DNA of 64,000 bases from Acidovorax facilis (GTDB lineage Bacteria; Pseudomonadota; Gammaproteobacteria; Burkholderiales; Burkholderiaceae_C). The notes below the pieces were generated by a model, which had not been told where the DNA came from, ran no database searches, and saw nothing but the letters and a program-made list of their open reading frames with translations. A program made the translations under genes and the position numbers. Positions within the stretch are counted from its first letter, which is position 1; each line of letters starts with the position of its first letter. Of the stretch, positions 1 to 64,000 are shown one piece after another. The DNA is taken from positions 22,950-86,949 of the forward strand of contig NZ_JAMXAX010000009.1 of NCBI RefSeq assembly GCF_023913775.1, in the 5' to 3' direction.

Positions 1-516
1 TCGGCAGGCACCCAGCCAGTCACCGGCATTGGCCTTTCGGCGCATGGTGCTGTCGAAGAAGTTGCCTTCGCCCTTGTTGTGGAGGAAGTCGAGAAACGTG
101 GCTTGCTGGAAAGGGTCATAGGTCTTCCAGTGCGTGAGCAGGCGCGCAGCCTCCACCTCGTAGCCGACATACCGGCGCTTCTCCAGCCGGTAGCACTCGG
201 CGGGGCTGTAGTAGCGGCCAGCCACCACCTCTCTGCCGGTCAGGCCATTGCAGACGGTCAGCGGGCGGCCTTTGCCCAGCTTGTCCACGTAGGGTGTGCC
301 GATGTGGCGATTGCTGGATTCGTAGAAGCTGGCCATCACCATCGCAATGCGGATGGCGTCCGAAACTTCGGGGTCAGCGGCCACGGCCTGGATGTAGGCG
401 TTGGTATTGGCCTCGCGTGTCGCGGCTTCGTCCACGTAATAGGCCCCGCCACCCGCGCCGATCAGCAGCACCAGGGCCGCGATGCTGGTTCTAAGTTGGG
501 CGGGGACGCGACTCAT
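1..516 (-). CDS. SAR-type phage lysozyme (GH24-like), C-terminus cut by window edge
   Basis: Peptidoglycan-cleaving endolysin for host lysis. The 172 visible residues start with a short polar stretch and one Ala/Gly-rich hydrophobic segment (about residues 8-27), as in signal-anchor-release endolysins that are exported by Sec and become active on leaving the membrane. The GH24 catalytic pattern Glu, Asp, Thr can be followed in YESSNRHIG, PYVDKLGKG and LTVCNG, with a conserved QQATFLDFLHNKG block later. The ATG at 516 overlaps the holin stop as ATGA, so the two are translationally coupled. The 3' end lies outside the window. Confidence 0.88.
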   Translation of the reverse strand, partial: MSRVPAQLRTSIAALVLLIGAGGGAYYVDEAATREANTNAYIQAVAADPEVSDAIRIAMVMASFYESSNRHIGTPYVDKLGKGRPLTVCNGLTGREVVAGRYYSPAECYRLEKRRYVGYEVEAARLLTHWKTYDPFQQATFLDFLHNKGEGNFFDSTMRRKANAGDWLGACR

Positions 517-812
517 TCGTCTGCCCCAAGCTCGCCAAGATCCGTATTGCTAGAGATCGGCCTGCCCGTGGCCCGCATCATCTCCATGCGCAGCTGGCTT
601 TCCTGCTCCTTCAACTGGTAGTAGCGCGCCGTCCGCTTGAACGCCTCGCGCTTGTAGTACCAAGTGATCAGCAGGCCGATGATTGCCACCGCCGCGCCTA
701 TGTAGGCCGCAATGTCGGTGGATGAGAGCTTGCCGAAAACAGCCATCGATCCGCCAAAGATCGTGGCTTTGTTCCCGGCCGCGCCAATGGCTTCGAGGGT
801 TTCTGTCTTCAT
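513..812 (-). CDS. Phage holin
   Basis: Small membrane protein (99 aa) directly upstream of, and overlapping, the lysozyme gene. One clear hydrophobic helix (about residues 33-52, IAAYIGAAVAIIGLLITWYY) is followed by a strongly basic amphipathic tail (KREAFKRTARY); a weaker apolar segment lies around residues 17-27. Size, topology and position support a holin that forms the inner-membrane lesion and times lysis. No Rz/Rz1 spanin genes are visible in the window; they may lie further left. Confidence 0.82.
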   Translation of the reverse strand: MKTETLEAIGAAGNKATIFGGSMAVFGKLSSTDIAAYIGAAVAIIGLLITWYYKREAFKRTARYYQLKEQESQLRMEMMRATGRPISSNTDLGELGADE

Positions 813-828
813 GAGCCCGGATGATCCG

Positions 829-865
829 GGCCATGAAACATGCGGTCGAACCCTACTGGGGGGCG
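829..865 (-). repeat. Bipartite late-operon element, copy A
   Basis: On the minus strand the core CCCCCCAGTAGGGTTCG lies immediately upstream of the holin gene. The TAG in the core is the stop codon of the preceding gene. The second block is diverged here and forms a hairpin (GCCCGGATCATCCGGGC) right before the holin ATG. Other copies are at 3950, 11408, 23228, 27248 and 31896. Confidence 0.7.
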
Positions 866-1174
866 TTGTTTCGCGACGTGTAGCGCGGACCGTTTGGCGG
901 GTGGTACTCGCTCGGGTAGTTCTTGCGCTCGAACTCCTTGGTGTAGGCGTTCTTGCAGTGGTCTGGCCCCTGCCAGATGAACAGCAGGTTGATGGGCTTC
1001 ATGGTCAGCCTGCCCAGGATCTTCCCGTCTCGCCACGCGCGGTAGCTGCGTGCTGACAGGGTTTCGTCGGCGTAGCTGATCGTGCCGTCGAGCGGTGGAA
1101 TCAGCGCGTTTGCAAGTTGGTCGAGTGCTATAAAAATTTGTTGTAGGTACTCCAGGGCCAGCGCCCACACGTTC

Positions 1175-3944
<2,770 letters not shown>

Positions 3945-3949
3945 GCCCC

Positions 3950-3996
3950 GCAGTGTTCCGACTGCAGGGCATGGGCGCCAACCCTACTGGGGGGCG
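3950..3996 (-). repeat. Bipartite late-operon element, copy B
   Basis: Minus strand: CCCCCCAGTAGGGTT, then 18 bases, then TCGGAACACTGC, then a few bases to the ATG at 3944. It fills the whole gap between two virion genes, and no canonical SD is present between block 2 and the start. Confidence 0.8.
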
Positions 3997-3997
3997 T

Positions 3998-5818
3998 TTA
4001 AATGGTCTGCGAAATCTGCAATGAAGAGCTGCCGCTGATCTGCGCCGATGCAGATACTGCCGTCCAGGCGCTGGCCACTTGCTGCGACATGGCGGCCAGG
4101 GCCACCTTGTTGGCATCGAGTCGCGCATCGCCTGCGTGCATCACGGCCTCGGCGTTCTGCTTGGCGGCTTGGAATGTGATGTTCATCCCGGCTTCGTACT
4201 CCTTGATCTTGGATTCCCAGAGACGAGTGAACATGCCAGCCTTCGACTCCAGGGCAGCAGATGCCACGCGGTAGCCGTCCATCATGATGTTGGACTGGCG
4301 GGCTGCAGCATCTACCTTCGCGGTTTGCGCCGCTACCTGCGCTTTCCAGCCATCCCACTCCAGGCCCTTGGCGGAAACAAGCGCTTGGAACTTCGCCACC
4401 TCGGCCCGCGCCTTCTCGGCCTGTGCGCCCACCTTGGAGCCATAGGCGCGCGTCAGGGCGCCGAATGCCTCGGCCTTGGTGCCCTCTGCGCTGATAGTGG
4501 CCTTGTACAAATCGGCCTTGGCAGTCTCGGCGTTGACGGTGGCCACGAAGGCACGCACCTGCTCGGCACCGGCTTGGATGCGCGTGCGCTCCAGTTCCAC
4601 CAGGGTCTGGGCTGCACTCACCCGGGCCTTGTAGATTTCCACCGCAGCCATGCGGCCTTCGATCTCGGCCTTGTAGCGGTCCACCAGCGACTTGTTGATG
4701 TCGGCCTTTGTTTGCTCGGCCGACAACAGCGCCTTGAACACCTCCACCTTATTGAGCTCGGCCTTGATGACGGTGTCATAGGCGTTGGCATAGGCCTGGT
4801 AGCCCGCCAGCAAGGCTTTGTAGTGCTCCACGGCGGCGTTGTGCACGTCGATGGCGTTTTGCGCCACGGCCTTCGCGGCGTCGATGGCCAGCACCTCCAT
4901 CTTGTAGGCGTCCTCCAGCAGCGTGCCTTCCAAGCGCAGTGCAAGGTCAGTTGCCTGCTGCATGTTGGCCTGGGCGAGTTCGGCTTGCTTGATGGCGATG
5001 TCGCGTGACAGGCCGGACAGCTTTTCGTGATATTCGCGGCGGGCGTCGGCAAGTTGCCCGGCAAGTGCGCCCGATGGCAAGGGGAATCCCATAGCCTCCG
5101 CTGCGCGCATTACCTCTTGCTCGCGGGCCAGCGCCACCTTGGTTTCGCGGTCCAGCGCCCGGCCAAAGATCGCGGCCTCGTCGGCAGCGGTGAGCCCGGT
5201 CCCGCCTTGGATGCGCTCGTTCAGCCGGGCCTTGAGGTTGTCCAGAAGCTGCGAGGCATACCGCGCGTTCGGCGTGAACGAGAGCGGGGCGGGCTGCAGA
5301 ATCGACAGCTCGGGGATGTCGTCCAGCTTGGCTAGCCGGTCCTCGTGCAGGTTGATACCGCCGAAGGTGTGGGTCTGCAGCGCCAGGAATGTTGGCAGGT
5401 CGGGCAGCACCACCTCGGGGGCGTCCGGCACCGCCACTTCGCGGACCTCTGGCAACGCGGGCGCCTGGCCAATGTTCAGCGTCGGGGCCACGCCGAAGTT
5501 CAGCTCGGGCATCTCCAGGGTCATGTCATCAATGGCGACACTGCCCAGCGATTCCGTGAACGGCGTGGGCTTGCCGGTGGGCTCCACGAACTCCACCGAT
5601 GGCAGCGTGGGGGTCGTGGGAAGCTCTGGCAGTGTTGGCGCGGCGATGGATTGCCATTGCACGCTTACCGTGGGCGGCTGGTAGAAGTTGTCCGTCAGCT
5701 TGGCAACGAACTCATCCACGCGCCCCAAGGCTTCTTCGGCCAGCTCAATGGAGCGCTCGTATTTGTCCTCGACGATGGATGCCGGGCCGTCAAAGTTGAA
5801 ATTGTCAATCGTGGCCAT
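3998..5818 (-). CDS. Large helical virion protein
   Basis: A 606-aa protein. The N-terminal 170 residues are Pro/Leu/Val-rich (repeated APTLPELPTTP, APTLNIGQAPALP). From about residue 190 on it is almost entirely Ala/Glu/Lys/Gln-rich helix without Gly or Pro breaks, and therefore probably a long coiled coil. It lies among tail/fibre genes. It could be a tail or connector component with a fibrous trimeric stalk; no family was recognised. Confidence 0.7.
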   Translation of the reverse strand: MATIDNFNFDGPASIVEDKYERSIELAEEALGRVDEFVAKLTDNFYQPPTVSVQWQSIAAPTLPELPTTPTLPSVEFVEPTGKPTPFTESLGSVAIDDMTLEMPELNFGVAPTLNIGQAPALPEVREVAVPDAPEVVLPDLPTFLALQTHTFGGINLHEDRLAKLDDIPELSILQPAPLSFTPNARYASQLLDNLKARLNERIQGGTGLTAADEAAIFGRALDRETKVALAREQEVMRAAEAMGFPLPSGALAGQLADARREYHEKLSGLSRDIAIKQAELAQANMQQATDLALRLEGTLLEDAYKMEVLAIDAAKAVAQNAIDVHNAAVEHYKALLAGYQAYANAYDTVIKAELNKVEVFKALLSAEQTKADINKSLVDRYKAEIEGRMAAVEIYKARVSAAQTLVELERTRIQAGAEQVRAFVATVNAETAKADLYKATISAEGTKAEAFGALTRAYGSKVGAQAEKARAEVAKFQALVSAKGLEWDGWKAQVAAQTAKVDAAARQSNIMMDGYRVASAALESKAGMFTRLWESKIKEYEAGMNITFQAAKQNAEAVMHAGDARLDANKVALAAMSQQVASAWTAVSASAQISGSSSLQISQTI

Positions 5819-5819
5819 T

Positions 5820-6257
5820 TCAGACCCTCCTTGTCTTCGATGCGAGGTTGAGGATTTCCACGCGGTCCAGTGAGAACGCCTGTCCGGCCGGATTGCTCAG
5901 GCTGAACCCCAGGTAGTTCTCCCGGATGCCCCTGCCCACCTGGCACCGGGTTTGGCCGCTCGGGCGCAGCGGGAACGAATAGGCCCACGAATGCCGGGCT
6001 CCATGCACCGTGAAGCGCAGGCATCCGCTACCCACGGCCGACACATAGACCATGTCGATGGCTTGTTTGAGCGTGGTTTCGCGCAGCGTGGACGGCAAGC
6101 GGATGTCGGCCACGATCAGTGCGCCGTCGTCGGTTTCGCCGCCGAACTCGAACAGCCCAGCCGACGAACCTGCGTGTGTGGGGGTGATGCTCTGGAATGC
6201 GTGCCCCGTGTATTCGGTCACGGCTCCAAGAAGGGTGTTGCAGACAATGGCGGTCAA
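5820..6257 (-). CDS. Virion-associated protein of unknown function
   Basis: A 145-aa, mainly beta protein (GALIVADIRLPSTLRETTLK, RVEILNLASK) encoded between two large tail proteins; one base separates its stop from the next start. No motif was recognised. Tight packing in the late operon supports a structural role. Confidence 0.65.
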   Translation of the reverse strand: MTAIVCNTLLGAVTEYTGHAFQSITPTHAGSSAGLFEFGGETDDGALIVADIRLPSTLRETTLKQAIDMVYVSAVGSGCLRFTVHGARHSWAYSFPLRPSGQTRCQVGRGIRENYLGFSLSNPAGQAFSLDRVEILNLASKTRRV

Positions 6258-8554
6258 AATGGCACTCCTTTTTCGTTGTCCACGTTGAAAGCCGGGAACA
6301 CGTTTTGCACGGGCCGGATGCCGGTTCCGTCGATCAGATAGGCCTTGTCCAACACCGAAGAACCGTCAACGGTCAGTGTGGCGCGCAGGTAGGCGCCGCC
6401 CGTCACCGGGGTTTTGACGTACTCCACGGTCGGAACCCGGGTCACGATCCTTGGAGCAAGGCCGCGCACGCCGGAAACGTTGAAGTCACCAGAGCGGTTT
6501 TCACCATCCAGCAAGAAGGTGTCGGCCAGCAGAAATTCGGGTATCGCGGCGGATTCCTGAATCGTCCAGCCCGGGAAGCCCTGCGAGGTCAGCAGGTCGC
6601 CGTTTGGGTCTGCGTAGGGCGAAATCCCCGTGGCAGGCAGCAGGCTGGCGAGGTTGAAATTGCCTGAGTTGAAAGGCACGTCCAGCCGGATCTCGACGGA
6701 CTTGCACTTGATGACCAGTTTTGGCGTGGGAGCTGTAGGAAGCCCGCCGCCGCCCGAGTTGGTGTAGGTCGAACTGGTGTCGGGTTCACTTTCCCAGGCA
6801 AAGAACTGGCTGAAACTCCGCGTGGCCTGGAATGTGCACTCCAAGTAGCACAGCAGATCAAGGGCCGGGTCGTACACCAGCAGTTCCCGTTGCTCCCGTT
6901 GGACGGTGTACTGAAACGCCTTGGAGTCCTGGCCGTATCGTTGCGCGGGCTCCCCGATGACGTTGTTCAGGTAGTGCTCTTCGGTGTCCACCGTCCCGAT
7001 TTCCACGTAGTCATACTTGACCAGGTAGAACCGCGAGCCATCGTTCAGCGTGAGATATTCATCAATGTGCAGGCTGCTGGATGGCGACTGGTTGGACAGC
7101 AGGTGCACCTCCTTGGCCTCGGTCAATTGACCAGGCTCATGGGGGCCGGTGTGGGTGGATTCGAAGTCGAAATACCCATCCAGGTAGCTGTAACTGACGC
7201 TGCCCGTGCACTCCGATTCGTGCGAAGTCACCTTGGCGCGCGGCAGCAGCACCATCTCACCGGCCACGAAATGCGGCTGGCAGTCGTAGGTCTTTTCAAT
7301 GCGGGTGAACCGCCCGCTGATGGGGCCAGCAATGGCCTCACTGCCCCTGTGCGCTGGGTCGTCGCCCTCGGTGTCTGTGTACTCGTTGGTGATGACGCGC
7401 GAAGGCCCGCTCTTGTAGTCAACGTGGACCCCCACATCGTCGCTGGTGACAATGGCCGACTGCGCGCCATCCCACGTGCCGGAATAAAGCCCTTCGGCGC
7501 TGATGTCGTCCTGGGGCACGGTGTGCACCACGGTCGGGCCGACAAACGAATCTCCGTCGCGATCGAACACCACGGCCGTCTGGTCGATGTTCTTGAAGCT
7601 CATTCGAACCACCGTGTTCGGCACGGTGATCGCGCCATTGACGGTGCTTCGGCTTGCGGTGGCGCGGTCGATGCGCTTTACCCGGAACAGAAAGCCAGCA
7701 TCGGCCTCCGTGTATTTGTTGCTGCTGACGTACTTGCGAAACAGCACCTGGGCGCCATCCTTGCGGATGTAGGGGCCTGAAATGGAAACATCTGGATCGC
7801 CTGGGGACTGCGCGATCATCTCCACGGCAGAGTCGTAATCGAGGGAAACGGTCGGCACCGAGCCCAGCGGCGCGCCAAAGTCCTTGAACAAGGACTCCAC
7901 ATCCACGGCGAACGAATAGACGATGCTCCATGCCTGGCTGCCACCCACGCCGTAAACCAGCGAGATGAACTTGTCGCGCGCGGCATTGACCCCGATAGGC
8001 CAGATGTAGTTGGCGTAGTTGTGCCCGTACCGCGCCACTATCTCGGCACTGCGGTACATGTAGCGCATCGGTGCCGGAATGATCGACGACGGCGCCACGA
8101 TGGCCTGCGTGTTGTACGGGGCTAGGGACTGGTTGGCGAATGCGTTGAAATAGCCAGTCAAGGTGGGGACGCTGGTGACGTCCCGAATCACCCACTGCTT
8201 CAAGGCTACGTCCACCGTCCCATCGTTGACCAAGACGATGTTGTGGTCCCGGAACAGGATGCCGCTGAAAACGCCAGTGCCAGGGGCCACGCCGCCCGCC
8301 GTCCAGAGTTCCATGATGCTCTGGTTGCCGACGACGAAGATCCTGAACCGCGAGCCATCAGGCAGTGCTCCAATGCCCGTGGGGTTAGGGGCCGCAGACA
8401 AGCGCGCGCTCGCCGTGAAGTTCTGAAAAGCCGTCTGCGCCATCGCCACCTGCGCGGCCGTGGCCATGGCGCCATACACGCGCAAGGTCGGCGGCGCCAC
8501 TGCGCCGACTGGTTGCCCCGTGGGGGTAAAAAACAGCGGGTTCCAGATGGTCAT
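6254..8554 (-). CDS. Large tail/virion protein
   Basis: A 766-aa protein. The start MTIWNPLFFTPTGQPV at 8554 overlaps the previous stop as ATGA; an upstream in-frame ATG at 8608 would lie inside the preceding gene and is unlikely. Its composition is that of a beta-rich structural protein with few charged clusters and no catalytic motif seen. It is the largest gene in the tail cluster, so a tail hub or spike role is plausible but unproven. Confidence 0.72.
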   Translation of the reverse strand: MTIWNPLFFTPTGQPVGAVAPPTLRVYGAMATAAQVAMAQTAFQNFTASARLSAAPNPTGIGALPDGSRFRIFVVGNQSIMELWTAGGVAPGTGVFSGILFRDHNIVLVNDGTVDVALKQWVIRDVTSVPTLTGYFNAFANQSLAPYNTQAIVAPSSIIPAPMRYMYRSAEIVARYGHNYANYIWPIGVNAARDKFISLVYGVGGSQAWSIVYSFAVDVESLFKDFGAPLGSVPTVSLDYDSAVEMIAQSPGDPDVSISGPYIRKDGAQVLFRKYVSSNKYTEADAGFLFRVKRIDRATASRSTVNGAITVPNTVVRMSFKNIDQTAVVFDRDGDSFVGPTVVHTVPQDDISAEGLYSGTWDGAQSAIVTSDDVGVHVDYKSGPSRVITNEYTDTEGDDPAHRGSEAIAGPISGRFTRIEKTYDCQPHFVAGEMVLLPRAKVTSHESECTGSVSYSYLDGYFDFESTHTGPHEPGQLTEAKEVHLLSNQSPSSSLHIDEYLTLNDGSRFYLVKYDYVEIGTVDTEEHYLNNVIGEPAQRYGQDSKAFQYTVQREQRELLVYDPALDLLCYLECTFQATRSFSQFFAWESEPDTSSTYTNSGGGGLPTAPTPKLVIKCKSVEIRLDVPFNSGNFNLASLLPATGISPYADPNGDLLTSQGFPGWTIQESAAIPEFLLADTFLLDGENRSGDFNVSGVRGLAPRIVTRVPTVEYVKTPVTGGAYLRATLTVDGSSVLDKAYLIDGTGIRPVQNVFPAFNVDNEKGVPF

Positions 8555-9714
8555 TGCGGCACCGCGACGTATTGGGGGATGCCGTTCAGGACGCGGAACG
8601 TGGAGCACACCTCCGTGGCCGTGGTCTTGTACCGATTACCGGTGAGGCTCGATGTCTGCCCGCCGTTGAACCCGGCCACGATCTTGCCACCAGCAATGCA
8701 CAGCATGGCGTTGCCCACCCCGGTGCCGTCGCCCAGCTTGATCTGATCGCCTGGCGCGGCCACGCCGGAACCCAGCACCACGGGGCCGCGCTTGGTCGGC
8801 ACATAGGCCAGCTGGTCGAAGGTGTCGCCACCGAGCCAGATCAAGTCGTCTTCTGTGCCCACGTAGATCCCGCCGTCCATAGGTTGGATGGCCGTGATGT
8901 CGGCAGGCATGGGCCGGAAGTCGCGCCACTCCGCGAGGTGCGGTGCCATGGGGCGGGAAGCCCACAAGACACGGCCTTGCGCCACCAGCAGCCGCCCGCG
9001 CCAAAATGCGCTGATGGTGCCAACCGGCATGGGCACCGTGCCGATGGTGCGGCAGGGCAGGATCAGGTCAGTCGATGGGCCGGTGTACTGGAATTCGTCG
9101 TTGGCCGTGCTGCCTGCCAGGTAGGCACCCTCCCCGTTCGGGCCGCTGAGATAGACCTGCAGCGTGTGGCCGTCCAGCATGGGCAGGCCGGACAGGTAGA
9201 TGCCGCCAGAGTCAATCTGCAGCGCATCAGCACTGGCGGCCGGGCTCTCGGCGCCATCGCTGCGCCGAAACGTCAGGTGGTAGGTGTAGGCCCCGGGGAA
9301 CATGCTTCCCCCAATCGCCCGCGCAACGCCAAGCGATGCAGGCACAGGCACTGACCACGCCCTGCCGGTGAGGCCGTCCGTGATGCCGTTGATCAAACCA
9401 TTGCTGAACGTTGTGCGGCCGTCCGGTAGGTCGGTGTACCAGACGCGGGACATGCCCAGCGATTCATAGATGATGTGGCGGTCGCCGTTCGGGTGGATGG
9501 CCGTCAGATCGCTTTCGACTGTGGCCAGCTTGTAGCCAGCCGACTGGTGCACGTTCTTGTGGCAGTCGGTGTCGGTCTTGGCATAGCCGCCCCGGCGCAG
9601 TATCTCGCCCGTCAACCCAATGTCAACGTCGTTTGCCGCAACCAGGTCGGAGCCCTTGAGCCGATGGGCTGGCACCTGATTGTTGATGCCGGTGAAGCCT
9701 TCGAAAGTCAGCAT
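8551..9714 (-). CDS. Putative tail protein, propeller-like beta repeats
   Basis: A 387-aa protein with recurring short beta segments such as ATVESDLTAIHPNGDRHIIY, GTISAFWRGRLLVAQGRVLW and ITAIQPMDGGIYVGTEDDLI. They have the spacing of beta-propeller blades and resemble podovirus tail-tube or tail-associated proteins. It overlaps the SPRY/repeat protein by seven bases and the next gene by four. The function is inferred from context. Confidence 0.68.
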   Translation of the reverse strand: MLTFEGFTGINNQVPAHRLKGSDLVAANDVDIGLTGEILRRGGYAKTDTDCHKNVHQSAGYKLATVESDLTAIHPNGDRHIIYESLGMSRVWYTDLPDGRTTFSNGLINGITDGLTGRAWSVPVPASLGVARAIGGSMFPGAYTYHLTFRRSDGAESPAASADALQIDSGGIYLSGLPMLDGHTLQVYLSGPNGEGAYLAGSTANDEFQYTGPSTDLILPCRTIGTVPMPVGTISAFWRGRLLVAQGRVLWASRPMAPHLAEWRDFRPMPADITAIQPMDGGIYVGTEDDLIWLGGDTFDQLAYVPTKRGPVVLGSGVAAPGDQIKLGDGTGVGNAMLCIAGGKIVAGFNGGQTSSLTGNRYKTTATEVCSTFRVLNGIPQYVAVPQ

Positions 9715-10967
9715 TTCGTCCCCCGCAGGAGCTTGGGCGTCCCGGCGCGAAAATGCGACTTGCCCCAGGGGTGGATGGTCATGTTGGAGATGCGCGGCGT
9801 GCCTGCGGTGAACACAGCGGCTCCGGGGGGCGATATCACGTATCCGCCAGCGATAACTTTGGGTAGCCCAGCGCGCAACAGCGACTGTCCCTGCGGCTGA
9901 ACAGTCACGTTCATCTTGGGGGTGCCCGCGCGGAACACCGAGACGCCAGCGGCGCCCAGGCCCACCCCAATGGTGGGCGTCCCGGTAGACAGCAGAGAAG
10001 TCCCTGTCACTCCCAACGTGGTGTGCAATGTCGGCGTGCCAGCGGAGAACACCGACGCGCCACTCACTTGGATGGATGCCGATGCAGCCATCGTCGGCGT
10101 TCCAGCGGTGAACACCTTCACCCCGGGGGGCGCAATAAACCCCATCCCGCCCACGATGGGGTTGTACCCAATGGTTGGATAGCCCGCCTGGAACAATGAG
10201 GCGCCAGCGACTTGCACCGTCCGGTGGGAGTACGGCAGCAGCGTGGGAGCGCCTGCGGAAAACACACTGGCGCCGCTGGGCAGGATGGTCTCGGGATAGC
10301 CGAGCTGAACGACCGGTGTGCCAGCCTTGAAGGCCGCAAGCCCGCTGACGCCGATAACCTGGTTGGGGCCGCGAATGACAGATGGCGAGCCAGCCGTGAA
10401 GACCTTGACGCCCGGGACCTGCAGGAACTGGTCAGGATCTAACCCAAAACCAGCCTCATACCCAACCGGCGGGGTGTACACGAAGGCGGTATCACCGAAA
10501 TTGGCTGTCGCGCTGCCAGCGTACCCGAAAGTCGCGTGCATCAGCGCCCCGGTTCTACCGGCAAAACTAGCAATCAACAGGCCGCTGAGTGCGTCACCAT
10601 CGAGCAGAAGTTGCACAGTTTGGGCGTCGACGTCCAGCAGAACGCTGATGACCGTGACCCCTGCGTACCCGGAAAGCGTCGCAAGACTCGAACCGCTGTT
10701 GTACAGAATGCCAGCGCTGACATCAAACGCCCAGGACTCAGCGTCATTGCCAGGCCAGCTGCCGGTGCTGTAGGCCTCGGTTCCAATCCCCACCATCTGC
10801 CCGACGTTGTCGGGTACGGTGATTTCCCAGTAAAACTTCCCTGACGTGGCGCCAAAGACCGAGCGGACACCGCCCGCCGTGGACGCGGCTGTCAGGTCAG
10901 AACCGCTGAGGGTGACCGTCGCGTCTTTGTCGGCAGGGTTCCACGTGGTGGGGACCAGGTCGGCCAT
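9708..10967 (-). CDS. SPRY-like virion protein with eleven tandem GxxxFxAGTP repeats
   Basis: A 419-aa protein. Residues 1-165 look like a SPRY/concanavalin-type domain (SGKFYWEITVPDN, VGIGTEAYSTG, SWAFDVSAG, VISVLLDVDAQTVQLLLDG). The rest consists of about eleven copies of a 20-30 residue unit centred on G-x-x-[FL]-x-[AS]-G-x-P, for example GVKVFTAGSP, GASVFSAGTP and GKSHFRAGTP. The repeats probably form an elongated beta array exposed on the virion. The same motif ends the neighbouring Mnt-like repressor. Confidence 0.75.
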   Translation of the reverse strand: MADLVPTTWNPADKDATVTLSGSDLTAASTAGGVRSVFGATSGKFYWEITVPDNVGQMVGIGTEAYSTGSWPGNDAESWAFDVSAGILYNSGSSLATLSGYAGVTVISVLLDVDAQTVQLLLDGDALSGLLIASFAGRTGALMHATFGYAGSATANFGDTAFVYTPPVGYEAGFGLDPDQFLQVPGVKVFTAGSPSVIRGPNQVIGVSGLAAFKAGTPVVQLGYPETILPSGASVFSAGAPTLLPYSHRTVQVAGASLFQAGYPTIGYNPIVGGMGFIAPPGVKVFTAGTPTMAASASIQVSGASVFSAGTPTLHTTLGVTGTSLLSTGTPTIGVGLGAAGVSVFRAGTPKMNVTVQPQGQSLLRAGLPKVIAGGYVISPPGAAVFTAGTPRISNMTIHPWGKSHFRAGTPKLLRGTKC

Positions 10968-10976
10968 TGCGGCCCC

Positions 10977-11378
10977 TTACACCAGCGAGAAAATCTTGTT
11001 GGCGCCGTTATCCCACTGTGCGGTGATGTCGCCGCCGTTGGTGGTCATGGTCAGGCCCGTTGCAGTGTCCACAAGGTAGAGCAGCGACGATGTGCCAGCC
11101 ACGCCGGTATCGACATAGAGCACCACAAACTTCGCGTTTGCGCCCGGGTCTACAAGCGTGAAAACCGCATCAGCGGCATCAAACACGCCGCCCGTGATGG
11201 ACTTGGAGGTCAGGGTTACTGCGGTGTCGAGCACGGTTGCCGACACATCCGACAGGAACTCGTGCGCGGCGCTGTAGGTGTAGGCATCAGACAGCAGCGC
11301 CGCCTTGATGGTGTCCGTAGAGAGGTTGACGGCGCCAAGGATCTTCTGGGCGCCAAGAGGATAAAGCTTATTGGCCAT
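10977..11378 (-). CDS. Conserved phage virion protein (MANKLYP family)
   Basis: A 133-aa protein with the pattern MANKLYPLGAQKILGAVNLS, followed by TIKAALLSDAYTYSAAHEFL. I recognise this as a recurrent phage structural protein of undefined function, predicted all-beta. It has a canonical SD (GGAG) and is preceded by copy C of the intergenic element. The SPRY/repeat protein follows ten bases downstream. Confidence 0.75.
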   Translation of the reverse strand: MANKLYPLGAQKILGAVNLSTDTIKAALLSDAYTYSAAHEFLSDVSATVLDTAVTLTSKSITGGVFDAADAVFTLVDPGANAKFVVLYVDTGVAGTSSLLYLVDTATGLTMTTNGGDITAQWDNGANKIFSLV

Positions 11379-11407
11379 TCGGGAACTCCTGCGAGGTGAA
11401 TGCCTTG

Positions 11408-11453
11408 CAGTGTTCCGACGATGGGTGTATTGGGCGAACCCTACTGGGGGGCG
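11408..11453 (-). repeat. Bipartite late-operon element, copy C
   Basis: Minus strand CCCCCCAGTAGGGTTCG, 18-base spacer, TCGGAACACTGC. Unlike copies B, D and E, a further 29 bases containing an SD separate it from the next ATG (11378). Confidence 0.8.
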
Positions 11454-11498
11454 CGAAAAAGCCCGCGCGTGGCGGGCTGTACCGTGCTGCGCGGCTCT

Positions 11499-11834
11499 CT
11501 ATCGAACTCTGGGTGTGCCAGCCTTGAACAAACTCGCGCCCTCTGGCTGAATCAGGCGGGCCTCAATGGCCTCCACCTTTTTCAGAAGCAACTTGCCGTG
11601 CTCGTTCGCCCGGTCTAGAGCCTTCAGCATGGCCTCTGCTGTGCTTGATGCAATCGCAGCATCACGATCAACGTCTTGAGCTGGCTCGGCGAAGCTGGCT
11701 TGAAGACGCGCAATGATTTCAGCGTTCAGCGTTCGATTGTTGGCCTTTGCCAAGTTCTTCAGACGTTCACGCATCCCCTCCGGGAAACGAACGATGTACT
11801 TGTCAGCGTCTTGGGGAGTTCTGTCTTCAGCCAT
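11499..11834 (-). CDS. Mnt-like ribbon-helix-helix repressor with tail-repeat C-terminus
   Basis: A 111-aa DNA-binding protein. Residues about 10-45 match the Arc/Mnt ribbon-helix-helix fold (DKYIVRFPEGMRERLKNLAK, TLNAEIIARL). An acidic linker and a helical segment (LDRANEHGKLLLKKVEAIEA) follow. The last residues, QPEGASLFKAGTPRVR, match the repeat of the virion protein at 9708-10967. Start ATG 11834; an in-frame GTG at 11840 is possible. It diverges from the arc/ant pair across four palindromes, like mnt in P22 immI, and probably represses the antirepressor operon and itself. Confidence 0.82.
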   Translation of the reverse strand: MAEDRTPQDADKYIVRFPEGMRERLKNLAKANNRTLNAEIIARLQASFAEPAQDVDRDAAIASSTAEAMLKALDRANEHGKLLLKKVEAIEARLIQPEGASLFKAGTPRVR

Positions 11835-11845
11835 GGCCACATCAT

Positions 11846-11944
11846 ATGGCGTCGAGCCATAGAAAAAAACAATGGCTCAGAGCCATAATTTCCCAACACA
11901 ACATGGCTCAAAGCCATTAAAGTTGCGTCATGGCTCAATGCCAT
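11846..11944. promoter_or_regulatory. Four palindromic operators of the immI-like switch
   Basis: Four copies of a 15-bp palindrome with ATGGC/GCCAT arms: ATGGCGTCGAGCCAT (11846), ATGGCTCAGAGCCAT (11872), ATGGCTCAAAGCCAT (11903) and ATGGCTCAATGCCAT (11930). Starts are 26, 31 and 27 bp apart. They fill the space between the divergent Mnt-like and Arc-like genes, so they are the likely sites for one or both ribbon-helix-helix proteins. Confidence 0.85.
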
Positions 11945-11958
11945 ACGAAAGGATGTAA

Positions 11959-12138
11959 ATGAACACGAAACATGTGAACTATCTACCCAAGCCTGTGCAG
12001 GTACGACTGAAGCCAGAACTCCACGAGTGGGTGCATAGCCAAGCTGCTGGGCAGGAGCGCTCAGCTAACTGGGTGATCAACAAAGTTTTGGAAGAAGCTC
12101 GCGCCAAGACGCTGCAGCCGGAAGGAGTACCTGCATGA
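11959..12138 (+). CDS. Arc-like ribbon-helix-helix repressor
   Basis: A 59-aa protein (MNTKHVNYLPKPVQVRLKPE at the N-terminus, then ERSANWVINKVLEEARAK). It has the size and pattern of Arc: a short beta strand with alternating residues (VQVRLKP) followed by two helices. SD AAGGA lies five bases upstream of the ATG. Its stop overlaps the start of the antirepressor (ATGA), the same order as arc-ant in P22. It probably down-regulates the antirepressor operon. Confidence 0.8.
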   Translation: MNTKHVNYLPKPVQVRLKPELHEWVHSQAAGQERSANWVINKVLEEARAKTLQPEGVPA

Positions 12139-12857
12139 AGGCGCTCCAAGTTTGCGGAAAGCCCGTCAAGACGAACGATGATGGCTTGGTCAGCCTGACA
12201 GACATGTTCAAAGCAGGCAAGGCGGCAAATCTTGTGCAAGGAAAGCAGGACCCATCCAATTGGGCGCGCAGGGATGGGCGGCACTTCATTGGTTTCGTGG
12301 GCGCGCAGTTGAATATGTCGGAGCGACATATTTACGCCACGTCACGGGGAAAGTCCGGCGGCACTTATGCGCACTGGCAAATAGCACTGGCTTACGCGAA
12401 ATACCTCAGCGATGTGCTCCACATGGAAGTCAACGAGGTCTTTGCGCGATACAAGTCGGGCGATGTGACCCTCGCGGCCGAGATCGCAGACAAGGCAGCG
12501 CCCAAAGACGCCGAATGGCTCGCCCGACGAGTTCAAGGGACCGTAGCCCGCAATCAGCTCACTAGCACCCTGGCTGCCCATGGTGTCGCCGGGAAGGGAT
12601 TCGCAGATTGCACCAATGCAATCTACAAGAACATCTTGGGCGGCAAGAAGAGCGAAGTTTGCGCAGCGCGCGGCCTGCCCAAGACAACCAACCTGCGCAA
12701 CGTCATGAACTCCGACCAACTGATCATGACGGCCATGAGCGAGCTGGTAGCCAAGAAGCGGATCGAGGTGAAGAACCAGCGCGGCAATCAAGCGTGCGCC
12801 GATTCTTGTGATCACGCAGCGCACAGTGTTGCTCAACTGATGAACGTCCGCCCCTGA
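12135..12857 (+). CDS. KilA-N domain antirepressor
   Basis: A 240-aa protein. The N-terminal 110 residues fit the KilA-N DNA-binding domain (VSLTDMFKAGKAANLVQGKQ, PSNWARRDGR, GGTYAHWQIALAYAKYLS, EVNEVFARYKSGD). The C-terminal half (FADCTNAIYKNILGGKKSEV) resembles phage antirepressors. Being coupled to an Arc-like gene and facing an Mnt-like gene, it most likely inactivates the CI-type repressor at 43399 and permits induction or superinfection. It is encoded inside the late region, as in P22. Confidence 0.85.
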   Translation: MKALQVCGKPVKTNDDGLVSLTDMFKAGKAANLVQGKQDPSNWARRDGRHFIGFVGAQLNMSERHIYATSRGKSGGTYAHWQIALAYAKYLSDVLHMEVNEVFARYKSGDVTLAAEIADKAAPKDAEWLARRVQGTVARNQLTSTLAAHGVAGKGFADCTNAIYKNILGGKKSEVCAARGLPKTTNLRNVMNSDQLIMTAMSELVAKKRIEVKNQRGNQACADSCDHAAHSVAQLMNVRP

Positions 12858-12920
12858 ACGCCCGTCAAGACTGGAACTCCTGTCGAGCACTTTGAAAACT
12901 CTCACGCAAGAAAGAACACC

Positions 12921-13490
12921 ATGGAACAGCTCAAGATCAAGATAACCGGCACCAGCCCCTTGATGATGCATGCCGACACTCTCGCCAATCCCCTGGCGGC
13001 GGTGACCAAGGCGCACAAGGAACTGACCTCCAAGCGCAAAAAGACGGATGACGACCATCTGGCTATCGCGCGTAGCGAGTTCGTGGCGGGCTGCTACTGG
13101 AGCGCCGCAGACGGATTCTTCGTCCCAGGCCAAAACCTCGACGCGACTTTTCTGGGCGGCGCGAAGCTGCAGAAAAACGGGGTGCGCTGGAAGCGCGGCG
13201 CCCTGGTGCTGGAGAACAAAGTCAAGTTGCTGCACGACGGCCCAGACACCCCTGATGCGCTGTGGGAGAACCCCGCCTTCGTGGACTGCCGTGGCGTGAA
13301 GGTCGGCGCCGCGAAATTGATGCGCTACCGCCCCATCTTCCTTAACTGGGCCGCCGAACTGTCGGTAACCATCAACACCGAAGTGCTGGACATGCAGGAA
13401 GCACGCAAGGCCATTGAAGACGGTGGTGCTCTTATCGGAACCTGCGAGTACCGCCCACGCTTTGGCCGTTTTGAGGTGTCTTATGTCTGA
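12921..13490 (+). CDS. Conserved phage protein of unknown function
   Basis: A 189-aa protein that I recognise only as a recurrent phage hypothetical. It has an N-terminal ITGTSPLMMHADTLANPL segment, an AHKELTSKRKKTDDD segment, then FVPGQNLDATFLGGA and the C-terminal YRPRFGRFEV. The Gly-rich positions and FGRFEV ending recall ferredoxin-like RNA-binding folds, but this is speculative. It has a good SD (GAAAGAAC). Its stop overlaps the next gene by eight bases. Confidence 0.7.
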   Translation: MEQLKIKITGTSPLMMHADTLANPLAAVTKAHKELTSKRKKTDDDHLAIARSEFVAGCYWSAADGFFVPGQNLDATFLGGAKLQKNGVRWKRGALVLENKVKLLHDGPDTPDALWENPAFVDCRGVKVGAAKLMRYRPIFLNWAAELSVTINTEVLDMQEARKAIEDGGALIGTCEYRPRFGRFEVSYV

Positions 13491-13944
13491 TGAAGCAATC
13501 TCTCTGTCCCCACGCTGGAAACAGGCGGTAGTGGACTTCATGGCCGAACACAAATACGGCGACCTCGTTTCGCACGGGTGGTTGTTGGAGCACTTCGGAA
13601 TGACCTCGCTGGAAGGCCATCGATTGACAGAAACACAGTTCAAGCGCCGCCAGTTAGATCTGATGTCCAACGTAGAGCAGTTCAAGCACGAGCTGCTGAC
13701 CAAGCACCAGATATACCTGCAGCCAGTGCGGGGGTCTGGCTACCGCTGGGCCACACCGGGCGAGCAGACAGGCCTGGCTACCAAGGAGTTTGAGCGGGAT
13801 GCGGGCAAGGCTTTCCGCGCCGTGGGCCAGCGGCTGCGCCACGTGCGGCTGCACGAACTGAGCGACGAGCAACGCCGGGAGAACTCGGACGCCGTGGCGA
13901 AGGTGTCACAACTGCGAGGCATGACCCGCACGGTGTTGAAGTGA
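13483..13944 (+). CDS. Phage protein of unknown function
   Basis: A 153-aa polar, mostly helical protein. The start ATG at 13483 lies within the end of the preceding gene; an in-frame upstream extension is only an antisense artefact. The central segment QPVRGSGYRWATPGEQT and the Arg-rich helices resemble a small winged-helix nucleic-acid binder, with low certainty. It directly precedes the structured repeat array. Confidence 0.68.
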   Translation: MSDEAISLSPRWKQAVVDFMAEHKYGDLVSHGWLLEHFGMTSLEGHRLTETQFKRRQLDLMSNVEQFKHELLTKHQIYLQPVRGSGYRWATPGEQTGLATKEFERDAGKAFRAVGQRLRHVRLHELSDEQRRENSDAVAKVSQLRGMTRTVLK

Positions 13945-13952
13945 CGCAGCTG

Positions 13953-14512
13953 CAAGCCTTCCGGGTGAGGGCTTGTGGATGCAAAAGCATCATGGATCGG
14001 TTTGATCGGGTATCGCGCGGTTAGGCAGGGCGCGGTCGGGTCAGGTTTGGTCTGGTCGGCTGGTGTACGCATCGGCAGGGTATGGGCTGACAACAGCCTC
14101 AAGCATCGCGTGCGGTGCTTGGGGATGCGGTTAAGCATCAGCCGCAGCAAGGCCTGGATATGACCGGCCCAGGCTCGGTCTGGCAAGGTGAGGTGCGGCC
14201 CGGAAAGGCGCGGCACGGTAGTGCAAGGGCTGACAACAGCTCCCAGCCCTTTCGAGAGAGAGGGCTGTGGGATGCGGTAAGCATCTTCGGCGCCTTACGG
14301 TATGGCGAGATTTGGTTCGGGCAGGTAAGGTCAGGCATGGGCTGTCAACAGCAGGCTGCTTCTTCGCGAGAGGGAGCAACCTGATGCGATCAGCATCTGC
14401 GGCGCGAGCGCGTTCGGGCGCGGCCAGGCGAGGTTGGATGCGGCAGGACATGGGCTGTAAACAGCGGGGAGCCACTTGGCAACAGGTGGTTCTTCAGTGG
14501 GATCAGCCCCAC
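13953..14512 (+). repeat. Array of four structured repeats with pentamer-phased G-rich tracts
   Basis: A non-coding stretch containing four imperfect units. Each unit has (i) a GATGC-N4/6-GCATC hairpin (13978, 14124, 14271, 14383), (ii) a 50-90 nt G-rich tract with 5-nt periodicity of the type NGGYN (as in TGGCAAGGTGAGGTGCGG), and (iii) GGGCTG-N2-AACAGC (14084, 14227, 14339, 14452), usually followed by a further hairpin of variable sequence. The last hairpin (GTGGG/CCCAC, 14497-14512) could be a terminator. The units recur every 110-147 nt. No coding frame is conserved among them. Confidence 0.8.
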
Positions 14513-14588
14513 AAAAGGCGAAGGCCCGTCGACTGGAACTCGACAGGCCTTCAAGGTGAAACCCCCTCACGCAAGAGTAGGAATCGAG

Positions 14589-14867
14589 ATGAACGATACA
14601 ACACGCGATCAATTTTTGCAAGGCTGCGAAACGGTAGCCCAGCGTGCAGCAGCATTGCTAGCGGCAATCGCCTGCACCCCACACCTGTCTCCACGGGACA
14701 AACTTCTGGCTCAGGGCCTGATTTCTGACGGTGTGGTGCGGGTCTTTCAGTCCACGCCGGTTACGCCATTGACAATGGCGCAGGCCGACACAGAATTTCA
14801 GTCGTTCAAGTTGCGGCTGCTAGCCAAGCCCCGGCGCGTGCGGAAGTCTCGAAAGGTTGCGGCATGA
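14589..14867 (+). CDS. Small phage protein of unknown function
   Basis: A 92-aa protein, helical, with a basic C-terminus (LRLLAKPRRVRKSRKVAA) that suggests nucleic-acid binding. The ATG at 14589 follows AGGAATCGAG. It is the first gene after the structured array and overlaps the next gene by four bases. No family was recognised. Confidence 0.65.
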   Translation: MNDTTRDQFLQGCETVAQRAAALLAAIACTPHLSPRDKLLAQGLISDGVVRVFQSTPVTPLTMAQADTEFQSFKLRLLAKPRRVRKSRKVAA

Positions 14868-15013
14868 GCGCCGCCACCATCAAGCGCTGCGTCATCTTCA
14901 AGCGCTCCGGCGTGGAGATGGCAACGCCCTGGTACACCAGCATGGATCGGGCGCAGCGGGCTCTGGAAGTGATCCGTCGCCGATACGGCGCGGCTGTGCT
15001 CTACCGAGACTGA
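14864..15013 (+). CDS. Small basic phage protein
   Basis: A 49-aa protein (MSAATIKRCVIFKRSGVEMA, AQRALEVIRRRYGAAVLYRD) coupled to the preceding gene by ATGA. It ends exactly where the opposing gene ends. Its pattern resembles small phage proteins that hold a helix with RALEVIRRRYG; function unknown. Confidence 0.6.
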   Translation: MSAATIKRCVIFKRSGVEMATPWYTSMDRAQRALEVIRRRYGAAVLYRD

Positions 15014-15319
15014 TCAACGAAAGTCCTCGTGTGGGGGCTTTTGCACCCCCACAGCGGCTTTCCATCGCTCCCACGCTTCTCGCTTTTCTGGGCTGAGTGA
15101 CTGGATATAGCGGTCTATTTTTTCCTGCTCCGTTCTGATGTAGTTTCCAGCACAGCGCTGAAATTCCTTCAGGTTCTCCGCCCTGATTCTCGCCCATGCA
15201 TCCACAACTTGCTGGGAAATGCAGGCGAGCGCATCCTTTGCAGCGCGCATGCGCTTGCGTTTCCGCCAAGCGATAGATCCAGACTGCTGGGCTCGTAGTT
15301 TGGTGTAGGTGTGTGCCAT
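15014..15319 (-). CDS. Small phage protein of unknown function
   Basis: A 101-aa strongly basic, helical protein (KLRAQQSGSIAWRKRKRMRA; ERWKAAVGVQKPP). The ATG at 15319 is chosen because the upstream in-frame extension runs through a repeat-like sequence (CCCCCAGTGGGGTTTT). It converges with the 49-aa gene, their stops abutting. It lies alone on the minus strand within the plus-strand cassette. Confidence 0.6.
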   Translation of the reverse strand: MAHTYTKLRAQQSGSIAWRKRKRMRAAKDALACISQQVVDAWARIRAENLKEFQRCAGNYIRTEQEKIDRYIQSLSPEKREAWERWKAAVGVQKPPHEDFR

Positions 15320-15350
15320 GGCGCAATGATTGAGCGAAGACAAGATTTCA

Positions 15351-15370
15351 GAAAACCCCACTGGGGGCGC
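15351..15370 (-). repeat. Diverged half-copy of the late-operon element (copy G)
   Basis: Minus strand CGCCCCCAGTGGGGTTTT. It matches block 1 of the bipartite element with A-to-G and C-to-T changes; CCC/GGG pairing across the centre is retained. Block 2 is not recognisable. It lies upstream of the 101-aa minus-strand gene. Confidence 0.45.
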
Positions 15371-15396
15371 GAGGGTATCCCAGGGGCTTTCATGGG

Positions 15397-15424
15397 TTGC
15401 AATTCGTAGCCACGCGGCTACAAT
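15397..15424 (+). promoter_or_regulatory. Promoter and operator of the toxin/antitoxin pair
   Basis: -35 TTGCAA (15397), 16-bp spacer, -10 TACAAT (15419). The palindrome GTAGCCACGCGGCTAC (15406-15421) covers the spacer and part of the -10, which fits autorepression by the antitoxin. The toxin ATG lies only six bases after the -10, implying a leaderless mRNA. Confidence 0.72.
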
Positions 15425-15430
15425 CACACC

Positions 15431-15751
15431 ATGTACAGCGTCCTTGAAACCGAAACGTTTGCGGAGTGGGTTGACGGCATTCGTGACCTCTCAACGCGCA
15501 TCAGGTTGCGCCGTCGCCTAGGCAAGGCTGCACGCGGGAACTTGGGCGATGTGAAGTCAGTTGGCCAGGGCGTATGGGAAATGCGCGAGTTCTTCGGCCC
15601 TGGCTGGCGCATGTACTACCTGAAGCAGGGCTCAGCAATCATCGTGATGCTCGGCGGTGGTGACAAATCGACCCAAGAGCGTGACATTGAACAGGCCCAA
15701 GCTATGGCCATGGAGTTGCAAAATGAGCAAGATCAAGACCCGCCCGTTTGA
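15431..15751 (+). CDS. RelE/ParE-family toxin (addiction module killer protein)
   Basis: A 106-aa protein matching the RelE-like killer family (TIGR02683 type): TFAEWVDGIRDLSTRIRL, GNLGDVKSVGQGVWEMRE, FGPGWRMYYLKQG and MLGGGDKSTQERDI are all in the expected order. The family usually acts as a ribosome-dependent mRNA interferase. The length is normal and the conserved GDK-TQ block is intact. It overlaps the antitoxin gene by 29 bp, toxin first, as is typical of higBA-type modules. It probably stabilises the prophage. Confidence 0.88.
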   Translation: MYSVLETETFAEWVDGIRDLSTRIRLRRRLGKAARGNLGDVKSVGQGVWEMREFFGPGWRMYYLKQGSAIIVMLGGGDKSTQERDIEQAQAMAMELQNEQDQDPPV

Positions 15752-16016
15752 TATGGCGAACTACCTCGGCACAGATGTCGAGGTGGGCGAGTATTTGCGC
15801 CAAGTCCTGGAGGAAGGTGATCCCGTGGAGCTTGCTGCAGCGCTTGGCGACATTGCCCGCGCGCGTGGAATGACACAGCTTGCAAAGGAAACAGGACTGT
15901 CCAGAGAGAGCCTTTACAAGAGCCTGTCCGGAGAACGTGCCCCCAGTTCAGACACGCTTTTCAAGGTCATCCACGCAATGGGGTTCAAGCTGACTTTGGA
16001 GCCCGTGCGAGTCTGA
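15723..16016 (+). CDS. HigA-like antitoxin (addiction module antidote)
   Basis: A 97-aa antitoxin with the TIGR02684-type pattern: MANYLGTDVEVGEYLRQVLE, then a Cro-type helix-turn-helix (GMTQLAKETGLSRESLYKSL) and SSDTLFKVIHAMGFKL. It neutralises the adjacent toxin and, through the HTH, probably binds the palindrome at 15406-15421. ATG 15723 lies inside the toxin gene. Confidence 0.88.
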   Translation: MSKIKTRPFDMANYLGTDVEVGEYLRQVLEEGDPVELAAALGDIARARGMTQLAKETGLSRESLYKSLSGERAPSSDTLFKVIHAMGFKLTLEPVRV

Positions 16017-16307
16017 GTAGAGCCTACTCCTTGCGCCACGCCCCACTTCCCGCTTACACTGGCGCTGTCCTTTCGGGGATACGGGCTTGGCGGCCCGGAA
16101 AGACCACGCGGCCCAAAAGCCGCTTCGACACCGCAGTCAGCGGCTTTTTTCATGCCTTGGCGCAACCAGTTTCGGTGGCCCAGGTGGGAGAGCCGCAAGG
16201 CTCGCCGGTTTACGCTCCGCGTGGTCCCGGTCCGCCAATCCCGCTCTGGGTCACCACCTTCTTGGCGGTTGGTAGTGGCTTAACAGTTTGACCACCAGGA
16301 GCTAAAA
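16017..16307 (+). promoter_or_regulatory. Structured leader with intrinsic terminator upstream of the PD-(D/E)XK gene
   Basis: A 290-bp gene-free segment. It contains an intrinsic terminator (AGCCGCT/AGCGGCT at 16118-16145 followed by six T). A GC-rich part follows (TTGGCGCAACCAGTTTCGG, GGTGGGAGAGCCGCAAGG, GTTTACGCTCCGCGTGG), and then the next gene. I have the impression that this layout recurs upstream of accessory genes in other prophages. It could be a regulatory RNA leader. Confidence 0.55.
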
Positions 16308-16832
16308 ATGACTAGCGCGGCGCATTCTCAAGTGTTTCACCCATTCGGCCCTCAAGCGACCATTGCGATACGGCTCCTTATTGCCGTTCTCAAGAGCGAA
16401 TCCCGCGAAATGCAGGAGGCAGGCTACCGCGAGGCGATGACAATCATTGCCCATATGCCGGAGGGGGACGAGCGTAGCGACATGCTTGATCTATACGGGG
16501 CGGCGAGGATGCAAACCTCGTGGCATTCGATAATCGACAGCTCGGAGATCGGCGGCACCCAAAACCGTTTTCGTGAAAATGTCTCCGCCCTGCTTCCGGG
16601 TGCGCGAATCATCACCCCACCGGCAAAAGATCATCGGCACCAACCTGATGCCTGGGTCGAATGGAATGGCGTTGTCTCACCGGTTGAGGTGAAGCGTGAC
16701 TTCTTCGATAAAGCAGCACTTGAGCAATTGGCGCGATACATGCGTGTATTCGGCTGCTCGCATGGGATAGCGGTCGCCCCCGTTTTAAAGGTGGCGATTC
16801 CTCAATCCGTTACGTTCGTGACAGTCAAGTAA
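16308..16832 (+). CDS. Putative PD-(D/E)XK nuclease-like protein
   Basis: A 174-aa protein. The helical N-terminal half has no recognised motif. The C-terminal half carries a motif resembling the PD-(D/E)XK nuclease core: HQPDAWVEWNGVVSPVEVKR (Asp, then Glu-x-Lys), followed by a helix ALEQLARYMRVFGCSHGIAV. It has an SD (AGGAG) before ATG 16308 and ten bases separate it from the rha gene. It could be an anti-phage, restriction-like or recombination nuclease; no further subdivision is possible. Confidence 0.6.
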   Translation: MTSAAHSQVFHPFGPQATIAIRLLIAVLKSESREMQEAGYREAMTIIAHMPEGDERSDMLDLYGAARMQTSWHSIIDSSEIGGTQNRFRENVSALLPGARIITPPAKDHRHQPDAWVEWNGVVSPVEVKRDFFDKAALEQLARYMRVFGCSHGIAVAPVLKVAIPQSVTFVTVK

Positions 16833-16842
16833 GGAGTCGATC

Positions 16843-17529
16843 ATGCCCAAGACACTCTGCGCGATCGTAACCCCCGAACTGTCCACCGATGACGGCGTGG
16901 TCACAACCACCAGCATTCAACTGGCCGAGCACTTCGGCAAGCGTCACAACGACGTACTGCGCGCCATTCGCAACCTGCTCGCGGAAATGCCCGCAGACCG
17001 TCAGCGCAATTTTGCGCGCACGGTCGAAACCCGCGCCAATCCTAGCGGTGGCGCTCCTATTCCCTCGCCCTGCTACCGGATCACCCGCGACGGTTTCACC
17101 CTCCTGGCCATGGGCTTCACGGGCAAGGAAGCGCTGCAGTGGAAGTTGGCTTACATCGACGCCTTCAACAAGATGGAGGCCGAACTTCAGAAGCCCGCCC
17201 ACGACGCAGACCGCACCCGCGCAGCATTTGACGCTGCGACGCAAGCAGCCGCATTCGTGCAAAACGCGGTTTTCAACGCCGTTATGTCTGGCGGCGACGA
17301 CTGGAAAGACGACCGCTGGATGATCACGTTCCGTGAGGATGTAGCAAAGAACTTGCTGGCTTACGTGCACCCGATGGAAGTCGGAGCCATTGCCGCCCCT
17401 TGGCCGAGATTGGTCAAGGACGTGGAGGGCGGGGAATGCCTGCGTTCCAACTCTGATTTGATCGAGATGGCATCTGCCTGTATGCAGCGTCTGCAAAGGC
17501 GGGCCGGGCAGGCGCGAATAGCGGCGTAA
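16843..17529 (+). CDS. Rha family phage regulatory protein
   Basis: A 228-aa protein with the Rha signature: TTSIQLAEHFGKRHNDVLRA (winged-helix-like part), FARTVETRANPSGG, YRITRDGFTLLAMGFTGKEA and QWKLAYIDAFNKMEAELQK. Rha proteins are phage regulators, some affecting growth in particular hosts. The C-terminal 110 residues are a family-variable domain. The start at 16843 follows GGAG closely. Confidence 0.88.
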   Translation: MPKTLCAIVTPELSTDDGVVTTTSIQLAEHFGKRHNDVLRAIRNLLAEMPADRQRNFARTVETRANPSGGAPIPSPCYRITRDGFTLLAMGFTGKEALQWKLAYIDAFNKMEAELQKPAHDADRTRAAFDAATQAAAFVQNAVFNAVMSGGDDWKDDRWMITFREDVAKNLLAYVHPMEVGAIAAPWPRLVKDVEGGECLRSNSDLIEMASACMQRLQRRAGQARIAA

Positions 17530-17578
17530 ATCACCCGTTCCCTACTGCTCCTGATAGAGTTGGGGCAGGAGGGGAAAA

Positions 17579-18307
17579 ATGTTCTGCACTCAATGTGGCT
17601 CATCAAACTCAGATCGGGCCAATTTTTGCTACAAGTGCGGCGTGCCGACTTGGCAAGAGACAGCGCCAGGGGCCTTGCTGAACACAGAAGCGAAGCCCCA
17701 AACCTCAGAGCCAACCGCATCTGTAGAGCCTGAAATCAAAGCGCCAATCACAGATTCCAAAATCCTCGGGGTCTATGGCTGGCTTCGCTTTTTTTGCGTG
17801 CTTCTTGGTTTTCTCAACCCTTTGATCATTCTTGGAAACATTCGGGCTGGGTATGCTGAAGTAGCGCCGTTTTACGCGCAGTACCCGCAGTTCCGGCAAT
17901 TGTTCGGAATAGAAGCCACAAGCGGAGTTCTTACCGCAGGGTTGGGAATGATGGCGGCATATTTACTCTGGAAACGGTTTGCCAGCGCGGTAGTGTTTGC
18001 AAAGGTTTATCTAGTGGCGGTCTTCTTTATGTCATTGGTGCAACTCGTTGCGCTCTCCACAATTCAAGGATTTCCACCTGAAGTAATGTCGGTGTTGCGA
18101 GAGGAAGGCGCAAAAGGGGTCGCCAAGGCCTTCGTGGGATGCGCATTGTGGTATTGCTACCTGCAGTTTTCTTCAAGGGTCCGCATGACCTACGCAAATG
18201 GGAGCATGGCCGGGCCATTGCGGCAGATGAACATTCCGCCACTTGGTGCGGGTATTGGATTGGTGTTGTTGACGTTCGGTTTGTACAGGTGGCTCTACGG
18301 CGTGTGA
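17579..18307 (+). CDS. Zinc-ribbon and DUF2569-like membrane protein
   Basis: A 242-aa protein. An N-terminal zinc ribbon (CTQCGSSNSDRANFCYKCG) and a Pro/Thr-rich linker precede a DUF2569-like membrane domain (GVYGWLRFFCVLLGFLNPLI, then AAYLLWKRFASAVVFAKVYL, GCALWYCYLQFSSRVRMTY). There are four hydrophobic segments, with the zinc ribbon probably cytoplasmic. It resembles lysogenic-conversion (moron) genes; function unknown. Confidence 0.78.
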   Translation: MFCTQCGSSNSDRANFCYKCGVPTWQETAPGALLNTEAKPQTSEPTASVEPEIKAPITDSKILGVYGWLRFFCVLLGFLNPLIILGNIRAGYAEVAPFYAQYPQFRQLFGIEATSGVLTAGLGMMAAYLLWKRFASAVVFAKVYLVAVFFMSLVQLVALSTIQGFPPEVMSVLREEGAKGVAKAFVGCALWYCYLQFSSRVRMTYANGSMAGPLRQMNIPPLGAGIGLVLLTFGLYRWLYGV

Positions 18308-18323
18308 GTTTGAAATTGTCACG

Positions 18324-18354
18324 TTGACATCTGCAAAGAGGCCAACCTGATAAA
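18324..18354 (+). promoter_or_regulatory. Sigma-70-type promoter for the 85-aa membrane protein
   Basis: -35 TTGACA at 18324-18329 and -10 TGATAA or GATAAA at 18348-18354 (spacer 18-19). The ATG at 18363 follows within ten bases, so the transcript has a very short or no leader. Confidence 0.6.
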
Positions 18355-18362
18355 GTGCACGC

Positions 18363-18620
18363 ATGGCCCAGTTCGACCCCCACCGCCCGCCCATGTCTCT
18401 TTCAGAGTCTGAAGAGCTGCTGAAGGGCCGCAACGCAGACGCTGAACTGTTTGGGTTCTGGTTTGGGCTGGCGAAAGGCGTTGGCAAGTTCCTTCTGGTG
18501 GTCGCAGCCATTGCCGCCATCACATACCTGTGCATATCCGTCCCAGTCATCGGGTGGGCGGTCGCGGCGGCTGTGCTGATATACGCCATCGTGGAAATTT
18601 CCAAGGCCGGTAAAAAGTAG
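18363..18620 (+). CDS. Small membrane protein (moron-like)
   Basis: An 85-aa protein. A polar N-terminus with MSLSESEELLKGRNADAELF is followed by two adjoining hydrophobic segments (KFLLVVAAIAAITYLCISVP, WAVAAAVLIYAIVEI) and a short lysine tail. It has its own promoter directly upstream. It is convergent with the ejection-protein gene, whose stop is two bases away. Function unknown. Confidence 0.68.
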   Translation: MAQFDPHRPPMSLSESEELLKGRNADAELFGFWFGLAKGVGKFLLVVAAIAAITYLCISVPVIGWAVAAAVLIYAIVEISKAGKK

Positions 18621-18621
18621 C

Positions 18622-20688
18622 TCAACGCTCCCGGTCTTCTCTTGCCAGCGCCGCCAAGCCCGCAGGCGCTGCCGCTGGATTGAGCGTAGTCCGCTCTGCA
18701 AGTCCCCTGACAGCCTTCTCTGAAGTCAACCCGCGCGCCAGCACGTTGGCGCTAGCTGGCGCCGCAAGTGCGCCCGAAATCATCACTGGGTTTCCTGTTG
18801 CCAAGCCGCCGATCAGCGTGCTGGCCCAGGCCCCCAGACCGATCTGCCGCGCCGTCCCCGATGGGTTCGCAAACACCTGCGCACCCTCGCGCCGGTTGGC
18901 AGCCATCTTCCCCATGGTCTGAATCTTCTGTTCCAAACCCGGAAACCCGGAATTCGAGAACAGCGCCCGACGCGCAGGCAGCGACATTGCCGCAAGGTTG
19001 GTCAGGAACGTCTCGCTGCTGAAAGCGTCCCCCATCTCGTTCTGGCTGGAGTTCTTGGCCCGGCCCAGGCGCTGCAGGACGGCGGCGGCCACCTCGCGGC
19101 GGTTTTCCTCTGGCATGGACTTCATCAGGCGGTTGATCTGCGTGCCACCGTCAGAAAGCCCCGTGGTCGCGGCCTTGAAAATCTTCTCCGGCGCATCCCG
19201 GTTCACGATGGATTCGAGTTGGTCCAGGCGCTGCATACTGCCACGGGTGTACTGGTTCGCCCGGCTCCATGCCTGCTGTGCCTGCGGGCCTGCAGCTTCG
19301 GCAGCCGTGCCCAGGTCATCGCTGAGGGCGGCGTACAAGGCGCGCCATTTCGACCTTGGAACGTCGCTTGTCAGAGAGTTCTCGGAGATTTCCTGTCCTA
19401 CCAGGGTGCGCAGCTTCTGGATGGCTTGGTAAGGCAACTGCCCTGCAGTGGGCGTCACACCCGTGGACGACATGCCGGGCGGTACGTTGGCCAGCGTGGC
19501 GCCTTCCACGTCCTTGAGCATGGCGCGTTCGATGTTGCCGATCTTGGCATTGCGAAAGAACTGCGAGATGTTGGGCGCGCCTTCGATCCCCTCGTTCAAC
19601 GCCTTGAGCGCTTCCTGCGTGCGATTGACACTGACAGGCGTGTTCGCCGGGATGAACTCGTCCAGCTTGCCATAGAGCTGCTTTTGCGTGGTCTCCACGC
19701 TGTCCTTGAAGGCGTTCACGCCCTTGGTGATAGCTTCGCCCGCGCCCCAGCCCGTAGCGTCCGGCGCCAACTCGCGCGACAGCGCCTGAACAGAATCTTC
19801 CAGCGCCTTTGCCTGCACCTCGCCACGGCGCGCCATGAGCCCAGAGCCGCCGATCACGTTGGACAGCCCGGTTTCCGCCGCCTGCAGCGTGCGCGACTGC
19901 GTGGCCTGCCCCATGGTGGGCACCGTGCCCGATGCTTCCTCGAAGATCTTGATGTTCTCGGCCACCCGCTGGCGGCCAGCCTCACCGCCGCGCAGCGCAC
20001 CACGCACGGCAGACCGAGCCACGAACGGCACCACGGATGGCGCCAGTGAACCAGCAACGTTGGCGGCGAACTGCGCGCCCTCACCGCCCCCGCCTTCGCG
20101 CGTGAGGCCCTGCGCCCCTGCGCCGGATGCCCCGCTGGCAACCTGTGCAAGCGGCGCGGCAGACAACGTCTTGCCAACCGCCTGGGTAACTCCACCTGCG
20201 GCATTTGCCAGCCCGGCGCCAGTGGCAATCCCCGTCAGTGCAGAAGCGCCGCCTCGGTTTATGTCCTGAACCACGCGCTCGCTCGCCGTCTCTGCGGTGG
20301 GTAGTCCAGCCTTTGTCAGCAGGTCGCCCGTGGCTTCTCCCAACATCTTCATGCGCGGCCCCTGGCCTTCACCCATGACTGCGTTCAACCCCGCATTGAT
20401 GGGCTTGGCGATCAGGTTGTCTGTGACCATGGCGGGAAGGTCGGTCAGACCCTGAACTGCGCCTCGTACGCCGATGCCCAAGCCGCGTGCTGCGCTGTCA
20501 ACAAGGGATCGCTGTGGTGCTGCTGGTGCTGGAGCAGCCTTTGGCTTGACACTGGCCAACAGATCGTCATCCGACATTGCGGAGAAATCTGGAGTAGCAG
20601 AAGGTGTGCTGGCTGGAGTCTGCGCTCGCGGCTTTACCGAAGCCAGCAGATCGTCGTCGCTCATTCCGGAAAAATCAGGTGTCGCCAT
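18622..20688 (-). CDS. Probable internal virion/ejection protein
   Basis: A 688-aa Ala/Gly-rich protein. The N-terminus contains an exact-type duplication of PDFSxMSDDDLLASVKP (residues about 4-20 and 33-49). A long Gly/Ala-rich amphipathic region follows (GLGIGVRGAVQGLTDLPAMV, LANAAGGVTQAVGKTLSA), and then a helical C-terminal half. The size, composition and place at the end of the head cluster fit a DNA-ejection or internal protein of podoviruses. One base separates it from the upstream gene. Confidence 0.72.
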   Translation of the reverse strand: MATPDFSGMSDDDLLASVKPRAQTPASTPSATPDFSAMSDDDLLASVKPKAAPAPAAPQRSLVDSAARGLGIGVRGAVQGLTDLPAMVTDNLIAKPINAGLNAVMGEGQGPRMKMLGEATGDLLTKAGLPTAETASERVVQDINRGGASALTGIATGAGLANAAGGVTQAVGKTLSAAPLAQVASGASGAGAQGLTREGGGGEGAQFAANVAGSLAPSVVPFVARSAVRGALRGGEAGRQRVAENIKIFEEASGTVPTMGQATQSRTLQAAETGLSNVIGGSGLMARRGEVQAKALEDSVQALSRELAPDATGWGAGEAITKGVNAFKDSVETTQKQLYGKLDEFIPANTPVSVNRTQEALKALNEGIEGAPNISQFFRNAKIGNIERAMLKDVEGATLANVPPGMSSTGVTPTAGQLPYQAIQKLRTLVGQEISENSLTSDVPRSKWRALYAALSDDLGTAAEAAGPQAQQAWSRANQYTRGSMQRLDQLESIVNRDAPEKIFKAATTGLSDGGTQINRLMKSMPEENRREVAAAVLQRLGRAKNSSQNEMGDAFSSETFLTNLAAMSLPARRALFSNSGFPGLEQKIQTMGKMAANRREGAQVFANPSGTARQIGLGAWASTLIGGLATGNPVMISGALAAPASANVLARGLTSEKAVRGLAERTTLNPAAAPAGLAALAREDRER

Positions 20689-20689
20689 T

Positions 20690-23200
20690 TCAGTACCCCA
20701 TCTCTTTCAGGCGCGCAGCGAGCGCCGGGTTGGAAGCGGCGCGCCGCTGCAACTCAGCGATCTGCGGTGGCACCGCCGCTTGATCCTCCTTTTTGGCAAC
20801 TGCTGGTTTGTAGTCGCTCGAAATCACCAGAGTCGGGTCGGCGTTGGACCGCTCCGCAATGTCGCGATAGCGGGCGCTTGAGCCTTCAAACTCATTCTGG
20901 AACGACATCATGCGAGAGCTGGCCTCATCCATGATTTGCTTCTTCACCTCGGGCGTCAGCTTCCCGCCGTTGGTGGCGTACTGCACCCAGCCCTTGACGC
21001 GCTCAGGGATGTTTGGAGCGTTGGCCACAGTGGCGTATTCACCCTCTCGCACCACGCTGTTCGGGTCGTAGAGCTTGGCAATGCCGTACACGATGTTGAT
21101 GTCAGACATTGGGGTGTTGCGCGTCACCGCATCCTCGATGCCCTTGTAAGCTGGCAGCGCCTGCTTGTAGTTTTTCACCTCTGGAAGACCCTCGAATTCC
21201 TTGCGCAAGGCGGTCGATATCTCGGGATTCTTGAGGGCGGCTTTGCGCTGCTGCTCCGCGAGCTCCTGCTGGGCCTTAATCTTTGCTGCATCCAGCGTAG
21301 CCTGGTTGGTCAATCCGGTTCGCGTGTTGTCTCCTTGCTCCTTCAACAGGGTCCGCACAAAGTCGTTCTGCCGATTGGCAGCACCTTCTGCGGTAGTTGC
21401 CGAAACCTGCAGCCCCGCGCGCTGGGTGTCACCCTGCTCCCGCATGGCAGCCTGGGCCAGGCCCGGCGCGCTGGCTTGGAGCGCTTGGTCGGTGCCCAGC
21501 ATGGCGCGGTAGGTCAGCGATTCGGGAGATTCGCCCTTGTTGCGGTCGAACCGGCCACCGTTTGCGGTGATCGAGGACGCGCTCACCAGGGCATTGCGCA
21601 GGTCGTTGCGCTTTTGCCAACTGTTCTCGCTGGTCAGCACGGTAGGCGCTTGCACTGGAGCCGGGGCGTTTGGCATCTGGGCCAAGGCATCGGCAGCACC
21701 ACGGCGCGCAAGCCCATCGGCGGCACCCATGCTCTGCGTGCTGACCTGCCCGCCGTTGGGATTCAATGGCAATGTGCCCATGGCCTGCACTGCTGGAGCC
21801 GGAGCCGACATGGATGCAGCGCGCGTAAGGGCGCCAGCGGGTTGCGAAGGTGCGGGTGCTGGCGCGGCTTGTGGCGCTTCCCAGCTGCCCGTGACACCTC
21901 CGGCGCCCCCACCACCGCCAGAACCGCCGCCGCCGCCATTCCAGCCAGGAGGTGCGCTAGATGTAATCTGCATCAGGCGTTTCTGCAGGTCGTCTTCGAC
22001 CATCCCACCGTCCGCATACCGGCGCGGTTGATAGCCATAGGCTGCACGGCTCTGGAACGTGGATTGCGGCATGGAGATGCGCGAATCGACTGGCGGCGGT
22101 GCGGGTGGCGTGGGCTCAGGTGGCTGTGCGGGAGGCTTGATCGGCGTCTTGCTCCACTCGGGCCGGTTCGTGATGGACGCCGCCGACACTTCGGCATTGC
22201 GCTGCTTGTTGCGGTCCAACCAGCCCATGGCAGCCGTTGGTTGCGGTGCTGGAGTGGGCGCAGTTGGTGCCGCTGCCGGAGCAGGAGGCGCAGCAAGCGC
22301 AGCCGCTGCATTCTGTGGAGCAGGCGCTGCCGCGTTCTGCTGCTTGGCGACGCGGTCCCACTCAGGGTTGATCATGCTGACCACCGTGTTTGGTGGGCGT
22401 GTCGGTGCAGGTGGTGCGACGGGCTGCGATGGCACAACGCTGACCGTTCCGTTTCCAGGCTGATAGCCGGAATCCACCTGGGTCACACCAGGATCGCGCG
22501 TCACCGCTGCGGCATCGCCAAAGCTGTTGGGGCGGTTCGGGTCCACTATGCCGCCGTCTGCGTACATCTGGGGCATCTGCGCCATGCGGTCGGCTGGGTT
22601 GAAGCCACGGGCGCCGTCATCGTCGTCCACCTCGGCGTCGGTCTGCCCGCCGTCTTCGCCGTTCACGGGTGTGTGCGTGGCGTCCTTGTACAGCTTGAGC
22701 ACAGCAGCGCCCAACGCCATCACCTGTTCGGGAGGGATCTTGAATTCACCGTCGCTGAGACGCACGGGCATGGTGCCCAGCTTTTCCAGCGCGCTCGGGC
22801 CAATGGCCTCGGTGCTGTCGGCAGGCATGATGAACGTGCCCGGCTCGGCTTCGTCTGGGATGCTGTCGCTTGTTCCTGTGCCAGGGCCGCGCACCATGCC
22901 GCCACGGGCTAGCATCTGCGGCTGTTGCTTGAAACCCATGGCTTCCATTTTCGGGATCATGGCCATCAACTGGGCAGCGCGTGGGTCGGATACAGGGGCT
23001 GGAGCTGGTGCCTGGGCTTGTTGTGGGTAGCCCATCGCGGCCATCTTTGGGATCATTTCGCGCAATTGGCTCAGGCCGCGCGAGCCAAACGCAGCAGGCC
23101 CAGCATCGGCGCTTTTCATGCGCGCAACCAGGCCGCCGTCTGCATATTGTTCAGGGGTTTGCGCGAGACGGCGCGCTGCCGGTGGCTGGTAGCCGTACAT
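20690..23200 (-). CDS. Probable internal virion protein
   Basis: An 836-aa protein. The start MYGYQPPAARR at 23200 is preferred because the 40 upstream in-frame codons cross the bipartite element. The N-terminal half is Pro/Ala/Gly-rich with repeated motifs (QYADGGLV, MYADGGIV, RYADGGMV; MIPKMAAMGYPQQ and MIPKMEAMGFKQQ). It also has GPGTGTSDSIPDEAEPGTFI, a motif common in internal or tape-measure-like phage proteins. The C-terminal third is helical. It is probably ejected with the DNA. Confidence 0.72.
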   Translation of the reverse strand: MYGYQPPAARRLAQTPEQYADGGLVARMKSADAGPAAFGSRGLSQLREMIPKMAAMGYPQQAQAPAPAPVSDPRAAQLMAMIPKMEAMGFKQQPQMLARGGMVRGPGTGTSDSIPDEAEPGTFIMPADSTEAIGPSALEKLGTMPVRLSDGEFKIPPEQVMALGAAVLKLYKDATHTPVNGEDGGQTDAEVDDDDGARGFNPADRMAQMPQMYADGGIVDPNRPNSFGDAAAVTRDPGVTQVDSGYQPGNGTVSVVPSQPVAPPAPTRPPNTVVSMINPEWDRVAKQQNAAAPAPQNAAAALAAPPAPAAAPTAPTPAPQPTAAMGWLDRNKQRNAEVSAASITNRPEWSKTPIKPPAQPPEPTPPAPPPVDSRISMPQSTFQSRAAYGYQPRRYADGGMVEDDLQKRLMQITSSAPPGWNGGGGGSGGGGGAGGVTGSWEAPQAAPAPAPSQPAGALTRAASMSAPAPAVQAMGTLPLNPNGGQVSTQSMGAADGLARRGAADALAQMPNAPAPVQAPTVLTSENSWQKRNDLRNALVSASSITANGGRFDRNKGESPESLTYRAMLGTDQALQASAPGLAQAAMREQGDTQRAGLQVSATTAEGAANRQNDFVRTLLKEQGDNTRTGLTNQATLDAAKIKAQQELAEQQRKAALKNPEISTALRKEFEGLPEVKNYKQALPAYKGIEDAVTRNTPMSDINIVYGIAKLYDPNSVVREGEYATVANAPNIPERVKGWVQYATNGGKLTPEVKKQIMDEASSRMMSFQNEFEGSSARYRDIAERSNADPTLVISSDYKPAVAKKEDQAAVPPQIAELQRRAASNPALAARLKEMGY

Positions 23201-23227
23201 CGGTGAGCCTTTCGGGGTGTCTTGCCG

Positions 23228-23274
23228 CCAAGTCTCCCGATTGGGATGGGTTCTGGCGAACCCTACTGGGGGCG
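23228..23274 (-). repeat. Bipartite late-operon element, copy F
   Basis: Minus strand CCCCCAGTAGGGTTCG, 18-base spacer, then the diverged block 2 TCGGGAGACTTGG. It is followed by about 27 bases with an SD-like stretch before the ATG at 23200. It begins right after the stop of the adaptor gene. Confidence 0.7.
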
Positions 23275-23934
23275 TCAGGCGATGGGGCCGGGAGCGTGCG
23301 TGTCGCGGTCGCGCATCCACTGCTCATTGCGGGCGCCGTGCTTTTCGCCAAATTCAGCAACGAACTTGCGCAGGGCAGTCGCGGCTTTGGTTGGGTCGCC
23401 AAGGTCAGCATCCTGTCGGCTGTACGCGCGGTACAGCATCCACTCCACCAGGGCTGGGTGGGCTTCCTGGCGGATCTCTGGCCTGTCGTTCACATTGGAC
23501 ATGCGATTGAGCGGCAGGCGCAGCACATGCAGCTTGATCTGCCCGGCCTCACTAGGAATGGGCCACAGATGCAGTCGGCCAGCGGTGACACCGGTCACCA
23601 CCCGCGTCGGCTGCTTTGCGCTGGATGCCTGTGCGGTCCAGTTTGGCATGAACGCAGCCATCTCGTCGGCGCCCACCACGTCAACCTGTTGCCCGTTTAC
23701 GAATGCCTGCAGAACGGTCCAGACCCGATAATCCAGCGCCACCGATTCAGCGTCCTGCGCGTATGCCACCGCGCACAGGGGCGATGCTGCATCGCGCAGC
23801 AGCTGCCCACGGCGGCAGGCTTCGTCCTGGCCTTCGTTGGCGTAGATGGTCAACAGTTCGTCGGAGCAGAAATAGGGCTCTGCTGTGTCCTGCGCCTGCG
23901 CCCGGTACAGCGTGATCAACTCCGACAGCGTCAT
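23275..23934 (-). CDS. Putative head-tail adaptor protein
   Basis: A 219-aa helical protein (MTLSELITLYRAQAQDTAEP, LLTIYANEGQDEACRRGQLL). The order after capsid genes and the pattern of an N-terminal helical bundle, a beta insertion (AGRLHLWPIPSEAGQIKLHV) and a helical C-terminus (HPALVEWMLYRAYSRQDADL) resemble gp6/adaptor-type connector proteins. It probably forms the ring below the portal. Confidence 0.72.
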   Translation of the reverse strand: MTLSELITLYRAQAQDTAEPYFCSDELLTIYANEGQDEACRRGQLLRDAASPLCAVAYAQDAESVALDYRVWTVLQAFVNGQQVDVVGADEMAAFMPNWTAQASSAKQPTRVVTGVTAGRLHLWPIPSEAGQIKLHVLRLPLNRMSNVNDRPEIRQEAHPALVEWMLYRAYSRQDADLGDPTKAATALRKFVAEFGEKHGARNEQWMRDRDTHAPGPIA

Positions 23935-23935
23935 A

Positions 23936-24385
23936 TCAACGGCCCGCCAGGATGGAGCGCAGCCAGGCGGCGCCGCGTGGGTTGTCGTCGCGGTTCACTT
24001 GGAATGGGTAGCGCAGGCTGTGCCGGTTGTGCAAGGTGTTCATGCGCTCGCCAAGACGGTCATCGACGGTTTGGTCGTAGCCGGTTTCCTTAGCGCGGGC
24101 CAGGCGTTCGACGTACTTGCGCTTGACCACCATGGGGGTATCGCGCTTGAACATCTGCGTGATGCCGTTGACCGACACGGGAACATACACGGCCTCATGA
24201 TCCTTGCTGCCCGACAGCACGGTGACCATCACGGGCTCATTCATGAACGCCTCAAGATCAACGCCCTCCATCGTCACCGGGGCATCAATAAGCTCGGCAC
24301 TGAAATTGGGCACTACGCCAAACTCCATGCTGTCCGTGCGGCCCAGGTATTCGTCGGTCGCATCCACTGCGGGTTTTCTGCTCAT
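23936..24385 (-). CDS. Conserved head-region protein of unknown function
   Basis: A 149-aa protein with GVDLEAFMNEPVMVTVLSGS, EAVYVPVSVNGITQMFKRD and TPMVVKRKYVERLARAKETG. I recognise it as a protein that commonly accompanies N4-gp56-type capsid genes; its role is not defined. One base separates it from the adaptor gene. Confidence 0.68.
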   Translation of the reverse strand: MSRKPAVDATDEYLGRTDSMEFGVVPNFSAELIDAPVTMEGVDLEAFMNEPVMVTVLSGSKDHEAVYVPVSVNGITQMFKRDTPMVVKRKYVERLARAKETGYDQTVDDRLGERMNTLHNRHSLRYPFQVNRDDNPRGAAWLRSILAGR

Positions 24386-24433
24386 GCAAGTTCTCCAAAA
24401 TTGGCGCCCCAGCCGAAGCCAGGGCGCTGGGGT

Positions 24434-24796
24434 TTAGCCTTGGGCTTCGTAGTAGCAGGTCTTGGATGCCAAGATCGCGGCCAGCGTGGCGTTCTGCAGC
24501 ACGCGGAAGCCCTTGTCGTCCACAGTGACACCGCCGTTCGTGGTCTCCAGGGTGCGGGTCCCGTCAGCAATGGTCTTGAGGCTGGTGTTGTCGGCCATGC
24601 CTTCAAACCACTCCACTTCCACGCGGTCGGTCAGGTTGACCCAGCGCACGTAACGCGGCTTGAAGCCGGTCAGGACACGGGTGTACTCGGTGGCGGTGAT
24701 CGCGGTGGCGTCATAGACCACCTTGCCGCGAGCAATTGCTGGCGAGTCTTGTTTGTCGGAGTTGGTGCGGGTTTGGCCCGCAGAGTTGTCGGCCAT
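24434..24796 (-). CDS. Head-region protein, possible decoration protein
   Basis: A 120-aa protein with a polar N-terminus and a compact beta-rich core (KPRYVRWVNLTDRVEVEWFE, TTNGGVTVDDKGFRVLQNAT). The small size and a position just after the major capsid protein would fit a head decoration or stabilising protein, but no family match is claimed. Confidence 0.6.
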   Translation of the reverse strand: MADNSAGQTRTNSDKQDSPAIARGKVVYDATAITATEYTRVLTGFKPRYVRWVNLTDRVEVEWFEGMADNTSLKTIADGTRTLETTNGGVTVDDKGFRVLQNATLAAILASKTCYYEAQG

Positions 24797-24806
24797 GATG
24801 GGCTCC

Positions 24807-25013
24807 TTAAGCGGTGGTGTTCAGGGTCACGGCCGTGGCGGTCGTGTCGGTGGCGATGGTCGCGTTCGCGTTGTAGTCCGTGCGCAGCTGGTTGAACTGC
24901 GTTGCCAGGGCTGTCAAATCGGCGTGGACAGACGAAAACAAGGCCAGAAGCTCGCGCGATTCGGCGGGGCTCAGCGGGGCAGCGTTGATGCGCTGCGCAA
25001 TCGATGTGGTCAT
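24807..25013 (-). CDS. Small head-region protein
   Basis: A 68-aa protein (SPAESRELLALFSSVHADLT, then a Thr/Ala/Asn-rich tail). One helix plus a low-complexity C-terminus; nothing is recognised. It sits between the capsid gene and the possible decoration gene, with the capsid hairpin just upstream. Confidence 0.55.
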   Translation of the reverse strand: MTTSIAQRINAAPLSPAESRELLALFSSVHADLTALATQFNQLRTDYNANATIATDTTATAVTLNTTA

Positions 25014-25031
25014 GTAGTTCTCCCGTAGTTC

Positions 25032-25054
25032 GGAGAGGGCCGAAGCCCTCCCCT
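25032..25054 (-). other. UUCG hairpin after the major capsid gene
   Basis: Minus strand GAGGGC-TTCG-GCCCTC, extended to about nine pairs, directly after the capsid stop. There is no T-run. It is probably an mRNA-stabilising or partial attenuation hairpin that uncouples capsid expression from downstream genes. Confidence 0.6.
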
Positions 25055-25059
25055 ATTCA

Positions 25060-26106
25060 TCAGGCAAGGCTGGAAACACCAACCTCAGCCACAGCCATCC
25101 AACCTTCGTTGAGCAGCACACAGCTCATATAGAACTTGGCGCCTACGTAGCCGCGTTGGCCCAGCGGATCGCTCTTGTCCTTCACACCCGGCTGGATGTA
25201 GGTTGGGTCAATGGCATCCAGACCACGCAGAGCGACATGGCCCCATGCATCCTCGCCAGCCACGATGAACGGGTACACGTCCACGTTGGAGCCACCAGTG
25301 GAGTACAGCCCCGTCGAGCCAACGGCCGCACCGGCATTGGCGTAAGGAGCCAGCTCAGGAGACAGGATGAAGCGATAGTTCTCGCATGATCCAATTTCGT
25401 AAGGGCTGGCCACCTTGCGCGAGCCGTATTCGGCAACGTGCTTGAACCCTGGCAGGTCACGGATATCCGATTCAGCATCGGTATGCGCAAACACCATGTA
25501 CGCAGCTTCCACCGATTGCGTGGAGATCTTGTCGCTGGGCTCCAGAATGCCGGTGATGCGCTTGGCATGGTTCGCCTGCAGGTTGCGGCTGATGCGGCGC
25601 AGGATCGGCAGCGTGATCTTTGCGTTCACGCTGACACGGGTCGAGCCGCCACCGCCGTAATACACGTTGGTGCCAGCCTTCACCGTGCCCCAGCGAATCA
25701 TTTCGCGCACCAGGGCGATGCGTTCGCCGCACTGCTTTTTCATTTCCTCGGGGACGTCGTCCTCGTAGGTGTCGGCAGTCTGGTCGGTCAGCTCATACAG
25801 ACAGCCATACTGCTTGAGCGTAACGGTGATGTCGTAGGGCGTCAGGCTGTCGGCAGTCGGCGTCACGCCTTCCTGCAGCTCATGCGCGGCGGCGTCCACA
25901 ACGGGGCGGTTGCGCGTGTCCCAGTTCGTGTTCGCGGCACCATAGGGCAGGTACATACGGTGGGAAATCGTCTTGCTCTGGTTCTTCGGCATCATGCGCT
26001 GCTGGCCCGTGATACCCAGTACCTCAGCAGGCATTGCGTGCTTGAGGATGTCGCCCTTGAGCTTGCCGATGCGAGCTGCTGGGCTGGTGCTGGTAAATGC
26101 TGACAT
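25060..26106 (-). CDS. Major capsid protein, N4-gp56 family
   Basis: A 348-aa HK97-fold type capsid subunit. The N4-gp56 family pattern is clear: SKTISHRMYLPYGAANTNWD, LTPYDITVTLKQYGCLYELT, QTADTYEDDVPEEMKKQCGE, and near the end YVGAKFYMSCVLLNEGWMAV. Length and context (scaffold upstream, UUCG hairpin downstream) are typical. It forms the icosahedral shell. Confidence 0.93.
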   Translation of the reverse strand: MSAFTSTSPAARIGKLKGDILKHAMPAEVLGITGQQRMMPKNQSKTISHRMYLPYGAANTNWDTRNRPVVDAAAHELQEGVTPTADSLTPYDITVTLKQYGCLYELTDQTADTYEDDVPEEMKKQCGERIALVREMIRWGTVKAGTNVYYGGGGSTRVSVNAKITLPILRRISRNLQANHAKRITGILEPSDKISTQSVEAAYMVFAHTDAESDIRDLPGFKHVAEYGSRKVASPYEIGSCENYRFILSPELAPYANAGAAVGSTGLYSTGGSNVDVYPFIVAGEDAWGHVALRGLDAIDPTYIQPGVKDKSDPLGQRGYVGAKFYMSCVLLNEGWMAVAEVGVSSLA

Positions 26107-26120
26107 GGTCTTCTCCCGGC

Positions 26121-26993
26121 CTACGACTTGAGCGCGGCCCTAAATGCGTCCAATTCGGTCGGCGCGCTTTGCGGGAGAGGTGCGTTTCCGCTTGGGGTCA
26201 ACGCCCGTTGCAGCCGTTGCTGTCCCTTCGCCACCTTGTCGGAGGCGGCGGCGCGAGCGCTGGCCCATTGGTCGTATTGCCCCAACACAGCAGACAGTTC
26301 ATCGGCGGTTTGCGCCGTGTGGAACACTTGCTGTGCCTGTTCTCCTTGCGATCCCAGCCACAGGTTGAAGTCCTGCGTGCTGATCTTTTCGCGCCAACCC
26401 TTGTGCATGCGGTCCATCACAACCAGCTCAATATCCAGCGGATCGAGCCCGGCCTGCGCTGGCTGTGCATCCGCATGGGCGGTTTGCTGCACATCAGCCG
26501 GTGGGGCGGTCTGCGGTTGTTGAGGCGTGACGCCCAACGCTCGGACGTACTGAGCGACTTCTGGATAGTCGGCTTCGAATTGCTTGATCTCGGCGGGCAA
26601 CTCCGGCACTTGGGCCGGTGCTGCCTGGGCGGCTTGCTGGAGCTTGCGATTCAGCTCCCCAATGTGCCCATGCGCCTTGTCGATCTGGCGTTTCAAAGTT
26701 CCAACTTCAGCAGCGCTCTCAAACAGGCGCCGGAGTTCGCTTCGCTTGAGGCCGTCCAGCAATACCGGGTCGTCATCCTCCGCTGCAGGCGTGGCCTTTT
26801 CAGGCTGGCCTTGTGCGGCATCTGAGACTTCGGCTTGCGCTACAGCTCCTTGCTCGGCAGCACCATCCACCGCTTGGGTTTCCTGGCTTTCCACGGCCGT
26901 CGCGTTGTCTGCGACAGTGGTGGTCGGCTCAATCACCTGGGTGTCATTGATGCTGCTTTGGAAAGCGGCCAGCTCCTGCTGTTGTTCGTCCAT
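26121..26993 (-). CDS. Scaffolding protein
   Basis: A 290-aa, very acidic, Gln/Ala-rich protein directly upstream of the major capsid gene, as scaffolds usually are. The disordered N-terminus (MDEQQQELAAFQSSINDTQV) is followed by a coiled-coil (LRRLFESAAEVGTLKRQIDK, HIGELNRKLQQAAQAAP) and a basic C-terminal capsid-binding-like end (SDKVAKGQQRLQRALTP). It directs procapsid assembly and leaves the head before or during packaging. Confidence 0.82.
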   Translation of the reverse strand: MDEQQQELAAFQSSINDTQVIEPTTTVADNATAVESQETQAVDGAAEQGAVAQAEVSDAAQGQPEKATPAAEDDDPVLLDGLKRSELRRLFESAAEVGTLKRQIDKAHGHIGELNRKLQQAAQAAPAQVPELPAEIKQFEADYPEVAQYVRALGVTPQQPQTAPPADVQQTAHADAQPAQAGLDPLDIELVVMDRMHKGWREKISTQDFNLWLGSQGEQAQQVFHTAQTADELSAVLGQYDQWASARAAASDKVAKGQQRLQRALTPSGNAPLPQSAPTELDAFRAALKS

Positions 26994-27031
26994 GCGTCAT
27001 GCACTCCTAAATGCTTGTGCTGAGGCCGGGG

Positions 27032-27241
27032 TCAGTAACCGCCAGCGTCAACGGTTGGAGCCGGGGCCGGTTTAGCCAGCGCCAGCAGTTCTTTCCAAGC
27101 CGCAATGCGCCCCCTGAGTTCAGCGGTTCGCAAAGCGTCCATAGAAGGGGTGTCGTTCTTCGCTCGCAACGTGTCGATCTGCTCTTGAGCTGTTCGCTCG
27201 ATAGCGCGCCACGTTGGTGAGGTGAGGTCGATGCCTTTCAT
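27032..27241 (-). CDS. Small protein between portal and scaffold genes
   Basis: A 69-aa protein (IERTAQEQIDTLRAKNDTPS, LRGRIAAWKELLALAKPAPA). The helical pattern EQIDTLRA...LRGRIAAWKELL recurs in small phage proteins encoded after portals. The start at 27241 follows block 2 of element copy D without a canonical SD. Function unknown. Confidence 0.65.
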   Translation of the reverse strand: MKGIDLTSPTWRAIERTAQEQIDTLRAKNDTPSMDALRTAELRGRIAAWKELLALAKPAPAPTVDAGGY

Positions 27242-27247
27242 GCGCTG

Positions 27248-27293
27248 CAGTGTTCCGATGGCCGACGATCTGCGCGAACCCTACTGGGGGGTC
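27248..27293 (-). repeat. Bipartite late-operon element, copy D
   Basis: Minus strand CCCCCCAGTAGGGTTCG, 18-base spacer, TCGGAACACTGC, then five bases to the ATG at 27241. It occupies the whole portal/69-aa gene gap. Confidence 0.8.
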
Positions 27294-27296
27294 GCG

Positions 27297-29471
27297 TCAC
27301 TGGAGGCCATCAGCCTCGGGTGTTTCGATGCCGTCTTGGAACCCAAGCGCAGGGCTTGTGGGAGTGAGTGGGTCGGTGCTGGAAGGCACGGAAACGGGTT
27401 CCGGCTGGGTCATTGCGGCCTCTGCCAGCTGGGGAACAATCGTGCCGCCGTTTTGGTCCTCGACCCCGACAGACTGCGCCAATTCGTCGGCCAGTGGCGC
27501 CACGCCAGGATTGGTTGCGAGCACCTGGGCGGTCTGCACTCCGCTGTAAAGCGTCTTCATATCCGTCCCGGATCGGTCCGACTCGACCTTGCGCGTCTGG
27601 GCCTCTAGCAGCTTGGCTTTTGCGATAGCGACAGGATCGGGCGGCAGTTGCGCGCGCTGCGCCTTCTGTTGTTCGTCCAGCTGGAAGTTCTTGGGGTCCA
27701 GGCGCTGGCCCTTGCATAGTTCGGCCGCCAGTTTGGCGGGGTCCAGCTCATAGACAGGGTCTTTCGCCACCTGCAGCAGCGACATCAGGAATTGCTGCTG
27801 TGCGTCACGCTCAACCAGCGCCGACGACGCCCGGACGTCGATCTCGAAGTCACCCTTGATGCTTTCGTCGTCGCTGTAGCTCATCATCCAGTCGAAGTAA
27901 CGCTGGATGTGCGGGCGGGTCAGGTAGTCATCAAAGCGCTTGGCAAGACGGCGCAGAACGCTGGTGGCGTTGTTGTTCTGCATCTGCATCCCGCCTAGCG
28001 TGTTCGGGGCGTCGCCCCGGATGCCCTGCAGCATGGCGGGCATCCCGGTGGTGTCCTCGGCCATCTTCAAGCAGAAGTTGATGATGTTCATCAGCTCGGT
28101 CTGCACGCTGGGGACCACGAACGCGGAGAAAGCGGCGCGGACGTCTTGCACGTCAGCTTCTGAATTGGCCCGCCACACCTTGCCAGGGCTGATCGAATGC
28201 CGCCCATCTTCTGGTGTGATGCCGTTGCCAATGACGATCTGAGGGGCTGCAGACAGTCCGGAGTTGTCCATCATGGCGCGCGTTGACCCGTTGAGCATGC
28301 GCTGCACGGTGCGGATCTGGCGGCTGATTCCCATACCCCACGGCATACCGGGGCGGCGCTGCCAGGCCAGGATGTCATAGGGGAATTCGCCGTTCTCGAC
28401 CGGGCTCTGGGTGGCTTTCACCAGCCGGTCGTTGATCAGAACCGCCATGGTCGGCACGCGGTCTTCGTCGCCTTCGTCCAGTTCCACGCCCACGGTGCGA
28501 AGCTGGTCGCCCGCGCAGTGGCCGTAGAAGATCCACATTTCATACTCGTCGTCACTGGCGCGGTACACCGCCTCGGTGCCTTGTCGCGTGCGCGCCGGGC
28601 CTTCCCGCAGTGCCGCCAGCAACTCGTTGCGGTCATAGCTCGGGTCTGACAGCATCATCTTGATCTGACGCTTGCCGATGTACTCGCGCTCCCACGTGTG
28701 GCTGCCGTTGTGCAGGTTCTCGCCACAGGCAGCGTCAGGGAAGAAGTTCCACGGGTCAATGCGCTTGGAGCCGGGCTGGATGCTGTCCACCCGAACTACT
28801 GCGGTCATCTGCGTGACTGGGTCGCGCCGAACCATCCGCTGGGTGCGCTGGATGGGGAATGGCCCCTTGAGCACACCGGAGCCGATGCGCGCGGCGTCCT
28901 CGATCACCTGGCGAACCTCGCCGTGCCAGTTGCTTTCGACAAGCGGATCTTCGATAGCCTGCTGCATCTTCGTGGCGGCCTGCTTTGCCTGCGCCTGGTT
29001 GGCCTCGATCTGGGCCTGCGCTTCTGCTGGGTCCGCCATGCCCATCGATGTAGCAAGCTGCGTCAGCTGCGAAGGGCTCAGTTTTGGCAGTGGTGTCGGC
29101 TTGATCTCCCAGGCCCTGTCATCAGTAGGCAGCAGCATGTCCGCCACCCGCGCGCTGGCGGCGTCGGTGTATGGCCGGGTGATGTTCAAGAACACCACAG
29201 AGCGCGATGGCCCGCTGACGCTTGGCGACTGCCCGGTGATCGCAGCCTTGCGCCCGCGAAACAGCTGATTGGCGTTCTGGTACGCCCGGTTGGCGTCGTC
29301 GATGCTTTGGTAGTGCTCCTCGTCTTCGGTCCACTCTTCCTCGATGCCGGAGCTGGCGCGGCCGGAAATCGCCTCACTCCGTTTGGACAGAAGCGTCTGC
29401 ACGAAGATCGCGCGCATGTCTTTGGGGTCTTCGCCGGGCTGCTCGCCCCCGTGTTGTACGTTGGCTTGCAT
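27297..29471 (-). CDS. Portal protein
   Basis: A 724-aa portal, the dodecameric DNA gate to which terminase and adaptor bind. The start MQANVQHGGEQPG at 29471 lies one base after the HNH stop; an in-frame upstream extension into the HNH gene is not credible. Portal-like blocks are seen in TYTxAA-type order: RSVVFLNITRPYTDAASARV, FFPDAACGENLHNGSHTWER, LAWQRRPGMPWGMGISRQIR and MLNGSTRAMMDNSGLSAAPQ. The Gln/Ala-rich C-terminus (QQKAQRAQLPPDPVAIAKAK) is typical of large podovirus portals. Confidence 0.9.
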   Translation of the reverse strand: MQANVQHGGEQPGEDPKDMRAIFVQTLLSKRSEAISGRASSGIEEEWTEDEEHYQSIDDANRAYQNANQLFRGRKAAITGQSPSVSGPSRSVVFLNITRPYTDAASARVADMLLPTDDRAWEIKPTPLPKLSPSQLTQLATSMGMADPAEAQAQIEANQAQAKQAATKMQQAIEDPLVESNWHGEVRQVIEDAARIGSGVLKGPFPIQRTQRMVRRDPVTQMTAVVRVDSIQPGSKRIDPWNFFPDAACGENLHNGSHTWEREYIGKRQIKMMLSDPSYDRNELLAALREGPARTRQGTEAVYRASDDEYEMWIFYGHCAGDQLRTVGVELDEGDEDRVPTMAVLINDRLVKATQSPVENGEFPYDILAWQRRPGMPWGMGISRQIRTVQRMLNGSTRAMMDNSGLSAAPQIVIGNGITPEDGRHSISPGKVWRANSEADVQDVRAAFSAFVVPSVQTELMNIINFCLKMAEDTTGMPAMLQGIRGDAPNTLGGMQMQNNNATSVLRRLAKRFDDYLTRPHIQRYFDWMMSYSDDESIKGDFEIDVRASSALVERDAQQQFLMSLLQVAKDPVYELDPAKLAAELCKGQRLDPKNFQLDEQQKAQRAQLPPDPVAIAKAKLLEAQTRKVESDRSGTDMKTLYSGVQTAQVLATNPGVAPLADELAQSVGVEDQNGGTIVPQLAEAAMTQPEPVSVPSSTDPLTPTSPALGFQDGIETPEADGLQ

Positions 29472-29472
29472 A

Positions 29473-30006
29473 TCAGTACCCAGTTCTAGGCAAAAATTCG
29501 ATAACGTGGACGTTTGACTTTTTTTCGTTCCACGACTTCGGCACGACTTGAATGTTGTGGGCGTTGTGAAGCCCGCAAACATGTCGTCCTTTGACTGGAA
29601 CGATGTGGTCAATTTCCCAACGGATGCCCGTCGATGCCGCCCTCATATGGCACAAGCGCACTGCCTCTTCAAAAACCAAATCATCAAGTTCGGTAGGTTT
29701 TGTGGCATTCGCTCTTTTCTGGTGGAAATGCCGAAGAGCCGAGATTTTTCGATTTACAGGGTCGTGCTGCTCTCGGATTTCGGAGAGCGATCTACTCCTA
29801 CTTCTAGAGCCCGTCTTGATACACGCCAGGTATTCCAAATGGCGTATCTGCTGCAACTCGGCCTTTGTTTTTTTGTCGCGCATCTTGCGCACATACGCGA
29901 CGTGGCATTCCTTGCACTTATTCAATCGGCCGTCGCGCATTCGCTTGTGCAAAGAAAAGGCTTCCACTGGCTTTATCTGCATGCAGCAGTAGCATTGCTT
30001 TTCCAT
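29473..30006 (-). CDS. HNH endonuclease (homing-type insertion)
   Basis: A 177-aa protein. An N-terminal zinc-binding segment (QCYCCMQIKPVEAF, CKECH) is followed by basic helices and a C-terminal HNH core (GIRWEIDHIVPVKGRHVCGL, HNAHNIQVVPKSWN). It is wedged between terL and the portal gene: the start is five bases from the terL stop and its stop is one base from the portal ATG. That suggests a mobile intergenic (freestanding homing) nuclease. It could instead assist packaging, as some HNH proteins next to terminases do. Confidence 0.85.
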   Translation of the reverse strand: MEKQCYCCMQIKPVEAFSLHKRMRDGRLNKCKECHVAYVRKMRDKKTKAELQQIRHLEYLACIKTGSRSRSRSLSEIREQHDPVNRKISALRHFHQKRANATKPTELDDLVFEEAVRLCHMRAASTGIRWEIDHIVPVKGRHVCGLHNAHNIQVVPKSWNEKKSNVHVIEFLPRTGY

Positions 30007-30010
30007 GGCA

Positions 30011-31306
30011 TCACCAACCAATCTCTTTGTCCAAGGGAGCCCAGCCGCCACCAACTGGCGCAAGTGGCTTTTGCTGCTGCGAACGCAACATGTGCTCTGC
30101 CGCTTGCGACAGGTAACGGAAACAGTCGGCGCCGTGGCTGAATTCATCGTGGAGCGGCCCCATCGCCTCACCTGTGCTTGTGTGGATTGCGCGTTGGTAT
30201 CTCTTAAGGCATTCCAACAGTCGGGCAGTCTTGGCGCTATCGAAATAGCAGCGGGGGAACATCATCCGTGCGGACTTGATCCCCTCCTCTACGTCCAAAG
30301 CCGACAGACACACGACGCGCGAGCGCCCCAGCTCTTTCAACACCATTTCGGCGTTTTTCCCGGTCTGGGCGTTCTTCGTCTTCCCATCGTGTGGCAGGTA
30401 ATCCGTGCCCCACCGATACGGACGCTTTTCAAGCTGGGTCACATACCAGTCGTAGGTCCGGTGGCTGTCTTCGATGTAGTCGATGACGCGCACATCCTGC
30501 GGCCCGACTTGCACCATCGCGATGGTCATGGAGTCGTTCCACCCCAAATCCCAGACGGTGTGAACCGGGATGCGCGGGTCATAAGGCACCCGGCCAGCTC
30601 GGTTATCCGCGTACAGGTGCTCTATTTCGTGCCGATAGATCGCCCCCGCTGCGACTCGCCTTGCCTTGCCTTCCCAGATGTGCGCATAGTCATCGGCCAA
30701 CATGGAGCGCTTGGCCTTCTGGCGCTCTTCCTCCAGCACTTGAGGGAACCATGGGTTGTCGCGCCAGTTGACTTGGCAGACCCACGTGTCAGGACTTGGG
30801 GTCGCAATGAATCGCTGGTAAACCTCGTCGGTTTCCATATCTGGATTCAAGGTCATCCAGATTTCAGAGCCATCCTTACGGATCGTTGGAATCAGCGTGT
30901 CCAGGCTCTTCTTGCTGATTGCGTGAGCCTCTTCAATCCATACGCGATCAACACCCTCAAAGGATTTGATCGAGTCAACCGTGTGGCTTTGCAGCCCGGC
31001 AAACAGAAACAGCGTGCCGTTCACCCCTCGGATTTCGGTGTCCAGCACCTCATAGAAGGCGGTCAGGCCCAGTTTGACGATGTAGTCCTTGAGCAGCCGG
31101 TGAACCGAGTCCCGCATGGACTTTTGGATTTCACGTGCACACAGAATGCGCAGCTGCTCGCGCGTGCCCATTTCCAATAGCACCTGGGCGACGGTGTGGC
31201 TCTTGCCTCCCCCTCGACCGCCGTGCATGACCTTGTACCGGCGCGGCTCATACAGCGGCGCCAGGATTTCAGGCACCGAGATTTCAAGCTCAAGCGCCTC
31301 GGTCAT
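30011..31306 (-). CDS. terL: Terminase large subunit
   Basis: A 431-aa packaging ATPase/nuclease. Walker A is GGRGGGKSH (about residue 29), and the Walker B-like strand ends with VWIEEAH. The coupling region has MTLNPDMETDEVYQRF. The nuclease domain begins near VHTVWDLGWNDSMTIAM with its Asp, and further acidic residues follow in DVRVIDYIEDSHRTYDWY and near HDEFSHGADCFRYLS. It is of the PBSX/Terminase_3 type. It overlaps terS by four bases. Confidence 0.93.
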   Translation of the reverse strand: MTEALELEISVPEILAPLYEPRRYKVMHGGRGGGKSHTVAQVLLEMGTREQLRILCAREIQKSMRDSVHRLLKDYIVKLGLTAFYEVLDTEIRGVNGTLFLFAGLQSHTVDSIKSFEGVDRVWIEEAHAISKKSLDTLIPTIRKDGSEIWMTLNPDMETDEVYQRFIATPSPDTWVCQVNWRDNPWFPQVLEEERQKAKRSMLADDYAHIWEGKARRVAAGAIYRHEIEHLYADNRAGRVPYDPRIPVHTVWDLGWNDSMTIAMVQVGPQDVRVIDYIEDSHRTYDWYVTQLEKRPYRWGTDYLPHDGKTKNAQTGKNAEMVLKELGRSRVVCLSALDVEEGIKSARMMFPRCYFDSAKTARLLECLKRYQRAIHTSTGEAMGPLHDEFSHGADCFRYLSQAAEHMLRSQQQKPLAPVGGGWAPLDKEIGW

Positions 31307-31890
31307 TCTTGGCTCTCTGCAGGCGCAGCTTTGACCAGGCGCACGGTGGAGCGAACCTCAATGGCCCCACCATTGGGGCCGCTGTGCTCCGCTTGGATCT
31401 TGTCGCCGTACTTCTTGGGCGCCATCTTGGATGCCAGCCACTTGCGCGCGTCTACACGCAGGCGATTCCGGGCCACCGCCGTCGCATCGAACAAAACTTC
31501 GGTGTTCCCTGCGCCGTCGTCATCCTTGCTGCCGTGCTTGTCGGAGCGCACCATCGTGCATTCCTCGTCAGCAATGGATAGGATCTCCTCGGCCATTTTG
31601 TCGGCCTGGGCCTCGCGCGCGCGCGCGTACTGCTCCGTGAATTCGGCGTGTCGCCCATCCAGCCAAACCATCATCGTGCTCAGGGCTGGCATCCCTGGCA
31701 TAGCCGCAATCGCACGCAACGGCAGGCCGGATGCAATGTGGTCGCATATTTGCGACGCCAGTTCGGCGGTGTATTCGGTCTTTGGCTTTCTCTGCTGCTT
31801 TCCAGGCGCGACAACGCCAGCACCCTTTACTGCGGTGGCTGGCTTGTTGGCTTTGGTGGGCGCCTTCTTCGGCGCGGTGGGTTTGACCAT
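31303..31890 (-). CDS. terS: Terminase small subunit
   Basis: A 195-aa protein just upstream of terL (ATGA overlap). A basic N-terminus (KPTAPKKAPTKANKPATA) precedes a helix-turn-helix type DNA-recognition domain (AELASQICDHIASGLPLRAI, STMMVWLDGRHAEFTEQYAR). A helical central part (EAQADKMAEEILSIADEE) and a C-terminal part binding the large subunit follow. It recognises the pac/cos site and starts packaging. The start at 31890 follows element copy E. Confidence 0.88.
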   Translation of the reverse strand: MVKPTAPKKAPTKANKPATAVKGAGVVAPGKQQRKPKTEYTAELASQICDHIASGLPLRAIAAMPGMPALSTMMVWLDGRHAEFTEQYARAREAQADKMAEEILSIADEECTMVRSDKHGSKDDDGAGNTEVLFDATAVARNRLRVDARKWLASKMAPKKYGDKIQAEHSGPNGGAIEVRSTVRLVKAAPAESQE

Positions 31891-31895
31891 TCCCC

Positions 31896-31940
31896 GGAGT
31901 GTTCCGAGGACGGGCTTTGCAGGCGAACCCTACTGGGGGT
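31896..31940 (-). repeat. Bipartite late-operon element, copy E
   Basis: Minus strand CCCCCAGTAGGGTTCG, 18-base spacer, TCGGAACACTCCGG, then the terS ATG. It separates the tRNA-region terminator from the packaging genes, so this copy is the best candidate for a promoter or start signal of the late operon. Confidence 0.8.
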
Positions 31941-31941
31941 G

Positions 31942-31972
31942 GCAAAGAAAAGCCGCCTCACTGGACGGCTTT
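31942..31972 (-). terminator. Intrinsic terminator after the tRNA/ribozyme block
   Basis: Stem AAAGCCG/CGGCTTT (31949-31972), followed on the minus strand by a T-rich run (TTTTCTTTG). It closes the transcript that carries the ribozyme and tRNA elements, just before terS. Confidence 0.7.
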
Positions 31973-31980
31973 ATCTGACC

Positions 31981-32049
31981 CGGGTTGCTGAATTGAACAA
32001 GCTACCTCTTGCTTAGAAAGCAAGCGCTCTACCGTTGAGCTATGCCCGT
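31981..32049 (-). tRNA. Degenerate tRNA-Arg(TCT)-like element
   Basis: Minus strand. The D-arm is perfect (GCTC-AACGGTA-GAGC) and so is the anticodon arm (CTTGC-TTTCTAA-GCAAG, anticodon TCT). A T-loop TTCAATT is present, but its stem needs a bulge (GCTTG against CAGC) and only CGGG/CCCG of the acceptor stem can pair. No clear CCA end. It is either a decayed tRNA or a tRNA-like structure. It follows the tRNA-Met CCA end by two bases. Confidence 0.6.
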
Positions 32050-32051
32050 GT

Positions 32052-32127
32052 TGGTTGCGGTGGAGGCGCTCGCATCCTCGACTTTCGGGGTATGAACCCG
32101 GCGCTCTACTGTCTGAGCTACACCGCG
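32052..32127 (-). tRNA. Phage tRNA-Met(CAT) with initiator-like features
   Basis: 76 nt with encoded CCA. Acceptor CGCGGTG/CACCGCA, in which C1 faces A72, a hallmark of bacterial initiator tRNA. The D-arm is GCTC/GAGC. The anticodon stem has three consecutive G-C pairs next to the loop (GGG-TTCATAC-CCC), also an initiator trait. The T-stem is GAGGA/GCCTC with an A-G mismatch at the loop, and the T-loop reads TGCGAGC instead of the usual TTCRANN. The fold is otherwise complete. Residues 11-24 are C-G, as in elongators, so its role is uncertain. Confidence 0.75.
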
Positions 32128-32143
32128 ATATTTCAATGGCTCC

Positions 32144-32323
32144 AGGCGCCCTTCCCCCGGATGGCTTGTGGGACTTTCACCCCATGTGGTGGCCGGTGCG
32201 GCATTCCCGGCATTGGTGCTCGGCTCACTCCCCCACCGAGCCGATCCATGGGGGACTACGATACCCGAAGGTTTCGGCCTTATGGCCTCATCAGTCGTAG
32301 AAGTTGGATCGGCTTGGGCGCCT
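32144..32323 (-). ncRNA. Structured RNA domain enclosing the hammerhead ribozyme
   Basis: The segment is framed by a perfect 8-bp long-range pairing: AGGCGCCC (at 32316-32323) with GGGCGCCT (at 32144-32151). Inside it lie the hammerhead, a GCTCGG/CCGAGC hairpin, a GCCGG/CCGGC hairpin and TGGG/CCCA. The domain ends 17 bases before tRNA-Met. It looks like a folded transcript leader, not a random spacer. Confidence 0.6.
32256..32300 (-). ncRNA. Hammerhead self-cleaving ribozyme (type I)
   Basis: On the minus strand all core elements occur in order. Stem I 5' CTACGA, then CTGATGA; stem II GGCC-ATAA-GGCC; GAA; stem III ACC-TTCG-GGT; A17; stem I 3' TCGTAG. A15.1-U16.1 and G10.1-C11.1 pairs are present. 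The expected cleavage is after A at 32262. Stem I continues beyond an internal loop as GCCGATCC/GGATCGGC, which gives a place for the loop I-loop II tertiary contact. Both ends leave through stem I, hence type I. Confidence 0.92.
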
Positions 32324-32397
32324 ACTTGCCGAGCGTGGCGCCGTATGCTCTTGCGCATTCACCATCCCTGAACATGATGCCGCGCTCTGCGGTGGTG

Positions 32398-32757
32398 TCA
32401 AGCCTTTGGCATCTCCGGCGTTATGAACGGCATGATGTGGGTGATGAAGTCGGGGTCGTAGCCTTCCTCTTCTCCACTGAAATACACACGGCCAGCATGT
32501 AGCTTGGTAGCTGCTATCACTGGCTCTGGGTAATACTGCTTGCAGGCCAGCCAGTATTTGGTATGCAGCGGCTCCTTCTGCAACCTCTCCAGCCGCTCAG
32601 GCGTCAGGGGCTCCCATGCTTGGGCTGGAGTTGCCTTTTTGCTCGCGGCGATGAGGTTTGCCCACTCCATAAGATCCCCGCTTGTGAAGCTCTGGGCGTC
32701 TTCGATTCCCATGCGTTCAAGCATGTCGCGGGCGGCTTGTTCTGCGGTTTCGTTCAT
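32398..32757 (-). CDS. Phage protein of unknown function
   Basis: A 119-aa acidic protein (MNETAEQAARDMLERMGIED, WEPLTPERLERLQKEPLHTK, PFITPEMPKA). It is the last protein gene of the leftward early operon before the tRNA/ribozyme block. Its ATG overlaps the stop of an interrupted upstream frame. Confidence 0.68.
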   Translation of the reverse strand: MNETAEQAARDMLERMGIEDAQSFTSGDLMEWANLIAASKKATPAQAWEPLTPERLERLQKEPLHTKYWLACKQYYPEPVIAATKLHAGRVYFSGEEEGYDPDFITHIMPFITPEMPKA

Positions 32758-32999
32758 AGCGGCCCCTCTGGATCATGTGCATACCCCCAATCCTGGGCGG
32801 CTTGCTTTGATGGGTGCGGACCGTGCCACTTCGGCTGATGCGACGCGAATCCATCCCAACCTTGGCCGGGAAACTCCACAGCATATACATGGATGCCTTA
32901 TTGGAGGTCAAAGCAAATCTGAATCGCATACCAGCCGTGAGCTGTTGGCGGGGTTTCTCCGTCGTTCCAATCGTCTTGCGTCATGTCGTCATTCTCCAT
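32754..32999 (-). pseudogene. 81-codon phage gene interrupted by an in-frame TAA
   Basis: Reading from ATG 32999 gives a protein-like frame (MENDDMTQDDWNDGETPPTA, GWYAIQICFDLQ). A TAA at 32898-32900 stops it at codon 34, and the same frame then continues (GIHVYAVEFPGQGWDGFASH, QAAQDWGYAHDPEGPL) to a TGA overlapping the next ATG. Conserved coupling at the end and a sensible composition on both sides indicate one gene with a nonsense mutation, or ochre readthrough. Confidence 0.6.
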
Positions 33000-33073
33000 T
33001 CATCGTTCGTCCAGATCCACCCCAGCTATCCAACTCCACACCCGTATGCAAGCGGCTGGTTCGAGTGCCCTGA

Positions 33074-33481
33074 TCAATGCATCGCCTTCCCGAATTCGGC
33101 GGCAGCCCGAAGAACTGCAAGCCGTGTTTTGTCGTCAATGTCCGCCCCCATTCCGTCTTCGCAGTGCTCAGTGATCCATCCGTCAACAACCTGGCACCAC
33201 ACCACTACGGTATGCAGCTTTTCATACTCCACGCCAATCCGCAAATGGTTCTGCAACCTTCGTGAGTCTCCATCGTCATTTCGTGGGTTCCAGACGAACG
33301 TATGACTGATACGAATCTTGTCTCCGTCATCGACCATGTGCTGCTTTAGATTTCGCACTTGTGTTTTGCCATCCCAGGCGCACACCAAACCGCCCATCCA
33401 CATCTCTCCTGTGGGCTTGTACCCAATCGCCTTTGCGGCTAGTTCAAGCATCTGGATTTCAGTCATCGCTTCATCTGACAT
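33074..33481 (-). CDS. Phage protein of unknown function
   Basis: A 135-aa protein (EIQMLELAAKAIGYKPTGEM, HTFVWNPRNDDGDSRRLQNH, KTRLAVLRAAAEFGKAMH). The N- and C-terminal helices flank a Trp-rich middle; similar small phage proteins are common but unassigned. It lies within the leftward operon. Confidence 0.68.
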   Translation of the reverse strand: MSDEAMTEIQMLELAAKAIGYKPTGEMWMGGLVCAWDGKTQVRNLKQHMVDDGDKIRISHTFVWNPRNDDGDSRRLQNHLRIGVEYEKLHTVVVWCQVVDGWITEHCEDGMGADIDDKTRLAVLRAAAEFGKAMH

Positions 33482-33542
33482 AGCGGCCTTTCATGTGTGG
33501 TGGGTATGGTAGCGGGCGGGTGTTGAGATGACTCGGCACACC

Positions 33543-33746
33543 TCACGGCCGTGCCCCGTCGCATCGGTACTGAGGTGTCGATATAGGCATCAAGACCTTG
33601 CCAACCATGATGGTGTTAATTGCGTAGTGCGTGAACACCAACCGTCCGCCGTGATCTTCGCACCCGTCACGATTGATTGCCAGCCACAGAACAGCAACCA
33701 AGGCGACGGCCACCGCTGCACAAAACACCCATTCAAAGAACTTCAC
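33543..33746 (-). CDS. Small membrane-anchored protein
   Basis: A 67-aa protein with an N-terminal hydrophobic segment (FFEWVFCAAVAVALVAVLWL) and a short exported or cytoplasmic tail with two cysteines. Its start overlaps the stop of the 165-aa gene (ATGA). Function unknown. Confidence 0.62.
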   Translation of the reverse strand: MKFFEWVFCAAVAVALVAVLWLAINRDGCEDHGGRLVFTHYAINTIMVGKVLMPISTPQYRCDGARP

Positions 33747-34240
33747 GCCGCCTCCAGCAACGCCAGCTGCGCCGGGTTAGTGGCGATGACCGTGCGCAGC
33801 CCGTCCACCTGGCGCTGGAGCTTGCGGACCTGTTCCAGCAGCTGCAGCGTGTGGTGCGTGGCCTCAATCACTGCCGTCTGCGCAGATGCTCCGGCCGCGA
33901 ACGGCGCCACCTGCAGCCGCCACTCATGCGGGGTGAACTCCATCACCGTGTCGCCCTTCTCCAGCTTCACATGCCCTGTTGGCATTGCGATCAGGATTAC
34001 CGACTCGCTCGGTTCGTGCCGCAGGCTGGGTTTATAGATCCCCCGGGCCGGTGAAAAAATGTCCCCGCGCTCCTTCAACTCCTTGATGCAGTCGTTCACC
34101 GTGACCACCTTCAATCCGGTGTGGCGGACCAGCGCGGACACGTTGATCTCCATCTCTTGATCGTTCAAGGCGTGCACAGCTTCCAGCACCTGCACACGGC
34201 TGCTGCGCTTTTCACTGAGGTTCTTGTCGGTCATCATCAT
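33743..34240 (-). CDS. HTH and coiled-coil regulator-like protein
   Basis: A 165-aa protein. Residues about 15-65 form a winged HTH-like domain (VQVLEAVHALNDQEMEINVS, LVRHTGLKVVTVNDCIKELK). A linker and a C-terminal coiled coil (HHTLQLLEQVRKLQRQVDGL) follow. SD GGGAG precedes ATG 34240. It could be a late-gene or DNA-segregation regulator; no family is assigned. Confidence 0.65.
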   Translation of the reverse strand: MMMTDKNLSEKRSSRVQVLEAVHALNDQEMEINVSALVRHTGLKVVTVNDCIKELKERGDIFSPARGIYKPSLRHEPSESVILIAMPTGHVKLEKGDTVMEFTPHEWRLQVAPFAAGASAQTAVIEATHHTLQLLEQVRKLQRQVDGLRTVIATNPAQLALLEAA

Positions 34241-34284
34241 TCTCCCGGTAAAATCTGATTGCTCAGGTCAGATGGACCGGGATC

Positions 34285-34310
34285 GCCACCTACGGGTGGC
34301 TTTCCTTTTT
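34285..34310 (+). terminator. Plus-strand intrinsic terminator inside the leftward operon
   Basis: GCCACC-TACG-GGTGGC followed by TTTCCTTTTT, oriented for plus-strand transcripts. It lies in the gap between two minus-strand genes and could stop antisense transcription. Confidence 0.5.
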
Positions 34311-34317
34311 CAGGGGC

Positions 34318-34794
34318 TCACCTCTCCGCCTCTGCCATGTCGCGCACCTCTGGCGCCTTGGACTTGGTCCGCAGTGATGTCTTCTTAATCCAGCGGTCGT
34401 ACTCCGCACGGCTCACGCATTGCCTTTGCAAATCATGGAACTGGTAGATGTCTCGGAAGGCCTGCAGCCCCGGGCCGCTGGTTGCCATGCGCCGTGTTTT
34501 CTCAAAGCGCAGCCCTGCGGCAATCAGTTCACGTTCGGCCCGCTCGCAGGCCTCCAACGCTTCGGGGCCAATCCCTCCGCGCGCCATGGTTTCGCAGATG
34601 TTGAGCATTCCGGTGATGTCCGCCCACTCCTGCAGCGTGGCGGACCCCGTCCGGAAAGCCTCCACTGCAGCCAGTTCGCGGGCGCGGAGTTGGTTCAGCA
34701 GGGCCTCGGATGTGATGGCCGCGCCCTCTATGGCGTGCTGTATCGGGTTGATGGCGGTGCTCCACACCTTGCGTTTGCAGTGTTTTCTCGTCAT
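34318..34794 (-). CDS. Phage protein of unknown function
   Basis: A 158-aa helical protein with a very basic N-terminus (MTRKHCKRKVW) and IQHAIEGAAITSEALLNQLR, LQEWADITGMLNICETMARG. I recognise it as a recurrent hypothetical in betaproteobacterial prophages near the nin-like region. It overlaps the next gene by four bases. Confidence 0.68.
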   Translation of the reverse strand: MTRKHCKRKVWSTAINPIQHAIEGAAITSEALLNQLRARELAAVEAFRTGSATLQEWADITGMLNICETMARGGIGPEALEACERAERELIAAGLRFEKTRRMATSGPGLQAFRDIYQFHDLQRQCVSRAEYDRWIKKTSLRTKSKAPEVRDMAEAER

Positions 34795-35129
34795 TGATGC
34801 GCTCCCAGAGCAAAGACGCTGTTCGGTTGTGTCTGCCGGGCGATGGCCACAGTGGTGACGGGCTCGGGCCTGGGCTTCTTTGGCTTGTCCGGTGGGCGGG
34901 TCGTCACAAGGAAGGCTTGCCAGCCAGGCTTTGTTGCAAAAACTGGCGGGTTCACGGTTCTGTCTGCCGTCACCAGTCCACGGAATGCGCAGCGGCGCAG
35001 GTACTGGCGCACGGTGTCGCGCTCTATGCCAGTGGCGGCGACCACCTGATCCCGGCTCATTGGGCCGTTGGCGTCCAGTGTGTTGAGAATCGCCTTGGTG
35101 TTTTCTCCAAGGTAGTGGCGGGTTGTCAT
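34791..35129 (-). CDS. Winged-helix DNA-binding protein
   Basis: A 112-aa protein. The N-terminal 55 residues are an ArsR/MarR-like winged helix (ILNTLDANGPMSRDQVVAAT, IERDTVRQYLRRCAFRGLVT). The rest is Pro/Lys-rich and flexible. It is a probable regulator of the leftward or late operon; the target is unknown. Confidence 0.68.
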   Translation of the reverse strand: MTTRHYLGENTKAILNTLDANGPMSRDQVVAATGIERDTVRQYLRRCAFRGLVTADRTVNPPVFATKPGWQAFLVTTRPPDKPKKPRPEPVTTVAIARQTQPNSVFALGAHQ

Positions 35130-35644
35130 GGTTGTGCTCCTGCAGGCGTTGCGTTCAACAGCCCCAGCGCCCAGAGCGCGGCGCCCCGGTCGCGTGGCGA
35201 GCTGTTGGTGTCAAAGGCGATGGCGCGCCACTCCAGCACCTGGGCCAGATGGGCGGACATGAACGCGGCGGCCTTCTGCGCGCGCGGCGCGGCCCCTTGA
35301 TCCAGCCATTGGTGGCACGCGGCGCAGCCCCACACGCTGTAGTGGTCGTCTGCCTTGCGGGCTCCTGCTTTGCCGTGGATGCTCAGGTTGCTGTGGCAGC
35401 ACACCACCGTGGCGCGGTCCTGGGTGCACACGCCCGGGACGCGCAGCAGGCAAGGCATACCCCGGGCCATTTCGCGCAAGTGGGCGTTGCGGTGGGCCGC
35501 CGACTTCGGCGCAGCTACTGGCGCGGCCACCACCGACTGCGGCGCGCGGAATGCCCCCGGCGTCACGGTCGGCGTGGCGCGGGCGCGGTCTGGGTCGCGT
35601 GGCTCGCGGTGTTGTGCGCGGGGTTTGAATCCGGTGCGCTTCAT
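35126..35644 (-). CDS. YbcO-like (DUF1364) nuclease
   Basis: A 172-aa protein. After a basic, Pro-rich N-terminus (MKRTGFKPRAQHREPRDPDR), the DUF1364/YbcO core is complete: REMARGMPCLLRVPGVCTQD, TTV-type VVCCHSNLSIHGKAGARKAD and VWGCAACHQWLDQG. It has His and Cys positions of a beta-beta-alpha metal nuclease. YbcO-family proteins sit next to ninB/rus-type genes in lambdoid phages, as here, and are linked to recombination. ATG 35644 overlaps the upstream gene. Confidence 0.85.
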   Translation of the reverse strand: MKRTGFKPRAQHREPRDPDRARATPTVTPGAFRAPQSVVAAPVAAPKSAAHRNAHLREMARGMPCLLRVPGVCTQDRATVVCCHSNLSIHGKAGARKADDHYSVWGCAACHQWLDQGAAPRAQKAAAFMSAHLAQVLEWRAIAFDTNSSPRDRGAALWALGLLNATPAGAQP

Positions 35645-35877
35645 GCTTTCTTCCAATCTGGGAAAATCCTGTCCCTCCACACCACTGGGGTCGCGAACCG
35701 CTGAAGGCACTCTTGGTAGTTGCTTGCCTCGGTGTGCGATGGCCGCATTCCAAGCGACACAGCAAGGCTGTTGATGGCGCATGCTTCGTGGTCGGCCTGT
35801 GCGAGCCGTTCCAGGGCTTCATTCCTTTTGGCCCGATTCGCCCGCATGTGTGCGAACAGATGGCTTCTAGCGCTCAT
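35641..35877 (-). CDS. Small phage protein of unknown function
   Basis: A 78-aa protein (MSARSHLFAHMRANRAKRNE, NYQECLQRFATPVVWRDRIF). ATG 35877 overlaps the upstream stop as ATGA, and its stop overlaps the YbcO start. No match. Confidence 0.62.
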   Translation of the reverse strand: MSARSHLFAHMRANRAKRNEALERLAQADHEACAINSLAVSLGMRPSHTEASNYQECLQRFATPVVWRDRIFPDWKKA

Positions 35878-36083
35878 GCAACAACCTCCCCGGCTGACGA
35901 TTCCCAAGAATCACAACAGGCATGCGTCTTGACGACGAACCCGTGCAGATCGCAGTGCTTTACCCAGAACACGGCGCCCGTTACGCGCTTCTCGCTCTTT
36001 TGCTTGAAGTGCTTGCAGGTGGAACACCGGGGCACCTGCTCCTGATAGTTCAGCTTGGACTTGAGTTGCGACAGCTTGCTCAT
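35874..36083 (-). CDS. Small Cys-rich (zinc-binding) protein
   Basis: A 69-aa protein with CSTCKHFKQKSEKR followed by HCDLHGFVVKTHACCDSW. The Cys-x2-Cys plus Cys/His/CC arrangement would bind one zinc. It lies between ninB and the next gene with four-base overlaps on both sides. Function unknown. Confidence 0.68.
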   Translation of the reverse strand: MSKLSQLKSKLNYQEQVPRCSTCKHFKQKSEKRVTGAVFWVKHCDLHGFVVKTHACCDSWESSAGEVVA

Positions 36084-36553
36084 GACTGCACACCCCCCAT
36101 GATTTCGCCCGTGTCTTGGTCCACCTCGTTGATCCCCAGCGAAGTGACCGACCAGATCACACCCTTGTCGCTGCCGAAGGCGTGGCAAAGGTCGATGACC
36201 GCGATCATTTCCTTGATCGTCATTTGGCTGGTGCTGCGCCCGCGCTGAATGCTGATGAAGCCCGTGCCGTCCATGTTGGGGACCAAGTCCTGTCCGTCGA
36301 GGTGTCCGGTGATGAAGTCCTTCCAGCCCTCCTTGGTCAACTTCTTCCCAAACCACGTCACCTGATTGGACAAGTCGGTGAGGCAGGACCACATCACGCG
36401 GTTCTGCTTGGCGCTACGGGTTTCGGTGCGGGCTTCCAGCAGCACACGGCGGCCGGAGAACAGCATTGCCTTGATCCAGCGCCATGCGTTTGGCAGGTCT
36501 GAGGCGGCCTGTGGGATGTTCGTCAGGCGGATTGAAATGCGGTCATCAGACAT
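36080..36553 (-). CDS. ninB: NinB-like recombination protein
   Basis: A 157-aa protein matching NinB: AWRWIKAMLFSGRRVLLEAR, RSAKQNRVMWSCLTDLSNQV, LTKEGWKDFITGHLDGQDLV and QMTIKEMIAVIDLCHAFGSD. NinB (lambda Orf) loads recombination proteins on SSB-coated DNA. ATG 36553 overlaps the resolv­ase gene by eight bases. Confidence 0.9.
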   Translation of the reverse strand: MSDDRISIRLTNIPQAASDLPNAWRWIKAMLFSGRRVLLEARTETRSAKQNRVMWSCLTDLSNQVTWFGKKLTKEGWKDFITGHLDGQDLVPNMDGTGFISIQRGRSTSQMTIKEMIAVIDLCHAFGSDKGVIWSVTSLGINEVDQDTGEIMGGVQS

Positions 36554-36971
36554 TGCTAGCCCCTCTGTACGGCCACGCAACCATTGCAGCGTCCCTTGTG
36601 TGCTCATTGCTGGCGCCGGACCAGCCGGTAATTTCCGCGAACCGCGCCGCATCAACCTTCGCGCCCTTGCCCTTGGGGCTGATGCCGTGGGCGGGGATGT
36701 CCAGCTTCGCGCAGATAGCCACGATCAGCTTGCACCACGCATCAACCTCGCCAACGTTGCGCGCCATCTTCAAAGCGGCCGGCCGGGATTTGATCGAGGT
36801 CCAGGTGTAGGACTCCAGGCGGGAATCCTCAAACACCACTCTGGCCGGGCGTGTGGCCTCGATGCACTCCGCAATGTCAATCGGGGCGACTGTGGCAAGG
36901 TTCATCAGCTTGCCGTTGATGTAGCTGGCGATGCCGGTGTGGGTGCCGGGGTCTATGCCTAGGATCAGCAT
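36546..36971 (-). CDS. RuvC-like Holliday junction resolvase
   Basis: A 141-aa RNase H-fold nuclease. The first catalytic Asp is in LILGIDPGTHTG, a Glu in ARVVFEDSRLESY, and the final Asp in SNEHTRDAAMVAW; SPKGKGAKVDAARFAEITGW is the usual basic DNA-binding strand. It resolves recombination or replication junctions before packaging. ATG 36971 is used because homology begins there. Confidence 0.82.
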   Translation of the reverse strand: MLILGIDPGTHTGIASYINGKLMNLATVAPIDIAECIEATRPARVVFEDSRLESYTWTSIKSRPAALKMARNVGEVDAWCKLIVAICAKLDIPAHGISPKGKGAKVDAARFAEITGWSGASNEHTRDAAMVAWPYRGASNV

Positions 36972-37207
36972 GCGCCCTCCTTTTGGCCCCGGGCAAATTT
37001 CCATTTGCCGACAAGGTTCTTTTCAATGAACCCCTTGCGCGCAAGTGCCATGACATGGCTTGTCGCGGCATTGATGGAAGCAAACTCAAACTTCTCCTGA
37101 ATCGCATGAATGGGAGGAATTTGGTCGTTGTCCAAAAAGAACTCACGCATGAATGCAAGAACCTGCTGCTGACGACTAGTCAACGGTCTCTGTTTTCGTG
37201 TCTTCAT
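36965..37207 (-). CDS. LexA-type winged-helix protein
   Basis: An 80-aa protein matching only the LexA DNA-binding domain (RPLTSRQQQVLAFMREFF, IPPIHAIQEKFEFASINAAT, HVMALARKGFIEKN). No S24 autoprotease domain follows. It may be a standalone repressor or activator in the replication operon. Confidence 0.75.
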   Translation of the reverse strand: MKTRKQRPLTSRQQQVLAFMREFFLDNDQIPPIHAIQEKFEFASINAATSHVMALARKGFIEKNLVGKWKFARGQKEGAC

Positions 37208-37383
37208 CACTTCACCCCCATCAAGAGCGCAACGACCCAGCACAGCAACACGACATTGAGAATCAGGTCGAAGCAGGTAGCGCCTCTGCTTCTTGGAGGG
37301 AACATCCCAGTTCCCACCATGAGGCCTTTGCCAGCAACATCGACTGCCAAAATGACTACCATCACCCATAAAAAGTAGTTCAT
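37207..37383 (-). CDS. Small two-helix membrane protein
   Basis: A 58-aa protein with two hydrophobic segments (FLWVMVVILAVDVAGKGLMV; LILNVVLLCWVVALLMGV) separated by a short basic loop. The stop TGA and the next ATG share one base. Function unknown; similar peptides occur throughout phage early operons. Confidence 0.58.
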   Translation of the reverse strand: MNYFLWVMVVILAVDVAGKGLMVGTGMFPPRSRGATCFDLILNVVLLCWVVALLMGVK

Positions 37384-37637
37384 GCCACCTCCTTCACAGT
37401 GCTGGGCACTGGGAGCCAGGACAGGCTCTCGTCGCGGGCGTCGTCGCCTGGGTCGCGGATGGGTCTGAGAACACAGTCGCGATGCCAGTCGCTTCCATCC
37501 CTCGCTGCTGTCGTCAACCACGTGGCATGCCCAAGCCAATCCGGCCCTCTTAGCAGAATGCGAACGAAGGAACCGACTGGCTTTGGACCACGTTGGCTGC
37601 TGACGATCACCGCTAAATCTCCAACTTTGCATCGCAT
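37380..37637 (-). CDS. Phage SH3-like protein of unknown function
   Basis: An 85-aa protein (MRCKVGDLAVIVSSQRGPKP, GSFVRILLRGPDWLGHATWL). The CKVGDLAVIV...N/G..V pattern is that of small beta-barrel phage proteins common in early operons. ATG 37637 is chosen because conservation starts there. Confidence 0.65.
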   Translation of the reverse strand: MRCKVGDLAVIVSSQRGPKPVGSFVRILLRGPDWLGHATWLTTAARDGSDWHRDCVLRPIRDPGDDARDESLSWLPVPSTVKEVA

Positions 37638-37641
37638 CACT

Positions 37642-37839
37642 TCACCCCTTCCTTCCTTGCGGCTCCACCTGCCACTCGGCACGCTTTGCCATGTGCTGTC
37701 GTAGTTCCTCGCTGATTCCGTTCCACATTCCCGTTTCGCATCGCTCCAACTCCTGTGCTCTGTGCCACGAATGGGCCTTTGTTGATTGATGGCTTGCCAA
37801 CTTGATCAGATGGGATAGCTGCTTTTCGTAATCCGTCAT
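37642..37839 (-). CDS. Small phage protein of unknown function
   Basis: A 65-aa polar helical protein (MTDYEKQLSHLIKLASHQST, TGMWNGISEELRQHMAKRAE). Its ATG overlaps the helicase stop. No match. Confidence 0.58.
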   Translation of the reverse strand: MTDYEKQLSHLIKLASHQSTKAHSWHRAQELERCETGMWNGISEELRQHMAKRAEWQVEPQGRKG

Positions 37840-39623
37840 TGCTGTGCATAGACCGCATCGCCCGAATAGGGGACGTATGAAACCGGCTGGCGACGGGGTG
37901 TAGTCGCGAACTGCTGCGCCGATTTGCAAAACCACAGGTGCTGCGTGTAGTGCTGGGTGTCGCCGTTGCGCTGCTTTTGCAGCTCCAGGCGGGCGTCCGG
38001 CTTGTCGGGGTCAATGTCGGGATCGTTTTCATCCCGGCGGGCACTCCACACGGTGAATACGTTGTCTGCGCCGTCGGTGATCTTTGATGATCCGGCCACG
38101 TCGAGCTTTCCCGGCCCCTTGGTTTCGTCCGCACCTTTGCGTGGGTGGGCTACCAGGTGAAGGTGGCAACCATTGCGGCGGGCGAAGTCGCACAGCTTGC
38201 GCACGGCCTCTTTCTGCGCCGTCATGGATCCGGGGCCATCCTCGGGCACGTCCGTCATCATCAGACTGTCGATAACGAAATGCCGCATCCCATAGCGCTT
38301 ATTCGCGTACAGGAACACTTGCAACAAACGGTCAATACTGGCGCTGCCAACCACGTTGAAGAACCACAGCTTGTCCGTGACCCACTCGCCCACAGCGTCG
38401 ATGTACTTCATCGTCGGGCGGTCCAGTCCGGTCGCCTGCTTCACCACGCGCTTGAGCTGGCGCTCTGGCGTCATCTCCCCGCTAAACACCGTCACGCGCT
38501 CGCCTTGCGCCATCAGGCCAAGGAGAACTTGGGACAGCATCAAGCTCTTGCCGTGGCCGTTGTAGCCCGTCCACACCGATAGCTCGCCGGGGCGGAACTC
38601 GAACCAATCCAGCTCCTTGTCCAGCCTCAGCACCGGGTCGCGCTCGTCTGTGTGAGCGGGGTAAAACATCGACTTCACTTTGTTGATGAAGTCGGACGCC
38701 TGCCGCAGTTCCTCGGGGTCGAGCGTCTTCGCGGTGCGGGTTGCCTCCCAGAAGTCCGAAGCATCGGCACCTTGCAAAAGGAAATCGTTCGCATCCTTGG
38801 CGGGCAACGTGACCAGCTTGCAGCGCTCCAACCCGAGGCGGCGAACAATCTCCTGCGCCCCGGCCTTCCCGGCTTCGTCACTGTCAAAGAAGATCAGAAT
38901 TTCGCTGAACCGATCCAGCCGCTCCCAGTCGTTTTCCATCCACTGGTGATTGCCTGCCCCGGCGTTCACGGACAGCGCCGGTACTCCGCACTGGTGCAGC
39001 GTCATTGCGTCAATCTCGCCCTCGGTGATTGCCACCGTCCGGGCCTTCGGGTCGATCAGGTGCCAGCCGAACAGGCAAGGCTCTGCCCCGCCCTCTTGGC
39101 GCATGTCCTTCTTCTCCGCGATGTTGCGATACTTGACGTTGACCAGCTCGCCGTCGCGCAGGTACGGGAACACGGCATAGGTCTTGTCCCCGCGTGTCTG
39201 CTCCGCGATGCGGAACGCGGCGATGGTTTCAGGCGTCAGGCCCCGGCCTTTGAGCCATTCCAGCGCGCCAGCCTTGGCGGATTGGCATTGCGGCTTGGCG
39301 GGACGCTTGAAAGTCTTTTTCTCGCGCTCGGGCATGGAGTCGCGCACACCAAGATAGTCCTTTGCTTCGCTGATGGCCTCAGAAATGGAGCATCCACGGA
39401 CAGCCGCCCACAAATCGAGCAGGTCGCCTTTCTCGCCCGATGCGAAGTCAGCCCAAACACCGGCCTTGGCACCGGTTAGCCTGACGGACAAGGACTGGCC
39501 TTCTTCGCCGCTGGTGCTGCCTGCGGCCCATTCGCCCGCTTTGCGCTTGCCTCCGGGCAGCAGGTACTGGGCAATCGCGGCGGCTTCACCGGCCATGCGC
39601 TGTGACAATTCCTTCGCATTCAT
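37836..39623 (-). CDS. TOPRIM primase-helicase (DnaB/T7 gp4-like)
   Basis: A 595-aa replication enzyme. The N-terminal region (ADFASGEKGDLLDLWAAVRG) is followed by a TOPRIM domain with TVAITEGEIDAMTL and EILIFFDSDEAGKAGAQ. A linker leads to a RecA/DnaB-type helicase with Walker A WTGYNGHGKSLMLSQ, Walker B-like FVIDSLMM and the H4-like HLHLVAHPRKGADETKGPGK. It would prime and unwind phage DNA. No N-terminal CxxC zinc motif is seen, so priming may be weak. ATG 39623 overlaps the O-like gene. Confidence 0.88.
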   Translation of the reverse strand: MNAKELSQRMAGEAAAIAQYLLPGGKRKAGEWAAGSTSGEEGQSLSVRLTGAKAGVWADFASGEKGDLLDLWAAVRGCSISEAISEAKDYLGVRDSMPEREKKTFKRPAKPQCQSAKAGALEWLKGRGLTPETIAAFRIAEQTRGDKTYAVFPYLRDGELVNVKYRNIAEKKDMRQEGGAEPCLFGWHLIDPKARTVAITEGEIDAMTLHQCGVPALSVNAGAGNHQWMENDWERLDRFSEILIFFDSDEAGKAGAQEIVRRLGLERCKLVTLPAKDANDFLLQGADASDFWEATRTAKTLDPEELRQASDFINKVKSMFYPAHTDERDPVLRLDKELDWFEFRPGELSVWTGYNGHGKSLMLSQVLLGLMAQGERVTVFSGEMTPERQLKRVVKQATGLDRPTMKYIDAVGEWVTDKLWFFNVVGSASIDRLLQVFLYANKRYGMRHFVIDSLMMTDVPEDGPGSMTAQKEAVRKLCDFARRNGCHLHLVAHPRKGADETKGPGKLDVAGSSKITDGADNVFTVWSARRDENDPDIDPDKPDARLELQKQRNGDTQHYTQHLWFCKSAQQFATTPRRQPVSYVPYSGDAVYAQQ

Positions 39624-40486
39624 GCCGCCACCTCCACGCGCTTGCCGTCGCGGAACTGGTGGGCGGTGTTGTGCCAACACTTGGCGGATATGGCGGACCA
39701 GACGCTATCAAACCCGGCATCGCGCCACCACGATGCGTTGCGATGGAGCGCGGCGTATTCGTCGCTGTCGCGCCTCGGCCCTGATCCGCCAAGGTGGACG
39801 CCCGCATCCTCCCATCGGGCTTGATTCAGCCACGTCGCCGGGTTCGGGATGAACTGTCCGCCGTCCTTGCGCCATTGCTCCGATGCGGCCTGAGCTGCGA
39901 TTGCTGCCAGCATCCTGGCGAGCAGGTCCGCGTCCGGTTTTCGCTTCTCGAACGCCTTCAACGCGGCATCCCTGCCGACTTTTTTCGGGAACGCTGCCCA
40001 AAACTCCGCAAACCCCCCGTGGGGGGTAGGGGGGGTATTTCTTTCTTCTCTTCTCTTATCTACTCTTATCGGTTTCGTCTGGGTTAGCGATGGGTTAGCC
40101 ATGGGTAACCCATGGGTTACCGGTGGGTTTTCTTCGGGTTGCCCATCGGTTTGTTTTGGGTTCTTTTTTGGCCTACCGCCCTTGTTTCCGTTCTCCCATG
40201 CAGCAAGCAATGCGGCATTCTTTTCAGCCCACCCGGTAACCGTCACCGTCAGGCCATCGCGGGCGATGTACTCGGCAGCAATCAGTGCTTCCTCAAGGTC
40301 TTGGGCTGCGCCAGGGAATTGGCATAAAGCCTTCAAGCCTGCGGCGGGGATATCAAAAACATCGCCCTTGCGGTTTTGGCAGTGCGCCCACAGCCGCATG
40401 ATGTAAACCGGCGCGAGCTGGTCTTTCAGCATGTCGGCCACCATGCGCGTGCGCCAATGGTCGAAGAAATCAGGATCTACGATCAT
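39620..40486 (-). CDS. O-like replication initiation protein
   Basis: A 288-aa protein. The N-terminal winged-helix region (DFFDHWRTRMVADMLKDQLA, GLKALCQFPGAAQDLEEALI) leads to a low-complexity linker whose DNA contains the iteron array. The C-terminal domain is DnaT/O-like (FWAAFPKKVGRDAALKAFEK, GGQFIPNPATWLNQARWED). It probably binds the origin inside its own gene and recruits the downstream helicase, as lambda O does. Confidence 0.85.
   Translation of the reverse strand: MIVDPDFFDHWRTRMVADMLKDQLAPVYIMRLWAHCQNRKGDVFDIPAAGLKALCQFPGAAQDLEEALIAAEYIARDGLTVTVTGWAEKNAALLAAWENGNKGGRPKKNPKQTDGQPEENPPVTHGLPMANPSLTQTKPIRVDKRREERNTPPTPHGGFAEFWAAFPKKVGRDAALKAFEKRKPDADLLARMLAAIAAQAASEQWRKDGGQFIPNPATWLNQARWEDAGVHLGGSGPRRDSDEYAALHRNASWWRDAGFDSVWSAISAKCWHNTAHQFRDGKRVEVAA
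40031..40167. other. Candidate replication origin: 11-bp iterons beside a pyrimidine tract
   Basis: Eight contiguous 11-bp units start at 40080, 40091, 40102, 40113, 40124, 40135, 40146 and 40157. The first four are TGGGTTAGCGA, TGGGTTAGCCA, TGGGTAACCCA and TGGGTTACCGG; later ones decay. A 40-bp pyrimidine-rich, AT-rich stretch (40035-40079, TTTCTTTCTTCTCTTCTC) adjoins and could unwind. It lies inside the O-like gene, as in lambda. Confidence 0.68.
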
Positions 40487-40497
40487 GCCTGCGACTT

Positions 40498-40812
40498 TCA
40501 GAACGGCATGCTTGGGTCAGAATCAACGAACGCAACCTTGAACTCCCCCAGTCGGAGAAAAGATACGCGGGCTCGCACCCATTCCGCCGCGCAGGCGGTT
40601 TCAGCGGGGGAAACTGTGACCAGCGGGTCGTCGATATAGCCGCCAGCCATAGTGAAACCACTGCTTCTCGCCGCCGCATCCACCCACTGCGCCGCAAAGT
40701 AGCGCAATTCACCTGGAAGGCCGGGCACGCCGGTCAGTACGAACAGCGGCTGGCCGTCCGCCAGCGCCAGTTCGCCAATGGCGCCGTTTTGGAATTTGAA
40801 GGACGTTTGCAC
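40498..40812 (-). CDS. Phage protein of unknown function
   Basis: A 104-aa, mostly beta protein (FKFQNGAIGELALADGQPLF, ELRYFAAQWVDAAARSSGF). A GTG start at 40812 has AAGGG six bases upstream; a TTG at 40827 is the alternative. It precedes the O-like gene by eleven bases. Confidence 0.6.
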   Translation of the reverse strand: MQTSFKFQNGAIGELALADGQPLFVLTGVPGLPGELRYFAAQWVDAAARSSGFTMAGGYIDDPLVTVSPAETACAAEWVRARVSFLRLGEFKVAFVDSDPSMPF

Positions 40813-40901
40813 TTGATACCCTTTCAAGAAAACCCAGAAAAATCACGTCGGCAGGCAGTGGGTGAGGCTGCTTTTCGGTAGCGAACCTAGCCGGGTGAAA
40901 C

Positions 40902-41009
40902 TCATACGTGCTTCAACCGAAACACGCGAAAAACAAAAGCCACCAGCCACGCGGGCACCAGACCCCAGCAATAGGCCGTCATCACGGCGCGCTTGATGGC
41001 GGTGCGCAT
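40902..41009 (-). CDS. Tiny membrane peptide
   Basis: A 35-aa peptide with a basic start and one hydrophobic segment (YCWGLVPAWLVAFVFRVF). It is two bases after the preceding stop, so probably coupled. Function unknown. Confidence 0.5.
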   Translation of the reverse strand: MRTAIKRAVMTAYCWGLVPAWLVAFVFRVFRLKHV

Positions 41010-41011
41010 GG

Positions 41012-41128
41012 TCAAACCTTGAACCGCCGCGCAAGCGCCTTCATGGCCGCTTCGTATTGCTCGGTGGTAGAGCCAGGATTGGCCGCGATCCATGCGCGCT
41101 TGGAGGCTTCGTAGGCTTGCCAGCTCAT
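41012..41128 (-). CDS. Small phage protein
   Basis: A 38-aa protein (MSWQAYEASKRAWIAANPGS, EQYEAAMKALARRFKV), Trp/Ala-rich helices resembling small phage proteins of the pattern AWxxANPxxTxxQYxxA. ATG overlaps the upstream stop (ATGA). Confidence 0.6.
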   Translation of the reverse strand: MSWQAYEASKRAWIAANPGSTTEQYEAAMKALARRFKV

Positions 41129-41385
41129 GCCGAAGTCCCCCGCTTGATCGCGTCATTGCGGTCCTGGCTGGCGCGGCCGTCTTCGCGGTTCTGGATTGAG
41201 ATACCGCCCAGCACCCGAGGCGGCAGTCCAACCGTTGGGCGCCCATTGCGATCCAGAGCGCGGATAGGGCCGTCCATGGGTGCGCGGCTGGTGTTGGTCT
41301 TGCGTGGGGGTACTGCGGGGATGTCGAGGTCAGCGCCGCGTGGGCGGACCGCCATGAAGGCGTTGAGTGGGAGGCTGTTGTTCAT
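41125..41385 (-). CDS. Phage protein of unknown function
   Basis: An 86-aa Pro/Arg-rich, probably disordered protein (RPRGADLDIPAVPPRKTNTS, RDGxIR-type GPIRALDRNGRPTVGLP). It overlaps both neighbours by four bases. No match. Confidence 0.58.
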   Translation of the reverse strand: MNNSLPLNAFMAVRPRGADLDIPAVPPRKTNTSRAPMDGPIRALDRNGRPTVGLPPRVLGGISIQNREDGRASQDRNDAIKRGTSA

Positions 41386-41648
41386 GCGGCTGCCCTCATT
41401 TCCGACTGAACCTCAATCACTTGCTCTGGCAGCTTTTGCAACCAGTCGGCGGCGAATTCGCAGCTGTTGCCCTTCGCGCCGTACTCGGTCACAAGGTCTT
41501 TGCCAGCGCAGAGCCAGATGCGCCCGTACTTGGAGTGCTCACCGCGCAAGCCATGGACCGTTACTTGCTTGCCGATGTTTGGACTGTTGGCACCAAAGAT
41601 GCCGTCAATGACAACGCAAACGTCGCCTGATTTGATGGGCTCGTTCAT
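41382..41648 (-). CDS. Phage SH3-like small protein
   Basis: An 88-aa protein (IKSGDVCVVIDGIFGANSPN, IGKQVTVHGLRGEHSKYGRI), with the beta-barrel pattern of small phage proteins that bind nucleic acid or protein partners. Coupled at both ends. Confidence 0.63.
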   Translation of the reverse strand: MNEPIKSGDVCVVIDGIFGANSPNIGKQVTVHGLRGEHSKYGRIWLCAGKDLVTEYGAKGNSCEFAADWLQKLPEQVIEVQSEMRAAA

Positions 41649-42061
41649 GCTGCAACCCTCCCTTGCAGCAATTGACGCATCAGCCGGTTCTCAGCTTCGG
41701 CGGCTTGAGCGCGCTGCTCTGCCAGTTCGGCGCGGCGCTCGGCTTCTGTCTTCACCATCACCAAGGTGCACCCGACTTGATAAGCGGACCACTCTGGATA
41801 GATCGTGTTGCCAACCAGCTCGCAGAACTGCGAAACAAGATCAGCCTGCAGGGTGGCCTTGCCCTTCTTGATGTTGGAGAAGTACCCGGCGTCAATGCCG
41901 AGTGCCAAATAGATTTCCTTGTCTTCCAAGCCAGAGACGCTGCAGGCCAGTGTGAAAGCTGCTGCGGCGGTCTTCTGTGCGCGGACCATTTCAAGAGGAA
42001 CAGTGCCGCGATGCGGCGCACGAACCAGGGCCAGTTCAGGCTGGTCTACAAGCTGCGTCAT
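41645..42061 (-). CDS. CII-like regulatory protein
   Basis: A 138-aa protein. An HTH-like region (KTAAAAFTLACSVSGLEDKE, YLALGIDAGYFSNIKKGKAT) is followed by a C-terminal coiled coil (KTEAERRAELAEQRAQAAEA). Its place downstream of Cro, behind an intrinsic terminator and ahead of the replication genes matches lambda cII. It may activate a repressor-establishment promoter. ATG 42061 is used. Confidence 0.68.
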   Translation of the reverse strand: MTQLVDQPELALVRAPHRGTVPLEMVRAQKTAAAAFTLACSVSGLEDKEIYLALGIDAGYFSNIKKGKATLQADLVSQFCELVGNTIYPEWSAYQVGCTLVMVKTEAERRAELAEQRAQAAEAENRLMRQLLQGRVAA

Positions 42062-42210
42062 GATGTTTGAACCCGTTTGTGTACCCTGTTGGGGCAAATA
42101 AAAAGCAAGATGGAGGCATGAAACAAAACGCCTTTTTGATGCACCCGACCCACCAAACCAGCGCCACGGAGGGCAGCCGGATGGCGCATGACCAGGCGGG
42201 GGGATGCATC

Positions 42211-42236
42211 AAAAAGGCCCCTGCCGGAGCAGGAGC
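42211..42236 (-). terminator. Intrinsic terminator between the Cro operon and the CII-like gene (tR1-like)
   Basis: An 8-bp stem, GCTCCTGC-TCCG-GCAGGGGC on the minus strand, followed by CTTTTTG. The T-run is part of a 14-base inverted repeat, GCCTTTTTGATGCA at 42130 and TGCATCAAAAAGGC at 42205. It probably limits readthrough from the Cro promoter. Confidence 0.68.
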
Positions 42237-42279
42237 AAGCCGTTGCAGCGGCGAGGAGGGAAATGGAGAGGGGCACGGC

Positions 42280-42600
42280 TTAGATGCCCAGGCGGCCGTG
42301 TGCGTCGGCCAGTGCGCCGCGAACGGAATCGACCCGGCTGGCCAAGGTGCTGATCTGTACGGCCAGCTCGGTGGAAGCAAGAGCGCGGGCGGGTCCGGGC
42401 CTTTCGCTTGGATCAGCGCATGGGCACAAAACCGGCGAAAGGCGTGCGAGCAAGTTGCAGCTTGCCGCGTCCAATTTCGCGATGGAGTCCTCCAGGTACT
42501 CGATCTGGGCCTGCACATCGCTGATCGGCGCTTGAGCTTTAACTACCAATCCATCGGCTATGGACTGAAGGGTTCTGCGGGGTTGCTCAGAGTTCTGCAT
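42280..42600 (-). CDS. Phage protein of unknown function
   Basis: A 106-aa helical protein (VQAQIEYLEDSIAKLDAASC, QISTLASRVDSVRGALADAH), a likely coiled coil. It lies in the Cro operon upstream of the terminator. No match. Confidence 0.62.
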   Translation of the reverse strand: MQNSEQPRRTLQSIADGLVVKAQAPISDVQAQIEYLEDSIAKLDAASCNLLARLSPVLCPCADPSERPGPARALASTELAVQISTLASRVDSVRGALADAHGRLGI

Positions 42601-42708
42601 GAATTACCTCATCGGTTGGTTGGTGAAGAAAAGCCAGCCGACGCACGAAGCGCCGACTGGAAAGGCCGCTGCGAAGCGACTGAGGAGGGAATGGGTGCGG
42701 GCCATGGG

Positions 42709-42837
42709 TTAGGCGCCTTTGGCGAGACAGACGCTGCCGATGGGGAGCGCGATGAACGCAGCGATCAAAAGCAGCTCGCCCGGCAAACCGCCTACAGTTG
42801 CGCCAGCAACCATCAGGAGGTAAGCAATGAAGGTCAT
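42709..42837 (-). CDS. Small membrane protein
   Basis: A 42-aa protein, nearly all hydrophobic (MTFIAYLLMVAGATVGGLPG, LLIAAFIALPIGSVCLAKGA). No SD is visible before ATG 42837. Its first codons overlap the start of the opposite-strand gene by eleven bases, so one of the two may be spurious. Confidence 0.42.
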   Translation of the reverse strand: MTFIAYLLMVAGATVGGLPGELLLIAAFIALPIGSVCLAKGA

Positions 42838-43111
42838 GGCGTTGCCAATGTGGCGAAGGCGACGGTTTGCGCTGGCGGCGGCAAAACGCTTCTGGAGCCT
42901 TGGCGCAGTGCCGGTGCTGCTGTTTTGGTTTTCAGCCACGGCAACCACCACTTTCGAGGCATGGCGCTACTTTTTCTTGGGCGCGGTCACCACAGCGCAC
43001 TTCGGCATCTATGTCTTCTACGAAACCATGAGCTTGGTGCGCGCTCACCACTGGGCACTGCTGGAGGCCAGGGAGAAAGCAGCCATTCGGCGCTACATGA
43101 AGGGACGCTGA
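42827..43111 (+). CDS. Membrane protein, possible superinfection-exclusion type
   Basis: A 94-aa protein with a perfect SD (AGGAGG, seven bases before the ATG). A basic N-terminus (MWRRRRFALAAAKRFW) is followed by two membrane segments (LGAVPVLLFWFSATATTTF, YFFLGAVTTAHFGIYVFYET) and a basic tail. It is on the opposite strand to the Cro operon and convergent with Cro; function unknown. Confidence 0.55.
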   Translation: MKVMALPMWRRRRFALAAAKRFWSLGAVPVLLFWFSATATTTFEAWRYFFLGAVTTAHFGIYVFYETMSLVRAHHWALLEAREKAAIRRYMKGR

Positions 43112-43113
43112 TC

Positions 43114-43329
43114 TCACGCGGCCTCCTGCTGCTTTGCCTTGCGGGCGGGCTTAGCAAACTCACGGGGAACTGCAATGCCTGATCGAACGCAGGCAGCAAT
43201 CACTCGGTCGGCCAGCCGGGGCGGCAATGTGTCTGGCCATTGCGAAATGGCCTGGGAGTTGATGCCTATGGCATCCGCTGCTTTTGCAACGGTTCCGCCC
43301 AGTAATTCGATGGCTTTGATCTTTTCCAT
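43114..43329 (-). CDS. cro: Cro-like repressor
   Basis: A 71-aa Cro/YdaS-type HTH protein: IKAIELLGGTVAKAADAIGI, NSQAISQWPDTLPPRLADRV. First gene of the leftward early operon, divergent from cI across three operators. The promoter -10 (TAACAT, 43336-43341) lies six bases before the ATG, so the mRNA is probably leaderless. Confidence 0.87.
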   Translation of the reverse strand: MEKIKAIELLGGTVAKAADAIGINSQAISQWPDTLPPRLADRVIAACVRSGIAVPREFAKPARKAKQQEAA

Positions 43330-43335
43330 GTCGTC

Positions 43336-43398
43336 ATGTTAGCACTCTTACAAATGAAGTCAAGCACACTAACAAGCGGAAACAGTAAGCTCGCTTAC
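43336..43398. promoter_or_regulatory. OR-like operator region with Cro promoter
   Basis: Three operators of consensus GTTAGYGCACTTAC: GTTAGCACTCTTAC (43338), GTTAGTGTGCTTGA on the minus strand (43360-43373) and the perfect palindrome GTAAGCTCGCTTAC (43385) abutting the cI ATG. Minus-strand promoter: -35 TTGACT (43358-43363), 16-bp spacer, -10 TAACAT (43336-43341). Confidence 0.82.
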
Positions 43399-44052
43399 AT
43401 GAATACGCTGCAGGACAGGATCGCTGAAGTAATGGCCGTTGCTGGGCTGACTGTTGGAGAGCTGGCCGACATTGCTGGCGTAACTTCTTCGGCAGCCACA
43501 CAGTGGAAGGATGGGCCGACCAAAACGCTGAAAGCCGCGCCAGCCGCCAGGCTCTCGGCAAAGACGGGATTTCGTGCACTCTGGCTATCCAGCGGCGAAG
43601 GCCCAAAAATGTCGCACGGCGTTTCCAACACCGAAGCTGGGCCGGACCTGCGCGGCAAAGTGCCATTGATTTCCTGGGTGCAGGCTGGCGAGTGGTGCAA
43701 CGCAGCGGACCCACATCTGCCAGGCCAAGCGGATCGCTGGATGGATTGCCCCGTCAACCACAGCAGCAGCACCTTCGCCCTCAGAGTGCGCGGTGACTCC
43801 ATGACAGCGCCCAGCGGTAACAGCCGGACTTACCCAGAGGGTTGTTACATCTTTGTGGACCCCGAGCGCAAAAACCCGGTGAACGGTGATCGCGTGGTGG
43901 CCTGTTTGGATGGAACGGACGAAGTGACATTCAAGGTCTACAAGAATGAAGACGGCCGCCAGTGGCTGCAGCCACTTAACCCGTCACATGAGCCAATCCG
44001 CGAGAAATTCCACATCCTGGGCACCGTGCTGGGCAAGTGGGAAGACGGATAA
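43399..44052 (+). CDS. cI: CI/LexA-type prophage repressor (S24 autoprotease)
   Basis: A 217-aa repressor. The N-terminal HTH is RIAEVMAVAGLTVGELADIA, VTSSAATQWKDG. The S24 peptidase domain has the cleavage site VQAGEW (Ala-Gly), the catalytic Ser in LRVRGDSMTAPSG and the Lys in EVTFKVYKNEDG. RecA-stimulated self-cleavage would cause SOS induction. It binds the operators at 43338-43398 and 44689-44747. The KilA-N protein is a likely antagonist. Confidence 0.92.
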   Translation: MNTLQDRIAEVMAVAGLTVGELADIAGVTSSAATQWKDGPTKTLKAAPAARLSAKTGFRALWLSSGEGPKMSHGVSNTEAGPDLRGKVPLISWVQAGEWCNAADPHLPGQADRWMDCPVNHSSSTFALRVRGDSMTAPSGNSRTYPEGCYIFVDPERKNPVNGDRVVACLDGTDEVTFKVYKNEDGRQWLQPLNPSHEPIREKFHILGTVLGKWEDG

Positions 44053-44098
44053 GCCAAATAGGCGGCTTGGCCCGAAGCCGCCAAAGCAACGATTGCCT

Positions 44099-44392
44099 AT
44101 GCCTAAAAAACCAACGGACGTTGAAAAACTGCAAGCCGAAGTCGTGGTCTTGAAAAGAGAATTGAGGCAGCTGTACCTGCAGTTTGCGGTGGACCACCAT
44201 CTCGTCGTCTCCCTCGCGCTACAGTGCAACAGCCCCGCGATCCTGCGCTCCAACTTCAACGAACTTGCTAACAAATCGAAAGACCGGCTGCTAAACACCA
44301 CCCTCACGGACGCTGAAATCGATGTGCTAGATCGCTTTCAGAAATTGGTTGATAAACAGCTTCCCGCAGCCCCGCTGACCACTGTGAAATAG
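44099..44392 (+). CDS. Phage protein of unknown function, co-transcribed with cI
   Basis: A 97-aa protein; the N-terminal coiled coil KKPTDVEKLQAEVVVLKREL is followed by helices (LTDAEIDVLDRFQKLVDKQL). A GC hairpin (GGCGGCTT/AAGCCGCC, 44061-44082) separates it from cI. Being downstream of cI suggests expression in the lysogen. Its end overlaps the opposite-strand membrane gene by 89 bp. Confidence 0.65.
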   Translation: MPKKPTDVEKLQAEVVVLKRELRQLYLQFAVDHHLVVSLALQCNSPAILRSNFNELANKSKDRLLNTTLTDAEIDVLDRFQKLVDKQLPAAPLTTVK

Positions 44393-44621
44393 TGGAATCC
44401 TGATCGGCCTCGTGCTTCTTGATTTCACGCTCCCATTTTTGATTGCAGGCGGCCAGCTCGGGGTCCACCCGCCTCTCGGCAAGGCCCTGCCAAGCCTCAT
44501 ACCCCGCCCGCACCGCTGTTTCGCGGTGCCGACGCTTGCGCATCTCTGCCAGCCCCGCCGCCAGTGCGGCGACCGCAACCACAACCGCTGTGATCGCCAC
44601 CCACTCTAGATAACCGGCCAT
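44304..44621 (-). CDS. Single-span membrane protein from the OL-side minus promoter
   Basis: A 105-aa protein. An N-terminal membrane segment (WVAITAVVVAVAALAAGLAE) is followed by a basic charged domain (MRKRRHRETAVRAGYEAWQG, NQKWEREIKKHEAD). SD GGAAGGG lies before ATG 44621. A minus promoter overlaps operator 44689, so it is CI/Cro controlled. It is antisense to the 3' end of the 97-aa gene. Confidence 0.58.
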   Translation of the reverse strand: MAGYLEWVAITAVVVAVAALAAGLAEMRKRRHRETAVRAGYEAWQGLAERRVDPELAACNQKWEREIKKHEADQDSTISQWSAGLREAVYQPISESDLAHRFQRP

Positions 44622-44635
44622 AGCCACCCTTCCAA

Positions 44636-44657
44636 CCGCCCATCGAGGCGGTTTTTT
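44636..44657 (+). terminator. Intrinsic terminator after the cI transcription unit
   Basis: ACCGCC-CATCGA-GGCGGT followed by TTTTTG on the plus strand. It ends rightward transcription from cI before the OL-like promoters. Confidence 0.75.
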
Positions 44658-44686
44658 GTTGCCCGCCCGGATTGGGCGTAGAACAA

Positions 44687-44750
44687 ATGTTAGTGCATTT
44701 ACAAAAATATTGTTAAAGCACTTGACTTTGATTGTTAGCGCACTTACAGT
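44687..44750. promoter_or_regulatory. OL-like operators and divergent early promoters
   Basis: Three operators GTTAGTGCATTTAC (44689), GTTAAAGCACTTGA (44712) and GTTAGCGCACTTAC (44734), spaced 23 and 22 bp. Rightward promoter: TTGACT (44722-44727), 17-bp spacer, TACAGT (44745-44750). Leftward promoter on the minus strand: TTAACA (44711-44716), 18-bp spacer, TAACAT (44687-44692). Same consensus as the operators between cro and cI. Confidence 0.82.
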
Positions 44751-44752
44751 AA

Positions 44753-45106
44753 CACCCATCGACGCAAAACGCGGCGACGGGTGAAGCGGATCGGCGCACA
44801 CCTCGGGTTCTTGCAGCAAGCCCGGCTGGATAAACACAAGGCAACCGCAGGCGGTAGCGGTATAGAAAAGATCGTCGGTGTGAAGGCTAGTAGCGCTCTG
44901 CCCCCGGATGGGATCAGGCAACGCGAACGAGATATGTAGGGCGAAGGAAGGAAACGACCGGCTGCCCCAGCACTGCGAAATCCAACGCTGGGTTCTATAC
45001 GGCGGTGAGGCTAGGTCGCCAAGAAAAGCAAGACCGGAGCCCTGCTAACGCGGGGCGATTTCAAAGCATCGCGGGTCGGTGCTTTGACATTCAACAGGAG
45101 AACGAC
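44753..45106 (+). ncRNA. Long structured leader of the rightward early operon
   Basis: 354 nt between the early promoter and the first gene, with no credible reading frame. It contains several hairpins: CCCAGC/GCTGGG around 44967-44993, GCCC-t-GC/GC-g-GGGC around 45038-45056 and AAAGCA/TGCTTT at 45063-45086. It could be an antitermination (nut/put-like) or regulatory RNA, which would suit the many terminator-like hairpins downstream. Confidence 0.5.
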
Positions 45107-45268
45107 ATGGCCATCAGCATTCAAGTCCCAACAAAGTTCCGCGTCACGCTGGAGAACTACGACGGCCGCTGCAAGCGCGTGACAGTGCAAGCGTTTTCGG
45201 CCTGCGACGCCATGGCCATGTGCCAAAAGGGCGGATGGCATCCAGTAGATGCGCAGGAAATCAAGTAA
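45107..45268 (+). CDS. Small early protein of unknown function
   Basis: A 53-aa protein (AISIQVPTKFRVTLENYDGR, AMAMCQKGGWHPVDAQEIK). SD AACAGGAGAA precedes ATG 45107. First gene of the rightward operon. No family. Confidence 0.62.
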   Translation: MAISIQVPTKFRVTLENYDGRCKRVTVQAFSACDAMAMCQKGGWHPVDAQEIK

Positions 45269-45296
45269 CCCCCCGGCCTGCCAACGTGGGCCAAAC

Positions 45297-45328
45297 CCAA
45301 AGCCGCTTCACAGAGGCTGCTTTGGATT
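45297..45328 (+). terminator. Terminator-like hairpin between early genes
   Basis: Stem CCAAAGC/GCTTTGG (45297-45325) with inner pairs, followed by ATTTTC and then the SD and ATG of the next gene. The T-run is weak. Confidence 0.5.
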
Positions 45329-45345
45329 TTCAACAGGAGATAGAC

Positions 45346-45522
45346 ATGCACGCAATCATCATCAGCGGTGTCGAGTTCAAGCGCGTTATGCCAGAGCGCT
45401 GTGTGCGCCTTACTCAGTGGGGCAAAGGGCAGCCCATTACCTGCCGCTGCACACCTTGTGCTGCGCGCAACCAAACGCCAGAGCAAGCCAAGGTTTCAGT
45501 GGATGCTGCCCATGGCCATTGA
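45346..45522 (+). CDS. Small early Cys-containing protein
   Basis: A 58-aa protein (MHAIIISGVEFKRVMPERCV, ITCRCTPCAARNQTPEQAKV). A CxCxxC-type cluster suggests metal binding. SD AACAGGAGA. It overlaps the next gene by eleven bases. Confidence 0.58.
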   Translation: MHAIIISGVEFKRVMPERCVRLTQWGKGQPITCRCTPCAARNQTPEQAKVSVDAAHGH

Positions 45523-45712
45523 CCACAGCAAGCTCAAGGCCTGGGCTTTGTGTTGGCCTGAGGACCCGAGGCCATTGCTGTTCGACAACGAGCAGACCGC
45601 CGAAGAAAACCGGCAGTGGTTCGCAAAGAACTACAAGACCACTCCGCAGGGAACTCCACGCGGTGAGCCGTTTGTGCTGCAGCTGAGCGTGACGGCCAGC
45701 CTTCCAAAGTAA
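45512..45712 (+). CDS. Small early protein of unknown function
   Basis: A 66-aa protein (MAIDHSKLKAWALCWPEDPR, QLSVTASLPK). No recognised motif. A run of twelve C follows its stop codon. Confidence 0.58.
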   Translation: MAIDHSKLKAWALCWPEDPRPLLFDNEQTAEENRQWFAKNYKTTPQGTPRGEPFVLQLSVTASLPK

Positions 45713-45727
45713 CCCCCCCCCCCCACC

Positions 45728-45751
45728 AGCGCCTCAGAGGCGCTTTGTTTT
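45728..45751 (+). terminator. Terminator-like hairpin between early genes
   Basis: AGCGCC-TCAGA-GGCGCT followed by TTGTTTTC, preceded by a C-rich tract and followed directly by SD and ATG 45768. Confidence 0.6.
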
Positions 45752-45767
45752 CAACTAGGAGATAGAG

Positions 45768-46292
45768 ATGTACGACGAAGACTATGAAGTAGAAAGCAAC
45801 CCAGCACCAGAAGCAAAAGGCGCAGTGACGATCAACCCGAACGTGATCCAGTACGACGCGGAAAAGATGTTTGACTCCATTGCGCGCATTGCTGCCCACC
45901 AAATCGTGGAGCAGTCTCGCGGAGACATTCGCCAAGCCGTGCAAAACGAGGTTCGGCTGACGATTCAATCCAGCGTTGGCGCGATCATCGAGAAGGTTGT
46001 AAACGAACCTATCCAGCAGCACAACGGCTACGGCGAAAAAATTGGCGAACCCACCACCTTGAAGGCACTGATCGGAAAGGCTGCAGAAGGTTATCTAGGC
46101 GCCAAAGTCAATGATCGCGGCGAAGCTGGCGGCTATCAAGCAAACCAAAGCCGCCTTGACTACATCGTGAAAAAGAACGTCGAGGCCACTATCGACTACA
46201 CGATGCAGAAAGAGATCAAACAGGCCGTGGAAGCCGCTGTCGCCGCAGCGCAACTCAAGGTCGCAGAAGCAGTAGCTAAGTTGATCAAGTAA
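45768..46292 (+). CDS. Conserved phage protein of unknown function
   Basis: A 174-aa helical protein (KMFDSIARIAAHQIVEQSRG, RLDYIVKKNVEATIDYTMQK, VEAAVAAAQLKVAEAVAKLI). It resembles hypotheticals seen in several phage early regions, with an acidic N-terminus (YDEDYEVESN) and a long amphipathic C-terminal helix. Function unknown. Confidence 0.68.
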   Translation: MYDEDYEVESNPAPEAKGAVTINPNVIQYDAEKMFDSIARIAAHQIVEQSRGDIRQAVQNEVRLTIQSSVGAIIEKVVNEPIQQHNGYGEKIGEPTTLKALIGKAAEGYLGAKVNDRGEAGGYQANQSRLDYIVKKNVEATIDYTMQKEIKQAVEAAVAAAQLKVAEAVAKLIK

Positions 46293-46321
46293 CCACCCCC
46301 CCACCCCACAGGCTATCCAGG

Positions 46322-46555
46322 GGTGATTGCTTTGATGGGCGGAAGCGCTGAGAGAAGCGCGACACACAGTGAGTAGATGGAAATTCTGGCGGGTTGGACC
46401 CGCAAAGAGGCCAGTAGGGGCTGTGTGTGCAGGCATTGAGGAAGGCCATGCCGGTGACCTGTTGTCGAGACAGGTAGGTAAGAAGCTGAAATAAGTGACG
46501 CCCACATAAGACCTAGCTAGGTTCGCACCCTAGCCCGCCCTTCAAAGCAATCACC
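46322..46555 (+). ncRNA. Multi-helix structured RNA closed by a 14-bp perfect stem
   Basis: GGTGATTGCTTTGA (46322-46335) pairs with TCAAAGCAATCACC (46542-46555); after one mismatch GGGCGG/CCGCCC adds six pairs. Inside are GCGCT/AGCGC, CACACAG/CTGTGTG enclosing GCGGGT/ACCCGC, GGCAT/ATGCC, ACCTGT/ACAGGT and CTAGG/CCTAG. No reading frame of note. The 3' end lies just before the SD of the next gene. Confidence 0.68.
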
Positions 46556-46582
46556 AATCAACGAACAGGAGAGAGAGCATGA
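46552..46582 (+). repeat. 31-bp translation-initiation repeat, copy 1
   Basis: Identical to 46853-46883; includes SD ACAGGAGAGAGAG and the ATGA of the following gene. Confidence 0.85.
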
Positions 46583-46845
46583 AATACCAAAACCTCACTG
46601 AACTTGCCGCAGCGTTTCGTAGTGGCGATTTGAACCGCGATCACTACACGCTCGTTCTTGATAACGATGACTCTTGGCTTGACTACATCGGACCGCTGCC
46701 AGATGGAGTTGCGAGAGATAGCGAGGCGGCTGATGTTTGGCTTGATGCAAAGCACGACGAATGCCGCGCTTGGTTTCGCGGGAATGGATACCAGGATCTG
46801 AGTGATGCCTGCGATGCAGCAGGTATCCCGAATGAATGGTGCTAA
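46579..46845 (+). CDS. Small early acidic protein
   Basis: An 88-aa acidic protein (YQNLTELAAAFRSGDLNRDH, SDACDAAGIPNEWC). The pattern of short helices with Asp/Asn-rich loops is common in phage early proteins; no function is known. It shares its initiation region with the next gene. Confidence 0.65.
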   Translation: MKYQNLTELAAAFRSGDLNRDHYTLVLDNDDSWLDYIGPLPDGVARDSEAADVWLDAKHDECRAWFRGNGYQDLSDACDAAGIPNEWC

Positions 46846-46852
46846 CCAGCTC

Positions 46853-46883
46853 CACCAATCAACGAACAGGAGAGAGAGCATGA
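46853..46883 (+). repeat. 31-bp translation-initiation repeat, copy 2
   Basis: Exact duplicate of 46552-46582 in front of the 69-aa gene. It shows local duplication of an intergenic module. Confidence 0.85.
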
Positions 46884-47089
46884 CAACCGAAACGCTGGCA
46901 GACGCACTGCCTAAAGAATGCGCACGTGTTCGCGAGGTGCTTGGCTACTACAAAGCAGTAAGCCCGGCAGGCTTTTTTGGCGCGGCGATGATCGAAGCGG
47001 AGTTGCGCGCTGCAGATAAGGCGATGGCATCCGGCGATGTTGTCGCAATGCTTCGCTCGATGAAAGTGCTGCAGGGAATCGAAGGCTAA
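46880..47089 (+). CDS. Small early protein of unknown function
   Basis: A 69-aa helical protein (MTTETLADALPKECARVREV, LGYYKAVSPAGFFGAAMIEA, MLRSMKVLQGIEG). I recognise the pattern as a recurrent small phage hypothetical. No function assigned. Confidence 0.66.
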   Translation: MTTETLADALPKECARVREVLGYYKAVSPAGFFGAAMIEAELRAADKAMASGDVVAMLRSMKVLQGIEG

Positions 47090-47115
47090 CAAACTCCACA
47101 GGCTGCGGTATCGCG

Positions 47116-47372
47116 GCTGGTGCGGATGGAAGCTCCGACAACCTCCTGGGTGAAAGGCCCCAGGGCCACTCATCAAGCGTTGCGTGCAGTGTTTGATGAG
47201 TGGGGCGGAAAGCGGGATGACTGCAGCGACTTGTAAACGCGGAGCATGACCCGGTCGGAGCACACCGACTTGAAAAAGCAACAACCGGCCATCCAAAGCC
47301 GTGAAGCCTGTTAGTGGCGAATGCCCTTGGCAATTTGGCGCGGTCCCTCGGGACGCTGGAGACGTAACCAGC
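47116..47372 (+). ncRNA. Second structured intergenic RNA
   Basis: GCTGGT (47116-47121) can pair with ACCAGC (47367-47372) around several helices: CCTGGG/CCCAGG (47145-47164), an 11-bp perfect hairpin CCACTCATCAA/TTGATGAGTGG (47166-47203), GTCGG/CCGAC (47254-47269), TGCC/GGCA and GTCCC/GGGAC. It shares TTTGATG...GGGCGGAA with the RNA at 46322. No credible coding frame. Confidence 0.55.
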
Positions 47373-47388
47373 ACCATACACCCACCCT

Positions 47389-47413
47389 AGCCGCCCTCTG
47401 AGGCGGCTTTTTC
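47389..47413 (+). terminator. Intrinsic terminator directly before the next start
   Basis: AGCCGCC-CTCTGA-GGCGGCT followed by TTTTTC; the SD GGAG and ATG 47426 follow at once. Confidence 0.78.
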
Positions 47414-47425
47414 ATGGAGAAACGC

Positions 47426-47989
47426 ATGCCAGCAGACAAAGCAATTGTCCTCTACGAATCCGATGAGGCAGCCAGCCTACAAACCGTCACTGGCTGGGTA
47501 TCGCGCACGGGGCACTTCTGGGGCCAGGATGAGCATATGGCTCGTTACGACGGGTCTACTCACAAAGTCTGTAGCGAGAACCCGGCGCATGGCGTTGTCG
47601 AGACGCGCGGATGGTGCCGGATGTGCCGCGATGAGCGCATGAATGCGAGGTTCGCAGCGATGCCGCGCCGCGCATACGACGGCACGCCAGTGGCTGTGTT
47701 TGATGGGGAGACCTACTTCTTCGACGCCCAAGAAATAGCGGATTGGCTGGTTGATAACGACATCAAACCAGAAGACGCACGCTTGGTGTTCTGCAAGCCA
47801 CAAACGGCCAGCGAAATTGATCCGAACGAGCACTACCACGACGACCTTCCAGAAGATGGCGAGGTAAGCGACCGGCTCATGGCTGCGTTCGATGCACTCA
47901 ATGCAGTGATACGAGAAGAACCGCCATTGAGTTGGTGGCCCGGAGAGGAAGCCGTCATCCTCCCGCCTGATTTCCTTGAGCCCGCTTAG
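47426..47989 (+). CDS. Phage protein of unknown function
   Basis: A 187-aa protein. The N-terminal half contains a putative zinc-binding or recognition segment (TGHFWGQDEHMARYDGSTHK, CSENPAHG, RGWCRMCRDERMNARFA). The C-terminal half is acidic (HYHDDLPEDGEVSDRLMAAF). ATG 47426 has GGAG upstream; the ATG at 47414 is the alternative. No family. Confidence 0.66.
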   Translation: MPADKAIVLYESDEAASLQTVTGWVSRTGHFWGQDEHMARYDGSTHKVCSENPAHGVVETRGWCRMCRDERMNARFAAMPRRAYDGTPVAVFDGETYFFDAQEIADWLVDNDIKPEDARLVFCKPQTASEIDPNEHYHDDLPEDGEVSDRLMAAFDALNAVIREEPPLSWWPGEEAVILPPDFLEPA

Positions 47990-48001
47990 TCGGGCTTTTT
48001 C
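47979..48001 (+). terminator. Intrinsic terminator overlapping a stop codon
   Basis: AGCCCG-CTTAGT-CGGGCT then TTTTTC. The loop contains the stop codon of the preceding gene, and the SD of the next gene follows. Confidence 0.75.
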
Positions 48002-48013
48002 ATGGAGGCAGCA

Positions 48014-48304
48014 ATGTCGCAAACATCAATACCTGCAGAGTATCGGGCGCCGCGCTGCCCAAAGGGGGAGCATGAGCTAACCCTGTACCCAGAATGGGCC
48101 AACGACGAACCAGTGGTGTGCCATTTTGAGTACATCCCTGGCGAGGCTCAAACCATTGACTACCCGGGTTGCCCGGAAGAAGTGAACCTCACCAGCTCAT
48201 ATGTGCGGGGCTGGGACTGCTACCGGCTTCTCAGTCAGAAGCAGATCGCGGAGTTGGAAGAACAATTCGCAACCTGCCAACCAGAGCCGGAGTTTGAGCC
48301 ATGA
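48014..48304 (+). CDS. Phage protein of unknown function
   Basis: A 96-aa protein with many His/Cys/Pro positions (RCPKGEHELTLYPEWANDEP, CHFEYIPGEAQTIDYPGCPE). SD GGAGG before ATG 48014. Its stop overlaps the next ATG. No match. Confidence 0.63.
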   Translation: MSQTSIPAEYRAPRCPKGEHELTLYPEWANDEPVVCHFEYIPGEAQTIDYPGCPEEVNLTSSYVRGWDCYRLLSQKQIAELEEQFATCQPEPEFEP

Positions 48305-48534
48305 CCAGGCTACTCAAAGACCTCCCAGCAGCACGGAAGGCAAGCGCTGAGGCGCAGGCTAAGGTGAAGGCGGAGAACCTGAAAGCAGAGCTTCTCAGCA
48401 CGCTCATAACGATTGACCAGCGGTTCACGCTGTGCGCCGAAGCCGGGGCATCTGCTGCTGAGGCTTATGACTCGTTCTATCAAGGCTTCGTCCGCGCAGC
48501 AATCGCCAAAGCACAAGGAGAGCCACATGAGTGA
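48301..48534 (+). CDS. Small helical early protein
   Basis: A 77-aa protein (AARKASAEAQAKVKAENLKA, LLSTLITIDQRFTLCAEAGA). Coiled-coil N-terminus. Overlaps both neighbours. Unknown. Confidence 0.6.
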   Translation: MTRLLKDLPAARKASAEAQAKVKAENLKAELLSTLITIDQRFTLCAEAGASAAEAYDSFYQGFVRAAIAKAQGEPHE

Positions 48535-48769
48535 TTCAAACTGGACCCTGCGCTTTCCCCGCACCACGCGATGCGACGGACACGCAATCTACTACTACAA
48601 GACCCCGGCCCATCGCCGGTTTTTTTACGCCTTTGTGCGTCGTGGATGGCTGCTAGTGCCTGTGGTGCTGGCTGTCATTGTCCTGGCCGGATGCGTTGAC
48701 ATGGCATCAGAAGAAAACACAGCCGCAAGCCTTCGGGATGCTGTGGCGCAAGCAAGGAGCGGGCAATGA
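48527..48769 (+). CDS. Small membrane or lipoprotein-like protein
   Basis: An 80-aa protein with a basic polar N-terminus (RFPRTTRCDGHAIYYYKTPA), one hydrophobic segment (GWLLVPVVLAVIVLAGCVDM) ending in a lipobox-like LAGC, and a helical tail. The long N-region argues against a classical signal peptide. Function unknown. Confidence 0.6.
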   Translation: MSDSNWTLRFPRTTRCDGHAIYYYKTPAHRRFFYAFVRRGWLLVPVVLAVIVLAGCVDMASEENTAASLRDAVAQARSGQ

Positions 48770-49137
48770 ATGATTCATGCTTTTGCGACTACGACCCAGC
48801 GGACTTTTACTGCGCTACGAAGCCCGTGGCGCGGAAGGAGCACCGCTGCTATGAATGCGGGCACGCCATCAGCCCGGGCGAGACCTACGAGCGTGTCAGC
48901 GCAAAGTGGGAGGGCATCGTAGATGTATTCAAGACTTGCAGTCGCTGCACAGCGTTGCGGGAGCATCTAAAAGCCCACGCTCCATGCTTCTGCTGGGCGC
49001 ACGGGAACCTGCTCGGTGACGCTATTGATACATGGAGCGACATTGCTCCAGGCGCAGAAGGAAGCGGCCTTGCTTTTGAATTGGGTCGCATGGCAGTCGC
49101 CATCAAGCGCTCTCCTATGCCGGGAGCACGGCAATGA
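48766..49137 (+). CDS. Zinc-binding phage protein
   Basis: A 123-aa protein with two clear Cys pairs (KEHRCYECGHAISPGETYER and FKTCSRCTALREHL) plus CFCWAHG, the pattern of a conserved phage zinc-finger family of unknown role. It overlaps both neighbours by four bases. Confidence 0.72.
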   Translation: MNDSCFCDYDPADFYCATKPVARKEHRCYECGHAISPGETYERVSAKWEGIVDVFKTCSRCTALREHLKAHAPCFCWAHGNLLGDAIDTWSDIAPGAEGSGLAFELGRMAVAIKRSPMPGARQ

Positions 49138-49307
49138 TCCCACTCTCTCAAATGACCGAACACGAGCAGTTCTTGTTCTCGAAAGAAGCCCTGGAAGACG
49201 CTGGCGAGGCGCTGCGCCGCAAGGGCTTTGAAGAAGAAGGCGCTCGCTACATCGGCTACGTCCGCGAGATGCGCGGTGAACAACAGACCAAGGAGCCATC
49301 CCCATGA
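49134..49307 (+). CDS. Small helical early protein
   Basis: A 57-aa charged helical protein (EHEQFLFSKEALEDAGEALR, EEEGARYIGYVREMRG). Coupled to both neighbours by ATGA. Unknown. Confidence 0.6.
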   Translation: MIPLSQMTEHEQFLFSKEALEDAGEALRRKGFEEEGARYIGYVREMRGEQQTKEPSP

Positions 49308-49420
49308 CAGAAGACGAACTCAACATCACCGAAGGCCAGCGCGACTCAATCGAAATCGCCCTGGCCTTTGTCGTTGCGCTGATGCTGGCGGTGGTGGTTG
49401 CATCGCCGTGGATTGCATGA
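49304..49420 (+). CDS. Tiny membrane peptide
   Basis: A 38-aa peptide: acidic start (MTEDELNITEGQRDS) then one membrane helix (IALAFVVALMLAVVVASPWI). Coupled to neighbours by ATGA. Confidence 0.55.
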   Translation: MTEDELNITEGQRDSIEIALAFVVALMLAVVVASPWIA

Positions 49421-49512
49421 AGCACCTCGCATTCTTTGCCGCGTGGCTCCTTGCCTGCGCTCTAGCTCTCGCACTTGCTTTTGTGCGGGGGTATTCAACA
49501 CCGATTTATTGA
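49417..49512 (+). CDS. Tiny membrane peptide
   Basis: A 31-aa peptide, almost entirely one helix (HLAFFAAWLLACALALALAF) with RGYSTPIY tail. Overlaps the preceding gene by four bases. Very short but in a chain of coupled genes. Confidence 0.5.
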   Translation: MKHLAFFAAWLLACALALALAFVRGYSTPIY

Positions 49513-49522
49513 GAGGTGCGCC

Positions 49523-49741
49523 ATGCATCCAGTTTTGCAAGAGTCGTGCGATGAGGCTATGGCCTGCGCACAAATTGAATTCGACCAATCACACCAAGCA
49601 TTCCAAGGAACACACCATGTCAATCGCAACCCTCATCCTGGGCCAGTCCGGCACGGGAAAGACGACCAGCCTTCGCAATCTGGACCCGGCGCACACGCTT
49701 CTGATTCAGGCGGTCAAAAAGCCGCTTCCATTCCGCTCTGA
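49523..49741 (+). CDS. Doubtful small ORF overlapping the ATPase start
   Basis: A 72-codon frame (MHPVLQESCDEAMACAQIEF) with SD GAGAGG, but its second half runs antithetically through the first 125 bases of the ATPase gene and becomes low-complexity. Perhaps only a short leader peptide is translated; low confidence. Confidence 0.3.
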   Translation: MHPVLQESCDEAMACAQIEFDQSHQAFQGTHHVNRNPHPGPVRHGKDDQPSQSGPGAHASDSGGQKAASIPL

Positions 49742-50285
49742 GGGGTGGGGCTGGTTCCACAAAGAAAACAAGCCCCACGGCAATGTCTTTGTATCCGACA
49801 ACGCTGACCAGATCATCAAGATGATGAAGGGCACACGCCGGGATGTGATCGTGCTGGATGACTTCCAGTACATCCTGGCAAACGAGTTCATGCGTCGCGT
49901 GTTGGACAAAGAAACCGGCAATGCCGCGTTTGCCAAATACAACGAGATTGCGCACAACGCATGGTCGATTTTGATGGCCGCAAGCCAGCTGCCAGACCAC
50001 AAGCGCGTCTACATCCTAGGGCACACCCAAGAGGATGAGAACGGACGGGTGAAGGCCAAGACCATCGGCAAGTTGCTGGATGAAAAGATCACGCTGGAGG
50101 GCCTGCTGACCATTGTCCTGCGCACCACCGTGATCAACGGTCAGTACCTTTTCACCACCAAGAACAACGGCCTCGACACCGTAAAAAGTCCCATGGGCTT
50201 GTTCGAGGCAGACCAGATCGACAACGACCTAGCCGCTGTCGATGCGGCCATTTTTTCCTACTACGGCCTTCAAGAAACCGTCTAA
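49617..50285 (+). CDS. RecA-fold P-loop ATPase of the phage recombination group
   Basis: A 222-aa NTPase. Walker A is GQSGTGKTTSLRN at residues about 8-20; the Walker B-like strand is RRDVIVLDDFQYIL. Then NAWSILMAASQLPDHKRVYI and ILGHTQEDENGRVK follow. It resembles the AAA_24-type phage ATPases encoded next to SSB-like and exonuclease genes. It probably acts in phage recombination or replication. Confidence 0.82.
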   Translation: MSIATLILGQSGTGKTTSLRNLDPAHTLLIQAVKKPLPFRSEGWGWFHKENKPHGNVFVSDNADQIIKMMKGTRRDVIVLDDFQYILANEFMRRVLDKETGNAAFAKYNEIAHNAWSILMAASQLPDHKRVYILGHTQEDENGRVKAKTIGKLLDEKITLEGLLTIVLRTTVINGQYLFTTKNNGLDTVKSPMGLFEADQIDNDLAAVDAAIFSYYGLQETV

Positions 50286-50300
50286 CACCAAGGACACATC

Positions 50301-50972
50301 ATGTACCAATTCAATGCAGCAACTGCGGCAGAAGCCGACAACATCAGCGCTTACCTCGACGAAACCGGAAAGTACAAAGGCAAGTTCACGCGGGCCGAAA
50401 AGCTGGTAAGCACCAACAAGGGAACGCACGGCATCGGTTTCACATTTGAAGATGAGTCCAAGCGCACGTGCCGCTTTGACCTCTGGACGATGGACCGCGA
50501 CAACAAGCCGCTGATGGGCTTCAAATCAGTGCAGGCAATCCTGGCTGTGCTGCGCTTCCCGGCAGGACGAGAACTCAAGGTTCTTCAAGCCCAGGTAGAC
50601 CGCTACGACTACGACACGCGGCAAACCAACAAGGTGACAGCCGAAACCTTCCCCGACCTGATCAATCGTCCGATTGGGCTGGTGATGCGCAACACCGAGT
50701 ACGCCAAGATGCGCGATGGTCAATTGACCGGGGAAACCGGCTGGCGCCTTGAGCTGGTGGTGCCATTTCAAGCCGACACCGAATTGACCGCAAGCGAAGT
50801 TGTTGGCAACAAGACGCAGCCGCAAAAGCTTTCGTCAATCCTGGCGACCATAGCAGATCGCCCATTGAAGACCCGCCCCGCCGGTGCATCACATCGCACC
50901 GATCATGGCGGTCCTCCCCCAGGCCATCCGGCAGCGGGTGGGTTTGACGACTTCGGCGACGCGCCCTACTGA
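50301..50972 (+). CDS. SSB-like single-strand DNA-binding protein (DUF669-like)
   Basis: A 223-aa protein with an N-terminal YKGKFTRAEKLVSTNKGTHG and a beta-barrel-like core (GIGFTFEDESKRTCRFDLWT). The flexible Pro/Gly-rich tail ends in the acidic GGFDDFGDAPY, as SSB tails do. Gene order ATPase-SSB-exonuclease supports a role in single-strand annealing or repair. The family assignment is by pattern. Confidence 0.72.
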   Translation: MYQFNAATAAEADNISAYLDETGKYKGKFTRAEKLVSTNKGTHGIGFTFEDESKRTCRFDLWTMDRDNKPLMGFKSVQAILAVLRFPAGRELKVLQAQVDRYDYDTRQTNKVTAETFPDLINRPIGLVMRNTEYAKMRDGQLTGETGWRLELVVPFQADTELTASEVVGNKTQPQKLSSILATIADRPLKTRPAGASHRTDHGGPPPGHPAAGGFDDFGDAPY

Positions 50973-50974
50973 CC

Positions 50975-51151
50975 ATGCCGCAGCGCGATTACCGTGCCTA
51001 CGCCCAATCGCCCAAGGGCAAGGCAGCAAGAGCCAGGGCGCATGCACGGTACATCGAAAAACGCCGTGAACTGAATCAACAACCGAAGGCCAGCACTGCA
51101 CAAGTCGCTGGCCTTCTTACTTCTTGGGGAAAAAATGAACCTCTTCATTGA
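50975..51151 (+). CDS. Small basic protein
   Basis: A 58-aa, Arg/Ala-rich protein (AQSPKGKAARARAHARYIEK, RELNQQPKASTAQVAGLLTS), likely DNA/RNA binding. A hairpin lies inside its 3' end and it overlaps the exonuclease start by 17 bases. Confidence 0.55.
   Translation: MPQRDYRAYAQSPKGKAARARAHARYIEKRRELNQQPKASTAQVAGLLTSWGKNEPLH
51086..51124 (+). terminator. Terminator-like hairpin inside the 3' end of a gene
   Basis: A 9-bp stem, AAGGCCAGC/GCTGGCCTT (51086-51115), followed by CTTACTTCTT and then the exonuclease ATG (51135). Confidence 0.55.
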
Positions 51152-51839
51152 TATTGAAACCATCCCAGCGCAACGCCCTGATGTGATGGAGGAAATCAAA
51201 GCCAACATCAAGCCGCCAGCCACGTTCAAGAAGCCCGAAAGCATCGCGGAATGGATGCGCACAGAAGGCCCCGGCGCCGTCGAAGAGGCATACCGCAAAA
51301 CCGGATTAGATGGAGCCTACGGGCAAATTTGCGTGGTGGGCTTGGCTGTGAATGACTTTGACCCCGTTGCCATTTGCGAGCTGGACTGGGAAGACCCAGG
51401 CGCAGAGCGACGTATTTTGGAGACACTGGGTTGCCAGCTAACCGACTTGATTGCGCCAAACGGTACGTTCACAACATGCGTGATCGGCCACAACGTCAGC
51501 GCCTTTGACCTGCGATTCCTGCTTCAGCGAAGCATCGTGAACGGCATCCGCCCGCACGCGACGCTGGCGCGAGCCGCCCAGGCAAAGCCATGGGAAGGTG
51601 ACAAGGTCTTTGACACCATGGTGCAGTGGACTGGCTCCGCCAGTGTGCGCATCAGCCTCGACAAGCTATGCAAGGCTCTTTCCATCCCCACCCCGAAAGA
51701 CGGAATTACTGGCGCCATGGTGTGGGACGCGGTACGGGATGGGCGGATTGACGAGGTCGCAGCGTACTGCCTGAAAGATGTGACCGCCACACGCGAGGCT
51801 TACAAACGTATGACGTTTCAAATGGCGCAAGCCGCGTAA
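51135..51839 (+). CDS. 3'-5' exonuclease (DnaQ/PolB-exo fold)
   Basis: A 234-aa protein with ExoI LFIDIETIPAQ (Asp, Glu), ExoII VIGHNVSAFDLRFLLQR (Asp) and ExoIII EVAAYCLKDVTATREAYKRM (Tyr/Asp). It resembles phage PolB-type exonuclease-only proteins. It may supply the single-strand resection for the SSB-like partner, or act in proofreading. Confidence 0.86.
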   Translation: MNLFIDIETIPAQRPDVMEEIKANIKPPATFKKPESIAEWMRTEGPGAVEEAYRKTGLDGAYGQICVVGLAVNDFDPVAICELDWEDPGAERRILETLGCQLTDLIAPNGTFTTCVIGHNVSAFDLRFLLQRSIVNGIRPHATLARAAQAKPWEGDKVFDTMVQWTGSASVRISLDKLCKALSIPTPKDGITGAMVWDAVRDGRIDEVAAYCLKDVTATREAYKRMTFQMAQAA

Positions 51840-51861
51840 CCACTCCCCCACCCCACCCAAA

Positions 51862-51889
51862 GGCCCGCAGTAGCGGGTCTTCTCATTTC
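51862..51889 (+). terminator. Intrinsic terminator between early genes
   Basis: GGCCCGC-AGTA-GCGGGTC then TTCTCATTTC; preceded by a C-rich tract (CACTCCCCCACCCCACCC) and followed by SD and ATG 51900. Confidence 0.62.
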
Positions 51890-51899
51890 AGGACCAGAT

Positions 51900-52232
51900 A
51901 TGACGAAGCCAACCACATACCAACCCATTGACCCATCCGAACTGAGCATTTCCAACGACCCCTACACCGGGCGCGAGCGCACGAACGAAGGCAAGTACGC
52001 AGAAATCTTCTGCAAGGTCAAGCAAGGCCAGCGCATCGTCTGCCCACCAGGACGCGCAGGCGCCATTGCCCACGCTTACGAAAAGTGGCTGGTGAAGAAC
52101 CTGGGCGCAAAGCAGCCGGTTATCCGCACCAAGCGCGCTTGCGATGACGGCAAGGGCGGCGTGTGGTGGCTTGGCGAGAAAGAAGCGAAGAAGCCTGAGA
52201 CGGTCTGGGCTGGTTTGAAGAAGGCCGCATAA
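51900..52232 (+). CDS. Phage protein of unknown function
   Basis: A 110-aa protein (QPIDPSELSISNDPYTGRER, YAEIFCKVKQGQRIVCPPGR, GVWWLGEKEAKKPETVWAGL). Central basic residues (VIRTKRACDDGKGG) could bind nucleic acid. Unknown family. Confidence 0.66.
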   Translation: MTKPTTYQPIDPSELSISNDPYTGRERTNEGKYAEIFCKVKQGQRIVCPPGRAGAIAHAYEKWLVKNLGAKQPVIRTKRACDDGKGGVWWLGEKEAKKPETVWAGLKKAA

Positions 52233-52266
52233 CCGCACCCCTGGTGCACCACCACATGGAGGCCGT

Positions 52267-52464
52267 ATGGCTGACAAAGAGCCCACCCTGAAAGAGTGGA
52301 AGCGCCGAGCGCTCAAAGCCGAAGCGCAGATCGAGTTCATCCAGAACGTGCGGTCTCTGGAGGCTCAGCAAGAACTGACGTCTGCGCGGGAGCGGGCTGC
52401 GCAAAAAGTCGCGCTTGATGAAATTCGCGAAGTCCTTCAATGGGCACAGGAGCAAAAGACATGA
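52267..52464 (+). CDS. Coiled-coil small protein
   Basis: A 65-aa protein (LKEWKRRALKAEAQIEFIQN, LEAQQELTSARERAAQKVAL), one long amphipathic helix. It overlaps the next ATG. Confidence 0.6.
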   Translation: MADKEPTLKEWKRRALKAEAQIEFIQNVRSLEAQQELTSARERAAQKVALDEIREVLQWAQEQKT

Positions 52465-53006
52465 CCGACACGAATACAGCAGAGCGCGAGGCTGTTGCGC
52501 GAGCAATTTGGGCTCTGATGCGCGAGCACGAAGATCGCTGCGATGAGGAATTGGAAGACTTGAGCCGATGCCACCCAGTCTGGGAATACGCAGATGCCGC
52601 CCGCGCATCTCTCGCAGCAAGTGCGGGGAGTGAGCCGGTAATTGGATGGCACGCATTCCCGCACTACCTTCAACACCCCGATGGACGGCTTCTGCGAACT
52701 GCATCCGATCTTTTGGCGCGGCACGGCTACACGGGCTGCGCTGAACCATTGCGCGCAATGTCCGATGTCCTGTTGTCCACCCACCCCTCTCCCCCAGAGG
52801 GAATGGCAGGGTGGAAATGGGTTCCGGTGGAGCCGACTGAAGAAATGAAGGCTGCGGCAGTGAAGTATGCGAACGGGACTGCGGTCTACAAGAACGTGAA
52901 GGCCGAAGTGCTGCGCATCGAGGAAGGCATCTACGGCGAGGTCTACGAGGCGATGATCGCCGCCGCCCCACCACTTCCCGCATCTGAGGCAAAGGAGCCG
53001 ATATGA
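52461..53006 (+). CDS. Phage protein with GWKxVPVEPTxEM motif
   Basis: A 181-aa protein. The N-terminal helical part (REAVARAIWALMREHEDRCD) and the tail GWKWVPVEPTEEMKAAAVKY...YEAMIAAAP are typical of a recurrent phage protein family of unknown function. Its stop overlaps the next gene by four bases. Confidence 0.7.
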   Translation: MTDTNTAEREAVARAIWALMREHEDRCDEELEDLSRCHPVWEYADAARASLAASAGSEPVIGWHAFPHYLQHPDGRLLRTASDLLARHGYTGCAEPLRAMSDVLLSTHPSPPEGMAGWKWVPVEPTEEMKAAAVKYANGTAVYKNVKAEVLRIEEGIYGEVYEAMIAAAPPLPASEAKEPI

Positions 53007-53245
53007 GCAACGAACCTGAATTCTGCGAGCCATGGGTAGAGGGAAAGCTGCGAGAAAGGCTTGCCCCGTACAAAAAACGCTACCCATTGTTCGATCTTGA
53101 ACGAGTTGTGGACACAGTGAAAAACTGGGACGCGAAGAGTCAGCGGTGGGCGCCGTACATGACCGACAAAGATATTCAAAAGCTGAACAGGTCGCACCAC
53201 AAAAGCGTCAGCCTCAGCCGATTGGCCAGCCTAGACAACTGGTGA
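53003..53245 (+). CDS. Small phage protein of unknown function
   Basis: An 80-aa protein (EFCEPWVEGKLRERLAPYKK, LFDLERVVDTVKNWDAKSQR). Polar and helical. Unknown. Confidence 0.62.
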   Translation: MSNEPEFCEPWVEGKLRERLAPYKKRYPLFDLERVVDTVKNWDAKSQRWAPYMTDKDIQKLNRSHHKSVSLSRLASLDNW

Positions 53246-53264
53246 AAACCATCAAGGAAACCCC

Positions 53265-53564
53265 ATGACATCCCCCACCCAAGGCGAACACGCCCAGACA
53301 GAAGCGCTGCGGCCAAAGTTTGGCGATCTGCTGCGAAATACGATGGCAAGCGAGAGCAACCCGCGCCGCGATGCTTACTTTATCCGAGAGGTGCACCGAT
53401 CAGGCGGTGGCGTGAACCCAGGCCGCTGGTTTGAAATGACCGATGGCAAAGGCGAAACGTGGCTGAGCAACCCGCAAAACATGGTCTCAGCAGCCCCCCG
53501 CGCAGCCAGCAGCCGAGGGCGCGGCCAAAGTGAATTGGTGGGAGGCGAATGGAGACAAATATGA
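53265..53564 (+). CDS. Phage protein, N-terminal part of a possibly frameshifted gene
   Basis: A 99-aa frame: LRPKFGDLLRNTMASESNPR, YFIREVHRSGGGVNPGRWFE, TWLSNPQNMVSAAP. After AAP the sequence becomes unlike a protein (RAASSRGRGQS), whereas the next frame takes over with PPAQPAAEGAAKVNWWEANG. A C6 run at 53494-53499 is the obvious shift point. Confidence 0.6.
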   Translation: MTSPTQGEHAQTEALRPKFGDLLRNTMASESNPRRDAYFIREVHRSGGGVNPGRWFEMTDGKGETWLSNPQNMVSAAPRAASSRGRGQSELVGGEWRQI

Positions 53565-53949
53565 CGCTTCCATTTCGCCAATGCAGCCAGCACCAGCCAC
53601 ACAGCAAGCGGGCTGGAAACTGGTGCCCTTGGAGCCCTCCGTGGACCAAGAGTGGGAAGGTAAAGAAGCATCGCGCCGAGTCGATTCAATGGCCGAAGCC
53701 TGCAAGATTTACAAAGCCATGCTTGCCGCCGCACCCCAGCCCACCCCAGCCGCCCAGGCAGACAGCGTGCTGGAGGACGCGGCGAGCGCAGGATTCTTTC
53801 TGCAACTCCCTCAACGCCCGAAGCCAGAAGCGCCAGCCGGGACTGTTGGCCTCGACTGGGACGCATACAGCGGCGCCCAGATGCTTGCCTTTGGGCGTGA
53901 TTGCTCGAACGCCGCCATCGTCGCAACTCAGAAGCCAGGAGGTGCGTGA
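53530..53949 (+). CDS. Phage protein with GWKLVPLEP motif, probable continuation of the upstream frame
   Basis: A 139-codon frame from a GTG at 53530 (NWWEANGDKYDASISPMQPA, GWKLVPLEPSVDQEWEGKEA, YKAMLAAAPQPTPAAQADSV). The GWKxVPxEP...AAP pattern repeats that of the 181-aa gene at 52461. There is no convincing SD before the GTG, which supports it being the 3' part of one larger gene. Confidence 0.58.
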   Translation: MNWWEANGDKYDASISPMQPAPATQQAGWKLVPLEPSVDQEWEGKEASRRVDSMAEACKIYKAMLAAAPQPTPAAQADSVLEDAASAGFFLQLPQRPKPEAPAGTVGLDWDAYSGAQMLAFGRDCSNAAIVATQKPGGA

Positions 53950-54197
53950 TGGAAGGAGTTTTCATAACCACAGCGACAGGCAAAGCGCTCGAAGATCAGA
54001 TCAGTCTCATGGACAAACTGACGAAGGAATGGACTATGCGAGCCGCCCGTGGCGAGTGCGCATGGATCTGCTCAAGTTGCTGTATGTCGTTCCCGGACGG
54101 CATGCCAGATGCTTGTGCGCACGATATCCAGCAATGCACAAACATCATCGCCAGCGACAAGGTGGATGCCCGCAAGCAAGGAGGCACACATGACTGA
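53949..54197 (+). CDS. Small Cys-rich early protein
   Basis: An 82-aa protein with WICSSCCMSFPDGMPDACAH, a possible zinc site, after a helical N-terminus (LEDQISLMDKLTKEWTMRAA). Coupled to the Lar-like gene by an eight-base overlap. Confidence 0.63.
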   Translation: MEGVFITTATGKALEDQISLMDKLTKEWTMRAARGECAWICSSCCMSFPDGMPDACAHDIQQCTNIIASDKVDARKQGGTHD

Positions 54198-54780
54198 GCA
54201 AACACAGCCCACGGATGCAGAACTGGAGGCATGCCCGTTCTGCGGCAACGCAAACGCAATCGTGTATGACGATCTGCTCACCTTCCATGCAGGCTGTTTG
54301 AGCTGCGGGGCGACAGGGAGCGTGAGCAGCTACAGAAACGGCGCTATCGCAGCTTGGAACCGACGCGCAGTCTTGGCAAAGTGGGGCACACCTGCAGGGG
54401 CGGAAGAAGTGGTGGCGTGGCTATCAACAGATAGCATCGGAGAGCGGTATTTGTGCTTCACGAAGCCAAAAGATACCGACCCAGCAAGACCGCTAGTGTT
54501 CGGAGACACCACCCCGCAGCCCACCCAGGCGCAGGCCGGTTTTAAATCTGGCGCAAAGTCTTTCCAGACGTATGCCGAGGCCAATGCGTATTCCAAGGGC
54601 TACTACGCCGGAAAGAAGGCTGCAACCAAGGCGCAGGCCGGGGCAGCGCCCATGTCTCAGCCCAACCGTCTGACTGCGTACAGCGCGGCGGAAAAGTTGC
54701 GGGAGCTTGGCTACTACTGGGACGAGAAAGCCGAGTCATGGGTGCGCGGCATCAAAGGAGGCCAGCATGGCGCTGAGTGA
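54190..54780 (+). CDS. Lar-type restriction alleviation protein
   Basis: A 196-aa protein. The N-terminal 60 residues match the Lar family: LEACPFCGNANAIVYDD, then AGCLSCGATGSVSSYRNG and AIAAWNRRAV, a zinc ribbon with four Cys. Lar of Rac prophage reduces type I restriction by enhancing modification. The longer C-terminal part (FQTYAEANAYSKGYYAGKKA, KLRELGYYWDEKAESWVRGI) is unusual and includes a small domain of its own. Confidence 0.8.
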   Translation: MTEQTQPTDAELEACPFCGNANAIVYDDLLTFHAGCLSCGATGSVSSYRNGAIAAWNRRAVLAKWGTPAGAEEVVAWLSTDSIGERYLCFTKPKDTDPARPLVFGDTTPQPTQAQAGFKSGAKSFQTYAEANAYSKGYYAGKKAATKAQAGAAPMSQPNRLTAYSAAEKLRELGYYWDEKAESWVRGIKGGQHGAE

Positions 54781-55087
54781 ACTCGACATGATGAACCTTT
54801 GGGCAAAGCAACTGAGTGGTTACAAGTCCCAATGGGAGAGGTTGTTTGGATTTGGCTACGCCATCGAGGCCGAGGTCCGCAAGGACGACGAATCGCTTAT
54901 CAGGCAGATGCTGGAGGCGCTAACCGCCCCAGTGGATGGGGAAGCGCTGCACGCACTGCACATGTCTGCCATTGCAGCCGCCCGCGCCCGCCTGTTCGAC
55001 TCTGACCTATCCAAACTCACCGAGCGCGGCGCAAAGGCATGGGCCGGTGTTGATCCGCAGAAGCTGCGCGAAGGAGGTGCTCTGTGA
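54767..55087 (+). CDS. Phage protein of unknown function
   Basis: A 106-aa helical protein (LSELDMMNLWAKQLSGYKSQ, ALHMSAIAAARARLFDSDLS). SD AAAGGAGG precedes ATG 54767. Unknown. Confidence 0.62.
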   Translation: MALSELDMMNLWAKQLSGYKSQWERLFGFGYAIEAEVRKDDESLIRQMLEALTAPVDGEALHALHMSAIAAARARLFDSDLSKLTERGAKAWAGVDPQKLREGGAL

Positions 55088-55242
55088 AAACCATCACTGT
55101 AGAAGTCGAAGACGACGAAGTCCTGGTGGCGCTCAAGCGTCCGGAGGACTATGACGATGTGCACCCGCAGCTCGTGGCAGAGGATGCCATCAAGGAATCG
55201 TGGCCCGATTACCGCACTGTTTGGCCGGAGAAAGCACCATGA
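55084..55242 (+). CDS. Small acidic protein
   Basis: A 52-aa protein with GTG start overlapping the preceding stop (GTGA): KTITVEVEDDEVLVALKRPE, DAIKESWPDYRTVWPEKAP. SD AGGAGG. Unknown. Confidence 0.57.
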   Translation: MKTITVEVEDDEVLVALKRPEDYDDVHPQLVAEDAIKESWPDYRTVWPEKAP

Positions 55243-55523
55243 CCCAACACACTGATTTGATTGAGCGGCTGCACGCGTCGTCTGAAGACGGGCTAACCCC
55301 TGACGACGCTTATGCAGCCGCCAACGCCCTGGAAGCGCAGGCGCGGGAGCTTGAGCGGCTGTGCAAGGATGCCGCCCTTGTGGCTGCGCGAGAGCGGGAG
55401 CGGATTGCCGCGTGGATTGAGCCGCAGCGCAACGACATCCCGGCTTGCGGATTCGAGTTTGCCGCCGCTATCCGCGCCCTCAATACCGAAGGAGAAGGAA
55501 ATGAGCCATCAACGCAAGCATGA
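55239..55523 (+). CDS. Small helical phage protein
   Basis: A 94-aa protein (LIERLHASSEDGLTPDDAYA, AANALEAQARELERLCKDAA, RIAAWIEPQRNDIPACGFEF). The LIERLR...AA-ALE pattern is common in phage hypotheticals. Unknown. Confidence 0.64.
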   Translation: MTQHTDLIERLHASSEDGLTPDDAYAAANALEAQARELERLCKDAALVAARERERIAAWIEPQRNDIPACGFEFAAAIRALNTEGEGNEPSTQA

Positions 55524-55638
55524 CCGCGACGACAAGCGCGACCGCTGGGAGGCTCAGCGGTGGCAGGAACAGCGGGATGAAGCCGACAAGCCACCACCGG
55601 AGCCCGAGGAACCGGAACCGATTCACACTTTTCACTAG
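55501..55638 (+). CDS. Small highly charged protein
   Basis: A 45-aa protein (SHQRKHDRDDKRDRWEAQRW, PPPEPEEPEPIHTFH), alternating charge, probably disordered. SD GAAGGAGAAGG before ATG 55501. Confidence 0.52.
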   Translation: MSHQRKHDRDDKRDRWEAQRWQEQRDEADKPPPEPEEPEPIHTFH

Positions 55639-55661
55639 CCGCCACTGAGCGGCTTTTTTTA
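55637..55661 (+). terminator. Intrinsic terminator between early genes
   Basis: AGCCGC-CACTGA-GCGGCT followed by seven T, overlapping the preceding stop and just before the SD of ATG 55674. Confidence 0.78.
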
Positions 55662-55673
55662 TGGGGAACCGAA

Positions 55674-56081
55674 ATGACGCCTGAACAAAAACTCATGCAC
55701 ATGGTGCTTATCAATCACGCGAGCTTTGACGATGTTTACACCGTCCCTGAAGACTTGAGCGCCGAGAACATCGAACGCTATTACAACGAAGCAGATGATG
55801 CTGACGGGGGCTACGCATTGCAGGACGCCAGGAGCGAAATACGCTGCAGCGGCATTGAAACCAACATCCGGCCACCCTCATCCAGCCACTACGAAGCCAA
55901 GTCTGTTGCAGCCCAGTACATCGATGGTTCATGGGTCGGCTGGACCTACTGGTATGGCGGCGGCAAGCACGGCGAACCAGAAGCTATTGATTGGATGGAC
56001 GAGGCATATGACCTGAACTGCGAAGAAAAGCAAGTGACAGTCACACAGCGCACCTTCACACGGCCACCCACCACCGCCTAA
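55674..56081 (+). CDS. Phage protein of unknown function
   Basis: A 135-aa protein (HASFDDVYTVPEDLSAENIE, HYEAKSVAAQYIDGSWVGWT, YWYGGGKHGEPEAIDWMDEA). Similar Trp/Tyr-rich phage proteins with the pattern SWVGWTYWYGGGKHGEPE exist; no function known. Confidence 0.66.
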   Translation: MTPEQKLMHMVLINHASFDDVYTVPEDLSAENIERYYNEADDADGGYALQDARSEIRCSGIETNIRPPSSSHYEAKSVAAQYIDGSWVGWTYWYGGGKHGEPEAIDWMDEAYDLNCEEKQVTVTQRTFTRPPTTA

Positions 56082-56100
56082 CAGGCAAACACACCACACC

Positions 56101-56128
56101 AGGGCTCCGAGAGGGGCCTATTTTTTTT
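56101..56128 (+). terminator. Terminator-like hairpin between early genes
   Basis: AGGGCTC-CGA-GAGGGGCCT (imperfect stem) followed by ATTTTTTTT, then GGGGA and ATG 56140. Confidence 0.6.
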
Positions 56129-56139
56129 GGGGAAACTAG

Positions 56140-56526
56140 ATGAGCGCCATCTACATCGAGGTCAGCGCAGAGGTGCGCTATTGGGAAGATGCAACCGTGA
56201 ACGGACTGGATGACACGGACGGTGAATTGATCCCCATGAAACTGGGCAAAAACTGGGTTCCAGTCATCAGGCTGGAGGACGGCCAGATCATGAGCTGGCC
56301 CAAAGGCACCACTGCAGACGTTCACTACAAGGTGTGCGACCAGGGCGAATACTGGTTGCGCGACGAAGAAAAGCGCATCGCCAAGTGGCGCGGCTGCTAC
56401 GTGCCAAACGATTTCCTTTGCCATGGATCCCAAGGGTATGGCGATTACATCATCTTCAAGGTCGATGAATCTGGGCTCATTCAAGGATGGAAGGTGCCGG
56501 AGGTTGACCCCGACGAATGGGAGTAA
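56140..56526 (+). CDS. Phage protein of unknown function
   Basis: A 128-aa protein (IYIEVSAEVRYWEDATVNGL, CDQGEYWLRDEEKRIAKWRG, DYIIFKVDESGLIQGW). It looks like a small beta protein binding a partner through Trp-rich strands. Unknown. Confidence 0.65.
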   Translation: MSAIYIEVSAEVRYWEDATVNGLDDTDGELIPMKLGKNWVPVIRLEDGQIMSWPKGTTADVHYKVCDQGEYWLRDEEKRIAKWRGCYVPNDFLCHGSQGYGDYIIFKVDESGLIQGWKVPEVDPDEWE

Positions 56527-56528
56527 CC

Positions 56529-56753
56529 ATGGATTTCTACATCTGCAAGAAGGCCCTGGACAAGACCATCGAGTTTCACGGCTCCATCGGTTGCGACGAC
56601 ATTGCGAGATTGCGGCTTGATGCGCTGGACAGGGCTCTGCTAAACGATGGCGCAGAAAACGCAGCGGATTCCCTGCTCATCTTGGAGATGCTTTTCCGCC
56701 GCCACGCAGAGCAGACGGGCGAGCAGATCGTCAAAGGAGCGGTATTGCCATGA
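56529..56753 (+). CDS. Small early protein of unknown function
   Basis: A 74-aa protein (CKKALDKTIEFHGSIGCDDI, AADSLLILEMLFRRHAEQTG). ATG 56529 follows the preceding TAA by two bases. Unknown. Confidence 0.6.
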   Translation: MDFYICKKALDKTIEFHGSIGCDDIARLRLDALDRALLNDGAENAADSLLILEMLFRRHAEQTGEQIVKGAVLP

Positions 56754-56821
56754 AAGCCGGAATCGCCCGCATCTACTACGGCGGCCAGCCGGAACGAGAA
56801 CACAGGAGAAAGACACCATGA
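56750..56821 (+). CDS. 23-aa peptide between early gene and excisionase
   Basis: MKAGIARIYYGGQPEREHRR plus KTP; ATGA overlaps at both ends and an upstream AAAGGAG argue for translation. Possibly only a coupling peptide. Confidence 0.4.
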   Translation: MKAGIARIYYGGQPEREHRRKTP

Positions 56822-57042
56822 GCACCTTCCTGAATCAGCGCGAGATCGCGGACCTTACCGGGGTCCGCATCGGCAAAGGCGGCAAGACCCGTGAGCAGCT
56901 GCAAGTTGCCGAGCTCAAGCGCATGAAAATCCCCCACTTCGTCAACGCCCGTGGCTGCCCGGTGGTGGCGCGTGCCGTCATCGAGGGCGGGGCACAACAA
57001 CCACCACAACAACACAAGGGCTGGGAACCGGCCTTGGCCTGA
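56818..57042 (+). CDS. Putative excisionase (DUF4224-like)
   Basis: A 74-aa protein with the MerR/AlpA-like pattern LNQREIADLTGVRIGKGGKT, VAELKRMKIPHFVNARGCPV, VARAVIEGG, as in DUF4224 proteins placed before tyrosine integrases. It would direct excision by bending attachment-site DNA. Two bases separate it from the integrase. Confidence 0.72.
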   Translation: MSTFLNQREIADLTGVRIGKGGKTREQLQVAELKRMKIPHFVNARGCPVVARAVIEGGAQQPPQQHKGWEPALA

Positions 57043-57044
57043 CC

Positions 57045-58052
57045 ATGCAATATTTCCGCTCAAGAACCCATCGCTCGGGCATCACGTACTACTACTTCGA
57101 CAAGGGCGGGAAGCCGCGCAAGGAGATCCCCCTGGGGAGAGACTACGTGCTGGCCGTGCGCAAGTGGTCCGAATTGATCGCCACCACCGAGAAAGCAGCC
57201 GTTGCAAACTTTGCATCCCTGGCGGACAAGTACGAACGCGAGGTGGTGCCATTGAAGGCAAAAAGCACGCAGGTACTGCAGTCGTCCGACATCAATCTGC
57301 TTCGTGAGTTCTTTTGCTTGCCATCCCCTGCTCCACTGGACGAGATCAAACCCAGCCACATCCATGCCCTGCTGCAGTGGAAGAAGCACCAGCCCACCAC
57401 GGCAAACCGGCTCAAGCGCACGTTCTCGCACATGTTCAACATGGCAAGGGCCTGGGGTTACACCGATAAAGCAAACCCATGCATGGGGATCAAGGGCCTG
57501 CCGGTAAAAAAGCGCGAGCAGTACATCACCGACGAGGTGTTCCGTGCGGTGTGGAACGTCGCGGCGTGGCCGCTGCGAGATGCTATGGATCTTGCCTACC
57601 TGACCGGCCAGCGCCCCGCCGACACCGTGGGCATGACGGACGGCGACATTGAAGACGGTCGGCTGAAAGTAACCCAAGGGAAGACCGGGGCGAAGCTGCG
57701 CATCCGGATAGAAGGAGAACTGGCTGTGTTGCTGGACCGCATCAAGGCCCGCAAGGATGCCTGCAAGATGTGGAGCTCTGCGCTTGTGGTGAACCAGGCC
57801 GGGGAAGCGCTTTCTCAGAAGGCGTTGGCAGAGGTCTACAAGCGAGCTCGGAAGAAGGCGGCCAAGCTGAACCCAAAGCTGGCAGACCAGATCAAAACCA
57901 TGCGTTTCTACGACCTGCGGGCCAAGGCTGCAGACGATGTGTCGGAAGTGCGTGGCGAGGCGGCGGCGGCAGAGCTACTAGGCCACGACAGCGTGACTAC
58001 CACCCAGCGCCACTACCTGCGAAAAGGCCGTGTTGTTGGTCCGACCAGGTAG
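57045..58052 (+). CDS. int: Tyrosine-family phage integrase
   Basis: A 335-aa recombinase. An N-terminal arm-binding part (SGITYYYFDKGGKPRKEIPL) and a core-binding domain (EIKPSHIHALLQWKKHQPTT) precede the catalytic domain: first Arg in LAYLTGQRPADTVGM, Lys in VTQGKTGAKLRIRI, the second box as FYDLRAKAADDV (Tyr in place of His), LGHDSVTTTQRHYLRKG with the His and nucleophilic Tyr. It ends 88 bp before tRNA-Arg, the presumed attachment site. Confidence 0.92.
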   Translation: MQYFRSRTHRSGITYYYFDKGGKPRKEIPLGRDYVLAVRKWSELIATTEKAAVANFASLADKYEREVVPLKAKSTQVLQSSDINLLREFFCLPSPAPLDEIKPSHIHALLQWKKHQPTTANRLKRTFSHMFNMARAWGYTDKANPCMGIKGLPVKKREQYITDEVFRAVWNVAAWPLRDAMDLAYLTGQRPADTVGMTDGDIEDGRLKVTQGKTGAKLRIRIEGELAVLLDRIKARKDACKMWSSALVVNQAGEALSQKALAEVYKRARKKAAKLNPKLADQIKTMRFYDLRAKAADDVSEVRGEAAAAELLGHDSVTTTQRHYLRKGRVVGPTR

Positions 58053-58140
58053 GCGCAGCAGGTATGATTCGGCACCTGCATAAGGTGACTTTGCGTAGCA
58101 ATACGCAATAAGTTAGTAAGCGCTATCGCTGAAAACATTA

Positions 58141-58217
58141 CTGCCCGTAGCTCAACTGGATAGAGCAATAGCCTTCTAAGCTATAGGTCGGGGGTTCGAG
58201 TCCCTCCGGGCAGGCCA
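58141..58217 (+). tRNA. tRNA-Arg(TCT), probable phage attachment gene
   Basis: Complete 77-nt cloverleaf with encoded CCA: acceptor CTGCCCG/CGGGCAG, D-arm GCTC/GAGC, anticodon arm ATAGC-CTTCTAA-GCTAT (TCT), T-loop TTCGAGT. It lies just after the integrase. The 5' flank (58091-58108) holds a palindrome TTGCGTA-GCAA-TACGCAA. The prophage is on the 5' side of the tRNA. Confidence 0.92.
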
Positions 58218-58286
58218 CCCCATCCCCTCTGAAAAACACCTTTTCTGCATTGCGCCAGGGAAGAATCGGGGAGGAATTTTCGATTC

Positions 58287-58640
58287 ATGCGACGCCATCC
58301 TGACAAAATCGCAGGCATGGCCGCCCAGAACATCGTAGACCTCCCACCCTGCCGCCCAGGCATGGCAGACACCCACCGCCGCGCGACAAACGCATTCCGC
58401 GCACACTGGCGCGCACACGGTACAGCGCAACCGCAGAAGCTGGTCCTGACCAGGGCCCAGGCCGACGATCTGCTTCTGTGCCGCCTCTATGGCTGCGTGC
58501 CAATGAATGGCGTGAAGCCAGAGCAAGGCAAATTCAATGGCAGCCCGATAGAGGTATCGGATGCCACTGCTGGCGTTCTTGTGGCCCACGATGGCACCGA
58601 GATGCCGCTGGCGGACTTTGACCAACTAGCTCACGCCTGA
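58287..58640 (+). CDS. Hypothetical host protein
   Basis: A 117-aa protein (CRPGMADTHRRATNAFRAHW, QKLVLTRAQADDLLLCRLYG, GVLVAHDGTEMPLADFDQLA). ATG 58287 or 58317 are possible. First gene after the tRNA; it could be host or a remnant of an older element. No function. Confidence 0.55.
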   Translation: MRRHPDKIAGMAAQNIVDLPPCRPGMADTHRRATNAFRAHWRAHGTAQPQKLVLTRAQADDLLLCRLYGCVPMNGVKPEQGKFNGSPIEVSDATAGVLVAHDGTEMPLADFDQLAHA

Positions 58641-58734
58641 AGCCAGCTCTGGACGGTCGTTCTATATGGATGACCTCCTACGACGGCCGACACAGGCGAG
58701 TGTCCCAATGGACTCTTTCCACAAGGAGCTCGCC

Positions 58735-58956
58735 ATGGCCACCGACCCGAACGAACACCCAGCCCACAAGGTCCCCGAGACCTATCCCCTTCCCCCGGGC
58801 GACCTGCCGCCCAGTACCGAGACGCCGACTATCCCCCCGCAGCCCCAGCTCCCCCAATCAGGGCCGGACTACGTTGGCGAAATTGAGGATGAAGGTGCAG
58901 ATCCTGTGGGCCTGTCGCCCAGGACCAGATTTCTTCCGATTGCGGACGTCCCTTAG
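58735..58956 (+). CDS. Pro-rich small hypothetical protein
   Basis: A 73-aa protein (ATDPNEHPAHKVPETYPLPP, PDYVGEIEDEGADPVGLSPR). SD AAGGAG nine bases before ATG 58735. Probably disordered; converges with the IPTL-CTERM gene with a four-base overlap. Confidence 0.55.
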   Translation: MATDPNEHPAHKVPETYPLPPGDLPPSTETPTIPPQPQLPQSGPDYVGEIEDEGADPVGLSPRTRFLPIADVP

Positions 58957-59549
58957 CCCCGCTGACGCCGCATAGCTACCATGCCCAGAATAGCTAGCAA
59001 TGACGACAGTCCAAGTAAGGCGTACTCACCGAGCGTGGGAATGCTAGCTGGAGCGGCGGGTGGCGCTAGCCCCACATTGATGATGATCTCGTCGCCAGAT
59101 GGCACGAACAACGTTTGAGTCCCCACGTTGAGGCCAATCGCTGCCAACGTCGTACCTGCAAAAGTCGTTTGATTGACGAGCGGAGACGCTGAAACATAGT
59201 TTTCAGGTAGGTACAGTTCAGTTCCCAGGAGGAACACGTTGGGCCCCGAAGAGCTTGACCCAGCGGTCGGCACTATAGAAGGCAGCGAAATGCCAGGCGA
59301 CAGCGCCCCAGGATACCAATCTCCGTTTGTGTCTGAGCCAACGCAGAGGGCATTTGTACCGATGAATCCATCACCAAGAAGACACGGTCCAATGAGGCCC
59401 ACGGAGGAGAAAGAACTGGTGTTTATCGAGCCTGAGCCACTCATCACAACATCAGGCCCCACCTGTTCGATGTTGATCGTGTAGACGGCCTGAGCTAGGT
59501 TCGCTCCCAGGAAGAAAATCAAGCCCACGCCAACGTCTCGCAAATTCAT
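58953..59549 (-). CDS. Exported protein with IPTL-CTERM sorting signal
   Basis: A 198-aa exported protein. The N-terminal signal sequence VGLIFFLGANLAQA is followed by a Ser/Thr/Gly-rich beta region. The C-terminal signal is SIPTLGEYALLGLSSLLAIL plus GMVAMRRQRG: IPTL motif, membrane helix, basic end, as in IPTL-CTERM proteins of betaproteobacteria. ATG 59549 is the start; an upstream in-frame extension is not a signal-type start. The function of the mature domain is unknown. Confidence 0.82.
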   Translation of the reverse strand: MNLRDVGVGLIFFLGANLAQAVYTINIEQVGPDVVMSGSGSINTSSFSSVGLIGPCLLGDGFIGTNALCVGSDTNGDWYPGALSPGISLPSIVPTAGSSSSGPNVFLLGTELYLPENYVSASPLVNQTTFAGTTLAAIGLNVGTQTLFVPSGDEIIINVGLAPPAAPASIPTLGEYALLGLSSLLAILGMVAMRRQRG

Positions 59550-59596
59550 CTCCACCCCTTCATAAGAATACGTATCATTTGAAGTGTAGAGGATGT

Positions 59597-59826
59597 CTTT
59601 AATCCAGCCTAAGCCAAAGTTGCGAGCACGGCCCATGTAACGTCGGTTTTGGGGTGGTGAAAAGGTCGGCCCCTCCAGCTCCCGAAGGGCGATGCAAGGC
59701 GCCAAGCTGGTGAATTTGTCTATGTCCTCCCGGGGCTCCGAACTCACCCAGCCCCTCTAGGCCGTCAAATACTTGGGCCCGGTAGCTCCCGGGTTCTATC
59801 TTGTCGATTCTCAGCGTCAGGATCAT
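59597..59826 (-). pseudogene. Possibly frameshifted small host gene
   Basis: From ATG 59826: MILTLRIDKIEPGSYRAQVF, DGLEGLGEF; after this the next frame continues sensibly (SSEPREDIDKFTSLAPCIAL, RELEGPTF) down to near 59650. The two frames together look like one broken gene. Low confidence. The remaining 190 bases to 60013 show nothing recognisable. Confidence 0.3.
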
Positions 59827-60013
59827 CAGCGTTCAATGGATCAGGAGACGGCACAGCCACAGCATGGAATGCGGTCCACAGCCGACCATCACAGCGTCGG
59901 CTTCCACCCCTGGCTCACGATTCAAGCGGCGCGGTGGCTCAGTTCTACGTCGGCACGGACATTTCATGCACTGATGCCTGAAGTGACACTCCCTTCCATC
60001 AAAAATCGGAGCA

Positions 60014-60217
60014 CTATCGGTTTGGCTGCGGGACTGCAGCGTAGTTCATGGCAATGGCCTGGACCACTGCGCCAATGAGCGCGCCATCGCCCGCACTCTG
60101 AGGCAAAACCTCCCGAACGATCTGGACCGCGTACTCCAGCTGCTCCTTGGCAAGGGCTGCTGACATGGCGTTGCCACGTTTTTCGCTGGGCGACGCGTCG
60201 CGGATCACAAGGCTCAT
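60014..60217 (-). CDS. Small hypothetical host protein
   Basis: A 67-aa protein (SAALAKEQLEYAVQIVREVL, GDGALIGAVVQAIAMNYAAV). Helical, no motif. Isolated small gene between the IPTL-CTERM gene and tRNA-His. Confidence 0.5.
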   Translation of the reverse strand: MSLVIRDASPSEKRGNAMSAALAKEQLEYAVQIVREVLPQSAGDGALIGAVVQAIAMNYAAVPQPNR

Positions 60218-60370
60218 GGAAGACTCCAGAAAAAGCTAAAGACGCAGTATGCGCTGCATACGACGCGCTCCATCCCGGCACTACCCAAATCCCGCCAAGA
60301 AAGACTGTTCGAAGAGTGGGCAGAAGTAATGGCTCCGGACTGCCCCTCACATGCTGGAGGCCCAAAACAA

Positions 60371-60403
60371 AAAAGCGCCGCAACATTTGTTGCGGCGCTT
60401 TTT
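60371..60403 (-). terminator. Intrinsic terminator after tRNA-His
   Basis: A 12-bp stem, AAGCGCCGCAAC/GTTGCGGCGCTT with ATTT loop (60373-60400), T-runs on both strands. It ends tRNA-His transcription seven bases after CCA. Confidence 0.85.
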
Positions 60404-60409
60404 CTGATT

Positions 60410-60486
60410 TGGGGTGGCTGATGGGGCTCGAACCCACGACAACAGGAATCACAATCCTGGACTCTACCAACTGAGCTACAGCCACC
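60410..60486 (-). tRNA. tRNA-His(GTG)
   Basis: Cloverleaf with acceptor GTGGCTG/CAGCCAC, the extra G-1 opposite C73 typical of His, anticodon arm CAGGA-TTGTGAT-TCCTG (GTG), T-loop TTCGAGC and encoded CCA. Confidence 0.95.
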
Positions 60487-60534
60487 GTAGCTTTGTATTA
60501 TAGCCTGGGATTTTGAGTCCCAAGGCCAATTTGC

Positions 60535-62466
60535 TTAATTTTCTGCAGCGGCCTGCAAAGTGGCCGAGGGTCGCGGCGCTTTGATCTCTGCCTTGAAACG
60601 CTTCTTGAGCATCTCGTAGTACGCCTGGCCTTCCGCCGAAGCCCACCACTGCATATATTGCTGCCGTTCCTGTTGCGCGCGCTGGCCCTCTGGAGCCGGC
60701 CGAGGCACCACACGGTTTACCTTGACCACGGCATAACCCTCGCTCCCCAGGTCCACACCAACCCAGGCTGGGAGCGCGTCGGCTGTCGGCGCGTGCAACG
60801 CTGCATCAATCAGAGGACGGGGCAGGTTCTGGACCTGCTCACGCGAAATCTGGATGGGAGCACCCAGGCCGCTGGCGGTGGCCGGGGCCGCTTTCCACGC
60901 AGCCAGCTTGGCTTCGCCATCCTTGCGCGCCAATTCAGAGGCTTTCTGCCCCACATACAGTTCGCGCACGCGGGCTCGCACTTCGTCCAGCGGCAGGGTT
61001 TTGGTCGGGGTGTACTGCACCACGCGGCCAGCAGCCAGTTGGCTGGGGCCTATTTCCACGGCCTCGGTGTTGCGTTTGTTCTGCACCGAATCCGAAGAGA
61101 AAAGTGCTTCCAGGAACTTGGGGTTGGCCAGCGGCCCCACCGCGCCAGGTGCTGGCGTGCGGGTGAGGCCGGACGCGGTCTGCACCTTGAGCTTGAGCTT
61201 GTCTGCCATCGGCTTGAGGCTATCGGCCTGTTCATACACGCTGTTCGTGAATGACTCCGCCACCTCGGCAAACTTGCGCTGGGCCTGCTGCTGCTTGAGT
61301 TCGGCTTCCATGGTGGGGCGCAACTCTTCAAAGGAAGGCTGGCGGGGTGCCTTGATGTCGGTCAGCTGGATGATGTGGTAACCGAAGTCGGTTTCCACCA
61401 GATCGCTGATTTCACCCTTCTTGAGGGCAAAGGCCGCGTCTTCAAACGGCTTGACCATGGCGCCCCGTCCGAAGAAATTCAGATCGCCACCTGCGGTGGC
61501 CGAGCCTTTGTCGTCCGAGGCCTTCTTGGCCACATCCGCAAACGTGGCTGGCGCCTTGCGCACCTGCGCCAGCAGTTCCGCAGCACGTGCCTTGGCCTTC
61601 TCACGGTCGGCAGACGATGCATCCTTGGAGGCATTGATCAGGATGTGGCTGGCGCGACGCTCTTCCTTGCCGGCCATGCGCGCCACGTTTTCCTTGTAGT
61701 AGGTGCGCAAGTCGTCCTCATTGAGGGTGATACCGGAACGCACGCTGTCGAGGTCCAGAACCACATACTCCACCGAAGCCTGCTCCATCTGAAGGAACTT
61801 TGCAGGATTTGCCTTGTAGTAGGACTCCAGATCCGCGTCCGTGGGCGCAACCTTGGCAGAGAAATCTGCCGACTTGAAGCGCACCACCTGGATTTCTCGC
61901 TGCTCATAGAGAGGGTCCAGCGCGAGCTTGACCTGGGCATTGGTGCTGAAGGCGGTACCCATCACACCACCGATGACCTGGTTGATCGACAGATCGCGGC
62001 GCACATTGGCCTCGAAGCCTTCCGGCGTCAAACCTTGCGTACCCACCAGGGCCCGATAGGCTTCTGCGTCCAGCGTACCGTCAGCGCGCTTGAGTCCTGC
62101 GATGGCGGGAATCTCCTGCAGGCTGCGTGCCAGCCGCGAATCACTCGTCACCAGGTGCATTTCCTTGGCCGCAGCTGCCAGCACGCGGTCACGCACCAGG
62201 CGCTCCAGCGTGGCGTAGCGGGCCTGGGGAGAGTCAAGAAGCTTGGGATCGACCGAGGGAGACTGCGCACGCATGCGGTCGGTCTCCATGCGATGGGCAT
62301 TGTCCCAGTCAGTCTGGTTGATCTTGTCGCCATCGACGCGCGCCACCACTGGGCTCTTTTCAGAGAAGTAGTTGCTGTCAATGCCTACCAGCACAAACGA
62401 TGGAATGATCAGCAAGAACAATAAGATCATCACGATCTTGGAGTGCTTGCGGATGGATTCAAACAT
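60535..62466 (-). CDS. ppiD: PpiD-like periplasmic peptidyl-prolyl isomerase
   Basis: A 643-aa membrane-anchored foldase. It has an N-terminal cytoplasmic stretch and one membrane helix ([20 protein letters not shown]), a SurA/PpiD N-domain ([20 protein letters not shown]) and a parvulin domain ([53 protein letters not shown]). It assists folding of exported proteins at the Sec translocon. ATG 62466; the HU gene and tRNA-Val upstream is the order common in betaproteobacteria. Confidence 0.9.
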
Positions 62467-62493
62467 GGTCGATCTTTCAGAAGGCAAAAAACA

Positions 62494-62517
62494 AAAGGCG
62501 AACTTGCGTTCGCCTTT
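62494..62517 (-). terminator. Intrinsic terminator after tRNA-Val
   Basis: AAAGGCGAA-CTTGCG-TTCGCCTTT, A/T-flanked on both sides. Lies between tRNA-Val and ppiD. Confidence 0.75.
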
Positions 62518-62526
62518 GTTCGGTGG

Positions 62527-62602
62527 TGGTGGGTCCTGACGGTCTCGAACCGCCGACCTACTCCGTGTAAAGGAGCCGCTCTACCAACTGAGCTAAGGAC
62601 CC
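62527..62602 (-). tRNA. tRNA-Val(TAC)
   Basis: 76 nt: acceptor GGGTCCT/AGGACCC, D-arm GCTC/GAGC, anticodon arm GCTCC-TTTACAC-GGAGT (TAC), T-arm GGCGG-TTCGAGA-CCGTC, encoded CCA. Fifteen bases after hupB. Confidence 0.95.
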
Positions 62603-62617
62603 CACCTAAACTGATCC

Positions 62618-62890
62618 TCAGTTCAAGGCATCTTTCAATGCCTTGCCAGGACGGAACTTTGGAACTTTAGCAGCTTTGATTTTAATCGTAGCGCCGGTAC
62701 GGGGATTGCGGCCCGTGCGAGCAGCGCGTTTGCCGACCGCAAAGGTACCGAAACCGACGAGCGAAACAGTGCCGCCCTTCTTCAGGGTCTTCTTGACGGC
62801 CTCGATCGTGGATTCCAGGGCACGAGCAGCGGCGGCCTTGGAGATGTCGGCGTTGGTAGCGATGTGCTCAATCAGTTCGGTTTTGTTCAC
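62618..62890 (-). CDS. hupB: DNA-binding protein HU
   Basis: A 90-aa HU protein of standard length: [69 protein letters not shown]. It has the DNA-wrapping beta arms with RNP. It binds and bends chromosomal DNA as a dimer. The start codon is GTG at 62890. Confidence 0.96.
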
Positions 62891-63025
62891 AAGAAGCCTC
62901 TCGGAAAAGAGTTGATGGAATGTCTCGCGGATATCTGGTCTTCACACGTCCGAAAGCGCAGCCGGAGGCTGGTTGAAAACAGACGGGGGAATGACTGGCA
63001 TACACAGCAGTGGCTGCTGTATCAG

Positions 63026-63054
63026 ATTAAAGCCATCGAGTTTCCGGGTGTCAA
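63026..63054 (-). promoter_or_regulatory. Promoter of hupB
   Basis: -35 TTGACA (63049-63054), 17-bp spacer, -10 TTTAAT (63026-63031), minus strand, 136 bp before the GTG. The rest of the 62891-63258 gap shows no gene. Confidence 0.65.
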
Positions 63055-63258
63055 TACAACACGCTGGTTTGGCGCAGCGTTGGGATGAATTCTAGTCGTA
63101 TTTCACGCTGCGACAGGGCTTGTGGGGCGTTTTTGTCTCAAACACGCCGTATGGGCAGCACTCCGTATTGACACCCCAGTTCCGACAATGCAGCGCAGGC
63201 CACAGTCCCTCGCATTCATCCGCCAAACCACCGACAGGATGCGCGCGCTCCACTCCTG

Positions 63259-63825
63259 CTACTTCACACGCGCCCGGATTTCCGGCAATGCCTTTTGCAG
63301 GTAGTACACCATCGACCAGACCGTGAGCACAGCCGAGGCCCAGATGAGCCAGGTGCCCCACACGCCGGTATCGATGACGCCGAACAGGCGCCCGTCATAA
63401 AGAAGGAAGGGGATGGCCACCATCTGCACCGTAGTCTTGACCTTGCCGATCATGTGCACAGCAACGCTTTTGCTCGCGCCGATCTGCGCCATCCACTCGC
63501 GCAGGGCTGATATGGCGATCTCGCGGCCGATGATGATGAGCGCAACGAACACATCGGCACGCTGCAGATGCACCAGCACCAGCAGCGATGCACACACCAG
63601 AAACTTGTCGGCCACCGGGTCAAGAAAGGCGCCAAACGACGAGGTCTGGTTCAGTTTGCGGGCCAGGTAGCCGTCCAGCCAGTCGGTGGCGGCGAACACC
63701 ACAAACATCACGGTGGCAATGAGGTTGCGCGTGGCCGGGTCCAGTGGCGCGTAGAACACCCCCACGATCAAAGGTATCGCGACGATGCGCGTCCAGGTCA
63801 TCAAGGTGGGGATAGTCCAGAACAT
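63259..63825 (-). CDS. pgsA: CDP-diacylglycerol-glycerol-3-phosphate 3-phosphatidyltransferase
   Basis: A 188-aa inner-membrane enzyme making phosphatidylglycerol phosphate. The CDP-alcohol phosphatidyltransferase motif DG-x2-AR-x8-G-x3-D-x3-D is seen as WLDGYLARKLNQTSSFG, AFLDPVADK. Membrane helices include LIATVMFVVFAATDW and VFVALIIIGREIAISAL. Encoded after uvrC, as in many proteobacteria. Confidence 0.94.
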   Translation of the reverse strand: MFWTIPTLMTWTRIVAIPLIVGVFYAPLDPATRNLIATVMFVVFAATDWLDGYLARKLNQTSSFGAFLDPVADKFLVCASLLVLVHLQRADVFVALIIIGREIAISALREWMAQIGASKSVAVHMIGKVKTTVQMVAIPFLLYDGRLFGVIDTGVWGTWLIWASAVLTVWSMVYYLQKALPEIRARVK

Positions 63826-63867
63826 GGGTCGATTGTGTCACGGCAGGCGAGCAGTCCGGCCGGGGAC

Positions 63868-64000
63868 TCAACGCAAGGCGCGATAGATCTCTTCGGCCAG
63901 CTCACGCGAGATGCCGTCCACGGTGACCAGGTCCTCCACACTGGCCGCAGCCACACCGCGCACCCCGCCAAAACGCTGCAGCAGCCGTGCACGCTTCTTG
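63868..64000 (-). CDS. uvrC: UvrC excinuclease subunit, C-terminal end only
   Basis: The last 43 codons: [20 protein letters not shown] and [20 protein letters not shown] form the C-terminal (HhH)2 DNA-binding region of UvrC. The rest lies right of the window. Stop at 63868, 42 bp before the pgsA start. Confidence 0.9.

Follow-up and report, generated by a model that had tools for sequence, protein, structure and literature searches.

What purpose could a hammerhead ribozyme serve in front of the tRNA genes of a prophage? The locus that raises this question lies in a 64,000-nucleotide stretch of DNA from Acidovorax facilis (contig NZ_JAMXAX010000009.1, positions 22,950 to 86,949), the whole of which is called the window here. 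Hammerheads are known in prophages, some of them with pseudoknots, and the functions of bacterial and phage hammerheads are called unclear in the available text of PMC3088659. A first-pass annotation reported a complete type I hammerhead on the minus strand at 32300-32256, within a prophage and ahead of tRNAs and terS. Every element of the motif was found there, with a core free of mismatches. The setting was confirmed by Rfam, ARAGORN and PHROG matches, and the predicted cut lies 134 nt upstream of the tRNA-Met-like gene, as had been proposed.

The criteria used for a hammerhead were CUGANGA, GAA, an A15.1-U16.1 pair, a position 17 other than G and no mispair adjoining the core (available text of PMC3088659). 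All of these are present in the window, where both ends of the motif exit through stem I, as in type I. Judged by its sequence, the predicted ribozyme belongs with the ordinary hammerheads of type I. The pattern CTGATGAGN{6,14}CGAAAC matched once in the window and in none of 100 shuffles, which together with covariation in relatives rules out a chance motif. A search with the Rfam hammerhead models, suggested as a check, gave a weak match to Hammerhead_HH9 (RF02275) at 28.6 bits (E 4.7e-5 over 601 bases). Since this is below the gathering score of 52, the window hammerhead is absent from a scan at gathering scores; Hammerhead_1 (RF00163) likewise gave 28.7 bits for a relative, L490, under its cut-off of 34. 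The annotated outer extension of stem I, GCCGATCC/GGATCGGC, is present, but the supposed internal loop is not simply a loop, as its 3' strand TCCCCCA can pair with TGGGGGA, a pairing kept in relatives. The hammerhead is thus real but is only a part of the element, being embedded in a longer RNA at 32350-32218 (Table 1).

Table 1. Features of the RNA element and of its surroundings in the window.
Feature	Position	Strand	Basis or remark
Whole RNA element, 133 nt, GAGCATACG...GCCGAGC	32350-32218	minus	R1 model over 32334-32218; helix e and 5' motif add 32350-32335
5' motif GAGCATAC, directly before helix e	32350-32343	minus	GC(A/G)TAC there in 15/22 class 1 sequences, counted by eye in the alignment
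Helix e, 5' strand GGCGCC	32342-32337	minus	132/132 positions paired, 22 sequences
Helix e, 3' strand GGCGCC, crossing P0	32322-32317	minus	covariation
Helix P0 (7 bp), 5' strand GCTCGGC	32334-32328	minus	153/154 positions paired, 22 sequences
Helix P0, 3' strand GCCGAGC	32224-32218	minus	covariation
Unpaired AAGTA	32327-32323	minus	invariant in class 1 alignment; AAGTAG was the search key of one scan, not for loci from earlier scans or DNA comparison
Helix a (8 bp), 5' strand GCCGATCC	32313-32306	minus	best stem per sequence
Helix a, 3' strand GGATCGGC	32247-32240	minus	best stem per sequence
Hammerhead stem I, 5' strand CTACGA	32300-32295	minus	sequence, Rfam match, covariation
Hammerhead core CTGATGA	32294-32288	minus	sequence, pattern scan
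Hammerhead stem-loop II GGCC-ATAA-GGCC	32287-32276	minus	sequence, Rfam match
Hammerhead core GAA	32275-32273	minus	sequence
Stem-loop III ACC-TTCG-GGT	32272-32263	minus	sequence
Cleavage nucleotide, position 17 = A32262	32262	minus	predicted cut between 32262 and 32261
Hammerhead stem I, 3' strand TCGTAG	32261-32256	minus	predicted 5'-OH end of downstream piece = 32261
Helix c, 5' strand TCCCCCA	32255-32249	minus	128/132 positions paired (6 bp counted), 22 sequences
Helix c, 3' strand TGGGGGA, crossing helix a	32235-32229	minus	covariation
GTGA between c and P0	32228-32225	minus	invariant in class 1 alignment; demanded by one class 1 descriptor used in searching
Promoter-like TTGACA-16-CATCAT upstream of element	32401-32374	minus	1 found vs 0.3 expected; weak
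tRNA-Met-like gene	32127-32055	minus	Rfam tRNA 47.6 bits; not called by ARAGORN
tRNA-Arg (TCT)	32050-31977	minus	Rfam and ARAGORN
Terminator-like hairpin and T run after tRNAs	31970-31944	minus	own scan (L001, same sequence); a scan with a shorter loop limit lists none
Terminase small subunit gene (terS)	31890-31303	minus	PHROG 1482, E 1.6e-44

In this longer RNA the six bases just before P0 pair with the six just after AAGTA to form helix e. Stem I is extended by helix a. The strand that separates stem I from a' (strand c) pairs with c' on the 3' side of a'; because c' lies beyond a', this pairing would make a pseudoknot. The predicted fold has two pseudoknots, with e crossing P0 and a crossing c, and the hammerhead is placed between a and c. 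What we term class 1 is defined by helices e, P0, a and c, by AAGTA and GTGA as linkers and by a hammerhead lying between a and c; all of these are found in the window, whose sequence was among those from which the class was defined.

The first scan for relatives covered 80 of 97 loci that have a related terS. Hammerheads were found there in a contig that has the window's sequence and in L039, where the motif lies before terS and the cut is 30 nt from the first possible start codon and about 110 nt from the likely one. A viral collection scanned with hammerhead patterns gave at least 161 distinct scanner hits. Many of these hammerheads were by eye of the kind just upstream of single genes, and a subset carries the outer pairing (a, c and then the closing helix P0). 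In flank shuffles 0-1 of 200 had outer pairing as good as that of L039, the window's sequence, L094, L100, L181 or L120. Three further loci (L194, L148 and L131) beat all 200 shuffles in the pseudoknot scan and were left out, their pairing being read as a long terminator-like hairpin. A descriptor that did not demand a hammerhead gave 35 matches, of which 25 contain a hammerhead; the other 10 were judged to be chance matches, most of the sequence searched having been chosen by hammerhead patterns.

The element was counted as 30 lineages after copies and near copies were dropped (L001, L002, L003, L090, L100, L403, L411, L414, L434, L438, L449, L451, L461, L469, L477, L480, L481 and L482); L489-L493 were added after the count. 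The RNA recurs across unrelated phages, often near tRNA or DNA-packaging genes. Genome searches with strict filters found the element only in the window's own genome (1 of 47 genomes in the genus, 1 of 399 in the order, 1 of 369 in the class and 1 of 398 in the phylum).

The scans also returned hammerheads of other kinds. A third group with the stem GTCCTT/AAGGAC was seen in L089, L095, L117, L126, L128 and L261; in L089 and L128 the post-cut CCGGT can pair with ACCGG downstream, perhaps making another permuted relative, and L128 also contains a Betaproteobacteria-1 RNA. Hammerhead pairs or triples on one strand were found in L084, L088, L105, L109, L111, L113, L118 and L124, in several of which the stem GGTTAA/TTAACC lies a short way upstream of an ATG.

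The pairing of class 1 was assessed in a plain sequence alignment of 22 sequences. Of the 504 cells of helices e, P0, b and c, 98.8% are paired (helix b at 87 of 88 positions), compared to 39-48% in a control with slid partners. Both sides were changed in 118 cells against 26.5 in shuffles, none of 500 shuffles being as high, and 20 of the 23 pairs show such both-side changes, compensatory changes in P0 included. The shuffles ignore relatedness, while the slid-register control keeps it and agrees. In 2000 strand permutations the pair count was not reached for any of e, P0, b or c. Helix e played no part in choosing the sequences, except for L460, and its register gap to P0 was the best of four tried (3 in 20 sequences and 2 in two). 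For helix a, a stem of at least six pairs was found by search in 22 of 22 relatives.

A covariance model, R1, was built on 16 sequences including that of the window, which itself scores 119.9 bits over 32334-32218. Phages that were absent from the training set and had been located through DNA comparison with members score 83-94 bits: the Klebsiella phages Magnus (93.3 bits), DP01 (92.1), KlebP_265 (92.1) and 05F01 (93.6), and the N4-like VTCCBPA_322 (88.4), PD205 (82.8) and BaqKoxi (91.2). The Pseudomonas aeruginosa phages phita81A and 5371 (96.0 bits) and PACT201 (71.3 bits) are copies or near copies of the R1 member L403. A class 1 element of 58 bits with a changed core, GAAG, lies in a 1-Mb plasmid record of Klebsiella pneumoniae (NZ_CP079635; L489 3013-3120) and is probably decayed. 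R1 had no match in the stretches fetched of Burkholderia phage CSP3, D3, phi1 and PHB09; the D3-like phages D3 and phi1 were rejected as carriers, as the element is absent there though the neighbouring DNA matches. R1 had no match in PaP3 either. Hammerheads reported for PaP3 and Bcep176 in the available text of PMC3088659 were not located, because a relaxed hammerhead scan was empty in both.

A second class was found to have the same helix topology with other linkers (GTGGG, GCAG, CATCT and ATAAC). Nine members are collinear with class 1, seven of them pattern-scan loci and the other two phiGD24-3 (Mycobacterium) and Constance (Arthrobacter). In seven more, including Enterobacter phage SDFMU_EhYP and Pectobacterium phage Pappous, the helices e, P0, a and c occur in permuted order, with the hammerhead and 3' half followed by a linker (a hairpin in several) and then by the 5' half. 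Because the class 2 helices were selected for pairing, their pairing count is informative only as to the variety of pairs. In each of the seven permuted loci 0-2 of 500 shuffles had a joint score for e, P0 and a as good as the one observed. The class 2 descriptor demanded a hammerhead core ahead of the 3' half. DNA comparison with the class 2 locus L223 hit 14 records, and the four that were fetched, two collinear and two permuted, all had the hammerhead core at the junction. Stem II is weak in Pappous. With the core at the same junction, the predicted cut immediately precedes the strand leading into c in both gene orders.

A permuted unit (L257) lies between tRNA-Gly and tRNA-Ser, and by eye a terminator-like hairpin follows soon after a in L250 and L468. 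For class 1 no candidate permuted gene was found in the collected sequence. When class 2 loci were compared with named phages, L120 had no match and L240 had tRNA matches among the matches listed. Among the other records hit with L223, short matches to the 3' half of class 2 were seen in Mycobacterium phage Gaia, the prophages prophiGD24-3, prophiT46-3 and prophiBWHA-1, Arthrobacter phage Karkharias, Dickeya phage Setonix and Pectobacterium phage Taid, which are all likely further members of class 2 by this resemblance. Near the permuted element of a viral contig, L467, ARAGORN called a permuted tmRNA (6387-6770, minus strand) with the tag ANESTFLKVA.

In the window the element is followed on the same strand by the tRNA-Met-like gene, tRNA-Arg, the terminator-like hairpin, terS and terL. 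The neighbours of its relatives vary and include terS, tRNA arrays, a tail fibre gene and an SbcC-like gene; terS is downstream also in L039, L396, L227, L448 and L130 and 2.3 kb off in L399. A tRNA lies within 1 kb in 12 of 30 lineages versus 9 of 131 other hammerhead hits, a control that excludes the class 2 variants L237, L250, L257, L263, L465, L466, L467 and L468. Random places on the same contigs had a tRNA that close in 4.8 cases on average and at most 9 in 400 draws. For the other 18 lineages the stretches examined contain no tRNA that close. In five of 25 loci (L405, L403, L439, L240 and L181) a terminator-like site is found no more than 60 nt behind the RNA, which would there end its own transcript.

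Several smaller features were observed in and around these loci. The tRNA-Met-like gene of the window has an unusual T loop, ATGCGAG, and may be decaying. A hairpin with the loop GAAAGA (GGAAAGAC) is found closely 3' of P0 in five class 1 loci (L094, L219, L266, L397 and L100), and its counterpart in the window, TGGG-GTGAAAGT-CCCA, lies further down (32184-32169, minus strand). In L253 (4250-4620) a hammerhead directly follows a TGACAGCCC-GGAAAGAC-GGGC hairpin, with the loop seen in the class 1 flanks. The window also contains a C4 antisense RNA (16168-16261, plus strand) and an int-alpA RNA (40832-40897, minus strand).

We consider it fairly probable that the hammerhead is a built-in cutter that matures a free-standing, trans-acting phage RNA with two pseudoknots. 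Once transcribed, the RNA would fold and the hammerhead would cut after A32262, between helices a and c, giving an 89-nt 5' piece (32350-32262) and a 3' piece with 5'-OH UCGUAG at its front, which has 44 nt as far as 32218 plus a tail. P0 and a would clamp both pieces, and the mature molecule would therefore be a nicked double pseudoknot. In RNA from a permuted gene the same cut would trim the front of a single chain, giving a one-piece molecule with the same break and the same fold. The other ends would be made by processing of flanking tRNAs (RNase P and tRNA 3' trimming) or by an intrinsic terminator. The reordering of the gene is why we read the hammerhead as forming one end of a mature RNA: a free folded RNA would survive it, like permuted tmRNA, whereas a switch or processing site acting in cis is unlikely to. 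It is from gene order, too, that we infer action in trans, and its occurrence in tRNA arrays points to a role in phage translation or its defence. In the full proposal these phage RNAs would form a new class that acts in trans, is cut by its own hammerhead to a nicked double pseudoknot, is carried as a cassette in tRNA arrays of unrelated phages, has collinear and circularly permuted genes and perhaps guards phage translation. This proposal has in our view about an even chance of being right.

The first-pass annotation had instead suggested for the hammerhead a role as a stand-alone processing site, which may free the tRNA transcript or tRNA precursors, or split early mRNA from the later mRNA with the tRNAs and terS. 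The position of the motif between early genes, tRNAs and terS, and the downstream terS in the six relatives named above, are as such a site would have them, and hammerheads that flank single genes in prophages were proposed to cut long transcripts (available text of PMC3088659). We nevertheless regard this role as unlikely, because the two pieces are predicted to be held together by P0 and a, and because it explains neither the varied contexts, nor the terminator-like sites within 60 nt in five of 25 loci, nor the permuted genes of class 2.

The class 1 fold exceeds what a hammerhead is known to require for activity. Together with the invariant unpaired AAGTA and GTGA and the frequent 5' GC(A/G)TAC beside the helices, this would suit a natural allosteric ribozyme, in which the double pseudoknot would govern transcript cleavage in response to a ligand, perhaps a tRNA. 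A switch of this sort appears slightly less likely still, as no neighbouring gene is consistent and the permuted order and close terminators suit a free RNA better.

The RNA behaves as a cassette that is present or absent. In DP01 it lies 7 nt before a tRNA-Ser, while KP591P1 shares flank and tRNA with DP01 but lacks the element. Phages VTCCBPA_322, PD205 and BaqKoxi carry the element at a site where AN24P2 has nothing and where E20 and Bas96 have a sequence with a tRNA-like look. Such empty sites in close relatives, along with the wide scatter over unrelated phages, would be expected of a small mobile or selfish RNA whose ribozyme helps it to spread, for example as a circularised form that reinserts into tRNA arrays. 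This appears improbable to us: by eye there is no clear target-site duplication in the comparisons DP01/KP591P1 and VTCCBPA_322/AN24P2, the hammerhead is single and is central rather than terminal, and ordinary recombination between phage tRNA arrays explains the presence and absence.

Nearest-neighbour folding, in which pseudoknots are outside the calculation, gave -27.4 kcal/mol for the isolated window stretch with its outer helix when a non-catalytic pairing replaces stem III, versus -24.8 for the drawn fold, which has one outer pair fewer. For the window core alone, the catalytic fold is 1.0 kcal/mol above the minimum-energy fold. In 24 of the 29 lineages parsed (L460 being left out) the drawn catalytic core of the isolated core differs from the minimum-energy fold, with gaps of 0.1-4.7 kcal/mol, and in five the two are equal. 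The pair 10.1-11.1 of stem II, next to the core, is mismatched in five class 1 lineages (L471, L472, L475, L476 and L478) and in phiGD24-3 (L491), that is, in Klebsiella (DP01 among them), N4-like and Mycobacterium phages, and because of this mismatch the predicted cleavage may be slow or lost there. CTGANGA, GAA and a position 17 other than G are kept in 30 of 30 lineages; this constancy is largely built in, because most members were found by patterns containing the hammerhead, and the finder used for most lineages itself demanded a position 17 other than G. The mismatches and the energies would agree with a relic hammerhead in a pseudoknotted RNA that alone matters and is not cut, but we find this the least credible reading, given the core kept throughout, though largely by design of the search, and its presence also in phages reached by DNA comparison.

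A self-maturing RNA remains our preferred reading. If it is true, the ribozyme would act as the enzyme that matures a larger structured RNA of DNA phages, a testable answer to the question of what a hammerhead is for. It would add an RNA class missing from Rfam, in phages that are named and can be grown. The natural circular permutation would reveal which covalent links the RNA can dispense with, and the pseudoknots that clamp the ribozyme would be natural constructs for structure work.

No Rfam 15 family was found at its gathering score over 32350-32218 of the window or over the element in the loci searched. The larger RNA was not described in the literature covered, namely the titles and abstract openings of open-access articles. 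On this evidence the RNA that holds the hammerhead is a new class, though single members may be present in the supplementary alignment of PMC3088659. The element shares the core, the three stems and the cleavage nucleotide with Hammerhead_1 and Hammerhead_HH9, but the HH9 consensus is without helix e, P0 or c. The pseudoknot in the available text of PMC3088659 links loop I to nucleotides by stem II, unlike the e/P0 and a/c pseudoknots of the element, and that text deals with arrays flanking genes and not with a larger conserved RNA, tRNA arrays or its permutation. In Type-SGC hammerheads, which have pseudoknots and a reordered catalytic core, it is the core itself that is reordered (available text of PMC10085705), whereas the element keeps an ordinary type I core and it is the RNA around this core that is permuted. 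Theta ribozymes are self-cleaving, HDV-like RNAs that adjoin phage tRNA genes, as the element does, and cut at the tRNA 3' end; a hammerhead is not mentioned in the available text of PMC10879173. The element is not a theta ribozyme, as its helix order differs and the Rfam matches over 31900-32500, taken to E 10, include no HDV-like family. Between the hammerhead and the tRNA a match to a Group II intron, at 15.2 bits against a cut-off of 49, was dismissed. The stable RNAs rnaC and rnaD of T4 (AF158101) lie in a phage tRNA array, a setting like that of the element; they had no R1 match and by eye no CTGANGA core, and identity with them was rejected.

The hammerheads of viroids, satellite RNAs and retrozymes mature the structured non-coding RNA that carries them by cutting replication multimers to unit length, whereas in the element the cut would fall within a single copy of an RNA from a DNA phage. 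The element was not called as tmRNA by ARAGORN or Rfam, and one sub-threshold RF04321 match lies elsewhere in L472. In permuted, two-piece tmRNA one fold is made from collinear or permuted genes, with protein nucleases as the maturing agents, and the collinear and permuted orders of the element's genes are like these.
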